Source of the DNA: Rugalucina vietnamica
Lineage: Eukaryota > Mollusca > Bivalvia > Lucinida > Lucinidae
DNA: 64,000 nucleotides
Assembly (NCBI GenBank): GCA_964017185.1
Contig: OZ024870.1
Location: 34,185,621 to 34,249,620, forward strand
Reading direction: 5' to 3'
Part shown: positions 1 to 64,000 of the stretch, in pieces
Layout of the letters: each line of letters opens with the position of its first letter
How positions within the stretch are numbered: position 1 is the first letter of the stretch
Position numbers and translations under genes: made by a program
Notes under the pieces: model-generated
Database searches by the model: none
Told to the model about the DNA's origin: nothing
Seen by the model: only the letters and a program-made list of their open reading frames with translations

Positions 1-129
1 GAGCTAAGAACAAGATAAGAAAAAGAAGGCTCTGGAAGTTACTGTTAGATATCGCACCTGCATTTGGCAAATTGTAACTAGTGTGTAAAATGTAGCTTTA
101 GGGCACTGTTATAAAACTGCAAGTCAGAA

Positions 130-1290
130 AAATGAAAGTCAAGGACATCAAGTCAATGGTGGTAATTGAAGGATGTATTAAGGAACATTGCTATGCAAGG
201 ATTCACAATCACAGCTATCACATATACATAGAATACCCAACGTCAATATTAAACCTTGAATTATTAACAATGTTGATAGACCATCAGAATACAGGTGAAG
301 GGCACAAGATCAAAAAGCATGCTTGAAGGAGGTGGTAGTACAGTTTTTGTCCGATATAAGGTCTGAAGACTAGGTCCCTTGGACATTACACATTAGGCAC
401 AGCATAGTCTCCAGTGTCGTCATAGCATGTAAGTAGCCTGTCCTAGAACACTGTCATGGGTCCTACGTTGATAGTCTCATTCAAAAGACTGTAGAGGCCC
501 AAGATCGAACCAACGGTCGCTCATATACAAGGCCAGCCGCCACTAGACCACTCAGGCTATGCTTGAAGAGGATTTTAAGGTCAATTACTATGTAAGGTTT
601 GTAACTTTAGTTATTAAGGTCCAAAGAAGAAACAACTTTGATTTAAAAAATTACAAAGTCGATAGAGTGTGAAATATAGGTAAACAGCACAGGGTCAAAG
701 AAGCTTATTGAAGCCTATATCATGCTCACCGCTATCATAATTGCAGAAAAAACGCATTAATGCTAGACTTGACATAGTCAAGGAAGCTTCAAATATAGGT
801 CAAGGGCACCAGGTCATAGTGCGTGCTGGAAGAGTATGTCAAGAACATTTACTATAGGTCAAGGGCACCAGGTCATAGTGGGTGCTGGAAGAGTATGTCA
901 AAAACATTTACTATAGGTCAAGGGCACCAGGTCATAGTGGGTGCTGGAAGAGTATGTCAAGAACATTTCCTATAGGTAAAGGGCACCAGGTCATAGTGGG
1001 TGCTGCAAGAGTATGTCAAGAACATTTACTATAGGTCAAGGGCACCAAGTCATATTGCGTGCTGGAAGAGTATGTCAAGAACATTTACTATACAAAGTTT
1101 TATACTAACAGCTACCACAAGTACATACGTTAAAATGTGTGTTAATCTAGTTAATGCTAGACTGAACATTAAATATTGTCAAAGTCAAGGGCACCAGGTC
1201 ATAGTGAATGCTTGAAGTGTTTGTCTCGTTATAAAATATCAAAATTGAAGAAGCGTGAAATGTAGGTCAACAAGACCGATGTTGATAAAA
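130..1290. repeat. 59-bp minisatellite with diverged flanks
   Basis: Five good copies of a 59-bp unit (about 790-1091) repeat with exact 59-base spacing at 798, 857, 916, 975 and 1034. Each contains GGTCAAGGGCACCAGGTCAT and GGAAGAGTATGTCAAGAACA. Weaker relatives of the core occur from about 290 to 1210, so the array was once longer. Single-frame translations through it are by-products. Confidence 0.9.
497..562 (-). repeat. tRNA-like SINE head
   Basis: On the minus strand GCCTGAGTGGTCTAGTGG resembles a pol III A box and TTGGTTCGATCTT a B box. The cloverleaf is poor, so this is a tRNA-derived repeat rather than a tRNA gene. Confidence 0.45.
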
Positions 1291-2671
1291 TTTGTTGTAA
1301 AATGATTGTCTCATCCACCACTGTCATGTGCACTTAAAGAAATGTCAAGCCTTGTTGTGTACGACGTTGTCAGAAATCCAAATGTGGCATCTACCAAACT
1401 TTCGGTATTCGACAAAAGTATGGTTTCAATACAATTTCATGGAAGATTTCTTCTGATCCGTTTTCAAAACAGTAATTTTCCTTTGAAGCAGTTGCATGTA
1501 TACTTTATCCAAGTTTTTCTCCAAGTGTTACAATATGCCATTTTGTGACATCGTCCAGTCATGTAGTGCAGGTAAGGGTCAGGGTAGTTGCGAAACCTAA
1601 CTCCACTACGTTCCATTGCTGACCTTGATGGTTCTATTTGATTAAAACAATCTCCGATTGAATAAAACAGTATTACACATGGTTGACGTGATTCGTGGTG
1701 AGTGCATTCCAACTCGACCTTGACGTAACGTACGCTGACGTGACGTCACGGAGCGCGCTTTGTTGCGTGAGCATGGAGAGCTGATTTCTGACTGGCTTAG
1801 TGCTTTGCCCCAAAATTGACCGCAAAATCGTAAGTTGAATGTGAAAATCTCACAGAAATTATGGATTTAAAGTAGGAAATCAGACATTTCTTATGGAACA
1901 TCATCTGGAGACAAAATTTTATCTTCAAACAGAATGCAAAGTGAAGGTGAGCAGTATTTCATTTTTCACAGTGAATTTCGTGCTTTCAAATGTGATGTGT
2001 AAAGTGAAACATTTTTCTCAGTTAGTACACGCAAGGAACTGAGGCTACGTGACAATTTAGGAATGTTATTGTGTATACATGGAAATTGTAAACAACAGCT
2101 GAAGGTCTGGGTCAAGGGTCAGCGGTATCAGTTATGGATCACCCTGTTTTCTTGTATAAACACAGAATAAGTACCTTGAAAGGTTTCTTTTATTTTTTTT
2201 TTACAAAAATAATTATTGTATATATCACTTTCCATGAAACCAACTTTGGATAATTGTCACTATTTTGTGTATAGCAAAACAAACAGCACATAAAAGGGCC
2301 ATTTACTCATTCTGTTTTCAAACTATTTATACAAAACACAATCGTACAGCGAGAGTGCGAGTGCTGGTAACTTGTGGAAGTACTCTTCATCTGTCAGATG
2401 AGCTGGAATCGCTCATAATCAGACTCGCTACGACCGAATTCAGAACATTGTCCGTCATCTTTATTGCTTTTCCTTACTTGTTTTAGTTATGGGAATGCAC
2501 TCCGTATGCCCACTTTCCCTTGATTTAGCGTGCTGCTCGGACCAATCCGATCACTCTTAAAATTTCTAAATCAAGTACGCCCCAGGTTTCTCCAATAACA
2601 CGTGACAATTTAACTCCCACGCAGCACGATTTTCCAAAAGAACTCGGATAGCACGATTCAGTGTGTATTGC
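1291..2671. other. unassigned intergenic DNA
   Basis: No convincing gene or repeat was seen. A CpG-rich patch near 1720-1775 includes TGACGTGACGTCA, a CRE-like palindrome with TGACGTCA at 1741-1748. Confidence 0.4.
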
Positions 2672-3001
2672 GGCAAGTAGGTTACTGTATGGGCGTTACC
2701 TCGTGAATACGTTATTGGGTATGGTATACTTTTGACCTAGGTAAAAGCAAAAGGTATACAGTTGAACGACTCTACTCACATGTTTTCCGTTAAAAATAAG
2801 AATTAAGTACGAGTTTGTCTTATTCACTGAATTGGACAAAATACAGGTAGCTGAGTTCTAACGGTAAATATATGGCAGCGCTCTAGGCTGACTGAGTTCG
2901 ACTTTTCTATAATCTCCCTACTTGAACAGATGGACTAGCCGACCACGCCCAGATACATGTATGAATATTAAAGTTGCCACCCATACAGTGACCTATTTGC
3001 C
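2672..3001 (+). mobile_element. MITE family A, copy 1
   Basis: A 330-bp element with inverted termini GGCAAGTAGGTTACTGTATG and, at the other end, CATACAGTGACCTATTTGCC. A second copy lies in the opposite orientation at 46992-47311. No coding capacity; the superfamily was not recognised. Confidence 0.85.
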
Positions 3002-3293
3002 AAATTATATAAATTTATGTGAAATCATATTGAAAGCAAGATCGACCCCCAATGTTCATAGCTTTATATCTATATCAATAGCTTTATATTTATATACATG
3101 TGCGTATTTACATGTTTGTTCGACAGATTATACTCTTTATACTCTGTGAAGTAAATATCAGCTTTTTATTTGATATACATGTAACATTTCATTTTGTCAA
3201 CCGCCCTAACTTATTTTATGTTGAATGTATTTATTGTCTCTTGTTGTTTGCATGTATTGTAAACCTAAGATGTGTGAATAAACTTGAAACTTG

Positions 3294-3644
3294 AAGATGA
3301 GGGCGTGGTTAGGGTCCTGTATAATTGGTTTAACCCGCCCCTCCCCTAGTAATTTTATATTACTGATCGTTCCAAGGCGATACGTCTGTTGTGGTTCTAT
3401 TTGTTTTGTGTTTTAGGGTTGAGATTTTGTGCTAATTGAGCCTTGTGTGCGTTTTTGTATTTTGATTGGGCTTGGGTAACTCAGTGGCCGCCTATTGGGA
3501 AATAGCTGCTGACTCGGCTTACGATGTTTTTTTTTAATAATAAATACTTAATTTTCAATTTAGTTTTTTCCCCACCTCGGCTTTTGGAGTAGGATTTTTT
3601 TCTGACTGCGCCTTTTCCTGATCATTGCCTACTTGTACCTTTTT
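3294..3644 (+). mobile_element. 5'-truncated copy (3' tail) of the CTACTTGTACC retroelement
   Basis: This is the 3' untranslated tail of the family described at 5476-7010. It includes GATCGTTCCAAGGCGATAC and ends CCTACTTGTACCTTTTT. The variable 5' limit and fixed 3' end are typical of target-primed retrotransposition. Confidence 0.8.
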
Positions 3645-4440
3645 ACATTCATGTAACATTGAGCACAAAACGACAGATAGTGTACACCAAGTCGTACAGT
3701 GAACCAATCATCACTTTGTATGGGAAGAAACTACATAGAGAGCACACTGTCCAGAGCAGTGTTCAGCCAATGAGGCATTTGGAAGACTCCCTGCAAATGT
3801 CTGTGAGCGAAACTCTACACCGCTCTGGTACCTCCAACCCTCTAAATATGCTTGCGAGGCCTGGACAGTATACCGAATTTATTCTGAATACTTTCCATTC
3901 AAGCTGTTTCAGAAATCTGTTAAAATCAAGTGGCAAGAGAAGATCCCCAGGCTGCACAGATTTAATCTAAGTGGCGCAGCCTCATCAATATAAAGATACG
4001 AGATACATCCGAACCATCGATATTAGCTTGCTCTGGTTTGCATCCAACATCTTAGAGCTTAAATAGGCGTAGTCAGCCATCAGAGAGCACATCATCATTT
4101 ATTATCAAGTAAAATTCAAGAATCTCACTACTGAGAGACGAACGACGGATACATGGCTCCCCATTAAAGTCGTACTGATGCCAGTTTACCCTTTTGAAAC
4201 AACTAACAGTTACCACATCTGTCCGGAGTCGCATGATTCAGTTTTGGTAGAAGTGGGAGCTGTATACATGTATGAACGATTTCTGTTTTAACTGAATCCT
4301 TTTTAGCGTAGTATTCATCAGATATATAATATCATAGTAGAGAACGCCTACGAAAAAGACGGTTAATTTTGCTCCTTTTTGGATAGTTATATGCTTTAGT
4401 TGTATCAGGTATCATAGGCTACGTGTTGTTTTCGTTATGG
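3645..4440. other. unassigned intergenic DNA
   Basis: Frames of 64-103 codons occur on both strands (3659-3970) but match nothing I know and overlap each other. No structural repeat was noticed. Confidence 0.4.
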
Positions 4441-4907
4441 TTGGTTACAGACCACCCTTGATGGGTCCCATTGAAATCAATGCCAAATAGGCCTCATTCA
4501 CAGCTCTGTGCAAAGTTCCACAACATTCACTGACTAATAAATTACCCTAGATTGATAAATTCAGCACTTGAGCTCTTCAAAAAGAAATAAATTCACATAC
4601 CATGACCGATTCAGTTTTTCACAAATTTAACTTCAACACACACACTGACCTCTGACTGGAAGTAGAGCGGAAGACCGCAGTGTTCCACCATGACCTTTTG
4701 TCGCTTCCATGCAGAAGATATAGTCCTCCATGATATCATGTATTATAATTGGTAGAATATATATCAAATTAAAAATTAAAATCAATTGTATCCACAAATT
4801 AACACCCAGGAGTGAGGCATTCACCTTTGAAGAAGCCAGCAGATTTTTTCTTAGGAACTGTTTAGGCATCCTACGACCCCGGAAGTAATTTAGTAGAGGT
4901 TTCACAC
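4441..4907. repeat. segmental repeat, copy 1 (empty site)
   Basis: About 465 bp matching 5405-5475 joined to 7011-7402. Shared blocks include ATGACCGATTCAGTTTTTCA and AAGACCGCAGTGTTCCACCA. This copy lacks the retroelement that splits the other one. At 4490-4500 it reads GGCCTCATTCA, the unoccupied target. Confidence 0.85.
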
Positions 4908-5404
4908 CTAGATGTGACCTGATTTCAGTTTAAATAAGCAATGAAAGTCTTAAAAAGTAATTTAGCAATACATGATGCATGATATAACACTTTTAAAGTG
5001 GTTGCCTTGTAAATTTCTATATACAGAGCTGCATCAATGATGTCGCGTCGAATTCCAACGACAACGTCCGAGTGACGCGAGTGCTTGAAAGAGACGAAAA
5101 GCTTACCCTCCTGGCGACACTGAAGGACCTGCATACTGGATTTGTTCGCCTCTGTATGCACCACTCCTAGAATGATAAGAAACATCTGCTGGTAACATTA
5201 CAACAAGGACTTATTAGAAATCACAGACACAGACCCCCTGTTTTTAAGGAAATTGGCTTTTTGGGAGCCTTTCAGTGCTGAAACCCAACATAATCTGCTC
5301 TATAATGTATTTCAGGGAGAACAAAGTGCATACAGTGATATGAATTACTCCTGTCAACAGGCAAAATGCAAATAGTAAATTGCAGAAATCAGTATGGTCG
5401 CGTC
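4908..5404. other. unassigned intergenic DNA
   Basis: No gene or repeat recognised. The frame at 4925-5185 on the minus strand has no familiar motif. Confidence 0.35.
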
Positions 5405-5475
5405 TAGGTTACAGACCACCCTGGATGGCTCCCATTGAAAACAATGCAAAACAAAACAACAACAAATAGGCCTCA

Positions 5476-5893
5476 GAATGTATGCGATGCCTTATCCTAT
5501 CTCCTGGATAATATTTATATTAGATTTGGAACCAAGTTATACAGACAAATTGTTGGAATCCCGATGGGTACTAATTGCGCCCCTCTCGTAGCTGATCTAT
5601 TTTTATACTGCTACGAAAGAGACTTCATGGATTCTCTTAACCATGACAATCAAGCTGGTGTTATCGATGCCTTTAATTCGACTTCTAGGTACCTCGATGA
5701 CCTTTTGAGCATTGACTCTCCTTATTTTGAAGGCATGGTCAAACAAATTTATCCCCCTGAACTACAGTTGAATAAAGCAAACAACACAGATACCGAAGCC
5801 CCATTTTTAGACTTACATCTTTCTATTGCAAATGGATTCGTTTTTTTCTCTCTAAAATTTATGATAAACGCGATGAATTTGGTTTTGATATAG
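5476..5893 (+). pseudogene. reverse transcriptase fragment
   Basis: Open frame with the RT motifs IPMGTNCAP and YLDD, entered from target DNA at 5476 and therefore lacking the protein's N-terminal part. The upstream ATG at 5435 lies in flanking DNA and is not the real start. Homologous peptide is encoded on the minus strand at 28523-28960, and more distantly near 33780. Confidence 0.8.
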
Positions 5894-7010
5894 TAAACTT
5901 TCCGTTTTGGGATGGTAACGTTCCTCTCCGTGCTTCTTATGGCGTATACATTTCACAACTAATTAGGTTTGCTAGAGTCTGCAATTATGTTGCGGACTTC
6001 AATGCACGAAATAAATGTTTAACAGCCAAACTTCTTAAGCAGGGCTATCGGTATCATAAACTTCGAAAAACTTTTTCTAAATTTTATCGCAGAGACTTTG
6101 AACTGATTTCCAAATTTAACGTTGGGCTAAAGACCCTTTTACGTGAGGGCCTTTCGGAACCAGAATTTTATGGTGACTTGCATTTGGTTTACAAATTTAA
6201 GAAACTTATTGGAAGGAATGATTTTTCTTTTCAATTCAGAAAAATCATTACGCGTTACAGACGTATAGGATATAACTTAAATGTTATGCGACAGTCTGCT
6301 TGCTTAGTTTTCAACCCATTCACGGTTGATAACTATGCTGCCTTCTTTAATTGCACGCTGGTGGGTCGGGCGTCAGACTCTATGATGGCCCCGACATAAA
6401 GCTATTCATTTTAGTTGGTTGGGGCCGGAGCTTCTTGTCTGTTGCTTGGCTCACCGGGGCTCAACTGGTGGTTTTCTTTTGCTCCGGAAGTTATTGGGCG
6501 CCCAGGGATCTCCATCGTCGGGCAGCTTACTCATTCTATGAGTCCTCGTTTTTGATTCATCATGGAATTTATCATGTTTTATTTGTTTGTCCATGATGAT
6601 TCATTGACTAGTTAGAAATTCACTACGAGGACCCAACAACTTACTAAATGTTATGAATCACTGCAGAAGCTGAGGGTGAGGTTAGGATCCTGTAAAACCA
6701 GTTTAAGCCCGCCAGTGATTTTATATTACTGATCGTACCAAGGCGATACTTCTGTGGTGGTTCTTATTGTTTTATGTCTTGGTGTTTAATTTTTTGTGCT
6801 GTTGGCGCCTTATGTATGTTATCATATTTTTAGTTAAGTTTAGGTAACTGAGTGGCCACCTGCTGGGAAAATAGCTGCTCATTCGGCTTACGAAATGTAT
6901 TCATGGTATAAGTACCTTATTGTTAGTTTGTTTTTTTTCCCGCCTCGGTTTTTGGAGTGGGAATCTTTTTCTGATTGCTTCTTTTCCTGATCGTTGCCTA
7001 CTTGTACCTT
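5476..7010 (+). mobile_element. reverse-transcriptase retroelement, 5'-truncated (Penelope-like suspected)
   Basis: A 1,535-bp copy whose limits are set by comparison with the empty site at 4.49 kb. It encodes the C-terminal part of a reverse transcriptase: GIPMGTNCAPLVADLF (a thumb-side RT motif), then RYLDDLLSID, the catalytic aspartate pair. A conserved C-terminal region follows, in another frame, to about 6399. The reading frame shifts at least once near 5890, so the copy is decayed. A ~600-bp 3' untranslated tail ends CCTACTTGTACCTT. No GIY-YIG endonuclease or EN domain is in the retained part, so the class is uncertain. This is the master sequence for at least eleven more fragments in the window. 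Confidence 0.8.
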
Positions 7011-7402
7011 CTCATTCACAGCACTGCGCAAAATTTCCACAGCATTCACTGACTAGATTGATAAATTCAGCACCAGAGCTAAATTCACACACCATGACCG
7101 ATTCAGTTTTTCACAAATTTACTTCAACATACACACACACTGACCTCTGACAGCAAGTAGAACGCAAGACCGCAGTGTTCCACCATGACGTTTTATCGCT
7201 TCCACGCAGAAGATATAGTCCTCCATGATTGTATTATACCTCAAATTGGTAGCATATGCAAATTAAAAATAAAAATAAATTGTATCCACAAATTAACACC
7301 CAGGAGTGAGACACTCACCTTTGAAGAAGCCAACAGATTTTTTTCTTAGGAGCTATTTAGGCATCCTACGACCCCGTAAGTAATTTAGTAGAGGTTTCAC
7401 AC

Positions 7403-9033
7403 CGGTTGTGGCACAGCGTTGTCGTAACATAACACGGTTATCTTTTCGGCCGTACATTTTAAGTCTGCCTCACAATAATAAAGTAAAGAAACAAGAGAAA
7501 TGGCAGGTTATAAGGAGTGTGAATCTCTCTTAATGTAAAACATGGTGTAAGTACGCACAGTTCCAAAATTAATAAAAGTTGGTCCTTTGGTAATCTTAAG
7601 TCAATAATTATTTCAATAATTCGTGGATGCGTTGCTTCAAGAGTTAATTTCCCATCGTTGTTCTCTGCTGTACTCCTCAAGGGACAGTTTATTCTATAAT
7701 AACATCAATAGAAAATTTGCCAGATGACTGCTTAATTAAATTGATCCAAGTCAATAGATTGGGCTAAAGTCTCTTTCTATTAGGAGCCGATTCGATTAAT
7801 AGCAGGAAGATATGATCGGTTTAATGGAGGGTTCGAGCTGGCTAATCGTCTGTGAAAATGTTCTGGTACTGTCTGTGAAATAGTTGTTTGTTTTGTGGTT
7901 TAATATTCGAGTCAACAATTTTTCAGTCATGTCGGGACAGCGCCACCGCATCCAGGGGCTTAGGATAGTGTTGTGTATGTGAAATGTTCTAAATATTTAA
8001 ACCAACTTTTCGAAGCTCATGATACCGATAGCTCTGAAAGACTGTCTCACCTGCTTTATCATCGATGATGCAAACTATTACTGTACACAAACTATATGAA
8101 ATCTAACCAAACTTGATGTATTTTTGGGAAAAATAAGTAGTAATGCATTGAAATGTATCTGTTATTAGTTTTATACAACCTCATTTGAAATATACCAAAC
8201 AGAAATTAAATGTGTATACTCTTATTTTCGTTGTGGAGTTTTATATTAAATACTTCAATACAATATTCCAGAAAATTCTTCTTTATACTTGCATTTTCCT
8301 AATGAGGCATTATAGATGAATGTCGATTCTTTGCATAATATGAAATTTAAACATGACCAACTACACGATCCCTACTTTCGAAAAGTGCGCGCGGCATTGA
8401 AAAATAAAATGCATTCTACCAAGATGAGTGATTTACTATATGTATATATATTCTGGTCTTTCTGAAAACTGATGTCTGTTATCGTATACGTTTCCTTTCT
8501 TTATAGATTCCGTGGTACAGATAATTTTATTAAATGCCGCAATATTATGGCTGTTATTACAAGCCATCTGTCAAAGTATTTATAAAGGAATAAATAAACA
8601 TTGACAAATATTACCAATTTCCTAAATAAAATCGGGACACATCATATCACTCATCCATAACTCTGCCCACTTATGTGAAATAGGACTTGATTTGTCTTGT
8701 TGAATTCCAGTTAAAATCTCATTATGAACAAAATTTGCATTTTGGTGGCGTCCAATTCATTTTTGTAAGTCTTTGGGTGATGGGATAAGTTTCTAACTTT
8801 TATTTTAGTTTTATTGTTCATCTTTATACGCATTTATACTAGTTAGCTAAAGCGATGTTGTTTTTTTTTCCTCAGCCTTTTCAAACTTTTGAAACACATT
8901 TTCTACAAGAGTTTGCCTTATATTGTACAACTGTAAGAATAAGTAAGTAATTTCTTTATTTGGGTAAATATGCAATATATAGCTAGAATATGACGTATTT
9001 CTAAATATTGGTCGACTTAGACGCAAAAAGACC
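7403..9033. other. unassigned intergenic DNA with a SINE-like fragment
   Basis: AT-rich, without coding signal. About 7895-7975 matches the body of the SINE-like family at 32.44 and 42.42 kb (shared GTCAACAATTTTTCAGT and GGACAG.GCCACCGC). Confidence 0.45.
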
Positions 9034-9252
9034 TACCGTATTCGTTCTAATTAGGGCACCCTTTTCAAAATAACTTAAAGTTATAGTAACAAAGTATCGT
9101 TCTAGTTAGCGCACACTCCTAACGAAAACAGCACATACATGTATATGTACCAATTGGCCGGTCGAACAGTGTGCGCTTTTGCTTATGTTTTTCGGAAACG
9201 ACCAGGATGTGCGCTTATTGGGGCATGTGCGCTAATTAGAACGAATACGGTA
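9034..9252. mobile_element. TA-flanked MITE
   Basis: A 219-bp element whose ends are inverted copies of TACCGTATTCGTTCTAATTA. TA at each edge suggests a Tc1/mariner-type target duplication. No coding capacity. Confidence 0.8.
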
Positions 9253-9382
9253 TATAAAAAAGATAGATAGAAAAACAGCATTTTATACTTTTGTGAATGC
9301 CAGATTTATTGTAAAATTGGGTGTAGCGTTCTAAATTGTATGGTTGTAATAGTATACTGGACTAGCAAGGAGATAAGTTTGC

Positions 9383-9662
9383 CATTACGAAAACTTCCCC
9401 ATGCAACAAACAGAGATTTTTTTTAGCGTTATAAATTGAAAATTTTCTGCAGAAAAATTTTGATATATTTCTTATGTTTGCTCAAAACATAGATTGTGGG
9501 TACACGTTAGAACCGCCTCGCCGAGGCGGTTCTAACGAGTACCCACACTCTATGTTTTGGAGCAAAAATAAGAAAAATAGGTATACCCCTGCATACCCCA
9601 GTTTTACTATATGAAAGTGGGGTTTGAGGGGGTATACTTTGCACGGACATGTTTTCCTGATG
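9383..9662 (+). mobile_element. palindrome-core MITE (family G), copy 1
   Basis: A 280-bp element with imperfect ~24-bp inverted ends (CATTACGAAAAC at one, GTTTTCCTGATG at the other). The core is a near-perfect ~80-bp hairpin centred on GAACCGCCTCGCCGAGGCGG (the perfect part is 9506-9536). Six more copies occur in the window. Confidence 0.85.
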
Positions 9663-9767
9663 TTTAGGTCAGTGCTTTTGAAGCTTTCAAAAACATCAGT
9701 TGCATTTGTTCAGATAACCTCCGTTTGAGTTTTAGTCCAGTAAAACGTTATTTATATTTTCTACCTT

Positions 9768-10452
9768 ATAGTAGCGACCTAAATCATTTAACATATATTA
9801 ATAGAACGAAATTACGCAAATATGCTGAAGACATTTTATTTATTCATTCATTTATTAACAATTTGACACTACTTATCGGGTATAAAATCAGTAGCACAAA
9901 AGTGCTTTGCTTTAAGTTGCTTTGACAGATAGGGTAGTATATTCGGGTTTTCTAAGGTGGATGAGATTGCTGAACTGGTCTGATTGCAATTTAACTTAAA
10001 GCAGACCAGGTTCCATTCATGATGCCTCGCTTCTGCGGCCTCTCTGTAATTTAAAGCGTTTTAATCGGCCTCATCAGCGTAAATTACTGTTATTTATATT
10101 TTCTTCCCTCATAGCTGCTAATACACATCATTGCCCACGTATTTTGTCCCGTATAGCAACCTAAATCATTTAACATAAATTAAAAGTACGAAAATAAGTA
10201 AACATGCTGAAGACATTTCATTTATCAATTCATTTATTAACAACTTGACACTACCTAAAATCAGTAGCACAGAAGTGTTTTAAGTTGTTTTGACTGACAG
10301 GGTAGTATATTCGGATTTTCTAAGATGGATGAAATTGCTGAACCGGTCTGATTGCAATTCAACTTAAAGCAGACCAGGTTCCTTCATGATGCCTGGCTTC
10401 TGCGGCCTCTGTATAATTTAAAGCGTTTTAATCGGCCTCATCAGCGTAAATT
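9768..10452. repeat. direct duplication upstream of TLX
   Basis: Two copies of a ~300-bp segment lie head to tail at about 9768-10086 and 10152-10452. Shared blocks include CCTAAATCATTTAACATA, CTTAAAGCAGACCAGGTTCC and TTTAATCGGCCTCATCAGCG. They differ by scattered substitutions and small indels, so the duplication is not recent. It ends about 430 bases before the TLX start codon. No known transposon ends were seen. Confidence 0.8.
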
Positions 10453-10794
10453 TACAGCCTGATAGCATAATATGATTGAATAGACAAATCGTATTGATTC
10501 CGGGGGCTGCTTAAACTAACAGATGTCTCATGATGTCAACTCAAATTATGGACAATTTTGCAAGGGCGGGACTTAGTAACGTAACGAAATTGCTGGAATC
10601 GTTTGGGAGAATATTTCTGGTAGAAACAAACTTTGCTCGATTAATATGCGATGATGACAAAAAGTGGAAAATAGGACTTCATACTGGTAATATTTTCAAT
10701 TTGGTGTTTAACTTCTGTCAGGAAAACTTTCAAACTTTTTCCGCCGCGTGTAAATGTTTCTATTTTTAAAAATGCACACGAAACGAAGCTAGTT

Positions 10795-10884
10795 TTTATA
10801 TAGTGTAGGTTTCTTATAGATAAGCTAAAAAGAGCATATAAGCTTCACTTCTGTCTTTTAAAAAGACAAGAATCTGTGCATAAC
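10795..10884 (+). promoter_or_regulatory. possible TLX core promoter / 5' UTR
   Basis: A TATA-like TTTTTATATAG lies about 90 bases before the proposed TLX start codon, so initiation near 10825-10830 would give a short leader. A small inverted repeat (GTCTTTTAAAAAGAC) sits just before the ATG. This is only positional evidence; an upstream non-coding exon is equally possible. Confidence 0.25.
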
Positions 10885-11419
10885 ATGGAATGCATTCAAA
10901 ATGCGAAAATCACAGAGGATAAGCAAAAGTCTAACATTAACAGAGCTAAAGAAACTTATAACAACAATCAATCCAAAGAGACTGGCGGTTCATCTGGATT
11001 TACAAAAGATACAAATACATGTAAGAATTCAACAGAACAAAAATGTGGTTCGAACTTGCGATTTGGCATTGACTTCCTGCTGAAAAATTCCGAATCTTCA
11101 GATGCACCATTACAACTGACTTGTAAGAAAAGAGACAAACAAAATGTGGAATCACACAGAAACTCTTTTGACAAGGAGTCTGAACTTTCTGACGCAGAAA
11201 GTGAGGTTACCACAGAAAAGGACGATGATGGACATGAACTAATTTCTTCCAATTCTAGCCTAAATTTATTTGGCTACCCTCAGTTGTCGGTGCTTATACG
11301 CCAGAACAATGTAGCAGCACAAGGGCCAGAACTCAGACTTATTCCACCAAGTTTACAGATCGGGACTGTTGGGTTACATATGTCATCGTTAAACGATGTT
11401 AGGAAAGATAGATTCGGAT
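10885..11419 (+). CDS. TLX: TLX-class homeobox gene, coding exon 1
   Basis: First coding exon of a T-cell-leukemia-homeobox (TLX/HOX11, fly C15/clawless) transcription factor, a nuclear DNA-binding regulator of cell fate. The first in-frame ATG is at 10885; the frame is open back to 10804 without another ATG, so this is the best start. It encodes 178 residues plus one base. Residues 60-66 read FGIDFLL, an Eh1-type motif that in this family recruits Groucho/TLE co-repressors. The rest is low-complexity, rich in Ser, Asn, Lys and Glu, with an acidic patch (ESELSDAESE). The exon ends in codons for KDRFG, the conserved TLX stretch before the homeodomain arm, followed by donor GTGAGT at 11420. Phase: one base carried to exon 2. 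The start is less certain than the splice site, because the N-terminus is poorly conserved in the family. Confidence 0.85.
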
Positions 11420-11959
11420 GTGAGTATTCGTAGGAAAATTTTAGAATAATTAAATAAAAATTACTTTTAAATAAATTGCTAAATATTTTAATGAATTCGT
11501 TAGAAGTTTGCGACTGTTGACTGCCATACTTCAGCTGAACATTGAGATGCTGTTTTCAGAAAATTGTAAGTAAAACAATATTTAGAACAGGTAGCCGTCA
11601 TATGGTAAAGAAGGTTTTAACATTTATTTTTAATGATAATCCGTCATTGGTTAAACGTTATAAGCCTAAGCACCCACATTTGGCTATTTTATCCAATATC
11701 AACGCATTGCGCATCCTGTCTTTCCGTTCCATACATGCTGAATAGCAACTAGTGACCCCGGTCCAGGAATTGCTACAATTAAATTTAAAATCTCACATCA
11801 AGCATCAGATAGAAAGCAAAAATATTTCGAGACATTTTACATATTTTAACAGCACATATGAAGAGCAAAATGACTAGCTATTTCCCTGCAAGGTAACCAT
11901 TCGGCTATAGTCTGTATTGACATAACAAAGCCTAAACATAAATGGTATCATTGATACTA
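11420..11959. other. TLX intron 1, unassigned part
   Basis: AT-rich DNA following the exon 1 donor. No element recognised. Confidence 0.4.
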
Positions 11960-12840
11960 GTTAGAGATTCATCACGAGGGCTAAACGACTAACTAAATGT
12001 TGTGAACTACTGCAGAAGATGATGGTGAGGTTAGGGCCCTGTAAAATCCACCCCCATCCAGTAGTTTTATATGACTGACCGGGGTTTAACTGGTGAGCGA
12101 AAAGATAGTAAATTACGCTATAATGGAATATATTCATGTTTCTTTCTGTCTGCATAAGACTGAATTTCTTCTGTTTTCTTTCTCAGGCAAGAGTCTTACA
12201 TGTTCCTGTGCTTTGCCTGGACTGTCTTATAAATATTGTTGTAGGCTGTTTCAAATAAAACTTACCGCTGTGTCTGGTGTGGGTTCAAGCCCCGCACTGG
12301 GCACATGTGAGACAAGCCAAGTTCTGCTTGCGGGTGTGCCAGATCTTTTTGTCGCGGTGCATATTGGGTTTGCTAGAGTCTTCAGTCGTGTTATGGAGTT
12401 CAACGTGTGAAATAAATGTTTAACAGCCAAACTTCTCCAGCAGGGCTATCGGTATCATAAACTTAGAAAAAAACATTTTCTAAATTTTATAGCAGACATT
12501 ACGAATTGATTTCCAAATTCAATGTTGGGTCAAAAACATTTTTACATGAGAACCAGAATTTATGGTGACTTGGTTTGAAAATTTAAGAAACTTATGGGGA
12601 AGAATAATTTTTCTGTTCAGTGAAGAAAAAAACATTATACGTTACAAACGTGTATGGTATTACTTTTTTGTGACGCGAAAGTCTGTGTGTTTAGTTTTTA
12701 GTCAACTCGGCTCATGATATGTTTGTTTAGTATAAGTACCTGATTGTCAGTTTGATTTTTCTCATCTCGGTTTTTGAAGTGGGAATTTCTTTCTGATTGC
12801 GCTGTTTCCTGATCATTGACTTTTTTTTTACTTCTTTACC
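11960..12840 (+). mobile_element. rearranged retroelement fragments with a tRNA-like insertion
   Basis: Pieces of the CTACTTGTACC family: 3' tail at 11960-12078, decayed RT C-terminal region at 12364-12700 and tail end at 12710-12840. The order is not colinear with the 5.5-7.0 kb copy. Between them, 12258-12310 carries a B-box-like GGTGTGGGTTCAAGCCCCGC, shared with 42.6 kb. Confidence 0.65.
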
Positions 12841-13118
12841 TTTATTGGACTCTTGTATCATCTTGATGTGCCTTGGCGACCCTCAGTTTTTCTTTATCAG
12901 TGTCATCTAAGTGAGATGGATGACCTGAAGTACATTAATGGAGCTGAAGCATAAACCGCATTTTAGAATCTCTTCTCGGTGCTCTGAACCGAGATCGTTC
13001 ACCTAGTTGTTACTGTTTCTTCTAAAGTGAAGCGACCATCTTGAACTTATCTGCAAATGTGCAGTTCTGCCACTACCCACTCACCCATCGCCGCATGAAC
13101 TTTGTTCATGTGTAGGTG
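12841..13118. other. TLX intron 1, DNA flanking the LTR element
   Basis: Nothing recognised. It ends in the AGGTG target duplication. Confidence 0.4.
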
Positions 13119-15290
13119 TGTCACGGACTGACTCTACTTAATATAAAGTCAGAGGATACAATGGCTTGTTGTGCCCAACAAATCATGTATCGAATGACCA
13201 AGGGTATACGCTTCCTGCTATGAATGACCAGCAAATCTATGGGAGGGTTCAATTAAACAGAATTTTCAAATTATGATGATTTATTTATAATGATGTTTAA
13301 AGTGAGAAGCAAAGAAGGAGAAAAAAGATAGAAAGAGATTACAAAAAGAAATTACTGAGAAAAGAAAAAAAAAAAATACGTCCTTTGTTCATCAATTTCC
13401 CATTGGCATCTCCGGGTATACTGTCACACGTTCGTCTCACTAGTACACTCCGCACCACTGCTTGCAAAAACAGTCTAGTGTTCCCAATACGAACTGTAGA
13501 CCACGCCCGTCCATTGTAAACCAAACACCAATGATTTTATATCGTCCCGTTTATACCGTCACTGCCACCCCATATAATTTAGCCCAGTTTAGTTTCAGGA
13601 ATTCAGATTACGTCCATAGATTACAATTTCAGCTTCAAGGCCTGAAATAAAGTAACTGTGTCTTAACAACAAAATAACTGATAGTGTCGCAATTTATCAT
13701 AACGAAATCTCCTGCAGCTATGCACGTCACAACATCCAATTGCAAATAACCTCCCACAATTCCGTACCCCGGAACTGTATTAGTTTATTCGCTAGATTGC
13801 TTGTACTATACATATAAACCATAATACTCCAGTATCTACATTGAAACATTTATTCACATGTACGATACAGTTAAACCACATATGTCGCGAACTAACCCTA
13901 GTTCCTTTCCCAGCGACATCACAAGCAAAATCTCCGACATGCATCCACAATTCCTCACCCAGGAATTGGTCCTGCCAATCTATGACCAAATTCATAGAAA
14001 GCCATTTCTCAGAATACGATAAATCTTGCGAGACAATCTTGTTACAATATTAAACCTTTCTTAAATGACATCACTAATTTCAGTAATAGCGAATATTCTT
14101 AATGACGTCATTAACGTCAAATCTAAGCGTTACGTTACTATAACGTAAAACTTAAAATCTGAAATTTCCAGTCTTACAGCTTTGTTCCGAGTCAACATTA
14201 ACTTCCTTTATGATGAGATGATTAGATAACATAACATAACATGAAACTAAATGTACGTCAACGACAATAACGTCACTACAAGTAACGTAGCACATAACAG
14301 AAATTTCCATTTTACAACTTTGGTTGACATACATACCGCGCAATGTCATTCTTACGCGAAATTTAATACATAAAAACTAAACCAATGCCGCTTCACGGCA
14401 ACGTAGCGTGCAGAAATATAGAAATCTTCATTTTTACAACCCTATCAATGTGCTTTCCACCATAATGAGCTACATTATTATGGCTATACAATCTCACTGT
14501 ACAAAATGTATATTTATGAACTGTTATAACTTACCGACGGCCGACTACTCAGACTGGCGCTGACCATAACCAGGTGTACCAGATAAACCCATATCCAAAC
14601 ATCTCAAATTCATGCCCAATCTTTACATTCTTCCGATAATTCATATTGATTTAACACAAAATAAGCTGCCTATTTATACGCATAAGTTTGTGAACATTTC
14701 CCTGAAAACCATACCGTTTTCCATCATATATTCCAAAACCATTCATCAGAACATGTGAATAACCCACCGTGAGCAAGTGAATAACAATTCTAAATGCACA
14801 TCCACTGACAACCACACCCAGATCAGCTTGCAAAAAGTTATATTGCTAACCATAAAATCGGCAATACAAATTTTCTCTGGATTATACCTCAAGGTGTAAA
14901 TCATATGATTCAAATCCCCGGACTTCATGTTTTCGTTAAAGCCGTGTCACTCTCAGAAACCATTTATGGCAAACTGATAAAACACGAATCTGAGCCCAGT
15001 ACAGAATCCAATTAAACTGCACATAATGCCAATTTCCACGCCACAAATCAACAAATACCATAACACAAAAAGAATGTTAAAATATCACAATTGAGCATAA
15101 AATTCTTCATGGCACAAATATTTTTTGCCGTGTCTAACATACATAGATATCCTTGACAATGCAGTAAACATGTCATGTTTACTCCTGTGTAAGAGCTTCC
15201 AAGTACCTATTATGCTCAACTAAACATTTAAAAAATCAAACAAATTATCCAAACCCCACAAACAGCAAAAGTACATTTTTTATCGTGACA
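13119..15290 (-). repeat. 3' LTR of the Gmr1-like element
   Basis: Downstream LTR, the same length and nearly the same sequence as the copy at 21155-23326. The small open frames inside both LTRs appear in identical pairs only because the LTRs are identical, and I do not regard them as genes. The CRE-like palindrome is at 14103-14110 here. Confidence 0.95.
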
Positions 15291-15305
15291 TACCTTCCCC
15301 CTTTT
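15291..15305 (-). other. polypurine tract
   Basis: On the minus strand this reads AAAAGGGGGAAGGTA and directly abuts the 3' LTR, the expected place for the plus-strand primer. Confidence 0.85.
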
Positions 15306-15696
15306 GAAGTGTGAAGCATCTCAACAATGCGTAACACTAGATCTACGCGATAAAAAATTTACTAAATGAAGTCATATCTAGAGAATCATACTTGCAAAAA
15401 CCTGCTTCCACTTATCGCAATCTAAATCTTTTATGATAAATGGAACATACTCGGATCTCGGAGGAAACTGCAAAGCTGCTTTCTTGCCCTTGATTCACTA
15501 CATACGCAACAAATAGATAACCTTAATGCACAATACTCATGTTTCACAGAGTAACACTAATTGAAGTCATATTTAGAAGATTATACTTTCAAGAACCGTA
15601 CCCCGATTACCGCGAACTTAAACTTTCCATGACAATCGGATCTATACTCGGATTCCGGAGGAAACAGCAAAAGCTATCGGCGTTAACCGTAATCCA
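15306..15696 (-). other. 3' untranslated stretch of the Gmr1-like element with an internal direct repeat
   Basis: Between the polyprotein stop and the polypurine tract lie two diverged copies of a ~120-bp segment (about 15357-15480 and 15549-15675). They share AAGTCATAT, ACTCGGAT and GGAGGAAAC. The function is unknown. Confidence 0.6.
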
Positions 15697-18600
15697 CTAA
15701 ATACGCGACAAATAGTCAGCCCCTACGTTCTCAGAACCTTTTATTGCATTTATATGCATTCGATATGGCTGCAAGATGAGAGCCCATCGCATCAATCTTG
15801 AATTCTTGAGTTTAGCCTCATTCAAATACTTTAACGGACAGTGATCTGTTTCAACAATGAAATCAGTGCCATACAAGTATCTTGAAAATTTTTGAACAGC
15901 CCACACCAGTGCTAAACATTCCTTTTCTACAACTGCATAAGCCTTTTCGCTTGGTTTTAATTTCCTGCTGGCATATGCTACTGGAATCTTTTTACCATTT
16001 TCTTCTTGTAGAAGAACTGCTCCTAAACCTACATCTGACGCATCCACTTGAAGCGTAAAAGCTTGTGAAACATCTGCCATTTTTAAAATGGGTTGGTTTA
16101 CTAAAGCCTTACGGAGTTGATTGAATGCCTGTTCTTGTGGCTCACCCCATTGGATTTCATGGTTCTTTTGCCCTTTCCTCGTCAACTCTGTCAAAGGTGC
16201 TGCAATTTCTGAAAAGTGCTCAATAAATGACCTATAGAAACCTACCAATCCAAGGAATGAACGTAACTGTTTCTTGGTAGTTGGTCTTACAGCATTCTGG
16301 ATTGCAACAATTTTCTCCTCGCAAGGTTGGAGTGTATTCTGGCTTACCATATGTCCCAAGCATTCTATACTAGAATATCCTACAAAACACTTACACGGTT
16401 TCACCGTCAAGTTAGCCTCTCGTAGTCTGGACAACAATGATCGCAATACATCTAAATGCTGTTCCCATGTCATGGTAAAGATAATAATATCATCTACAAA
16501 ATTATCAATATTTGACAAATTTTGTAACAATTTCCGCATCAAGCGACTACAACTCGCTTGGGCCGTTACCAAACCGAATGGTAAAACAGTAAATTGGAAT
16601 AACCCTAGCGGTGTCTGGAATGCTGTGTACTGCTTGGAACGGTCAGACAATGGAATTTGCCAGTAACCCTTTGAAAGGTCCATTTTTGTTATCCATTTAT
16701 ATCCTGCCAATTTTGAGAATATTTGTTCCATACTTGGCATAGGCTCAGCATCAAAGACTGTAATTTTGTTTAGCACACGAAAGTCAATACAGAATCTGTT
16801 CGAGTTATCTTTCTTCTTGACAATGACTATGGGTGAGCAATACGGACTTTCTGATCTCTCTATTACCTTTAATTCTAACATATTTCTTACCTCATCTCCT
16901 ACAGCCTCCATCATACTATATGGTAAAGGGTATTGCTTTACTCTAACAGGCGTATCTGTAGTTAATTTAATATCATGTTCCATTAAAGTCGTTCTACCAG
17001 GTTTCTCAGAGAATGTTTCTGGAAATTCTTGTATTAATTCTTCTACTTGTTTCCGTTCTTTTGGATTAAGAGCTGGATTAATATTTACCTGTAACACATC
17101 ACCTACATTTTGTCCTGATGGCGTTTCCACAAGACCCCCTCTACTCTCATCATCCATGTTCTCTACTGTTAAGTCTATCAAAGATACGGCACACACCTGT
17201 GACTCATCTCTAGCTTGACACTCTACATTCCCATCTTGTCGCACAACGTATTGCTTTAACATATTGATGTGAAATAACTTGTCTTTCTTACCCACACGTA
17301 TTTTGTAGTCCAATGGGCTAAGTTTTTCAACCACATCATAAGGTCCCTTCCATGCCATCAATAATTTGTTGTTGTCTGTTGGCAATAACACTAATGCTTT
17401 GTCACCTACCTTCAGTGTCCGTTTTCCCGCTTTCCGGTCATAATGGCGTTTGTATTTCCTTGACATCTTACTCAAATTGTCTTGCGCTATAGCTAGCGTA
17501 GTCTCTAATCGTTCTCTCAATTCGATAACATACTGATATGTGCTTCTCAGACTCTGATCTTGGATTTCTTTGCTCCATAACTGTCTTAGAATTTGCATAG
17601 GACCACGTACTGGCCATCCATATAAAAGCTCAAAGGGTGAAAATCCCAAGCTTTCTTGGGGAGCTTCTCTATAGGCAAACAACAAAGGATCAATATATTT
17701 ATCCCAATCCTTTGGGCGCTCGGCACACATTCTCATGAGCATTTTCTTGATCGTTTGATTGAACCGCTCTACGAGTCCATTACAAATAGGATGGTAAGGG
17801 GTAGTAACTAATTGCTTGAATGATAGTAACCTACTCACTTCTTTCATAATTGATGATGTGTACTGTGACCCTAAATCTGAGAGAATCTCACTCGGTACTC
17901 CTACTCGACTAAAGATACTTACCAATGCCTCTGCCACAGTTTCTGTGTCAATCGACGCTAGTGGTACTGCTTCCGGGTATCTTGTCGCATAGTCAACTAC
18001 AGTGAGTATGAACCGGTTCTTACTGTATGTCACAGGTTTCAAAGGTCCTATCAAATCAGTTGCAACTCTCTTGAATGGTACATCTATTCTAGGCATATTT
18101 CCTAAGGGTGCTCGAATTATCTTACCCTTGGGTACAGTACGTTGACAAATGTCACATGACTGACAAAATCGTTTTATGTCGCTACTGATGCCTGGCCAAT
18201 AAAATTCTGAGAGAACCTTTTGTATGGTTCGTTTAACAGCTAAATGACCTGCCATTATTGACTCGTGAGCCAACTTCATTACCGTTTTGCGAAATTGCTG
18301 TGGCACTATAAGCTGTGTAAATAACCTACCTCGCTCAATGTTCGGCGAGCTAAACTTCCGGTACATCAAGTTATTTTTAATAAAATATGATGCATTCTTA
18401 AGACACTCCTTGGCTTCACACCGTGCCTTCATTACCTTCAAACTCTGATCTTCATTCTGGGCCTTCCGAATTTGATCCGGTGTAACTTCTTGTATAACTA
18501 TTTCTGGTGTCTTCATACTCACATGTGTTCCTTCCTGTTTCTTCTGTGCCCTAGTTTGCACTGCTAATGTTGGCACCCAGTCTATATCCGGTTTGTTGCG

Positions 18601-20454
18601 TTCCCGTGCACCTGGAATATTACCTATGATTAAATCAACCAATGGCTTTTCCACACATAGTGCCAATACTTCCCCTTTGTAATATGGTGTATCAATATTT
18701 ACCTTCACTTCCGGTACAACTCTTGTAGAATAATCTACCATTACCATAGTTTGATTTCTTCCTGTATATGCACCTTCCGGGACTACATGTTTACTTACTA
18801 TCACGCCCGAACATCCAGTATCTCGTAAAACCTCAACCGATTTCTCTTCAACCATTCCTTGTACAGTACTAAGTTCTGAAAGAGATGATACTGAACTCAC
18901 ACTTACTTGGTGTTTCTCATGTATGTTATCCTTACTCTCCATTGCTGCTTTGGAATAACTGACAGTATTTGTATACGTCAAGCAAGCTCCACATTTCTTA
19001 ACATCTGTTGTTGTATCCTCATGACTGTCTTCATATGTAGTCTGTACCTCCGAATCTTTGCTCTGAAAAGTAACCTTCTTTGTTGGTGATCTACCTCTAT
19101 GTCCTACCGCACCTACTTTCATGATACCGGGTTTTAGTTCCGGACACTCCCTCCTGTAATGTGTTCCACCACAATTATAACATTTCAAACCTGGATAGTA
19201 TTTACCTCTTCCTCTTCCATATGAGTTTTGATTATTAGGAATCTGGTCTCTTTTCACTGGTGACCTTGATCTGGATGCTGAATTAGAACGAGATCTACCT
19301 CTGTCATTCTTGAAAGTCAAATTAACAATATCCACATACCTAGCTTCCTTGTAGGAATCCGCCAATTTACTAGCTTGCTCCAACGAAGTTGGTTCTCTCT
19401 CCCGTAGAAATAACTCCAGTTCTCTGTTACAAATAAATGTAAACTGGTCTCTCAACATGAGATCCTGCAAACCTTCAAAAGTTTTAGGAATACCTGACAT
19501 ATCTATCCATCTTGTAAAGTAGCTCTTCAACCGTGCTGAAAACTGCTGAAATGTCTCACCGGTTTCTGGTCTACACTTTCTGTACTTACGCTTGAATCCT
19601 TCCTCTGTTAATTGATACCTTTGTAACAATGCACACTTCAACTTGTCATAGTCCATTGCATCCTCCTGTGGCATCAATGCGTACACATCTAACGCTTTAC
19701 CCTGTAATAACGCACTCAAATCAGTTGCCCATGATTCTCTTTTCCACCCTTGTGCTGTAGCATACCGTTCAAACCTAAGTAAATATGCATCCATTTCGTC
19801 CTTACCTTCATTAAATGCCGGGATTTTAGGCGTTCTTGCCTTAATAGTGTCTCTTGGCGCTGGGATTGGCCTCTCCGCCCTTTGCGCTGTGATCTTCTCC
19901 ATTTCTGCGAAATGTCTTCTGTCCTGTAATTCAATCTGCATTTCATACTCACGTTCTAATTTCTCTCTCTCTGCTACTAACCTCTCTCGTTCCAATGCAA
20001 TCTCTGCCTCATACTTAGCCCTATCTGCAATTCTGATCTTACGCTCTTCATCTGCCTTAAGCTCCATTTCTTCATTTGCATGCCTGTATTGTACTTCCAG
20101 TTCACGCTCTTTTAATTCTTTCTGTCTTACCTTTTCAGCTTCTTGCGCTAGCAACTCATTCCGCTTCAGTTCAATTTCCTGTTTCTTAAGTTGTAATTCA
20201 TACTCCTTAATTTCTCGCTGCTTTTCTTGTTCATCAGCTTTAGCTTTTAACTCGCGCTCATGGCGTTCGCGTTCAGCTCTTACTTCCATCTCGCGGATTT
20301 CGCGTTCTGCTTCTCGACGCTCACGTTCTGCATCACGCGCTGCTTGACGTTCATCACGTAATATTACTTGTTGCTCTGAAACAAACGTATTAAGTGCTTC
20401 ACCTTCAAGACCTAAATCTTTCCCCACTTTGGTTAACTCTTTAACTACATCCAT
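15697..20454 (-). CDS. gag-pol polyprotein of the Gmr1-like element (1585 aa)
   Basis: One uninterrupted frame holds all the element's proteins. Residues 30-195 are a highly charged Glu/Arg/Lys coiled coil. Residues 205-375 are the capsid-like part, whose second half resembles a SCAN domain. A Ser/Arg-rich stretch leads to a CCHC zinc knuckle (C425, C428, H432, C437). The protease motif DTGCSG is at 545-550. Integrase has an HHCC finger (H730, H737, C767, C770), a D-D-E triad (D800, D860, E896) and a GPY module near 1037. Reverse transcriptase spans about 1150-1380 with FVDD at 1319-1322. RNase H runs from about 1465 to the end. Gag and pol share one frame, so no frameshift is needed between them. 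Domain limits are estimates by eye. Confidence 0.95.
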   Translation of the reverse strand: MDVVKELTKVGKDLGLEGEALNTFVSEQQVILRDERQAARDAERERREAEREIREMEVRAERERHERELKAKADEQEKQREIKEYELQLKKQEIELKRNELLAQEAEKVRQKELKERELEVQYRHANEEMELKADEERKIRIADRAKYEAEIALERERLVAEREKLEREYEMQIELQDRRHFAEMEKITAQRAERPIPAPRDTIKARTPKIPAFNEGKDEMDAYLLRFERYATAQGWKRESWATDLSALLQGKALDVYALMPQEDAMDYDKLKCALLQRYQLTEEGFKRKYRKCRPETGETFQQFSARLKSYFTRWIDMSGIPKTFEGLQDLMLRDQFTFICNRELELFLREREPTSLEQASKLADSYKEARYVDIVNLTFKNDRGRSRSNSASRSRSPVKRDQIPNNQNSYGRGRGKYYPGLKCYNCGGTHYRRECPELKPGIMKVGAVGHRGRSPTKKVTFQSKDSEVQTTYEDSHEDTTTDVKKCGACLTYTNTVSYSKAAMESKDNIHEKHQVSVSSVSSLSELSTVQGMVEEKSVEVLRDTGCSGVIVSKHVVPEGAYTGRNQTMVMVDYSTRVVPEVKVNIDTPYYKGEVLALCVEKPLVDLIIGNIPGARERNKPDIDWVPTLAVQTRAQKKQEGTHVSMKTPEIVIQEVTPDQIRKAQNEDQSLKVMKARCEAKECLKNASYFIKNNLMYRKFSSPNIERGRLFTQLIVPQQFRKTVMKLAHESIMAGHLAVKRTIQKVLSEFYWPGISSDIKRFCQSCDICQRTVPKGKIIRAPLGNMPRIDVPFKRVATDLIGPLKPVTYSKNRFILTVVDYATRYPEAVPLASIDTETVAEALVSIFSRVGVPSEILSDLGSQYTSSIMKEVSRLLSFKQLVTTPYHPICNGLVERFNQTIKKMLMRMCAERPKDWDKYIDPLLFAYREAPQESLGFSPFELLYGWPVRGPMQILRQLWSKEIQDQSLRSTYQYVIELRERLETTLAIAQDNLSKMSRKYKRHYDRKAGKRTLKVGDKALVLLPTDNNKLLMAWKGPYDVVEKLSPLDYKIRVGKKDKLFHINMLKQYVVRQDGNVECQARDESQVCAVSLIDLTVENMDDESRGGLVETPSGQNVGDVLQVNINPALNPKERKQVEELIQEFPETFSEKPGRTTLMEHDIKLTTDTPVRVKQYPLPYSMMEAVGDEVRNMLELKVIERSESPYCSPIVIVKKKDNSNRFCIDFRVLNKITVFDAEPMPSMEQIFSKLAGYKWITKMDLSKGYWQIPLSDRSKQYTAFQTPLGLFQFTVLPFGLVTAQASCSRLMRKLLQNLSNIDNFVDDIIIFTMTWEQHLDVLRSLLSRLREANLTVKPCKCFVGYSSIECLGHMVSQNTLQPCEEKIVAIQNAVRPTTKKQLRSFLGLVGFYRSFIEHFSEIAAPLTELTRKGQKNHEIQWGEPQEQAFNQLRKALVNQPILKMADVSQAFTLQVDASDVGLGAVLLQEENGKKIPVAYASRKLKPSEKAYAVVEKECLALVWAVQKFSRYLYGTDFIVETDHCPLKYLNEAKLKNSRLMRWALILQPYRMHINAIKGSENVGADYLSRI

Positions 20455-21134
20455 GATTATTTCCCTTTTGAAAAATTATTACTGTTTGTAAGGATGGTCA
20501 CAATAAAACGAAATCTGAGTTATCAATTGATTCTCAACAACGTAAACTTCACAGTATTCACATCAATAAATAAGCAAAACCCAATGCTTACCAAGCTTCA
20601 ACTTTTGTTTACCAATTGCCTCAACGCAACCTATTCTTAATAACCCATTAAGAATCTCCCAGACATTCTACCACAATCAACTAATGCCTTTAACTGTTGC
20701 GTAACAATTTACAAAAGTAAGCCCATACTCATGAATACTTTCAACAAACCGTTCAATTGACAAACCTCAAATTTCAGGATCACCTGGTGCTTCACTGGTA
20801 CACCCCGTCTCTGGTGCTCGCCAACCCTGACAGTCGGTCGACGGGAATATGAATTATCGGAGGACTCCCATCAGTCTAACCATCGGCCCTCATAACTGAA
20901 ATATACTTTGATATCTTGTTCTTAAGTGACAGTGTGACTGTAACATATACCAGTACAATGAAATTTTAGAGGTTACATTTGCATTATTTTAAACAATTAC
21001 TTTTACTTTGCTTAAGCATTGCTTACTTTGGTACACTAGAGAATTTCACTGTGATTCACATTTGGTTCTCTAAATCCTAGCATATATAAACACCTCCAAG
21101 AGTTACTGATATCCAATGCAGAAATGTTGGGCGT
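20455..21134 (-). other. 5' leader of the Gmr1-like element
   Basis: About 680 bases between the primer site and the gag start. I see no coding potential and no clear structure. It would hold packaging and translation signals if the element follows its family. Confidence 0.6.
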
Positions 21135-21152
21135 ATCCCACTTCTGACACCA
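21135..21152 (-). other. primer-binding site, tRNA-Leu type
   Basis: On the minus strand this reads TGGTGTCAGAAGTGGGAT, two bases inside the 5' LTR. It is complementary to the last 18 bases, including CCA, of animal tRNA-Leu(CAA) as I recall that sequence. It would be the site where minus-strand DNA synthesis starts. Confidence 0.85.
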
Positions 21153-21154
21153 AA

Positions 21155-23326
21155 TGTCACGGACTGACTCTACTTAATATAAAGTCAGAGGATACAATGG
21201 CTTGTTGTGCCCAACAAATCATGTATCGAATGACCAAGGGTATACGCTTCCTGCTATGAATGACCAGCAAATCTATGGGAGGGTTCAATTAAACAGAATT
21301 TTCAAATTATGATGATTTATTTATAATGATGTTTAAAGTGAGAAGCAAAGAAGGAGAAAAAAGATAGAAAGAGATTACAAAAAGAAATTACTGAGAAAAG
21401 AAAAAAAAAAAATACGTCCTTTGTTCATCAATTTCCCATTGGCATCTCCGGGTATACTGTCACACGTTCGTCTCACTAGTACACTCCGCACCACTGCTTG
21501 CAAAAACAGTCTAGTGTTCCCAATACGAACTGTAGACCACGCCCGTCCATTGTAAACCAAACACCAATGATTTTATATCGTCCCGTTTATACCGTCACTG
21601 CCACCCCATATAATTTAGCCCAGTTTAGTTTCAGGAATTCAGATTACGTCCATAGATTACAATTTCAGCTTCAAGGCCTGAAATAAAGTAACTGTGTCTT
21701 AACAACAAAATAACTGATAGTGTCGCAATTTATCATAACGAAATCTCCTGCAGCTATGCACGTCACAACATCCAATTGCAAATAACCTCCCACAATTCCG
21801 TACCCCGGAACTGTATTAGTTTATTCGCTAGATTGCTTGTACTATACATATAAACCATAATACTCCAGTATCTACATTGAAACATTTATTCACATGTACG
21901 ATACAGTTAAACCACATATGTCGCGAACTAACCCTAGTTCCTTTCCCAGCGACATCACAAGCAAAATCTCCGACATGCATCCACAATTCCTCACCCAGGA
22001 ATTGGTCCTGCCAATCTATGACCAAATTCATAGAAAGCCATTTCTCAGAATACGATAAATCTTGCGAGACAATCTTGTTACAATATTAAACCTTTCTTAA
22101 ATGACATCACTAATTTCAGTAATAGCGAATATTCTTAATGACGTCATTAACGTCAAATCTAAGCGTTACGTTACTATAACGTAAAACTTAAAATCTGAAA
22201 TTTCCAGTCTTACAGCTTTGTTCCGAGTCAACATTAACTTCCTTTATGATGAGATGATTAGATAACATAACATAACATGAAACTAAATGTACGTCAACGA
22301 CAATAACGTCACTACAAGTAACGTAGCACATAACAGAAATTTCCATTTTACAACTTTGGTTGACATACATACCGCGCAATGTCATTCTTACGCGAAATTT
22401 AATACATAAAAACTAAACCAATGCCGCTTCACGGCAACGTAGCGTGCAGAAATATAGAAATCTTCATTTTTACAACCCTATCAATGTGCTTTCCACCATA
22501 ATGAGCTACATTATTATGGCTATACAATCTCACTGTACAAAATGTATATTTATGAACTGTTATAACTTACCGACGGCCGACTACTCAGACTGGCGCTGAC
22601 CATAACCAGGTGTACCAGATAAACCCATATCCAAACATCTCAAATTCATGCCCAATCTTTACATTCTTCCGATAATTCATATTGATTTAACACAAAATAA
22701 GCTGCCTATTTATACGCATAAGTTTGTGAACATTTCCCTGAAAACCATACCGTTTTCCATCATATATTCCAAAACCATTCATCAGAACATGTGAATAACC
22801 CACCGTGAGCAAGTGAATAACAATTCTAAATGCACATCCACTGACAACCACACCCAGATCAGCTTGCAAAAAGTTATATTGCTAACCATAAAATCGGCAA
22901 TACAAATTTTCTCTGGATTATACCTCAAGGTGTAAATCATATGATTCAAATCCCCGGACTTCATGTTTTCGTTAAAGCCGTGTCACTCTCAGAAACCATT
23001 TATGGCAAACTGATAAAACACGAATCTGAGCCCAGTACAGAATCCAATTAAACTGCACATAATGCCAATTTCCACGCCACAAATCAACAAATACCATAAC
23101 ACAAAAAGAATGTTAAAATATCACAATTGAGCATAAAATTCTTCATGGCACAAATATTTTTTGCCGTGTCTAACATACATAGATATCCTTGACAATGCAG
23201 TAAACATGTCATGTTTACTCCTGTGTAAGAGTTTCCAAGTACCTATTATGCTCAACTAAACATTTAAAAAATCAAACAAATTATCCAAACCCCACAAACA
23301 GCAAAAGTACATTTTTTATCGTGACA
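21155..23326 (-). repeat. 5' LTR of the Gmr1-like element
   Basis: This 2,172-bp repeat is the upstream LTR because the element reads on the minus strand. Every base sits 8,036 positions from its partner. It contains CRE-like TGACGTCA and further ACGTCA/ACGTTA motifs (around 22139-22330), which may be promoter elements. By eye the two LTRs differ at about one position. Confidence 0.95.
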
Positions 23327-23370
23327 AGGTGTATGTGTTTGATGATATAGTTGAGAATGATGGTGCTTTT

Positions 23371-23940
23371 GCCTAGGTTACATTTGCCCCGATCATCGTA
23401 TGATTTTTCGGTCTGCGATTTTCCCTACGATTTTTAGACACATTAGGTGACCGTGGTTACAACGTATGTCATAGTGTTTACAATTATACGGGCATCTTAC
23501 GATTTCTTGCTCTGTATCGTCAGAACCGTACCGGGGATCGTAGGGAAATCATAAGGAAATCGTAGAATATCCGCACATTTTAAGCAGAAATTGTATGGAG
23601 CCCGTGCGATGTACGTAAGGATTCCCTACGATTTCTCAATGAGCCCCTGAGGTCTCACTACGGTCGCTGTTCGATTTTTAGCCCACAAATCATCATAAAA
23701 AATCGTGCGGTGACCGCACGATCATCGCAGGGTCTCCGCACGATGCTACCTACGACGTGTCTACCGGCTACGGTCTTACGTTTTTGAAAATTTATAAAAG
23801 TGCAGACTATTACTAAATTGTATAGGTTAATGAGGTCGCAGGAAGTCGTAGGGTCACCCTGCGTAGACCGCACGAAAATGCAAAATGCAAAACATGGCAT
23901 CGTACGATCATCGCAATCATAGGCCGGATGTAACCTAGGC
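23371..23940. mobile_element. 570-bp inverted-repeat element with a CTACGATT motif array
   Basis: Ends are inverted copies of GCCTAGGTTACAT. The interior is packed with ACGAT/ATCGT motifs (for example CCCTACGATTT, GTAGGGAAATC, CGTACGATCATCGC) in both orientations. Because the ends contain CCTAGG, the target duplication cannot be read. No protein is encoded; the superfamily was not recognised. Confidence 0.75.
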
Positions 23941-24493
23941 ATTAGATAATGCTGAGAAGTAAGATTTCTTGAACTGAAAAAAATGATTGTACTGAGCTGG
24001 AGGTGTCAGCCTCACTTTCTCCTTCTTACCCGACAATGCCAGGTCAAAGCGTCTGTATTAAGGTTTGGATGCAGCACACATTCATTACTTTTTATACCTA
24101 TTGGTGATCTGCTTGTTACAAATCCATTTTACTCAATCGCTTGCTGAAATGTTGGATCAGAAGAGGAGTTCCTTTGCCCAATGTACAGGAATCGTCTGTC
24201 TTTGTATCTGGACTAGGCATATCCAGACATGCAAGTTTATGTTTGGAATTACCGGCTTCTCCTTCATGCTTTGCTGACCAAAAGCTCAAGAGCACCAAAC
24301 ACCCTTTCCACGTTTTGTTAAACCACCTGCAAAGTCCAGGGAGGACTAACATTGGACGCAAGTTTTCTTTTTTTTTTTTAATTTGGAATATGGACAAGTG
24401 AACTGAATCTGGATTAAGCAGAATTCCATACATTTCTAAGACTTTATTCAGTGGTAATCCATTCTCTATCCATAGTCCATAGTACAGGTTATA
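23941..24493. other. TLX intron 1, unassigned
   Basis: Overlapping frames of 70-105 codons on both strands around 24065-24433 have no familiar motif. Confidence 0.35.
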
Positions 24494-24790
24494 TTTTCTT
24501 TTTGGTCCTTTAAGATCAGCGAGGATATTCTGAGAAATCAGAAATTTATAATCGGTTTAGATTCATTTTCTTACCAATGTTTAATATATTTGGTCCCATT
24601 TAGATATTACTAGTCTTTGTATCGACTAATCTGTTGAAAGTTGCAAAATTTCAGTAATCGTTTTTGGCTCCATGTTGCCAAATCTAAAGGGCCACTGACG
24701 AGACTTTTTAAAATATTCGAAACCGCGTCATGGCCCATCCCCTTTCTCATTAATGTGTTCATTGCTCTTAAAGGATCTCAGTTTTAATTT
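24494..24790 (-). repeat. dispersed repeat D, copy 1
   Basis: Matches 62077-62440 in reverse. Shared blocks include TTTCTCATTAATGTGTTC, CTTTGTATCGACTA and AAATCTAAAGGG(CC)ACTGACGAG. A partial copy is at 29812-29945. Confidence 0.7.
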
Positions 24791-26009
24791 TTATCTGTCC
24801 CTTGAAACAGTGTTGGCTAACCTATATAAAGTTTAGTACTAAATGAAAATAGTTCGGTATATATACTTCATGTACTTAGCGTCAATGAAAAGTTACCAGT
24901 AAATCAGGTTCAGTTAACACATGACAATATTTGATTCATTCTGAAAAGGCAACTGCCGATACTTCAGCATTCATTTTCATGGCATAGAATACCATCTATT
25001 ACTTCTTTCGAAAACAGGGCTCATCACAGCCGAAATGATTATACGCAGTCCTTGACAAATGTCAGAAGCGTCCATTGAAAAGTATGGGGAAATGCAGAAT
25101 TTGGGTTCTACCTAAAAGTGAGATCCGCTATTTCGACAGTCGATGCAAAAAAAAAAAAAAACAATTTGGTGGCGTTTTCACTGCGGGGGTAAGAGGCATG
25201 AGAAGACATGACGACTTGTGCGAATAGGGCTTTCTAGTTCTCAAAAATTCCGCCATAGTTCCAGGGCAATTGGAACTGTTGAATGTCTCTAAATCAATTT
25301 GCTCTTGACCAGAAAAATGAATGGAACTGCAATTTTTGAATGAAATTTTATATTATTCAAAATATCGAAATTTTAGTGGTGGTAACTTTTCATTGACGAT
25401 AAGTATATTTCTAAAGCAAGGCAAAGCAAAAGACGTAATTGTACGAGTTTTTGTTCACCACTTTACTTATTATATATTTTCATTGATGACATGTGTGGCT
25501 TGAAAACAACGTCCCAATGACATGCGTATAAATATCATTTTAAGAGGAAATCTTTTTAATCCCCAAATGTATTTATTGCTAGTTCCAAACAGATTCTCTT
25601 CTTCATAAATATTCATAACTATTTTGCTCTTTAACATAGCTACATTTGATATTAGCACAGTCACGACATGTTGTGTCATGCAATCTTCTGTTTTCCAATT
25701 TGTATTTTAGATACACGTTTATGCCGAACTGCCATAGAAATGAAGCTATCTTTATTTTATATGTATAATATACATCTCAAATGATTCCTCGTTCTTACTT
25801 CTTTCACTTTTTCTTCTAAAATTAAATCTAATATGTACATATTATCAAATTTTAATATTGAGCACTAACTATCACTAATATATATATTCTGTTTAGAAAA
25901 GCTTGGTTTGCTTTAAAAATAGATAAACAGGCTTTATTATTTTTTCTAAGGCATCTTATTTTAGTTGAATGGAAAAATAGTAACTTTGATTGTAAAAGAT
26001 GTGTAAAAG
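24791..26009. other. TLX intron 1, unassigned
   Basis: AT-rich, with an A15-type run at about 25147-25161. Short open frames show no family motifs. Confidence 0.35.
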
Positions 26010-26095
26010 AAACATTAACTCGTTTAAGCCTAGCGTCCCTTTTATGGGACATAGGCAAACAGCATAGCCCCAGATATTACGCCGCAGAACGTACA
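26010..26095 (-). repeat. half of the GCCCCAGAT hairpin repeat
   Basis: Matches one arm plus flank of the hairpin at 30701-30810 in reverse (ATGGGACATAGGCAAACAG, GCCCCAGAT.TTACGCCGCAGAACG). Confidence 0.65.
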
Positions 26096-26372
26096 GTGTA
26101 TCTATATGGATTGACCTGCTATCTATATATAAATCCCTACATCTGATTGGTCAAAATACGACACGCAAGGTCACATGCCCTGTTGAATGACTTGAGACAA
26201 AAAACAATGGCGGCGATTCAGTCGATCGAGTAAAATAGTGAACAAACAAACAAAAATCATGTCAGCATCTTTAAAAAGAATGTCAGACATGGGCGCTAAG
26301 AAGGTATGCTTGAGGTGCTAGCGGATGATATGGACTGATATGGACTTTTGACAGTTAATTAATAAAAATCTC

Positions 26373-26505
26373 ATTAATCAAGTTATTTCGTATTGGGCCA
26401 ATTACAGGTCCTCGGTCAGTTGTATTGGACCTCGGCCTTCGGCCTCGGTCCAGTACAGCTAACCTCGGACCTGTAACTGGTCGAATACCAAATAACTTAA
26501 TTAAT
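26373..26505. repeat. fold-back palindrome
   Basis: About 130 bases that fold on themselves: TTAATCAAGTTATTTCGTAT with ATACCAAATAACTTAATTAA outside, TTACAGGTCC with GGACCTGTAA inside, and GACCTCGGCCTTCGGCCTCGG at the tip. Likely a fold-back transposon; no other copy seen here. Confidence 0.75.
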
Positions 26506-26717
26506 AGCATTATAGTATTTGGTTGTCAGTGTGAAATGGCTAGGACGGCAAATCTTTTCACCATATCTACTGTGTTATTGAAACAATGTCGGATCCATAA
26601 GACTTATTGAATATTCTTGTTTATACATGTAACTTTTCACAAAACTATTGCGTTCTGTTGGTTGTTGTAGACGTTAGTTTTGGTGCTGTTTTGATACTAC
26701 TTAAATGGATTTGCTTA

Positions 26718-27495
26718 AAAGGGTAAAAAGTAGGCAGTGACGGAAAGAAATTCCCACTCCAAAAACTGAGATGGCTGAAACTGAATTGTGATCAGGCACT
26801 TATTTTAAGAGAGCACATCGTAAACCGGGTGAGCAGCTATTTCCCATTAGGCGACCACTCAGTTACCCGAATTTAAGAAAAAATCTGAAAACGTACATAG
26901 GGTGAAAACAGCACAACAATTCAACACCAAAACATAAAACAACTAGAACCACAACAGAAGTATCGCCTTGGAACGAACAGTAATATAAAATTACTGGGGA
27001 TGGAGGGACTTAAACCGGTTTAACGGGACCTTTACCTCACCCTCAGTTTCTGCAGTGGTTCACAACATTTAGTTAGTTGTTCGGTCTTCGTGGTGAATCT
27101 CTAACTAGTCAGTGAATCATCAAGAACAAACAGATAAATCATAATAAACACCGTGATGAATCCAAAACGAGGACACACAAATACAATAAGCTGCCATCAG
27201 GAAAACATGTCCGTGCGATGAATACCCCCCTGAACCCCACTTTTATATAGCAAAACAGGGGGTATGCAGGGGTATACCTATGTTTCTTATTTTTGCTCCA
27301 AAACATAGATTTGGGTACCCACAATCTATGTTTTGAGCAAACATAAGAAAAATATCAAACATTTTCCACTGAAAATTTTCAATTTTTACAGGTGAAAAAA
27401 TCTCTGTATATTGCATGGGCAAGTTTTCGTAATGGCCGCCGGCAGTTGGAGATCCGTGGAAAGCCAAACATCACTGAAAAACTGGAGCAAAATAA
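26718..27495 (-). mobile_element. retroelement 3' tail copy split by family G MITE
   Basis: Tail of the CTACTTGTACC family in reverse, running from AAAAAGTAGGCAGTGA through the GATCGTTCCAAGGCG region (as complement) to sequence beyond the RT stop. The MITE at 27195-27434 interrupts it. Confidence 0.75.
27195..27434 (-). mobile_element. family G MITE, copy 2, inside a retroelement copy
   Basis: Interrupts the minus-strand retroelement tail of 26718-27495, so this insertion is younger than that copy. The GC-rich palindrome has been lost between the two flanking arms (27300-27340), leaving a shorter hairpin. Confidence 0.8.
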
Positions 27496-27745
27496 TTTGT
27501 TTCACATCCCAGTCAGCAGCTAAGGTCATGTCGGGACGTTGCCTCTATTTTACTGGAATCAAACAAAAGCTAAAACTATAGCCATCCACGTTAGCCACAA
27601 AGGCTTATTTGTGTGGGTGGTTTGACTTGAACCACTTTTCCTGGGCAGGCTCAAAGCAGAGCAGTTTACCAGTAATCAGATGGTCAGTCAGTAGCGTATA
27701 AGTTTTGCCTTAAGGCACAAGCAGCCCATCTATTTCAGTAGGTCC
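27496..27745. repeat. dispersed repeat R, copy 1
   Basis: Shares CCAGTCAGCAGCTAAG.TCATG, GGGACGTTGCC, CCAGTAATCAGATGGTCAGT and GGCACAAGCAG with 39780-40055, and the first part with 63215-63405. All three copies lie close to a family G MITE. Confidence 0.75.
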
Positions 27746-27766
27746 CAATGGGTGGGGGCCTGAAGC

Positions 27767-28985
27767 AAAACACCAGTTGAACCCCTGTGGGCCAAGTAAC
27801 AGACAAGAAGCTCCAGCCCCAACTATTAAAAATTTTAGCTTAAAGTCGGGGCCATCAAAGGGTCTGACGCCCGACCCTCCGGCGTACAATTAAAGAAGGA
27901 AGTTTAGTTATCAAAAACATGATGAGGTTAAAAACTAACCATGCAGACTGTAGCATCACATTTAAATTATATTCTATGCGTTTGTAACGAATGATGACTT
28001 TTCTAAACTGAAAAGAAAAAAAATCATTCTCATAAGTTTCTTACATTTGTAAACCAAGTCACCACAAAAGACTGGTTTCGAAGGCCCTCGTGTAAAGGCG
28101 TACTTAACATTAAATTTGGAAATCAATTCATAGTGTCTGCGATAAAATTAAGAAAATGTTTTTCGATGTTAATGATACCGATATAACCCTGCTGGAGAAA
28201 GTTGGCTGTTAATCTTTTTCTTCGCACGTTACGTCCGTAACATGATTGCTGACTCTAGCATACCTAATAAGTTGTTAAATGTATACACCATAAGCAGCAC
28301 GTCGAGGAACGTCACCATCCAAAAACGGAAAATTTACTGTATCAAAATCAAAAGGTAAAAGTAGGCAATGATCAAAAATGGTGCAATCAGAAAACAATTC
28401 CCACTCCAAAAACCGAGGTGGAAAAAAACTAAACCAACACCCAGGTACTCATGCTAAGAAAACACATTGTAAGCCGAGTGAGCAGCTATTTTCCCAATAG
28501 ATGGTCACTCAGTTACCCAGACTTAACTAAAATATGGAAAAGTACATAAGGTGCTAACAGCAAAGAAATTGAACACCAAGACACAAAACAATAAGAACCA
28601 CCACAGAAGTAACTCATCGCGCTTATCATAAATTCTAGATGAAAGAAATCCATTTTCAGTTGAAAGACGTAAATCTAAAAATGGAGCTTCGGTATCTGAG
28701 GTGTTGGCTTTATTCGACTGTAGTTCAGGTGGATAAATTTGATTGACCATGCCTTCAAAATAAGGGTTATATTTATCAATATTCATAAGGAAAAAGCGGT
28801 ACCTGGAAGTCGCAATAATAGCCTGGATAACATCAGCTTGATTTCATTGTGAAGTAGCAGTATAAAAACGGATCAGTTACAAGAGGGGCACAATTTGTAC
28901 CCATCGGAATTCCAACAAAATTAGTCTGTATAACCTGGTTCCGAATCTAGGCTTATATGAGTTTAATAGGTAGAAATTTCCTTTG
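27767..28985 (-). mobile_element. reverse-transcriptase retroelement copy with a self-family insertion
   Basis: Minus-strand copy. RT peptide with GIPMGTNCAPL lies around 28885-28925 and EAPFLDLRLS near 28680. The C-terminal RT and post-RT tail continue at 28340-27767. Between them, 28343-28615 is a separate 3' tail of the same family in the same orientation, inserted within the RT region after RIYDKRDE. The family thus inserts into its own copies. Confidence 0.75.
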
Positions 28986-29065
28986 AATCCATCTATTCCT
29001 TGTATCTTAATACACAAAAGCACATAAATACCAAATGTTTTATTCATTTTTTCATTAAATTGCAG

Positions 29066-29282
29066 TTATAAGAAGAGTTGGCCATCCATACCAGAACAGA
29101 ACGCCACCAAAACGTAAGAAACCACGAACGTCGTTTACACGTACACAGATTATTGAACTTGAAAAGCGGTTCGAGCATCAGAAATACCTGGCGTCCACGG
29201 AACGTTCTACACTTGCCCAGTCGTTGAAAATGACAGACGCACAGGTCAAGACGTGGTTCCAAAACAGACGGACAAAATGGAG
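29066..29282 (+). CDS. TLX: TLX-class homeobox gene, coding exon 2 (homeodomain)
   Basis: This exon carries the conserved arm [19 protein letters not shown] and nearly all of the homeodomain (protein residues about 195-254). Helix 3 reads [14 protein letters not shown], with Thr at homeodomain position 47, the residue that marks the TLX class and alters DNA-site preference. KYLAS and [11 protein letters not shown] also match vertebrate TLX1/2/3 and fly C15. The acceptor is TTTTTTCATTAAATTGCAG ending at 29065 and the donor GTAATAA begins at 29283. The single base from exon 1 joins this exon's first two bases to give TTT (Phe), keeping the frame. A MITE begins within a few bases of the donor. 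Identification is firm from sequence; target genes and expression cannot be read here. Confidence 0.97.
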
Positions 29283-29285
29283 GTA

Positions 29286-29510
29286 ATAATAATTGAGCCG
29301 CGTCATGAGAAATTCAACAATTTGGGATTCCGACCAGGTCCGACATGTCCAGGGCTTGTACAGTCACAGAAGCAGGCTAGAGGCTGGAAATTTTGGATTT
29401 AGAAAGTAGAGGTGCTATAATAACTGTGAAGCGAAAACAAAGGCGCTGATCAGCTTCGCAGTAAACTTTGTTGCGTCTTTGTTTTCGCATTTGCAAAATG
29501 TTGGTTTCTA
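29286..29510. mobile_element. TGAGCCGCG MITE, copy 1 (right end lost)
   Basis: Begins TAATTGAGCCGCGTCATGAG, four bases into intron 2 of TLX. It carries the family's internal inverted repeat GCGAAAACAAAGGCG ... TCTTTGTTTTCGC. The right end runs into a retroelement tail. Confidence 0.75.
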
Positions 29511-29697
29511 AGTTAAGGAAACTGAGTGACCACCTATTGTGAAAATAGCTGTATATTCGGCTTGCGAGGTGTTTTTATGGTATAAGTACCTGGTTGTTGG
29601 TTTGGCTTTTTCCCACCTCGGTTTTTGGGATGGGAATCTTTCTCTGATTGCGCCTTTTCCTGATCTTTGCCTACTTGTACCTTTTTCCTCATGAAGT
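29511..29697 (+). mobile_element. retroelement 3' tail in TLX intron 2
   Basis: From GGAAACTGAGTGACCACC to CCTACTTGTACCTTTTT, only the last ~185 bases of the family. Confidence 0.8.
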
Positions 29698-29811
29698 GAC
29701 TTTGTTTTGTTGATGCTTTACATTTTATGGGCTTTCTACACAACTCTGTGGATTTTATAACATCCGAAATATGCTTTGAATATATCCACCCAAGCAAACA
29801 GCTAATAGAAA

Positions 29812-29945
29812 TCAAAACTGAGATCCTTTAAGAGCTACGAACATTTTAATGAGAAAGGCGATGGGCCAAACCGCGGTTTCGGCAACTTCAGTCTCGTCAG
29901 TGACCCATTAGATTTGGCAATGTAGAGCCTTGTCATTTTGTCACA
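29812..29945 (+). repeat. dispersed repeat D, partial copy
   Basis: ACTGAGATCCTTTAAGAGC through GTCTCGTCAGTGACCC, in TLX intron 2, truncated at a MITE. A further short AACTGAGATCCTTTAAGAG occurs at 30222-30245. Confidence 0.65.
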
Positions 29946-29954
29946 CGTGACAAC

Positions 29955-30205
29955 ACCTGGTCCCGATGTTATAAAACATTTTTCATGCTCAGCTCAGCTG
30001 GGGCTAAAATTTATCCTCCTCATAAATGTTAAAATGCCAACAATTGTTGGCATTTTAACCTTTATTAGCAGGTTAAATTACCAGTTTTTGAGGATTGAAC
30101 ATAAATTTTCTACTATTTTTGACTATTTCAGCATTTATGAGCAGTTGAAATTTCATACTCAGCCGAGTTGAGCTTGAAAAAAGTTTTATAAACTCGAGGC
30201 CAGGT
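29955..30205 (-). mobile_element. ACCTGG long-TIR MITE, copy 1 (TLX intron 2)
   Basis: Ends about 48 bases long and inverted: ACCTGGTCCCGATGTTATAA and TTTATAAACTCGAGGCCAGGT. They include a CTCAGCTGAG-like palindrome. A second copy, inverted relative to this one, is at 32160-32393. Confidence 0.85.
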
Positions 30206-30245
30206 GCAGTAATAACAAATGCAAATTTAAACTGAGATCCTTTAA

Positions 30246-30700
30246 GAGATTCTTTAAGAGATCATTTAATGAACCCGTTTCATGAAATACATTTGGTGAG
30301 TGAAACACATGATAAATTATGCTTCTCATACTAAGGCGTCTAGGATATGAAGATACTTCATTAAGGCCATTGCTGTCATCCTTTATAAATATGATTTAAA
30401 ACAGAACACAGACGCAAACTAAATCGAACTTAATAATTCTGCTCAATTGCATAACGCTTTATGCCCTTATCCTAGAAGACCTCTTGTAAGTTAATTTGTC
30501 GACCAAAATGAATGATAAGATATTGGGTCGTTTCTACTGGAATTAATTTCGGCCTCGTGGGTATGATGCTAACCAATTTAACCCATATTTGACGATTGGA
30601 TTTTCCCATCATTATCATTTGGGTCAGTCCACTTTCATTTTTAGGGATGTTAGGAGTGATTTTTAAGTTTTATCTCATTTTTCGATAAAAATTCTCTAAG
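30246..30700. other. TLX intron 2, unassigned
   Basis: No gene or repeat recognised. Confidence 0.35.
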
Positions 30701-30810
30701 CAAACAGAATAGCCCCAGATGGGATGCCGCGTTCTGCGGCGTCACATCTGGGGCAATACTGTTTGCCTATGTCCCACAAAAGGGACGCCAGGCTTAAATG
30801 AGTTAAGATT
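30701..30810. repeat. GCCCCAGAT hairpin repeat in TLX intron 2
   Basis: 30701-30766 folds back: GCAAACAGAATAGCCCCAGA pairs with TCTGGGGCAATACTGTTTGC, and ATGCCGC with GCGGCGT, around a four-base loop. Adjacent GTCCCACAAAAGGGACGCC forms a second small stem. A partial copy lies at 26010-26095. Confidence 0.75.
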
Positions 30811-31240
30811 GGTGCCTACTTTACGAATACTGGTTGAAAAAGATTCTTTATATGGTGACATTACAAGTTTTGCCCTGTGCTGTGTCTATTCTTTCAAAGA
30901 GTGATAAATTTATTATTTTGCACCTGTCGAAACAGCACATTGGTGGAAATGAAGAAAGCTTGGGCATTCTCTTTGCAGTAATCACTCATCGCAAATATTG
31001 ATAAAACCGTAAAATTCCCCATGCTGGTCTAAATTATTATTGGGCATCCACTTTTTCTTTTTTTGCGAAGGTGTGATTACAATGTAAAAATTGAAACCTT
31101 TAGACGCCTACTTTTCTCTTCAGCTGCTTCAAATGTACTACTCGTATTTGACTTTTCATTAACCTAAATTATGATGCGTATTAGTTTGTGTGTCTCGAAT
31201 GATAATTGTCGTCTCTAAATGTAGAATCCCTTCTTTCCAG

Positions 31241-31409
31241 ACGACAGACTGCTGAGGAGCGGGAATTGGAAAGACAAGCAGCCAATCGCCTTCTTCTTAG
31301 CCTGACGCCCGAGACTGCTCACCGGAAGTCGATCATGTTCTCCCCTGACCAGGTCACGTGCCTTAGCCAACTACAGCGGTGGCAGGAGGATAGAAATTCG
31401 GATAATTAA
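31241..31409 (+). CDS. TLX: TLX-class homeobox gene, coding exon 3 (C-terminus)
   Basis: The last coding exon begins after acceptor TTCTTTCCAG. Its first base completes the Arg codon split across intron 2, giving WRRQTAEERELERQAANRL, the diagnostic continuation of TLX homeodomains. It ends at a TAA (31407-31409) after a short tail. Summed exons are 535+217+169 = 921 bases, exactly 306 codons plus stop, a normal length for the family. An open frame begins slightly upstream at 31206, but the splice phase and homology place the exon start at 31241. Confidence 0.95.
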
Positions 31410-31880
31410 TGGGCGAGAAAAATGAAAACTAGCAGTTCCAGACAAAAGTTATGAAGACTTAAAACCGACGTACCAGCAACTACATTTAAAATGTGTACGT
31501 TTTCTATCAGCACTTAATGCAGCCTCGCTGGGTACATGTAGCATCTTCGTATACTTAGTTAGTTATGTACAATTAATTACATAATTATGCCATGTTTCTG
31601 ATGTCATTTAAATTAATAATCAAGTCCAAGTGATACATGCAATGACCAATGACCATTGACAAAGCTCAGATACCTACGCAAGGCTCGGAGGGGTTGACAT
31701 AAATGAAGAGAAAGCATGACGGTGTTGTATATCAGTTATTTCAAAAATTGTACGAGTCTCGTGTTAGTCCGATTGTATTTTTATGTTGGGAATATTTCCT
31801 AAGGAATGAGATTTCTGTGACTATTTTCCAGAAAATGAATAAATGTTTAAGCTAATAAAGCTGAAAGAAAATTTCCCTTC
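31410..31880 (+). promoter_or_regulatory. TLX 3' UTR with polyadenylation signals (approximate)
   Basis: After the TLX stop, the sequence is AT-rich and free of recognised repeats for about 450 bases, then has two AATAAA signals at 31838-31843 and 31854-31859. A 3' UTR ending shortly after these is the simplest reading. The end point is inferred. Confidence 0.5.
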
Positions 31881-32159
31881 ACAATTAAGAATCATTCATC
31901 AATTAATAGTCCTTTGTGGATAAAATGTCTCATTGTTAGTTTTATTCGTCGATATTTATTTAATTTGTCCGTCACTTATTTAATTATTCCACACTTCGAC
32001 AGTGGAATAATGGCCTGTACGGTTATTGAATGAATACATTTGACAAATACTGCATAATTCGTTAAGTGCTATTAATAAATAGATATCAATGGCAAAATTG
32101 CTCTCTCTGTCATTGTGACGAACATTGTCGGAGGAAAACTTGAACTATGATAGTTTTAG

Positions 32160-32393
32160 ACCAGGCCCCGAGGTTATAAACCTTTTTTCAAGCTCAACTC
32201 AGCTGAGCATGAAATTTCAACTGCGCATAAATGCTGAAACATTCAAAAGTAGTGGATAATTAAGGTTCAAACCTCAAAAACTGGTAATTTATCTTGCTGA
32301 TAAATTGTTGGCATTTTAAAATTTATCAAAAGGATAAATTTCAAGCTCAGCTGAGTTGAGCATGAAAAAAGTTTTATAACCTCGGGACCAGGT
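32160..32393 (+). mobile_element. ACCTGG long-TIR MITE, copy 2
   Basis: Ends ACCAGGCCCCGAGGTTATAA and TTATAACCTCGGGACCAGGT with long matching arms. It lies just downstream of TLX. Confidence 0.85.
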
Positions 32394-32439
32394 TCCTTAC
32401 AGATACAGACTAAAGATAGATGCTTGGAATTTCAGAGAT

Positions 32440-32660
32440 AACCTTACTGTCAGTTGCTTTGTTTGTATTGAGGTTTCATGTTCCAGTCAACAATTTTTCT
32501 GTGATATCGGGACAGAGCCACCGCTTCCTGGGTTTTAACCAGTACTCTGGGGAGTTAATGTGCCTTGCTCAACAACGCGGTGCCGCCAGTGGGCATCGAG
32601 TCCATGACTTTTGGATTCGGAGTCCGATGCTCTACCACTACACCGACGATCTCCCCTAGT
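32440..32660 (-). repeat. tRNA-derived SINE, copy 1
   Basis: The minus-strand head GTGTAGTGGTAGAGCATCGG resembles an A box, with a weakened B box (ACTCGATGCCC). The body (CCAGTACTCTGG.GAGTTAATGTG in + sense) and tail CCAGTCAACAATTTTTC are shared with 42415-42605. Confidence 0.7.
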
Positions 32661-33165
32661 GTCAGTTGTATATTATTACAATAAACATTACACAGAAGAT
32701 AGAAGGTAGGCAGTGAGCAGGAACTAGTTGACCAGAGATACATCTAACCCTCAAAAACGCCAAAATAACAACTTATTATACAACAAAATATACTAAGATA
32801 CAGTTCATCCGATGATCAGCTCTTTCCCTAGTATCACTCAACTACCAATGACAACACGATGGAAACGAATGGTGCAAGGGACTGCAAATCATACATTTAA
32901 ACAGCGCCCCCCCCCCCACCTTCGCCCATTGTGGCTATGAGAAAAAGATTGGCTGCTTGTGTCCCTTGGGCGAAGCCAGTTACATACCAACTGAACATGT
33001 GATCAATGGTTAACCACTTGGAGTCCAAGCCCTTGAACTCCCTCTAAATCCATCACTCATCAGGTAACCCATTCTCACAGGAAAACAAAACATGTAAGCG
33101 GAATCCCTACATCAAGAAAACAGGCTGGGCGTTTCTCGAAGTAAGGTAAAACAAGAAAAGAACAT
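32661..33165. other. unassigned intergenic DNA
   Basis: Contains a C-run near 32907. Nothing else recognised. Confidence 0.35.
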
Positions 33166-33173
33166 CAACAGCA

Positions 33174-33850
33174 AAGGTAAAAGCAGGCAATAATAGGAAA
33201 TGACGCCATCAGAAAGAAATTCTCACTCCAAAAACCGAGATGGGAAAAAACTAAATTGACAATCAGTTACTTATACTAAGAAAACATATAATAAGCCTAC
33301 TGAGCAGCTATTTCCCCAATAGGCGCCACTCAGTTACCAAAACTTAACTAAAATATGAAAACGTACATAACACACAAAGAGCCTGAACATTCAGCACCAG
33401 AACATAAAACAATTAGGACCACAACAGAAGTACGTGTGTATCGCCTTGGAACTATCAGTAACATAAAATTACTGGCGGGCTTAAATTAGTTTTACATGAT
33501 CCTAGCCTCACCCTCAGCTTCTGCAGAGGTTCACAACATTTAGTTATTCAGTCATCGTGGCGAGTCTCTAACTAGTCAATGAACCATTAGGAACAAACAA
33601 ATGAATTGTGATACCCACCATGATGAATCAAAAACGAGGACTCACAATAAACTGTCTGGCGATGGAGAGCCCTGGACGCCAAAAACACCACTGATAATCT
33701 GGAGCCTCGATGACATCAGCTTGATTTTCATGGTAAGAGAATCCGTGAAATCTGTTTCGTAAAGTATATAGAGAAATCAACTACGAGAGGGGCGCAATTT
33801 GTACCCATCGGAATTCCAACAGTTTGTCTGTATAACTTGGTTCCACCTTT
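33174..33850 (-). mobile_element. retroelement copy, tail plus RT fragment
   Basis: Minus-strand tail of the CTACTTGTACC family, then a jump to a short RT segment (TTTGTACCCATCGGAATTCC is the complement of the GIPMGT motif), so it is internally shortened. Confidence 0.7.
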
Positions 33851-34039
33851 GAACGTTTACAATCTGCACGCCGTTCGCTCGGCTTGTTGAAACAAAAAAT
33901 AAACCATGACTGGGAACTGCCATAACCAGATTATAGATATTAAACACATGCACATGAAACCTTAAAGGGAAATGAATAAAACCGGACATAACGAAAATAA
34001 CTATCATGCAACATACAATTGAAACGTATGGTAAAGAGA

Positions 34040-34898
34040 TGGAAAAGGGTATAAGAAGGCAATGATGCAATGATCAGGAAAAGAGTAATCAGAAAGAAAC
34101 CCGCTTTCCAAAACACCGAGGTGGGAAAAACTAAACTGACAACCTGGCACCCACACTTAGAAAACATATCGTAAGCCGAGTGAGCAGCTATTTCCCAATA
34201 GGCTGCCACTCAGTTACCAGAACTTAATATATGAAAACGTACATAAGGTTCAAACAGCACAAAAAATCGACTCCAAAATATAAAACAAATAGAACCACAA
34301 CAGAAGTATAGCCTTGGAACGATCAGTAATATAAAATTCTTGTGAAGGAGACTTAAATCGATTTTACAGGCGCCTAACCTCATCTTCATCTTCTGCAGTG
34401 GTTCACAACATTTAGTTAATCGTTCGGCCCTAGTGGCAAATCTCTAACTAGTAAATGCATCAACATGGACAAACAAATAAATAATGATAACCACCATGAT
34501 GATTAAAAACGAGGATTCACAGATTCAGTAAGCTGCCGACGATGGAGATCCCTGAGCGCCGAATAACATACTGAAACCCGGAGCAAAAACACCAGTTGAA
34601 CCCCGGTGGGCCAAGCAACAGACAAGAAGCTCATCCCCAACCAACTAAAATGAATAGCTTTATGTCGGGGCCATCATAGAGTCTGACGCCCGACCCACCG
34701 GCGTGCAATTTAAGAAGGCAGCATAGTTATCAACCATGATTGGATTAAGCTGTCAGATCACATTTAAAATGTATCCCATACATAACGTATAGTGATTTTT
34801 CTAAAGTGAGACGAAAATCATTACTTCCTATAAGTTTGTTAAATTTGTAAATCAAGTCACCATAAAATTCTGGTTTCGAAAGGCCCTCACATAAAACG
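34040..34898 (-). mobile_element. retroelement copy, tail and post-RT region
   Basis: Minus-strand tail from AAGAAGGCAATGATG to the RT C-terminal region. It abuts an opposite-orientation tail at about 34900. Confidence 0.7.
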
Positions 34899-35508
34899 TT
34901 GTGTTACTGATCGTTCCAAGGCGATACTTCTGTGGTGGTTCTTTTTGTTTTATGTCTTGGTGTTTAAAATTTTTTGTGCTGTTGGCGCCTTATGTATGTT
35001 TTCATATTTTTAATTAAGGACAGTCAGTCCCATCCCTAAAATATTGATGGTAGTCCTCTTTGAAAGGCATTTAGCCTACCTTAGGAAAATGTTACAAGCA
35101 TAATCTGCATGTCACCTGAAAGAAGAGAAGATGTTCTTTCCCTTGATATATGCATGTGTTGGGAATATTTTGTAGCCTTTTGTTGACACAATGAGACAGT
35201 TTTAATTGCCTTTTTGCAGTTTATTTGCATCTTCTTTTAAAGTTTTCGAGTTAGAGGTACCTTTTTCTGTGGCAGCCATTAGTTGATAGAGATCTACAAT
35301 AATGTATCAGGGATTTTCGAAATAATGTCTCAAAGCAGAAATACAGCACATTTTGTCACGCAGTTCATAATTAATTGGTCATCCCTAACAAAACCCTTGA
35401 TAGATCAAGAACCGTTCAAAATTAAGAAAATCTGTGATACATTTATCTTTGCCATACTTCAAACCACCCACCCACCAAATATTATGTAGATCCGTCCATA
35501 AATAAATA

Positions 35509-35995
35509 GAGGATATTCAAGTTTTTGGAGTGAATATGAGTTTTATTTCATTGAGTGAAGTGAAAAAAATTTATATTTCATGAGTGCCGAAGGCACGAAT
35601 GAAATATATAATTTTTCACTTCACGAGATGAAATAAAAGTCATATTCACGACAAAAACTTGAATTTTCTTTTTATTATATTGCATGTAGTCATTGTAACG
35701 TTGCACGCTAAAGCATATGACGCCAAAATCTTAAATGACGTCATTACGTCACGTCATTACGTCGCTATTGTGTGTGAACGTTCATTGCGTCAACAATAGC
35801 ATAGATTATAAAATTTAGTTATGTATAAATTAGAAATGAAACGGTGGAATCGTAATTTGCGTATTCCCAAATCTTATATTTTCACATGTGAAAATATAAC
35901 TTTTTTTATATTTTCACATGTGAAAATATAACTTTTTCAAATATTGGTTATATTTAATACATATTTCTCTATATTTCATCACTTGCCATATAATA
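35509..35995 (+). repeat. fold-back repeat F, copy 1
   Basis: About 487 bp. Its first part is a large imperfect palindrome (TTCATGAGTGCCGAAGGCAC and beyond). It is followed by a cluster of ACGTCA motifs (35737-35766) and two copies of TATTTTCACATGTGAAAATA. The second copy is at 56016-56698 in reverse. Confidence 0.85.
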
Positions 35996-36588
35996 AAAGA
36001 GTTATACCACTTTGAAATCGAAGTTCTTTTGAAAATCAAATTGTCAGATAAACCAAAAAACTGTTTGATGATACAAAATGTCTGTAATCCTCTTGAATAG
36101 GTAGATTCTAGAACATGGCATCTACACACATCCAATCAGCACTCTGGGAGACTTTGCTACACACCTTTTGGGCTGGTCTGCTTTATCATAGTAGGCCTAA
36201 ATTATGAAAATATTGTTTATTTTAACCAATAGCCTGATCTCCAGTCATGAATACATTTCACGGTCATAAGTTAATGACCTGCCCTAAGTAGTGGAACATT
36301 CTCCAGGAAATCTTCAAAAGGGAGGCATAATCTGCTATCACTTAATGATGGATGTGGAAATTCAACTGTTACAGGAAATGAATGGATTGGGGCAAGTTTA
36401 TTACGTTTTTACTGCCTGTTAGCCTTTGTCTTGGGAAAACCTATGCACATCCCAACCCGTGAGGTTGGATGCAAACCAAGACTTAGTGTTTCATAGTTTA
36501 CATTACACTTTTTACATTGAAATTTAAATTCATCAACTACATGTAGTAAGATTATACTAGATATGCAGTAAAAAAGAAGAAGAAGAAG

Positions 36589-36619
<31 letters not shown>

Positions 36620-36932
36620 AAAAAAAGAAATAAAAAGAAAAGAAAAAAGTTCTGATTATGCTTGTGCAACCAATTTGAGCCTAAGATAAGCTACAATAAA
36701 ATGATATTCTAATAGATCTAAGCTACATATGTCTTATATCATAATTACATACAGACCTCTTTGACCATCTCTATGATAATACCAGGATTGGTTTATAACA
36801 TGGTCAGCAGTATAACTGCTAAATTAGTGGACAATGGTTTTCTGATCAATATATGAAGGGCAAACAAGCCAAAAGATGCATATAAGATTCATTGTCAGTT
36901 ATCAACCTCAAAGGGAGCCTTTTTGCATATCA

Positions 36933-37180
36933 TAATTGAGCCGCGCCACGAGAAAACCGATCTTCGGGGTCTTGGACCAAGTCCGACACAAACCGGCCTA
37001 TACAGCTACAGGACATGGTTAGAAGCTTGAAATTTCGGATCTAGGAAGAAGAGGAATTGTTCTATCCGTGTAGCGAAAACAAAGACGCTGATCAGCTGTG
37101 CAGTTACTGCACAGATATCTCTGCCTTTGTTTTCGTATATATAGGCGAAAGTCCAGTTTTCTCATGACGCGGCTCAATTA
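36933..37180. mobile_element. TGAGCCGCG MITE, copy 2 (complete)
   Basis: Ends TAATTGAGCCGCGCCACGAG and CTCATGACGCGGCTCAATTA, with TAATT/AATTA at the edges. An internal hairpin pairs GCGAAAACAAAGACGCTGAT with the matching TTTGTTTTCG side. Confidence 0.85.
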
Positions 37181-37907
37181 TAATATCATGAGCACTGAAT
37201 GTTGCTTTATCTTGTCGGCTCTGTAAAAAGAACAATGCCCTACTGTGAGAAAAACAGGTGTCTAGGCCATTTAACAGATACACAAACTAACCAGTTTCTA
37301 ATAATAGGGATGTTTAAATGTGTAAAACAAAGTCCGGAACTTTGCAGCAGAAACACAGCTCATCCTTTTAATATTCTATTTTTTTATTTTATTTTTATGT
37401 CTTGTGCAAGAACTAACACAGGTTTTCTCAAGGCAAGACAGTTCTTGTCTGTCTAAGTTGATTAATAGCCTACTGGCCCTTCAGCTACCTGGTACAGAAA
37501 AATCTTTATAGCCTGTGAAATCAATTGGCCATTGGCAATCAGGGGTAAACTGATAGAACAAACTTATCCACATTTAACAGTTACTTTGGAAATTTTATCA
37601 AATTCTAGCATTTCTGACAAAGATATGATTTTCATTTTTGGACATGATGTAGAATATAATTAATGCATTTATAAATCATCAGTTTGGAAAAAAGAGCAAA
37701 AAATAGTGTCAATGAGTCTGACTGTCCTTAAGTTAAGTTAACTGAGTGGCCACCTATTGGGAAAATAGCTGCTCATTCGGCTTACGATATGTTTCATGGT
37801 ATAAGTGCCTGATTGTTAGTTTGGTTTTTCCCACCTCGGTTTTTGGAGTGAGGATCTCTTTCTGATTGCGCCTTTTCCTGATCTTTGCCTACTTGTACCT
37901 TTTTAAA

Positions 37908-38809
37908 CCAACATTAAATTTCGAAATCGATCCATAGCGATAAAATTTTGAAAATGTTTTTCGAAGATTATAATACCGATAGCCATGATGAAGAAATTTT
38001 GCTGTTAAATATACACATTTATTTCGCAGACATTGAGGATGTTAAAGGGAATCGACACATTTTCCACGATGTGGTGTTCAAAAGTTGAATGAGTCAATAA
38101 TACGTCAGAGGCGGGAGCATGGTTTTGGGAGTAAGAGCTGTGGTGCATTACAATAGTGATTTATGTTGAAGTTTGATAAAACATTATGTTGCGAACAGAA
38201 TGACACCCCGTTCAATGAAAGTCACTATCGGTTTCACCATGTTCATAATGGACAGCAAATCCGACAGCATATTCCAATAACATTTTGATGTTAGTTGTTT
38301 CTCTTTTCTAGGAGAGGAAGTGAGTCTCTATTATTCAGTTTTTAGATCACCTATGACTTTAGGTTCACAAGATGAGATTATAGTCCGTCGTCGTCGTTGC
38401 CGTCGTTCACACTTTTCAATCATCTTCTTCTCTGAAACCTGCAATTGAATTCGCTGTTATTTTTTCGGCGGTCCCTTTTTGCCTTTTATTCAGGGCGGAA
38501 GGATTTTGATCCATGAAATCAAACGGTCGTTTCATGGAAGGGGGGGGGGGCTTAATAAAATCATGTCCAAATTGTGTTCGTTAATAATTTGCTTTTAAGC
38601 ATTCCAGTCAAAACAAAAGCTAAGTCGCCTCCATTTTTGTGGGACTCCTACTCAACCTCTTGATAAAATGGCATATGCCAATATCAAAATAAGGGACTAA
38701 TAATGGCATGTAGTAGACCTTGGACTTTAACGTTGTGTTCCTCGATCCCCTCGCGAACTCTTTGGCCACTACAGCAACATGATCATCCTACGAAACGCGG
38801 ATCTGGTCG
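37908..38809. other. mostly unassigned; decayed retroelement and simple repeat pieces
   Basis: 37910-38000 resembles decayed RT C-terminal sequence (AATGTTTTTCGAAG, TAATACCGATAG). 38385-38410 is a CGT-rich stretch (GTCCGTCGTCGTCGTTGCC) common in invertebrate repeats, with a G10 run near 38541. Confidence 0.4.
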
Positions 38810-39060
38810 TAAAGCTTGCATGACCATTTTATAATAGCCAGACCTATTCACAAAGTGAGCCACATTATGCACAGATCAGCGCCTTTGTTTTTGCTATACA
38901 GATAGTATAGACTCTCTTCTTCTTGTATCCGAAATTTCAAGCTTCTAGCCCTCTTCTGAGACTGTAGAGGCCGATTTCTTGACTTCATATATTTAGTCTT
39001 ACAATTTCAGATCGTCGGAAACCTCGAAGACCGGAATTCTCATGGCGCGACACAAATGGT
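38810..39060 (-). mobile_element. TGAGCCGCG MITE, copy 3 (degraded)
   Basis: Contains CAGATCAGCGCCTTTGTTTT, CCGAAATTTCAAGCTTCTAG and AATTCTCATGGCGCGACAC, the family landmarks in reverse. Confidence 0.6.
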
Positions 39061-39779
39061 ATTCTACTCCTCATCTTTCAAGCCTTCCTAAATGAATTGC
39101 AGCGAAAAGTAGAGAACTGCAGGCGACGAAATCCATTTCCTGCAATGAACTCTCTCATCAAAATAATCATATATATCGCTCTCCTATGTATATAAAGTGC
39201 CTAATAGCCTCATTGTTTCTTGATTATAAAGTCTTTAGACAAAAGCTGCCTTTTAAAAGTGTTTCTTAGCAACTCTAGATGGTTCTTTGATCTACGCCAA
39301 TACCTTAAATCGTATAAAAATGCCCCAAGAGAACCACGAAGTCTCGCGAATGTGTGAGAGTTGTCTGGTCCACTAATAAAACATTCATTGTAGCAAATAC
39401 TCTAATATCGTTAAATGCTTTTGTCGATCATTTACAAACGAATATGATAAATTAGATACCGCAATGTTGAGAAGAAAATATTCTGAGACAGTTTGGCATT
39501 AACATCAGATGCATATTGCTACGTGTATATTGCTATGGATTCACACAACCAGGTCATGTGACGAAGGCATGCTAATTTTCGGACGTTTTGTATCAGAGAT
39601 GTGGTCCGTCATAGACATAGTAAGCATTTACCAGTACCTTACACAGTCCCGAAGAAGCATTTGAAAGCCCATCGAAAATTAATAAACAGATAAACTAAAT
39701 GAAGCATGAGGCAATAGGAACATAGTGTTTTAAAAGGATGGAGACCACTCAATTCTGTTTGTTTAAAGTGATGATTTTT
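39061..39779. other. unassigned intergenic DNA
   Basis: No gene or repeat recognised. Confidence 0.35.
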
Positions 39780-40055
39780 ACATCCCAGTCAGCAGCTAAG
39801 ATCATGTCGGGACGTTGCCCTTTTACACACATTAATATATTATGAGGATGTCATGACACCCAACAAGTGCTTGAAATATAACCATCCAATTAAGCCACAA
39901 AAGGCTTATACGTGCGGATGGTTTGACTTAATCATGTTTCCTTAGCATGCTCAGACCAGAGCGGTTCACCAGTAATCAGATGGTCAGTCAGTAGTGTATA
40001 AGCTTTGCCTGGAGACACAAGCAGTCCATCTATATTTAGGCCCCAATGGGGCCGC
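39780..40055. repeat. dispersed repeat R, copy 2
   Basis: Same orientation as 27496-27745 and about the same length. Confidence 0.75.
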
Positions 40056-40246
40056 ACTCAATTATGATAACCAAAGCGATTAATATGTAATTATCAAAAG
40101 TAGAAACTACATTGTGATAGACACCTGCTCAGTGTTCCAAAGTAGCTTTGAAAAATTCGCGTAATACTTGGACATGTGACTTGTTGTACATGAATATAGT
40201 CCTATTTCAAATAAACAATGATTGCTCTTGCCTTTTTGTATCAATT

Positions 40247-40528
40247 CATTACGAAAAATTGCCCATGCAATATACAGAGATTTTTTTCGGCGGTAAAAAA
40301 TGAAAATTTCATCAGAAAAGTATTGATATTTTTCTTATTTTTGCTCAAAACATAGATTGTGGGTACACGTTTGAACCGCCTCGCCGAGGCGGTTCTAATG
40401 AGTACCCACAATCTATGTTTTGGAGCAAAAATAAGAAAAATAGGTTTACCCCTGCATACCCCAGTTTTGCCGCTATATAAAAGTGGGGTTCAAGGGGGTA
40501 TACATTACACGGACATATTTTCGTGATG
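40247..40528 (+). mobile_element. family G MITE, copy 3
   Basis: Ends CATTACGAAAAA and TTTTCGTGATG, with an intact GC-rich palindrome at about 40368-40398. Confidence 0.85.
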
Positions 40529-41300
40529 TAAAGATCTATGACATCGTCATGTTGAGTTTTGGTACATCTCTAACGCATAAATGCGGTTTGAACACAAGTA
40601 AATGCATGCAAACCCCGTTTTCTTTTATCAGGAAAATGCGTTTAAGAGATTATCCTACGGATGTATTACCATGATTGATTTGGTTTGCGTGACTCGAACT
40701 TGTTGCATTTAACGAGGCCCTTTAACAGCTCACAATGAGATGAGGGCACTAAATGTACACTCATTTCAAACCAATTGCTAGAATGCTCTAAAGGGACACA
40801 AGAAACATCGGAGTACAAATTAAAAGCAACAACTAACATTTTCTGCATGAATAAGATATAACGTTCCTCCCAGAACTCAATGGGTGATTTTATTGTAAGT
40901 TTAACTTTCCGCTTATGCGCAAAAAAACTTGATCGTGAACAAACGTATCCGGGTCATTTTCAAACAAATGTGCACATTTGGGGTAAGATTTTTTCAAAAA
41001 AGTTAGTATTTGCGTTTCATCTTATGTTGCGTTTATTACGTCGGAAGTGTATACACGAACTCAGAAATAGCCATATGCAAGCTTAATCTCTCTTCTTTAA
41101 GTCAAATTTTACCAAAATCTAGGGTCATTTCAAAGAAATGTCAATGTTGTGACCACTAAAGCAAACTTCCATCTAAATGGACTTGTTATCTTATCCCGAA
41201 ACCTAAGTATTTTAGCCATGATCAATTGACGTAATCCCATATTATCGACTTTAACTCACCAGGTTTACTATAAATGTATGTAACACCAACACAGGGGTTT
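40529..41300. other. unassigned intergenic DNA
   Basis: No gene recognised. One copy of TGTCAATGTTGTGACC (41139-41154) is the reverse of the motif clustered at 45.0-45.8 kb. Confidence 0.35.
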
Positions 41301-42209
41301 AGGTCCGTCACAGTGCGAGATGATTCTTTATGATATCAGCTACTGATTCTTTATGATAGCGTTACAGATTCTTTATGATTCTCTTAGCTCATCTATTGGT
41401 AGGTGATGAGAAACCGGCGTTTCTAAGGTTTTTGATGCCTGAAATGACCTTTTTCGCACACATACATAGTATATATGAGCTGGAAATTGTTCTCCATCAA
41501 TTTTAGCAATTTTGGTATACAGGTTGAAAGTTAATGGGTGATTAAATCCTTAAAATGGTTAATTAAGCAAGGAAAATCGAAAATGAATATTAAAATACAT
41601 AACACATCAAAACATTTTATCATCAGTTTAGAAATTTAACTAATTATCTATGAACTAACACTTTTCAATGCATGTAAATCTTCAAAGGAATTGTTTTGCA
41701 GACTTTTGTGTTTTAAAGCATCAAAAGTATCATAAAGAATCTGTGACAAAATTTTGTCACGGATTCCGTATGATACAAAATGATGGGTAACGGATTCTTT
41801 ATGATATGTTACAGATTCTTTATGACACTCTTTTATCGAGATAAACTACCAATTATGAGGCCCTCCCAGGTTTTTGGGGGATTCAGGGAGAAGGGCTATC
41901 TATTTTCAGAGATTTTTGGAGAAGGGTCATTTATTTTAAGGGATTTGGAGAGAAAGCATAACTTGTTGGAGTTTTAGGGAGCAGGGGGCTGAGGAAAACA
42001 TTTTATGAGCTGGGGAGAAAGGTCATTTTTCTTTCAGGGAGCCGGGAGCAAAGACCCCCCCCCCCCCTCTCTGGGGGGCAATTATTAATGTCTCTGATCT
42101 ACAAAGCAGGTTTGTACTATGTGATTTGGTAAACAAGTCATTATTTTATCAGGCAAACTGAGATTTGAGCATTTATTTTCAAATATTATGATATGGTTTG
42201 GTTAAGTTA

Positions 42210-42400
42210 TGACTAGACGTCCCAGTAAACAAGTTTTGAGTCATGTTGGGGCAAAGGGCCATCACTTCTTGTGTTTTAAACAATACTATAGAATCATGAA
42301 CACAACTTGCATGGTAGAGTTATGTCTAGAACCCAGGGCCTCCCGCATCGGAGTCCTGTAGTCTACCCCTACCGCGCTGCACTTCCTTTTTTAAATGAAA
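42210..42400 (-). repeat. tRNA-derived SINE, copy 2
   Basis: The minus-strand head has GGTAGGGGTAGACTAC and CCCTGGGTTCTAGAC. The body (GTCATGTTGGGGCAAAGGGCC in pieces) is diverged from the neighbouring copy, which lies head to tail with it. Confidence 0.6.
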
Positions 42401-42414
42401 TGAACTCAAATTGT

Positions 42415-42605
42415 ATTGAGGCTTAATGTCCCAGTCAACAATGTTTCAGTCATGTCGGTACAGAGCCAATTCTTCTTGGGGTTAACCAGTACTGTAAGGA
42501 GTTAATGTGTTTTGCTCAAAGACACAACATGGTGACGCCTGTGGGGATCGAACCCAGGACCTCTGTATTTGGAGTCCGACACTCTACCACTACGCCACCG
42601 CGATT
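42415..42605 (-). repeat. tRNA-derived SINE, copy 3
   Basis: Best preserved: the minus strand has GGTGGCGTAGTGGTAGAGTG (A box) and CCTGGGTTCGATCCCCAC (B box), around a CCA anticodon-like triplet. It lacks a proper acceptor stem. A second B-box-like TGTGGGTTCAAGTCCCGC follows at about 42625-42645. Confidence 0.75.
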
Positions 42606-42684
42606 GTCTCACAATTACCCAGAGCGGGACTTGAACCCACACCAAACACAGCGCTGAGATGATTGAGTGATTATGAAACTAATA

Positions 42685-43745
42685 TAATTTAGATATCTTA
42701 TATACTAAATGAGAGATCTGCTATACCTAAATAAGATATCTTCTTCACAAGATAAATCATGATATCTTCCTAACAAGATAAACCAAGATATCTACTTTGA
42801 TTAATAAGACATCTTTATTGCTAAACTAGGTATCTTAATAAGCAAATAAGATATCTAAATTGGTAAAACAAATATCTTATATACAGTGGTCAATAAGATA
42901 TCTTTTACGGTAAATTAGATATCTTAATTAGAAAAACGATATCTTAATTTATAATTCAGATATATGAATTAATACAATATAATCTTAACTAAGGCTATAA
43001 ATTAGATATCTGTACTGACATAGTAGATATCTTATTTAAGTTAAAGAAATAGGTTGTGATTGGGCAAAATAAATAAGATATATTATAAACTAAAGGTGTC
43101 TTATTTGTTTAGCTCAATAAGATAGCTAATAAAGGATATAAGATAACTTTTCTTGTAAATAAGATATCTTATTTGTCTCAAATCATATCTACTTAAGCAT
43201 ATTAGATATCTTATGTAATAAAGATATCTTATATACTCAAGCAGATTTCTTATATGACAAATACAAAAAGCTTACATGTTAACATAGATATCTGTACAAC
43301 TATTTTAGATATCTCAAATGCTGATTAAGATGTCATATTCTCAAATGCTGATTAAGATGTCATTTTAAGAAAAAAATCTAATATCTTATATCATAACTGC
43401 TATATCAGACATCTTTATGACAAATTATGAATTAAGATATGTTATATACTTTTTACAAATAAGATATGTAATATAATTTTTAAAATATCTTATTTGTCAA
43501 TTTAGATATCTATTTTTACAAATAATATATCTTATTAAGCCTGAATGATATCTAAATATACTATATAAGACATCTAAATTAACATTGCAGATATCTAATA
43601 TTAACATTTTGTATACCTAATATATAAATGGATATCGTATTTGCTATATAAGATATCTTCTTTATAATAGATATTTAATAAATTGAAATAAATATCATAT
43701 TTATTAAACAAGATATCTAATATTGCATAACAGATATCTGCTTTC
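42685..43745. repeat. irregular array of AGATATCT palindromes
   Basis: Over about 1.06 kb I count roughly 22 exact GATATC hexamers and many near matches (AGATATCTTA is commonest). They are 15-80 bases apart with no fixed period and AT-rich spacers. It is neither a simple tandem repeat nor coding. Confidence 0.8.
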
Positions 43746-43904
43746 TTGAATAAACAGTAAATTGGCTTGCCATAGAAATGAAATCCTGAAACAGCAGTGA
43801 AAGGAATGTGGATCTGTTTCAAATAATCAATACTCATTAGTGGCCTTGAATATTTGTATTTCCTGAATTCCAGTCTGGCAGTAAATGTTACCTCTCTGAA
43901 AAGG

Positions 43905-44115
43905 CACCGAAAAGGAAAAATGTATGCAATGGTGATGATTAGGGGAAATGGTGCAATCAGAAATTCCCACTCCGAAAACCAATGTTAATAAAAAAAACTA
44001 CATTGACAATAAGGTACTTGGTATTAGGAAACATTTTGTAATCTGAGTGAGTAGCTTTTTCCTACTAGTCAGTCAATTAGTTACCCAAACATGAAAACAT
44101 ACATAAGGTGACATA
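43905..44115 (-). mobile_element. retroelement 3' tail (decayed)
   Basis: Reverse-orientation tail with GGTGCAATCAGAAATTCCCA and ATGAAAACATACATAAGGTG, inside the 41.3-45.0 kb element. Confidence 0.65.
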
Positions 44116-45013
44116 GCGAAGCGGTAAGGTGGTTAGAAATGGGATCAATGCCCATCCTTGTGAGACCCAAAACAGAAAAAATGTAAAATTGTACACACAT
44201 GAATACTACTTATAAGATTGTCGGTCTCACTGATTGAAAAAATTTAATTGATTTTACCAAAAAGTTAAAAAATAAATAAATTAATAATGGTGTTTTGTGA
44301 TATACACAAATATACAACAAGGTTCTACATTAATCACAATTATTAATTGGTTTGTGATAAATCTGATCGAATTTTACACTGCACATCATATTTATTGCAG
44401 TGTGGAGTTGATAAAAACACAGTTCATTGGTATACCATGGGTCCAAATCTGCATTTCAAGTTGTAGAACATCATAAACTTGCGTTAAATCATAAAGAATC
44501 TGTAACATTTATCATAAAGAATCAGTAACATATATCATAAAGAATCCGTTACCCACATTTTGATATCATACAGAATCTGTAACGTATCATCAAGAATCCG
44601 TAGCATGCAAATAAATGAAAAAGGGTTATTATGCAGGGTAATGTAGAATTTGAAGGTCCTCATATCTCTTTTATTAACTGTTTCAATGTTTCCAAACATG
44701 TTTGCCTAGGAATTCACATAATTATACCGAATTGCCATGTTTTTCATATTTGCTCAATTTATCTAATTGGTTTTATTTTGAAACCCTAACATGTAGAATA
44801 TATACATAGATTATCATGAACCATGCTACTAATATGTCTCCTGATAAAATTTAGATCTACAGCTATCTAAAATTACCATTTTTTGCTGTTTGCAATTGGG
44901 AGTATCAATCCTTGTCAAGAATACGTAGCATTTGTCAAGAATCCGTTACCTGATATCATCAAGAATCAGTAGCAGATATCATAAAGAATCACTCACACTG
45001 TGACGGACCTAAA

Positions 45014-45850
45014 ACATTGTGACCAATGACATTGGTAACAACATTGACATTTTGTAACAACATTGATATTAATGGTAACAACATTGACATTTCAACACTA
45101 AGTATTGTTTAATTGTTTGCCTGGTTATTTTTAAAACACTAAGAGTACATCATAGTTCTCATTTCTCATATTCATCTGCAACAAATAAAAAATACCGACA
45201 AAAACTTTGTTGCTATGCTGGTCAATGGTGTTACTATGCTGGTCAATGTTGATACTATGCTTGTCAATGTTGTTACTTTGTTTTTGTGAGAAAAAGTCAA
45301 AACAATGATAGAACAATATCTATTAAAATATGCATTGTAAAAATGTATACATTCCTGACACATTAAGCTACTTTTTCGCAATTTTTAACTTTCGTGCTTC
45401 CAGCATGTGAAAGAAAAAGTCATATTTGTCAATGGTGTTACCACACAAGGAGTTACAACATTGACAGTAACATCATTGACAAAATTTGACAAATCGTCAA
45501 AACTATTGACTCTGGATGGATGTTTAAGCACAATGAAAACTTTAATGTGTGTTTACGCTAAAGTGCAGTTAAGCATTTACCAGTATTTGAACATTTGATA
45601 AGTTAAGTAGGTTTTAATGAGTAACAACATTTGACATACTTACCGATCACATACCCAACAGCCATATAATATTCAAAAACTAAGGCATAGGTGCTTTTGT
45701 GGGAGTCAGCACATTTTCATCATGGTAATTATATTGAGGTATTTCAACTAACGTGTAAAAAGCATTAAAACGCCATGGTGTGTAACCCTAAGAAACGATT
45801 TATAAAGCAGTAACAACATTGACACGAGCTCATGGGACAAGCACTTAAGC
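45014..45850. repeat. cluster of GTAACAACATTGACA motifs
   Basis: More than a dozen copies or close variants of GTAACAACATTGACA in both orientations: three near 45040-45095, three reversed at 45215-45285, several at 45420-45490, single ones at 45622 and 45812. Clear terminal inverted repeats were not found. It may be one end of another element, with the reversed copy at 41139 belonging to its other end. Confidence 0.6.
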
Positions 45851-46991
45851 CAAGAAAAAATCATAAAGCAGTTATGGACGTGCTCGAAAATACTTGCTGG
45901 CGTCTCTTTATTATCTGTCCATATTAAAAAGTAGCTGAACCTTCGGTGAGATAGTGACTTTGTCATATTTTTATCACATCCCAACTATAAGGGGTTAGTG
46001 CCGGACAGCCCAAAAGTACTAATATTTGTGTACTCAACAAGAAATTTTGAGAGCTTATCATACAAATGATGAACAAAAAAGTGGTGTTTCAACATGACCA
46101 CCGTGGTGCCTTAAGACTAACTAAAAGAAATAATCTAAAAGCAGAAAGAAGTATGAAAAAATCATCACGGATAGGAAAATGCACATTTTTTGAAAAAGGC
46201 CAATCCACGATAAATATTGCAAACTTCAACGTCAGTTATTCCACGATGTACAAGATAAACAGTGCTTCACAATGCACTAATCAACAAATAGTTCGATCGG
46301 ATGCAAGGACGACTCGCTCGCTAGTTTAAGGTTCCTTATTACTATAATAATAGTGTTTTCTGCTCATAAATATTTCATAGATTTTTTTTTAAAAATGTGG
46401 CATGTTACATACCAGAATAATCCCTAAACCTTAAACTTTCTTATGAATGATAATGTTTTCCAAAGGGAAGCCATTGTAATAGAAGTTTTTAGTGAAATTA
46501 CCTATTTTTCTAATAAATTTCCATAAATAATCCTTTAAAATAAATTTTTGATTTTAATTGATAGAAACCTTTGTGAAGGTCTAAATAATGTTCTCCAACT
46601 AATTTGCAAGCTGAAAAATTAGCTTAGAAACTATTTGCATGAATAGCAGGTGCATCATCTTTATCAGATTTATTACTTTAAATAATATTGTCCGTCACTT
46701 ATGCAAATACCTGTACCTTAAATATACCATGCCAAATAAATTAAGCAACTTTTACTTTGAACAGTGTCTTCATACGTTTTAGACATTAGGGAAGTTCTTC
46801 TGACAATATCTTTTATATATCTAATAAGGGTAAAAACAATTGTTGTGTGGTGTTGAAGTAACGTTGGATTTAAAGTCCTCTGAGACATGTCTCAAATAAA
46901 ACATAGATAAAATTATTTTGTACAGTATATTTATATGCATTATAGTATGTACACGCTGTGTATACCTGTTAAAATAGGACAGGTATAGTTC
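45851..46991. other. unassigned intergenic DNA
   Basis: AT-rich. The 87-codon frame at 46066 has no recognisable motif. Confidence 0.35.
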
Positions 46992-47311
46992 GGCAAATGG
47001 GTCACTGTATGGGCGGCAACTTTAATATTCATATCTGGGCGTGGTCGGCTAGTCCAACTGTTCAAGTAGGGAGATAATAGAAAGTCGAATTCAGTCAGCC
47101 TAGAGCGCTGTCACGTATTTTACCGTTAAAGATCAGCTACCTATTTTGTCCAATCCAGTAAACTAGACTAACTCGGATTTTCATTCTAACGGACAGCATG
47201 CGAGTTGAGCTAGTCTTTCAGCTGTGTACCTTTAGCTTTTACCTAGGTCAAAAGTAGACCATACCCAATAACGTATTCATAAGGTAACGCCCAAACAGTG
47301 ACCTATTTGCC
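46992..47311 (-). mobile_element. MITE family A, copy 2
   Basis: Opposite-orientation partner of 2672-3001, sharing the termini and internal blocks such as CCATACCCAATAACGTATTC. The terminal inversion extends a few bases further on each side here (TATAG...CTATA). Confidence 0.85.
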
Positions 47312-48209
47312 GAGCTATAGTCTGTTCATTCAGGTAGAACATACATATACAGTATATTTCCATAGCCTTTTTACATAACAAATAAGCCCATTAATTTGAC
47401 CTTGATTAGTCTCAAAAAACGGGCTTTTTGTCTGCAGATATTTCGGTAAGAATTGTTTCAAACAGAACAAAAATGATAGCAGTTGATAGATTTTTCTACT
47501 TACTAACTACCGTGCCAGCACTCATCCCACAATATTTCTTATTTAAGCGTAAAACAATGCAAGAAAAATAAAAGCAGTTTTCAAACTAACAGTGCATTTC
47601 ACTACCAACATGCACGAAAATGCATTGCCAAATACAAATTCTGGTGATATTACTAGGATAACGTTTGTCATTCATAGCCCTTTCAGGAGATGTAATATCA
47701 TGAATGATCTGTATCCCAGGACTGAGAACAACATGTTCAAAGTTTAGGGGGGTTAGGGACTTTGTAAATATATCAATCCACGTTAAGCTTTCGGCGTTTC
47801 GTATCCTCTCGTCTGTACACACGTGAAACTGTGGGCATAGAGAAATACAAGTATGACACAAAAGATATTCCAAGAAATATTGTTTGACAGATAAAAATAT
47901 TTAGTCATAGTTGCTAAAAGTTTCTATTCCCCATTGCAGCTTGTGTGAAAAACTTTCAGAGAAAATGTCTCCGCTTTTTAAAACTCAGTTACATGTACTA
48001 TTGATCCAATCCTTTATATAGACACAAGGAAACAAGGGCAGGCAAAATATCTATCTACCAAGTCGATCACCTCGATAAAGTTTGAATTTGATGAGTTCTA
48101 ATTTCGTCCACATTGGACCATTCACAATAGAGTTGTCTGCCCTTGAACATATTACACATAACCCATAGGAAATGGTGATTTCATTTTCTAAGGCGATCTG
48201 TTGCTTCAA
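47312..48209. other. unassigned intergenic DNA
   Basis: A 95-codon minus-strand frame (47586-47873) is Cys-containing but matches no family I know. No splice-site support was seen. Confidence 0.35.
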
Positions 48210-48480
48210 AATAACGAAAACAGGCCCATGTAATATATATATATAATTGTCTGAAACTGTAAAAATTTAAACTTTTCAGTAGGACTTTTGTTTTTATTTT
48301 TCTTGCTATTGCTCAAACTTAGATTGTGGGCACACGTTAGAACCGCCCCGCCGAGGCGGTTCTAACCAGTATCCACAATCTATGTTTTGGATAAATAGGT
48401 ATACCCCTGCAAACCCCAATGTCACTATATAAAAGTGGCGTAGAAGGGGGTATATATTTCGCAGGCATGTTTTGCTGATG
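48210..48480 (+). mobile_element. family G MITE, copy 4
   Basis: Same layout. The palindrome reads GAACCGCCCCGCCGAGGCGG, with one arm change, and the ends have diverged. Confidence 0.8.
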
Positions 48481-49290
48481 AAAATAACGAGTATCAGCTG
48501 TCCAAACTATGTTCACATTTATCACATCAAAAAGATCTTACATTTTTGGTCAGAAATGTGTGTCTTTGATTTGTGTATAGAATGCATTGTTCTGTAATTT
48601 ACATAAATGCAGTGCTTTAATTAACTACTTTCATAGGTACATGTAAATTATGTGCAGCAAACTCTTCTGCGGTTTTTGCCTGAATTTCTCTTACATCGCA
48701 TGTCAAATGTTTGATTTTATTTTCAAGTTTTCCTTGCATTATTCTTTCGTGATGTATTTGTAATTGCAGACAAATTTTGTTGATATAGACGTAAATATTT
48801 TTGTATCAACAACATTATATCATTTGCTTGTCCCATGATATCAGCACTGTATCTATTTCTAAGTAAGTGTCATATTTCGTCATAGATTGTCAGACTGAAA
48901 TCACAGAGGTGTTAAAATGGTTATATTCTGGTTGTCAGAATGCAGGCGGTTTGACGCTTGGTGGCGAGGACAAATCAAAATCGGGCGTTATGGTTGCGTG
49001 AGATGAGGGTATATTTCGTGTTTTAACTACGTTATCTATGTTCATACATATGCATTCATGACATCAACACTTTCAAACTTGGACAATATGTAAATGAAGG
49101 GTCCAGGGAAGTCCACAATAACTAAGTAAGTATTCTTTATTTCCTCCATAGACAGGAGAGTTACATATGTCATATAGACAATGAATAATAATAAACGCAT
49201 AAGCAATAAACACATAGACATGCAATGTACATATATACAAATTACATAATAAATGGTACAACAAACAGAAGCTATCATATTCTACAAAAA
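48481..49290. other. unassigned intergenic DNA
   Basis: No gene or repeat recognised between two family G MITEs. Confidence 0.35.
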
Positions 49291-49566
49291 CATCAGGAAA
49301 ACAAGTCCATGAAAAGAATACCCCCTTGAACCCCACTTTTATATAGAAAAAGTGGGGTTTGCAGGGGTATACCTATTTTTCTTATATTTGCTCCAAAACA
49401 TAGATTGTAGGTACTCGTTAGAACCGCCTCGGCGAGGCGGTTCTAACGTGTACCCACAATCAATGTTTTGAGCAAAAATAAGAAAAATATTTTTTTTCTA
49501 CCGAAAATTTTCAATTTTTACAACTTAAAAAATCTCTGTATATTGCATGGGCGTGTTTTCGTAATG
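49291..49566 (-). mobile_element. family G MITE, copy 5
   Basis: Ends CATCAGGAAAAC and GTTTTCGTAATG. The palindrome is intact with its central base inverted (CCTCGGCGAGG). Confidence 0.85.
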
Positions 49567-50105
49567 GCAAGGGTGTAAGAATCTTCGCCCTAGGGCCCGA
49601 GTCAGTTTACCGACTATTCCAACTATTTATGAAGAAGAAGAAACTTCAATGGTTATAAAACAGTAGTACAAGCATCCTGTGGTAGCTGCGAAGATCTTGC
49701 TGCTTTCGAAAGATGCCATGAGGCTTGACAAAAGCGGTTCGTCAAAAATATACCAGGAGGTGTTTACAGAATAAAGAGCTACACAACAGTGGATATTTTG
49801 GAAAGCAACTAAAGTGCCCTCAAACCTTTTCAAAAACCCTCGAGTCGTATATATGAATTTAATGCTAAAATATGTGTCTGGGACAAGAAAGAAAAAGCTT
49901 TGTAAACTGATTGATGATTTCAGAGTAGACTGTCACGTGGTGTGCCGGGGGAATAGTATACTCCATATTTCTCTGAATTAAATCTTAAACATACTGACAT
50001 TCTATCAGAAAAATAAAAGTTTAATTTAATCATTTGAGAAAACATTTAGACAATAATTTGACAAATGATGTAGAAATAGACGATTCTCTAATGACCAAAT
50101 ATAAC
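49567..50105. other. unassigned intergenic DNA
   Basis: No gene or repeat recognised. Confidence 0.35.
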
Positions 50106-50781
50106 ATGAGCCTGTGCGTGAGAAAACCAACAATTTAGGTTCGGACCAGGTCTGACACAAACCGGCCTGTGAAGTCACAGAAGCAGGCTATAAGCTTGAA
50201 ATTTGGATTTAAGTATCAGTCACACCAGGCGAACGGACGTCAAACGGGTTAAGTCCGTTGGTGTCCGTTGGTGTCCGTTGGCATCCGTTCCTTATCCGGT
50301 GAACCCGTTCCGTGTCCGTTGATGTCCGTTTTACCCGTTGGTGTCCGTTGACAAGTTTTGTGCATGTTCAAAACTTGGAACGGGTTCCAACGGGTTAGAC
50401 CGGATAAATGAATCCGTTGGGCGTCCGTTGGTTGTCCGTTAGCTGTGCGTTGGTATCCGGTTTGCCCGGTACTTATCCGTTCTACATTCGGTAGTCATCC
50501 GGTAGATACCCGTTCGCGTCAGGTCGAAAGTGGTGGCCAACGGACGACTAACGGACATGTAACGGTTAAAACGGTCTGGAACGGACGGGGACCGTTTGCT
50601 AAACGGACAACAAAGGACAGGGAACGTTCAAGTAACGAATATAAGCTCTGTTTCATGTGATCGAACCAATTACCTCAAAAAAGATGCGACTTGCCCAATC
50701 CTACACTCATTTTATTTCTATCACTTTGTGTGTTAGGACATTCAGGAATATAGAATATTAGTTGAATAAAATATTAGTGCA

Positions 50782-51279
50782 ATGGACTGTCGTGTAAGAG
50801 CCGGCCTTGAGTGCCAAGCAGCGCTGACCCAGGCTGAGATAGACCTGCTTGGGGTCAGTATTGATGAGCATGATATGGCCAGTCAGGGTAAGAAGAGACG
50901 AAGGCGGCGATGGTGGTGTAGAGCCTGGTTAAGCCCAGAAAGGAGAAGACACTTTGGTCTCTATGACCAACTAATGACAGAACTTCGGCGGGAGGACCAG
51001 AAAGCCTTCGTCAACTTTCTAAGGATATCATCCGAAATGTTTGACGAAATCCTCGAGAGAGTGGGTTCGAGAATAACGAGACAGCGAACCCATTACAGGG
51101 ATCCACTCCATCCCGGGCTTAAGCTGGCCATCACATTACGGCATTTGGCATCCGGATCCAAGTACGCAAACATGAAATTTGCATGGAGGGTGCCTCACAA
51201 CACTCGACAAGTTCCTCGGGGGAAGGCTCAGCTGTCTTTTCTCTCTCCTCGAGATCTTCCTTTTCGCTTTCGTCAATAG
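50782..51279 (+). pseudogene. PIF/Harbinger transposase, N-terminal fragment
   Basis: The first ~140 residues match the N-terminal half of Harbinger-type transposases: RRRRWWCRAWLSPERRRHFG, then YDQLMTELRREDQKAFVNFLR, MFDEILERVG, and GLKLAITLRHLASGSKY. This precedes the catalytic DDE region in the family. After RVPHNT the reading leaves the family, so the catalytic part is missing and the last ~25 residues are read out of the opposite-strand gene's DNA. Intact relatives are several hundred residues long. Confidence 0.85.
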
Positions 51280-51379
51280 GGATTAGACGACGCGGCTGAG
51301 GGGAGGGCACTACGGCCTTCTTTCGCCCTCGTCCCTTTCCCTTTGTAGGTGTTCTTTTCGACTTGCCTTTTGGTGGCAT
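51195..51379 (-). pseudogene. Harbinger partner-protein start, fragment
   Basis: Starts MPPKGKSKRTPTKGKGRGRK, a basic head, then an acidic EKEDLEEREK stretch. Harbinger elements usually carry a second gene for a Myb/SANT-like DNA-binding protein, and this is its likely position. The DNA-binding domain itself is not retained, so the assignment rests on context. Confidence 0.45.
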
Positions 51380-51915
51380 CGTGACGTTCTGAGCACAATT
51401 TTTCTTACCTGAGTATTTATACCCGTTTCATCCGTCACGTGACCGTTTAAACACGTTCGTTAACCGTTAGACGACCGTTTTGCCCGTTTCTCATGCGGTT
51501 CATGTTCGTTCTGTCCGGTATACATCCGTTCCTCATCCGGTAATATCCGTTAGTTAAACGTTCCTTGTCCGTTCTGTCCGTTGGTTAACCGTTCCTTGTC
51601 CGTTACAAATGCGGTTCTCGTCCGGTTTACACGTTCCTGAAATCTTCCGCGATGGTCTTCACCGCCCTCGAGACGACTTTTGGGAACGGATATCAACGGA
51701 CAAGTATTTTTTGCATATTTTCTGTCCGTTCGGCATCCGTTCGGCATCCGTTGGAACCCGTTCTCTGGTCTGACTGATCCATAAAGAAGAAGAAGGAGTG
51801 TATTATCGGTGCAGCGAAAACAAAGGCGTTGATCAGCTGTGCAGTTTTGCACAGTGATCTACGACTTTGCCTTCGCATATACAAATTATTGGTTTTCTCA
51901 TGCGGTGGCTCACAT

Positions 51916-52299
51916 AAGAATTGTTCAGACAGTGGTGAATCAATCGTACTTCATGCACACCACCGTTGGTGTCATACTGAAAAAATAAAAGACATGATAA
52001 ATTCGTGCAATGCGTGACCGTTCCAAGGCGGTACTACTGTTGTGGTTCACACTTATCTTAAGTTATTTACTTAACTAAAGTTATTCCATTCACGAATTTC
52101 ATGTTGCATGGCTTTGTGGCCACCCGAGTATAATATGGCTGTTCACTTAGCCCTCTGCATTTTACTTGATCTGTCCAAGCTAGCACTGTGACCACCTAAT
52201 GCCTTCAATAGCTGCTCACCCTGCTTTCCGTTATTCATGTTAAACGTTGGTATCTATGTTAAGTATTTTCTTATGCTTTTTCTTATTTCTTGTATATCA
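51916..52299. other. unassigned intergenic DNA
   Basis: Contains GACATGATAAATTCGTGCAA (51991-52010), also present at 58.93 and 61.12 kb, then diverged tail-like sequence (ACCGTTCCAAGGCGGTAC). Confidence 0.4.
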
Positions 52300-52495
52300 C
52301 TGAACCACTGCAGAAGCTGAGGGTGAGGTTAGGTACCTGTTAAACCGGTTTAAGCCCGCCAGTAATTTTATATTACTGATAGTTCCAAGGCGATACTTCT
52401 GTGGTGGTTCTTATCGTTTTATGTCTTGGTGTTTAAACATTTTTGTGCTGTTGGCGCCTTATGTATCTTGTCATAGTTTTAGTTAAGATTAGGTA
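52300..52495 (+). mobile_element. retroelement tail fragment, 3' end missing
   Basis: From GAACCACTGCAGAAGCTGAG through GTTGGCGCCTTATGTAT, then stops at TTAGGTAAA without the usual terminal half. Confidence 0.75.
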
Positions 52496-52757
52496 AAAAG
52501 GGACTATCTACTCAGTCAATCGAGAAGTATACAAGCCACAATGCTTCAATTAGCTCCAGTGGATTTTACATACATTTTCACTGACTAAACTTTTTCATCA
52601 GAGTATGTAAAAATTTCCTAAGGAAGTCTTCATGAAATGGAGTTGTATGTTGTAGGTAGTCATGGTTAGTTTAGCTTGTAAGGTTATGTACTTAAAACGG
52701 CTTTTAAAGAAGAAAATTCACATATGGAATCCTAATGGCATTGATTTCATGATAATA

Positions 52758-53697
52758 CGGGGGTGATCCAATAAAGAATGGGACTTTTTGAATTATTTCT
52801 TTGTAAATAAAATTTGCTTGTTGAGAGTAAATAATTATTGTTGCTCAATATAATGCAACCTCAAATCAATGCTAAAATTTGACATCTAGAAAACAACCTA
52901 CCGTTGCCTAGCAACGAGAGAATGCTAGTCAACAGCCCATGGCCACGTAGGTAATATGTACATAAATTTGGTTGCCATGGTAACTGGTGGCAAAGGATCC
53001 ACAAAAGACACATTGTAGTTTATAAAGTGCATTGTTGGCTTTATGCGCTGCAAATATCACATATATACAGCTGAAATTTTACACAGGGTGAGCATTTTTA
53101 TGAGAAAAGCTGGGTTTTGTTTGCTAAAAAATACATCGACATTGGGGGTAGGGGTGGGAAATGTATCATAGCCTGAGTATAAATGACATGATAAATGGTT
53201 CTTAACCTTGGAATTATAAGTTATAATGCAAATATTGCAAATGAATTACAAAAGAGACAATTGACCCTTTAGATTTATGTTGCTTAGCAACAACAGAACT
53301 CAGAAAATGCTTAAAGTCAGAATTCATAGAGTAGAACGGTTGCTAGGCAACCACATCTTGATCACTAACACTAGATCCAAATTAACTGTAGGAAAATCTT
53401 TCAGAGATAATGTTTTATACAGACAATACTCAACTATGATCAGATATCTCTTTTAAACTGTGTGGCATAGCTCTATTTTAATATACTATCTTAGTTCAAA
53501 GGACAAATCGTGGCCATGGATACTGCACGAGTAGTTCTCAAATAACCATAGCAACCAAAGTTGTTGGGCAAATCAGATAAAATGTGCTCTATAGAGAGAT
53601 CAGATGTGTACGATATAAACGAAAGTAGTAAACTTGAGTCAGTCAATAGGGTTCATGAAATAGGAGAAAAGTCCCATTCATTATTGGATCACCCTCG
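52758..53697. mobile_element. mariner-type non-autonomous element with X-box-like palindromes
   Basis: 940 bp flanked by TA, with ~31-bp inverted ends CGGGGGTGATCCAATAAAGA and, complemented, CGAGGGTGATCCAATAATGA. These resemble mariner termini. There is no transposase frame. The interior holds GTTGCCTAGCAAC (52903), GTTGCCATGGTAAC (52971), GTTGCTTAGCAAC (53279) and GGTTGCTAGGCAACC (53338), all of RFX X-box form. Confidence 0.85.
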
Positions 53698-54779
53698 TAT
53701 AAGGCCTGACAAAAACAATTAACATACATACAGTGCAAAGATCTTTATTTTCTGCTTTTATGATAATTATTTCTGTGACACTGTACATTTATACATTTCC
53801 ACCTTTCCTAAAGCATATATGGGTCATTATAAAAAAATGGAGCAATCCTTGTCCCTGGCAAGCGCGATGTCCTAGGTTTGCTTTTTCCATGTATAATATT
53901 AGTTTCCGCGGTGCTTTACTAGAACCACACGCGATTTCACGTTTGCGAGTACGTTATTTGAAAAAACGAGAAGCTAGAAGTGCTATTTTATCGATTTTTA
54001 CCGTGTCCCTGGGTCAGGGTAAGTAGTTTTATTTGTTTCCATTGCAAAAGAAGCTTGACAGAAATCACATTTTCTGTGACCAACTATTGCATAGAATGTT
54101 ATTGAAGTCAAATTCAAAAAGCTTATGATATATAAAGTGCTATCTAAGGGTGGGGGCACATATATAGTGTTGTCCCTGGAAAACGTATCAGTGCTGTCAC
54201 AGTTATTGAAAATCGATTTTGACCAGAGTTACGAATCATTTTCTCGGATCAAAACAATCGCGTTTTGTAGACGACACCAAGCTGAAGAAGTTACGGTAAA
54301 AAACTTTTAAACAAATCGCATTACTCCGTTGCTATACCATAAAGACATGTCAGAATTGGAGTGGGAATTTTACAAGCATCAGTACTGTCACGTGCATTTT
54401 GCCGCTTCTTGCAAATGCGTATTACATATATTTTAAAACCATGACTGAATTTCAACTTAGGAGCAGTTAGAATAGACATGCAAAGTTTTCACCCTGCATT
54501 CTGTTGTTAGTCATTAGAATTAAATTTCTGTGTGAAACTCAGTACTGTCACGGATCAGTGCTGTCACGGTCGTGACAGTAATGCTGTGACAGCACTGAGT
54601 TGTCTTCTGTCAGCAGGTGTGGATTCAGGTAATTTCCTAGGCTGACAAGAGTTAGTTCGCCTTTTACGAGAGGGTCTCAGCTACTAACGCCAGCAGCAGC
54701 CAGGAGTGGCCAATTTATATCGCTTTGAAAATCATTTGAGGTGTGTGGGTGATACAAAACGCTTCGTCGACCACGGTAT

Positions 54780-54975
54780 ACAATTAGCCCCCGGGGGTGG
54801 TACTCCCATAATGATATTTAGACAGTTAAATGCCCTTTTTGCAGTCCATTCCAAATAAGATTACCCCTTTTCAGTAAAAAAAGAAGACATTTTAAGCCCC
54901 CACATTATACGGAAATATCGCCTTTTTGTTTAAAACGCCATCCCTTTCCTCGAGGGGTGGGAGGGGCAACTCGGG
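54780..54975. repeat. GCCCCCGGGGGTGG-type repeat
   Basis: GCCCCCGGGGGTGGTACTCC followed at some distance by GAGGGGTGGGAGGGGCAACT. I recall this kind of G/C palindrome-start from widespread marine invertebrate repeats, but no second copy is in the window. Confidence 0.3.
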
Positions 54976-55149
54976 GTAATGCTGGTACGGATGTGCCGTA
55001 AAACCTACAAAATCCATACACCTCGAAAAAAGGGACTCTGTAATATACACACTAGGGGTCAATGGTACATGTACATGAAAATACGAAAATTTAAACCTTC
55101 TCTGACGCATGTGTCTTTCAGTGTGTTTGTATGTTGCATACCATTCCGA

Positions 55150-55340
55150 AAATGTGTTACCCATGCAATATACAGAGATTTTTTTAGCTTTAAAAATCGA
55201 AGAAAAGATATATCAGATTGTGTACACGTTAGAACCGCCTAGGGTCGAATTTAAGAAAACAAAAAGAAGTAACATTGTATACCCCATTTTACCCTGTATA
55301 CGTCACTACATAAAAGTGGGATGTAATGGGATATATGTAA
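55150..55340 (+). mobile_element. family G MITE, copy 6 (degraded)
   Basis: Retains CCATGCAATATACAGAGA and one palindrome arm (TACACGTTAGAACCGCCT), then an altered right half. It lies inside the 53.8-57.0 kb element. Confidence 0.6.
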
Positions 55341-56015
55341 AAGCAAATGTGCAGCTCAGCTGCAAGTTAACCTAAATTTGAGGCCCATCCAAGGGGGTAT
55401 TAGCTCTAAGCTCAGTAAAAGTAAAATGACCTTTCTCCCTAGCTCCCTAAAAATCTTTCCCTTGCTCCCAGCTTCCTAAAACCAAGAGTGTTCTATTCTA
55501 GTAATCCCCAGTTCGCGTTTGTTTTGCTTGAAGCAAACGTGCTTTGTTAGAGCATTGGATCTACGCAAAGGTGTCCCTGGTTAGAGCATCAGCTCAGCTG
55601 TCGTTGGTTGCGACCTTAAGTGAGTCACTGCCCCTAAGCTCATCGGTAAATGGTCAGAATTTAATCATTTCCGCACACATTGGAATGAAAAAGGCGAGAT
55701 CGGATAATTATCAGTGTTGTCACGAAAACATCAGTGCTGTCACGATATCAGTACTGTCACGGTCATAATTATTTAAAATTCTCAAAACGCATCATATAAA
55801 AGTAATTGCTTTTGGTATGTAATGATTCAATACTGAAATAGTAAACGTTTAGCAGAACTTATTTTTGGTTTAATCCTACAAGATAATGTCTACAAAAATA
55901 AAGCGTTTCAGAAACAGAACAAATCACAGTATGTGTATTTTCATTGAAGATCTCTTCCTCGTTAAATCATTGAAAGTATTTAAGGTTTGTGTGAACTATT
56001 GTTCGCGACAAGTTA

Positions 56016-56698
56016 TTTATTATATGGCAAGTGATGAAATATAGAGAAATATGTATTAAATATAACCAATATTTGAAAAAGTTATATTTTCACATGTGAA
56101 AATATAAAAAAGTTATATTTTCACATGTGAAAATATAAGATTTGGGAATACGCAAATTACGATTCCACCGTTTCATTTCTAATTTATACATAACTAAATT
56201 TTATAATCTATACTATTGTTGAACCAGATGCAGACAACTAATGAAGTCAATAAAGGTGTGTGAGTATTCAAGGTCAAGGTCATTTCATTATGACTTAATA
56301 CTCCAAGATCAGGCTTCATGTGAGCGTTCTCAGGACCAATGGTCCTCTGGTGTAAGTAAAGCTGGTTGGTTGCCCATAAGGTGTGCCTATTTCATATTAA
56401 TCTATACTATTGTTGACGCAATGAACGTTCACACACAACAGCGACGTAATCACGTGACGTAATGATGTCATTTAAGATTTTGACGTCATATGCTTTAGCG
56501 CGCAACGTTACAATGACTACATGCAATATAATAAAAAGAAAATTCAAGTTTTTGTCGTGAATATGACTTTTATTTCATCTCGTGAAGTGAAAAATTATAT
56601 ATTTCATTCGTGCCTTCGGCACTCATGAAATATAAAAAATTTTCACTTCACTCAATGAAATAAAACTCATATTCACTCCAAAAACTTGAATATCCTCT
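56016..56698 (-). repeat. fold-back repeat F, copy 2, with a 175-bp insertion
   Basis: Matches 35509-35995 along its length; 489 bp when the insertion is subtracted. The insertion (56223-56397) is bracketed by a perfect 19-bp duplication, 56204-56222 and 56398-56416. Confidence 0.85.
56223..56397. mobile_element. 175-bp insertion with 19-bp target duplication
   Basis: TAATCTATACTATTGTTGA stands on both sides and only once in the other repeat copy, so this is a genuine insertion. It has no obvious inverted ends and no poly-A tail. A duplication that long suggests LINE-type retroposition of a short RNA, but the source is unknown. Confidence 0.75.
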
Positions 56699-57220
56699 AT
56701 ATATCCCCCCACATACAGATTGGGGAAGTCTTATCAAATGAGCGTTTTACGCAAGAAAGTTTGTTCGTGACAGCACTGATATTTTTTCAAGGGTACCATA
56801 CAATTAATTAATAATGGTGCACTATTTGTTCAGTTAAACTCGGCATATTTTATTTCTATATTCTATATGCTCCTGTTAATAAAACTATCCCATTGAAAAA
56901 GAAAAAATGGACAATTATTTTTTTTTCGTTTTGCCTTTCTGGATTGCTCCATTTTTTGATAATGACCCATATATGTTATAAAAAGATTTAGTCAAGACAA
57001 AATTTATGGGGTGATCAATATGCAACAAATTACAATTTCTGACTTCTCTGGTCAGACTTCTCAATATGTCATTGGCACATCATATACGTATAAACTTACA
57101 AAGTTTGGATACATAAAGTTGAAAATTATTTCCTTAATTCTGTACTTTGCTTAGTATATACATGCTGAACAAAAGGGGTTGGGTATCAAACCTTTAGTCT
57201 GGAAGTTCTAAATGATTTCG

Positions 57221-57225
<5 letters not shown>

Positions 57226-57260
<35 letters not shown>
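57226..57260. repeat. poly-T run
   Basis: About 35 consecutive T. It could be the complement of a retroposed poly-A tail, but no insert was recognised beside it. Confidence 0.9.
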
Positions 57261-57261
<1 letters not shown>

Positions 57262-57514
57262 GTTATCTATTTAGTAAGCTTTGTATCCTTAAAGATTGGC
57301 AAATTCGTCGTATAAACGAAAATTTGAGCACTGGTTATTACGGGTGCTCGGAATGTGTATTTCTGTTTCCAAAATTAAACATTATAATAATTGAGTAAAA
57401 GGCATTCATATTCGATGCAGCCATTGCAAGTAGCTTATATGATATGAGAACTTTCTAGAAGTTAAACAGATCGACTACTTTCCCTTTAATTCAAAACTGT
57501 TATAAAGGGTATTG

Positions 57515-57600
57515 TAACATGGCCGAGTGGTTACAGACGCCGTTTCACTGTTCCTCATTAAGCAAACCGACAGGCGTTCGAATCCCACCAGGGTAATATA
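57515..57600 (+). repeat. pseudo-tRNA sequence, copy 1
   Basis: TGGCCGAGTGGTTACAGACG matches a tRNA-Leu/Ser A box and GGCGTTCGAATCCCACC a B box. T-stem pairing is poor (about two of five pairs), so this is a tRNA relic or SINE head. Confidence 0.6.
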
Positions 57601-57692
57601 TAGCATTTGATCATATTTTTGTTTCATTCTATGAATTTTACTTTATTTGTCTTTTGAAACGTTTATTGCCCTACACTAACCAGCTAAACTTA

Positions 57693-57830
57693 AAAAGGTA
57701 CAAGTAGACAACGATCAGGAAAGGATGCAATCAGAAAAAGATTCCCACTCCAAAAACAGAGGTGGGAAAATCTAAATTAACAATTAGGTACTTATACCAT
57801 GAAAACATATCGTAAGCCGAATAATACCGT
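57693..57830 (-). mobile_element. retroelement tail fragment (unit A, first)
   Basis: Reverse of the last ~135 bases of the CTACTTGTACC family. Its counterpart in unit B is about 59876-59985. Confidence 0.75.
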
Positions 57831-58452
57831 TTTACATTACCCTAAAACAATTTCAGATTTAATATTTTTACCCTGTTAGTGGTTCTGGTATGAGTTTCTT
57901 TGGGTTTAAACTGTGTCCTTGACGTCCGCTGTACATGCAAGTGTAATATTTATTACACAATCTCATGTACCCTCGCATATTTTCAAGACACTTTGAAGAA
58001 AAAAGTTGGCAATACCAAATTTTCAAAGTGGTGTTTTCCACTTTGAATAAAAATTCCGAAATGCTATCGACTATTTCCCGAATTATCATTCCATCCACAT
58101 AAACTATGGAATTGTGCATAGTAAAATTGCTTCAAAATGAAACGGAAGTGTGTTGTCTTTAAACGCTTTGAATGAGGAGTTCAATAAAAGGCTAAACTTT
58201 TGTAAAAACGTTGGTTTATATGAATATTGGCCCAGAAACAGGTTAGTATACTGTGACTTCTGAAGCTAGAAACATAGCAGGGTGATTGCAAAACATACAT
58301 GTGGATGACGAATGCACAGGGCAGTGGCGTTTCGTGTGTTGAATCTAAACAGCCACAAATGCCACAGAACACTCATTTTTGTATCGTTGAGCGTACGAAG
58401 AGCTTCGCTACGCTCTGCGACTCACTAATAAGGGTTAAAGGACATTGTGAAA

Positions 58453-58725
58453 AGGTAAAAGTAAGCAATGAACAGGAAATGGCGCAATCAGAATGAAAGT
58501 CCCATTCCAAACACCGAGTCGGAAAGACTAAATTGACAATCAGGTACTAATACAAAGAGAACATATCGTAAACCGAGTAAGCCGCTATTTCCCAATAGGT
58601 GGCCACTCAGTCATCAGGCTTAACTAAATATTCGAAACCGTACGTGAAAAGTGCAAACAGCACAACAATTCAAACACCAAAATATATAAAACAACTAAAC
58701 CACAACTGAGTAAAAATATAAATCG
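58453..58725 (-). mobile_element. retroelement tail fragment (unit A, second)
   Basis: Reverse tail of ~270 bases. Its counterpart in unit B is about 60640-60895. Confidence 0.75.
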
Positions 58726-59183
58726 ACCGTTTATTTTGCCTGTAGACATAAAAGGCCAATATCTTGTGTACGAATGCATGATGGATTGCAAAACACGTGT
58801 CAGAAGTGATCCTTCAAATGCGAAATTATAAAATGCACTACTTTCATAGGGTAAGGCGTAAGTGGCTGTCTGAAATAAAAATGTTCTAAGCATTCAACAT
58901 TGACAACCACATTTGCATATTGAAAAAAAGACATGATAAATTCGTGCAATGCGTGGTGTAGCTTCTAGTAGCATAATTACTGGCTGAAAACCGTGCCGTT
59001 TATGTAATTTCAGCAAATGTTTCGATAACATAAGCGACAACTGTTTTTATTATTCTGACATTGACGTTTTTTAAATGGCTAACTTTATTGCTAACCGATT
59101 AAAGAAAGAAACTGGACTAAAGGAAAAGCGAGGATATCTGAAAAATGTAAAGGGAGTCAGGAGATGAAAGAAAATAAAGGTTT

Positions 59184-59184
59184 A

Positions 59185-59251
<67 letters not shown>
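59184..59251. repeat. GA microsatellite
   Basis: About 34 GA dinucleotides with one AAAG interruption. Confidence 0.95.
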
Positions 59252-59254
<3 letters not shown>

Positions 59255-59767
59255 GGATCCTCATCGAGGAAACCGCTTGGTTGAAGCGATGGTAAAATAC
59301 CAACGCTCTTCGCTCAGACTAAAAGCGTGAGCGGAAATTCTTTCAACATTAAGTTGAAGATCACTTTTCCGTCATTTTGCTGTAGCGCAATAGGGTTAAC
59401 CAGGCCTCACATATACCTCATTGGCACTGGAATCCCTTTCAGCAAAAGCCGGAAAAGGTCGTTAACTTCTTGGAAAATTACCAAGTTAAAATTTCTTCGT
59501 CGAAGCAAGCTAAAGAGAAAAAAGATTTTATTTGAGGAAGGTGTAGAAATCTATTTATTGTTAACCATTAAACTACGTTATTATGGGTGCTACGAATGTA
59601 CATATTAACATAATGATAATTGAGTAAAATGCATTCGTGTTCAATGCAGCCATTGCACGTGGCACATATGATATGAGAACTTTCTAGAAGTTTAACAGAT
59701 CGACTACTTTCCCTTTAATTCAAAACTGTTATAAAGGGGATTGTAACATATAATCTCTTTAGGCCCA

Positions 59768-59850
59768 CTCATAGCCGAGTGGTTACAGACGCCGTTTCAC
59801 TGTTTCAAATTAAGCAAACTGGCAGGCGTTCGAATCCCACCAGGGTAATG
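59768..59850 (+). repeat. pseudo-tRNA sequence, copy 2
   Basis: Same sequence in unit B (AGCCGAGTGGTTACAGACGC ... GCGTTCGAATCCCACC). Confidence 0.6.
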
Positions 59851-61202
59851 GTTGCCCTACACTAACTAGTTAAACTTAAAAAGGTACAAGTAGGCAACGA
59901 TCAGAAAAAGGCGCAATCAGAAAAAGATTCCCACTCCAAAAATCGAGATGGGGAAAAAGTAAACTTATACCACGTAAGCCGAGTAATACAGTTTTACATA
60001 ACATGTAACGTTAAAACAATTTCAGATTTTAATATTTTCCCCAGTTAGTGGTTCTGGTATGAGTTTCTTTTGGTTTAAACTGTGTCCTAGACGTCCGTTG
60101 TACATGCAACTGTAACATTTATTACACAATCTCATGTACCCTCGCATATTTTCAAAACACTTTGAAGAAAAAAGATGACAAGACCAAATTTTCAAAGTGG
60201 TGACTTCCACTTTGAATAAAAATTCTGAAATTCTATCGACTATTTCCCGAATTATCATTCCATCCACATAATCTATGGAACTGTGCATAGTAAAATTGCT
60301 TCAAAATGAAACGGAAGAGTGTTGTCTTTAAAACGCTTTGAAGGAGGAGTTCAATAAAAGGCTAAACTTTTGTAAAAACGTTGGTTTATATGAATATTGG
60401 CCTAGGAACCACAAACTATTTGTAGGTTAGTACATGTATACTGTGACTTCTGAAGCTAGAAACTGCAGGGTGATTGCAAAACACACGTGGATGACGAATG
60501 CTCAGGACAGTGACACTTCGTGTGTTGAAGCAAAATAAATAGCCACAAATGCCATAGAACACTCATTTCTGTATCGCTGAGCGTACGAAGAGCTTCGCTA
60601 CGCTCTGCGACTCACTAATAAGGGTTCAAGGACATTGTGGAAAGTTAAAAGTAAGCAATGATCAAGAAAAGCAATCAGAATGAAAGTCCCACTCCAAACA
60701 CCGAGTCGGAAAGACTAAATTGACAATCAGGTACTAATACAAAGAGAACATATCGTAAACCGAGTAAGCCGCTATTTCCCAATAGGTGGCCACTCAGTCA
60801 TCAGGCTTAACTAAATAAACGTACATGAAAAGTGCAAACAGCACAACAATTCAAACACCAAAACATATAAAACAACTAGAACCACAACAGAGGTAAAATA
60901 TAAATCGACCGTTTTTTTTTTTGCTTGTAGACATAAAACGCCAATATCCTGTGTACGAATGCATGATGGATTGCAAAAAATGTGTCAGAAGTGCACCTTC
61001 AAAGGCAAAATTATAAAATGCACTACATTCATAGGGAAAGGCGTAAGTGGCTGTCTGAAATAAAAATGTTCTAAGCATTCAACATTGACAACCACATTTG
61101 CATATTGAAAAAAAGACATGATAAATTCGTGCAATGCGTGGTGTAGCTTCTAGTAGCACAATTACTGGCTGAAAACCGTGCCGATTGTTTCGATAACATA
61201 AG

Positions 61203-61435
61203 GCTGCGGTCACATAGGAGTAGACTATTCGGGTATACGGTGTACGTTTTTGAGGGCACGCGAATACTTGAAATCAAACATTATGATTTCCTTATACCGG
61301 ATCACATAGGAGGAAACTATTCGAAAAGTTCGTATCGGCGCGTACTATGTGCGTATAGTACAGTATAGTGGGAATCGAACATGTTCGCTTTTCGTATAGC
61401 GTATAGTGGTTTTGCTGGTCTGAATTTTGTATATC
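61203..61435. repeat. insertion between duplicated units
   Basis: Present in unit B/C but not at the matching place in unit A. It contains two copies of TCACATAGGAG.A.ACTATTCG (61210 and 61303) and several CGTATAG motifs. Its type was not recognised. Confidence 0.5.
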
Positions 61436-61888
61436 TTTCAACGTTAAGTGGAAGATCACTTTTCCGTCATTTTGCTGTAGTGCAATAAGAATAACCAGAC
61501 CTCGGATATACCTCATTGGCACTGGAACCCCTTTCAGCAAAAAGCCAGAAAAGGCCGTTAAGTCACTGGAAAATTATCAAGTAAAAATTTCTTGGTCAAA
61601 GCAAGCGAAAGAGGAAAAAGATTTTATTTCAGGAAGGTGTAGAAATCTATTTATTGTTTATCATTAAACTACGTTATTACGGGTGCTAGGAATGTTTATT
61701 TCTGTTTCCAAAATTTAACATTATAATAACTGAGCAAAAGGCATTCTTATTTGATGCAGCCAAGCCACCCATTGCAAGTAGCACATATATGAGAACTTTC
61801 TAGAAGTTGAACAGATCGACTACTTTCCCTTTAATTCAAAACTGTTATTAAGGGGATTTTAACCCTGACATAATCTCTTTAGGCCCAA

Positions 61889-61970
61889 AACATAGCCGAG
61901 TGGTTAAAGACGCCGTTTCACTGTTTCAATTAAACAAACTGGCAGGCGTTCGAATCCCACCTGGCTAATC
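61889..61970 (+). repeat. pseudo-tRNA sequence, copy 3
   Basis: Same sequence in partial unit C (AGCCGAGTGGTTAAAGACGC ... GCGTTCGAATCCCACC). Confidence 0.6.
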
Positions 61971-62076
61971 AATAGTATTTGATCATATTTTTTTTTTGTT
62001 TCATTCTATGTATTTTACTTTAGTTTTTTTTGAAACTTTTATTGTCTTACACTAACGAGTTTAACTTTAAATCAAG

Positions 62077-62440
62077 ATAAAAACCGATATCCTTTAAGAA
62101 CGGTGAACATATTAATGAGACTTTTACTCTAACTAGTTAAACTTTAAATAAAAATAAAACTGATATCCGTTAAGAGCAGGGAACATATTAATGAGAAAGG
62201 GGTTTGGCCATACCGCGGTTTCGGCTACTTAAGCCTCTCCACTGACCCTTTAGATTAGGCAACATGAAGCCAAAGAGAATTGCTGTAATTTTGCATCTTT
62301 CAACATGGTAGTCGATACAAAGACTAGTATAATCCAAATGGGGCCAAATATTTTAAAAGTTGGTTAGAAAATGAATCCACACCAATAAGATTTCTCAAAA
62401 TAACCTCGCTGATTTTCCGGTGAAACGTAAACATAAGCAA
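62077..62440 (+). repeat. dispersed repeat D, copy 3
   Basis: Longest copy with a duplicated start (AAAACCGATATCC.TTAAGA appears twice, about 62087 and 62157). It matches 24494-24790 in reverse. Confidence 0.7.
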
Positions 62441-63214
62441 TGTATGGTTCTTTCTAGTTCACAAGAACTTTATGTCTTAAGTATACGATTAGCACAGACC
62501 GGATGCAGATTGTTGGTTTTCTTATGCGGCGGCTCATTTTATTCGTGCAGTTGCGTAAAAGCAGAACCCTATGTATTTTCTCATTCATATTAGACTTTTT
62601 TCATGGACTTCATGCCAGATACTCTGCAACGTTGCAAGCTTCAGGTTTTTGCTGATTTTCTCTAGACTTCGCCCTATCAGAATTGCTTCATATAAACCCG
62701 CCTCTTTCTTAATTACGTTATAAATGAGGGCTATATCGTTTTGTCTTAATATTGCCCCCGAGAAGACCAATTTATGCCGTTCATTATGTATTACCATTTC
62801 CTTACTGAGATCGTTCCTAGAGCAATTGGATTTAACGTCACTATGGGGACAGCACACATCTGTGGACGTCTTTTATGGCTTTGTCACCGTGTACTTATAT
62901 ATATGTCCGGGTCGATTCCATTGAAAACAATGGAGCTTATCATTTATAATGTCAAGCACTACTTTTACTGCTACCTTTAATATGTATTTAAGATATTTGG
63001 AGTATTTTTTTTTTCATGTAACATTTTTAACCATGTTCACCCAACACAATAGTACGTTTACCAGGCTGCTTCGTTTCTCCATCGTTAGACTATATGTGAC
63101 CCTGCTTAAAAAGTTTAGCAGTGAATGAAAATTTTATAGGGCATCTCTCACATCCGTATTAAAAAAGTCAAGTTGATGGAATCAGATATTGCGAATGTTT
63201 GTTAGTTTGAAATG
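62441..63214. other. unassigned, with a TGAGCCGCG MITE end
   Basis: 62495-62540 carries GGTTTTCTTATGCGGCGGCTC, one end of that MITE family. A 90-codon minus-strand frame (62585-62857) has no recognised motif. Confidence 0.4.
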
Positions 63215-63405
63215 ATGCTCTACGTCCCGGTCAACAGCTTTGGTCATGTCGTGACGTTGCCTCCATTTTATGGGACTTCTACCCAACATTAGGATATCAT
63301 GCAAACAAAATGTGCTTGAAAATATAAGCATCCAAGTAAACAACTAAGGCTTTTATGTATGGATGCTTTGACTTGAGCCACTTTTCATGGACAGGCTCAG
63401 GCATT
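63215..63405. repeat. dispersed repeat R, copy 3 (partial)
   Basis: Retains CCGGTCAACAGCTTTGGTCA through TGGACAGGCTCAGG, then meets the truncated family G MITE. Confidence 0.65.
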
Positions 63406-63411
63406 CTGAAC

Positions 63412-63610
63412 ATTCAAAACATAGATTGTGGGTACACGTTAGGTAATCGGTGAGGCGGTTATAACGAACACCCAAATCGATGCTTTGGAGCAAAAAATAA
63501 GAAAAAAGTATGATCCTGTACACACAAATTTAACTATATAAAAATGTGGTTTAAGGGGGTGGATAAGGGGTGAGGGGTAAATGCATTACACGGACATGTT
63601 TCCTGGTGAT
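63412..63610 (+). mobile_element. family G MITE, copy 7 (5' part missing)
   Basis: Begins at the hairpin (AAAACATAGATTGTGGGTAC), with a decayed centre, and keeps the right end CACGGACATGTTTCCTGGTG. Confidence 0.65.
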
Positions 63611-64000
63611 TTACTGTTTGGTTATATGTACATGTACTGCGACAGAATATATTTCTTCATTGTGCCCTTTGTTTCTTTTGCATCTATATGTAGATTCAGT
63701 TTTTGTTTCCTTGCAACAGCGCACATATTAGAATCCTGATACTAAATCTACATTGTGTATTTATGTATCGCACATCAGTTTTGCCGTTAGACAATCAGCC
63801 ACCACCGAGACACATCGTATGTCAAATTTATGCCATTTTGTCAATTTTAAGAGAGCTCAGAAGGACTCTCAAATTGAGAATAAGAGAAAATGATGTCAAA
63901 GTGTTCAGTTTAAGAACCCTAAAATTGGTTTTTGAAATGCCTCGGGGCAATTTAAGCTTATGTTTTAGCATTTGGGAATAAAATCACTTGTCTGCTTCTG
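63611..64000. other. unassigned to window end
   Basis: A 92-codon + strand frame (63703-63981) continues almost to a following AATAAA but matches nothing known to me. Confidence 0.3.

Follow-up and report, generated by a model that had tools for sequence, protein, structure and literature searches.

Structure and coding capacity of the element

The window, by which we mean the whole stretch of 64,000 nucleotides that was analysed (positions 34185621-34249620 of contig C2 in a host assembly of 1.09 Gb and 47 contigs), carries a complete LTR retrotransposon on its minus strand. The element is bounded by two long terminal repeats (LTRs) and by a duplicated target site, and it encodes Gag, protease (PR), integrase (INT), reverse transcriptase (RT) and RNase H (RH) in a single frame. 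The primer binding site is presumably of the tRNA-Leu type. The coordinates of the features and the evidence for each are included in Table 1.

Table 1. Coordinates of the retrotransposon and its parts in the window
Feature	Position	Strand	Evidence or remark
Complete LTR retrotransposon, 10,208 bp	13119..23326	-	LTR pair and flanks
5' LTR, 2172 bp, TGTCAC...GTGACA	21155..23326	-	99.95% identity to 3' LTR; 1 mismatch, at LTR position 95
3' LTR, 2172 bp	13119..15290	-	direct-repeat pair with 5' LTR
Target site duplication CACCT, 5' side	23327..23331	-	sequence
Target site duplication CACCT, 3' side	13114..13118	-	sequence
Primer binding site TGGTGTCAGAAGTGGGAT, 2 nt past 5' LTR	21135..21152	-	sequence
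Polypurine tract AAAAGGGGGAAGG, precedes 3' LTR	15293..15305	-	sequence
Single Gag-PR-INT-RT-RH frame, 1585 aa, ATG to stop	15697..20454	-	ORF and Pfam
SCAN-type capsid domain, residues 285-371	19342..19602	-	Pfam SCAN, 31.9 bits (cut-off 27)
Zinc knuckle motif CX2CX3HX4C, residues 425-437	19144..19182	-	motif; 1 residue short of the usual CX2CX4HX4C
Protease DTG motif, residues 545-547	18814..18822	-	motif
Integrase H2C2 zinc-binding domain, residues 717-773	18136..18306	-	Pfam Integrase_H2C2, 73.4 bits
Integrase catalytic core with D800, D860, E896	17767..18072	-	Pfam rve (795-889) and residues
Integrase C-terminal GPY module, residues 1037-1067	17254..17346	-	Pfam Integrase_p58_C
Reverse transcriptase, residues 1212-1369	16348..16821	-	Pfam RVT_1, 102.9 bits
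RNase H, residues 1436-1564	15763..16149	-	Pfam RT_RNaseH_2 (1436-1534) and RT_RNaseH (1461-1564)
Stretch replaced in second-class copies by an unrelated segment of ~850 bp	15718..17831	-	blastn of L009-L017 against the element

An initial annotation, made from the raw sequence, had placed a frame of 1585 residues at 15697-20454 and was silent on the strand. These limits are exact for the coding frame, which lies on the minus strand, and the element itself is larger, extending from 13119 to 23326. The integrase residues that had been singled out (H730, H737, C767, C770, D800, D860 and E896) are exactly the residues found at those positions, with a spacing of 35 residues between D860 and E896, and both the Pfam order and the motifs bear out the proposed arrangement in which the integrase with its GPY module (at residue 1037) precedes the reverse transcriptase with its FVDD motif (at residue 1319) and the RNase H. 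Each of the Pfam domains detected in the frame scored above its curated cut-off. The same scan returned no protease or zinc-knuckle family above the limit, and the predicted protease is assigned from the DTG motif and from similarity to relatives.

The protein matches the Ty3 polyprotein of yeast (7q5b) with an E-value of 2.3e-104, most strongly over RT-RNase H. This match, together with the open frames and low pN/pS across copies that are described below, excludes a chance frame. The RT and RNase H are of the gypsy type and the integrase has the H2C2 domain, the DD35E residues and the GPY module of Ty3/gypsy elements (Metaviridae). The one change in 2172 LTR positions corresponds to ~18,000 years at 1.3e-8 per site per year, the rate found in the accessible text of PMC8220671, and to 115,000 years at an assumed rate of 2e-9, so that the insertion is young under either rate.

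Intact copies in the host genome

The host genome was searched with the protein and the best 30 of 6637 candidates were scored, which gave 34 rows; all counts of copies are lower bounds. At least 12 places, including that of the window, are full-length or nearly so at 98-100% identity, and 11 of them are without internal stops. The other rows are one fragment with two stops, four short N-terminal pieces that adjoin places already tallied, and the places without an RT that are the subject of the next section. In 11 of 13 loci (the 12 full-length places and the fragment) the frame is still 1550 aa or longer. After L004 and L043 were dropped from the 13, pN/pS over the 11 loci was 0.143 for Gag, 0.183 for PR, 0.186 for INT and 0.123 for RT-RNase H, the last of which draws on 14 variant codons, 9 of them synonymous and 5 not; the selection of copies with open frames pushes all of these values down somewhat. 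Because pN/pS is 0.12-0.19 throughout the four parts, the polyprotein very probably serves the host copies in its integrase-first form. The LTR identity, the near-identical copies and the pN/pS values point to an element that was recently active in this bivalve.

A second class of copies without reverse transcriptase

At least 17 further places in the host genome (L009-L017 and L026-L033) match the element only up to residues 887-892. The sequences of all 17 were fetched, and the first nine (L009-L017) were compared with the element by blastn. These copies match from the 5' LTR through the leader, Gag, PR and integrase zinc domain to the start of the catalytic core, and all nine diverge at element nt 5495. 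Eight of the nine rejoin the element at nt 7610, just ahead of the stop, and L016 rejoins only at the 3' LTR. The missing stretch comprises the remainder of the integrase and almost the whole of RT and RNase H. The segment found in its place has no relation to the element, is ~850 bp long (856 bp in L009), is 97-99% alike among the eight copies and is mostly absent in L016. The L009 ORF has SCAN, H2C2 and part of rve by Pfam, and no RT.

Five second-class copies were tested, and in each of them the LTR ends are exact, the primer site is that of the element and the insertion is flanked by a perfect 5-bp duplication of its own (ATCAT, ATAGG, ATATG, ACGGG and ACCAC). Because each has its own target duplication and exact LTR ends, these copies moved in the form that lacks the RT. 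The two classes thus share LTR ends and primer site, and the one without RT has insertions of its own.

Identity to the window copy was determined region by region in 14-17 of the 17 second-class copies and in 6-7 of 7 intact-class copies, with copies that cover less than 60% of a region dropped and no intact-class value obtained for the LTR. The second class is 99.2-99.4% identical in the leader, 3' gag, PR, the N-terminal part of the integrase and the 3' untranslated region, and the intact class is 99.1-99.7% identical in these regions; in 5' gag both classes are at 98.4%. In the 223 bases beside the junction the identity of the second class is 88.9% (82.6-98.7), versus 99.9% for the intact class. 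Because the shared parts stay alike while the part linked to the junction keeps an older divergence, we infer repeated template switching between co-packaged RNAs of the two classes. The second class is probably a non-autonomous partner of the intact class, and the recombination and the independent insertions suggest that it has probably been moved by the enzymes of the intact element. As described in the accessible text of PMC11302176, RLG_Quinta/RLG_Cereba of wheat likewise combines the LTR ends and primer site of an autonomous partner with a Gag that is kept and an RT that is lost. The second class described here differs from it in that PR and the front of the integrase are also kept, the host is an animal, and most of the shared parts are ~99% identical.

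Frames of at least 1150 aa are present in 11 of the 17 second-class copies. When the six copies with shorter frames were dropped (one of which, L014 with 1125 aa, retains the whole tail), pN/pS was 0.142 for Gag (bootstrap 0.07-0.27) and 0.137 for PR-INT (bootstrap 0.07-0.27). The database cluster of the second-class ORF has 146 members and that of the intact ORF has 56, which are not genome counts. From these frames and clusters it appears that the second-class Gag is probably made as a protein. The same two observations stand against the alternative that the second class is a passive deletion derivative, which contributes nothing and in which gag is open only through youth or through recombination. 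In favor of this alternative, recombination with the intact class could by itself produce the low values in gag (0.14) and PR-INT, because most of the shared parts show about the same similarity between the classes as within either, and the replacement segment has a pN/pS of 1.35 (bootstrap 0.73-3.38), which indicates no coding constraint among the present copies. We consider that the passive derivative falls only a little short of an even chance.

Whatever its present status, the replacement segment was probably coding at one time. Its open frame has no stops in 284 codons, with 17 and 20 stops in the other forward frames, and none of 20,000 order-1 Markov draws matched it, so the frame is not due to chance. 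A simple hydropathy scan locates a hydrophobic stretch at about residues 1046-1102 of the second-class ORF. A comparison around the catalytic Glu scored above all of 200 shuffles, at only 3.7 bits, and is suggestive of a leftover piece of integrase in the segment. No match to the segment was found in Pfam (E <=0.01) or in the PDB (E <=1). Among proteins of 0.55-1.75 times the length of the whole ORF, a range in which a shorter donor would be invisible, the segment was found in only three clusters, which are 96-98% identical and evidently belong to the same family.

Relatives and phylogeny

A protein search with residues 600-1585 gave 5230 proteins at E <=0.001. The integrase lies ahead of the RT in every one of the best 120 of these, and RT and RNase H are present in 119. 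The order Gag-PR-INT-RT-RH is complete in 105 of the 120, in another 14 Gag or PR, or the two together, could not be recognised, and the remaining one (P0084) has only the start of an RT. One relative, P0002, is practically the window element itself. The mollusc names among the 120 are Mizuhopecten, Argopecten, Gigantopelta, Saccostrea, Crassostrea, Ylistrum, Pecten, Pinctada and Patella, and the other animal names are those of the nemertean Lineus and the echinoderms Lytechinus, Diadema, Antedon, Holothuria and Patiria; among the matches listed, the closest relatives with animal names are molluscs. Unnamed molluscan proteins of the integrase-first kind are common in the databases. Three of the relatives are filed under Candidatus Thiodiazotropha bins, presumably as host contamination, and an additional integrase-first element (L034) is present in a Thiodubiliella bin.

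The relative P0084 is 1275 aa long, is 80% identical over the aligned part and has 649 clustered members (the full-length P0003 has one), and its frame ends seven residues past the end of its RT match. Our guess is that it may represent a second, separately formed family without RT, probably in another species.

Integrase-last elements were needed for comparison. Viral contigs and phages were searched for such references and gave no relative, and a further search of plasmids for integrase-last references gave only the same three records that are described at the end of this section. Four contaminant elements with unbroken frames from the plasmid and genome collections, in which the RT precedes the integrase (L020, L035, L036 and L037), were used together with Ty3 from the PDB. 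Because of their broken frames, L019, L021 and L038 were not included in the trees. Each tree has 33 rows, of which 28 are integrase-first (27 of 121 proteins and L034) and five are integrase-last.

In both trees the 28 integrase-first rows fall on one side of a branch, with support of 93/92 in the RT-RNase H tree and 91/85 in the integrase tree. Both values are moderate, just under the tool's own threshold, with a warning of long outgroup branches; the five integrase-last rows are few and long-branched, and their true hosts are uncertain except for that of Ty3. As the integrase-first rows were already together, the long-branch check called for no further test. The window element adjoins P0003 in both trees, with support of 100/100 for RT-RNase H and 100/99 for the integrase. 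P0005 joins these two in the RT tree (100/100), and its placement by the integrase is not settled.

Gypsy-type retroelements are present in three records filed as plasmids of Wolbachia or Bacillus licheniformis: L019 (NZ_CP087956.1), L020 (NZ_CP065945.1) and L021 (NZ_CP065944.1). The element of L020 carries a chromodomain. All three are probably eukaryotic contamination.

SCAN-type Gag

When the capsid region of the window element alone was compared with the PDB at E <=1, the only matches were ZNF24 (0.39) and PEG3 (0.6), both of which are SCAN domains. A gag profile of 13 rows, which omits P0003, P0016 and P0042 (three of 15 extracted gag pieces), had just two matches at E <=0.1, again the SCAN domains of PEG3 (0.0016) and ZNF24 (0.0046). 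Of the 27 rows chosen for the alignment, 24, including the window protein, show SCAN at E 0.001 and three do not. P0003, which is 81% identical to the element over the searched region, and P0084 score no SCAN, and the scores of P0005 and L034 are under the cut-off. The knuckle spacing CX2CX3HX4C of the window element recurs in 16 of the best 120 of 5230 relatives, the usual spacing is present in 87 and neither in 17. The accessible text of PMC3424704, which cites Emerson and Thomas 2011, traces the SCAN domain back to the Gag protein of a Gmr1-like element. The SCAN-type Gag is a second mark of the Gmr1-like group in the window element.

Assignment to the Gmr1-like group

We are highly confident that the window holds an intact, recently inserted and autonomous Gmr1-like Ty3/gypsy LTR retrotransposon in a bivalve host. 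The name rests on the domain order, on SCAN and on the literature; the searches brought up no authenticated Gmr1 of cod among the matches listed. The proposal that a Ty3/gypsy-type element has the pol order of Ty1/copia is supported by the domains, the RT and the integrase, and its membership in the Gmr1-like group by the order, the two trees and the SCAN-type Gag. In the accessible parts of PMC3587641, PMC8220671, PMC6238403 and PMC2582038, the group (Gmr1 of Atlantic cod, Saugg1, the crustacean GyRex4 type and LGF3 of Lamellibrachia) is described as having the PR-INT-RT-RNase H order too, within a pol of gypsy type, and by PMC3424704 a SCAN-type Gag is common to the group and the window element. 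Set beside these published descriptions, the window element may be distinguished by its 2.2-kb LTRs and its single Gag-Pol frame, and its zinc knuckle is one residue short. Among solved structures, yeast Ty3 (7q5b) has the RT-RNase H and the integrase most similar in sequence to those of the window element; in Ty3, unlike the window element, the integrase (residues 1085-1450) comes after the RNase H (584-1008).

An independent swap of pol domains inside an integrase-last gypsy clade (e.g. Mag) in the host lineage would also give this order, with which it is compatible; nothing positive supports it. The integrase-first order is shared, among the matches listed, by relatives at 51-60% identity in molluscs, a nemertean and echinoderms, and both RT and integrase group with integrase-first relatives. 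The phylogeny of the two domains had been proposed as the check on this point, and it gave no conflicting placement; because the placements agree, against a thin outgroup, an independent rearrangement is not required, and we regard it as very improbable. A Ty1/copia element, or a hybrid with a copia integrase, has the pol order in its favor and can be dismissed, as all matches to the RT, the RNase H and the integrase are of gypsy or retroviral type, the integrase has H2C2 and GPY and its nearest PDB entries are Ty3 (E 1.8e-27) and the integrase of foamy virus, neither RT nor integrase is copia-type in sequence, and the Pfam scan found no copia-type family, although the copia RT has a Pfam family of its own.

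The initial annotation had expected a protostome host to inform on the age and spread of the group. This is not new, as crustacean (2013) and annelid (2021) cases have been published and mollusc proteins are present in the databases. In the accessible text of PMC3587641 (2013), four crustacean elements are called the first Gmr1-like elements of protostomes, and in that of PMC8220671 (2021) the annelid family LGF3 (Lamellibrachia) is placed in Gmr1 by RH, RT and INT. Additionally, the accessible text of PMC8556966 lists Gmr1 among the clades of several phyla, with a polychaete survey of its own that did not recover the clade, and that of PMC4131045 gives a count of ~200 copies of Gmr1-like elements for the frog Silurana. 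The mollusc LTR survey in PMC6238403 has, in its accessible text, a single mention of Gmr1, in the background; it distinguishes 21 clades from RT/RNase H, including Cigr-1 and 16 MolGy clades, some of which may be integrase-first elements under other names. A literature search that covered few subscription papers found no description of a Gmr1-like element in a mollusc.

Proposed mechanism and significance

RNA that starts in the 5' LTR would be translated into one polyprotein, Gag would package the element RNA, and the protease would free the enzymes. The RT would be primed from a tRNA, presumably tRNA-Leu, and the DD35E integrase would insert the DNA at a 5-bp stagger. The integrase-first order would have been inherited from an ancestor common to other integrase-first elements, with no local rearrangement. 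The same enzymes would probably mobilise in trans the second class, in which the LTRs, primer site, Gag and PR are kept and the RT and RNase H are lost together with a portion of the integrase.

The anatomy read from the raw sequence is upheld, and an integrase-first Gmr1-like element that was recently active in a bivalve has many relatives in mollusc data among the matches listed. The occurrence in a protostome is not new; what merits further study is the partner class without RT. In this class one can study, in nature, how such partners originate from integrase-first elements, and whether they supply Gag. A fuller reading, which we hold only tentatively and think unlikely as a whole, is a two-part Gmr1-like system in which intact elements are accompanied by a commoner partner, where a once-coding module of ~284 codons has taken the place of the RT, the RNase H and a portion of the integrase. 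The module has a hydrophobic stretch like that of a membrane protein, and the searches found matches to it only within its own family. Under this reading, partners without RT would be easy to form from a copia-type order, because loss of the 3' part of the frame removes the RT first and spares Gag, the protease and the front of the integrase, and P0084 would be a second, separate case.

Other features of the window and the assembly

The mitochondrial contig C47 (L022 and L023) is 30,680 bp long and has repeated frames. In the 20,000 bases that were examined, COX1 was found by Pfam and nad4L, cox3, nad2, cox2 and nad6 by eye, all on one strand, and the composition is 41% T, 25% G and 6.5% C. 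Large mitochondrial genomes that bear repeats, are rich in G and T and are coded on one strand are typical of bivalves. A serine-rich frame of 429 residues recurs in part elsewhere on the contig; we take this and the repeated frames to resemble the additional frames found in bivalves that carry two mitochondrial lineages.

Within the window, a SECIS_1 match at 6374-6441 (37.4 bits, gathering 35) sits in a dispersed repeat at ~5878-7010 that recurs at several window sites, and it may be a chance match to the repeat or a repeat-borne SECIS. An inverted pair at 35498-35997 and 56016-56704, ~20 kb apart, has the look of an inverted-repeat mobile element: the two are 96.7% identical over 307 bp and 99% identical over 208 bp, and the stretch 35498-35680 is self-complementary. 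A direct duplication of ~1.35 kb at 89% identity (57666-58998 and 59852-61183) has more copies nearby (region 57334-61969), and a tandem array of a 59-bp unit (5.1 copies, 95% matches) is present at 794-1092.
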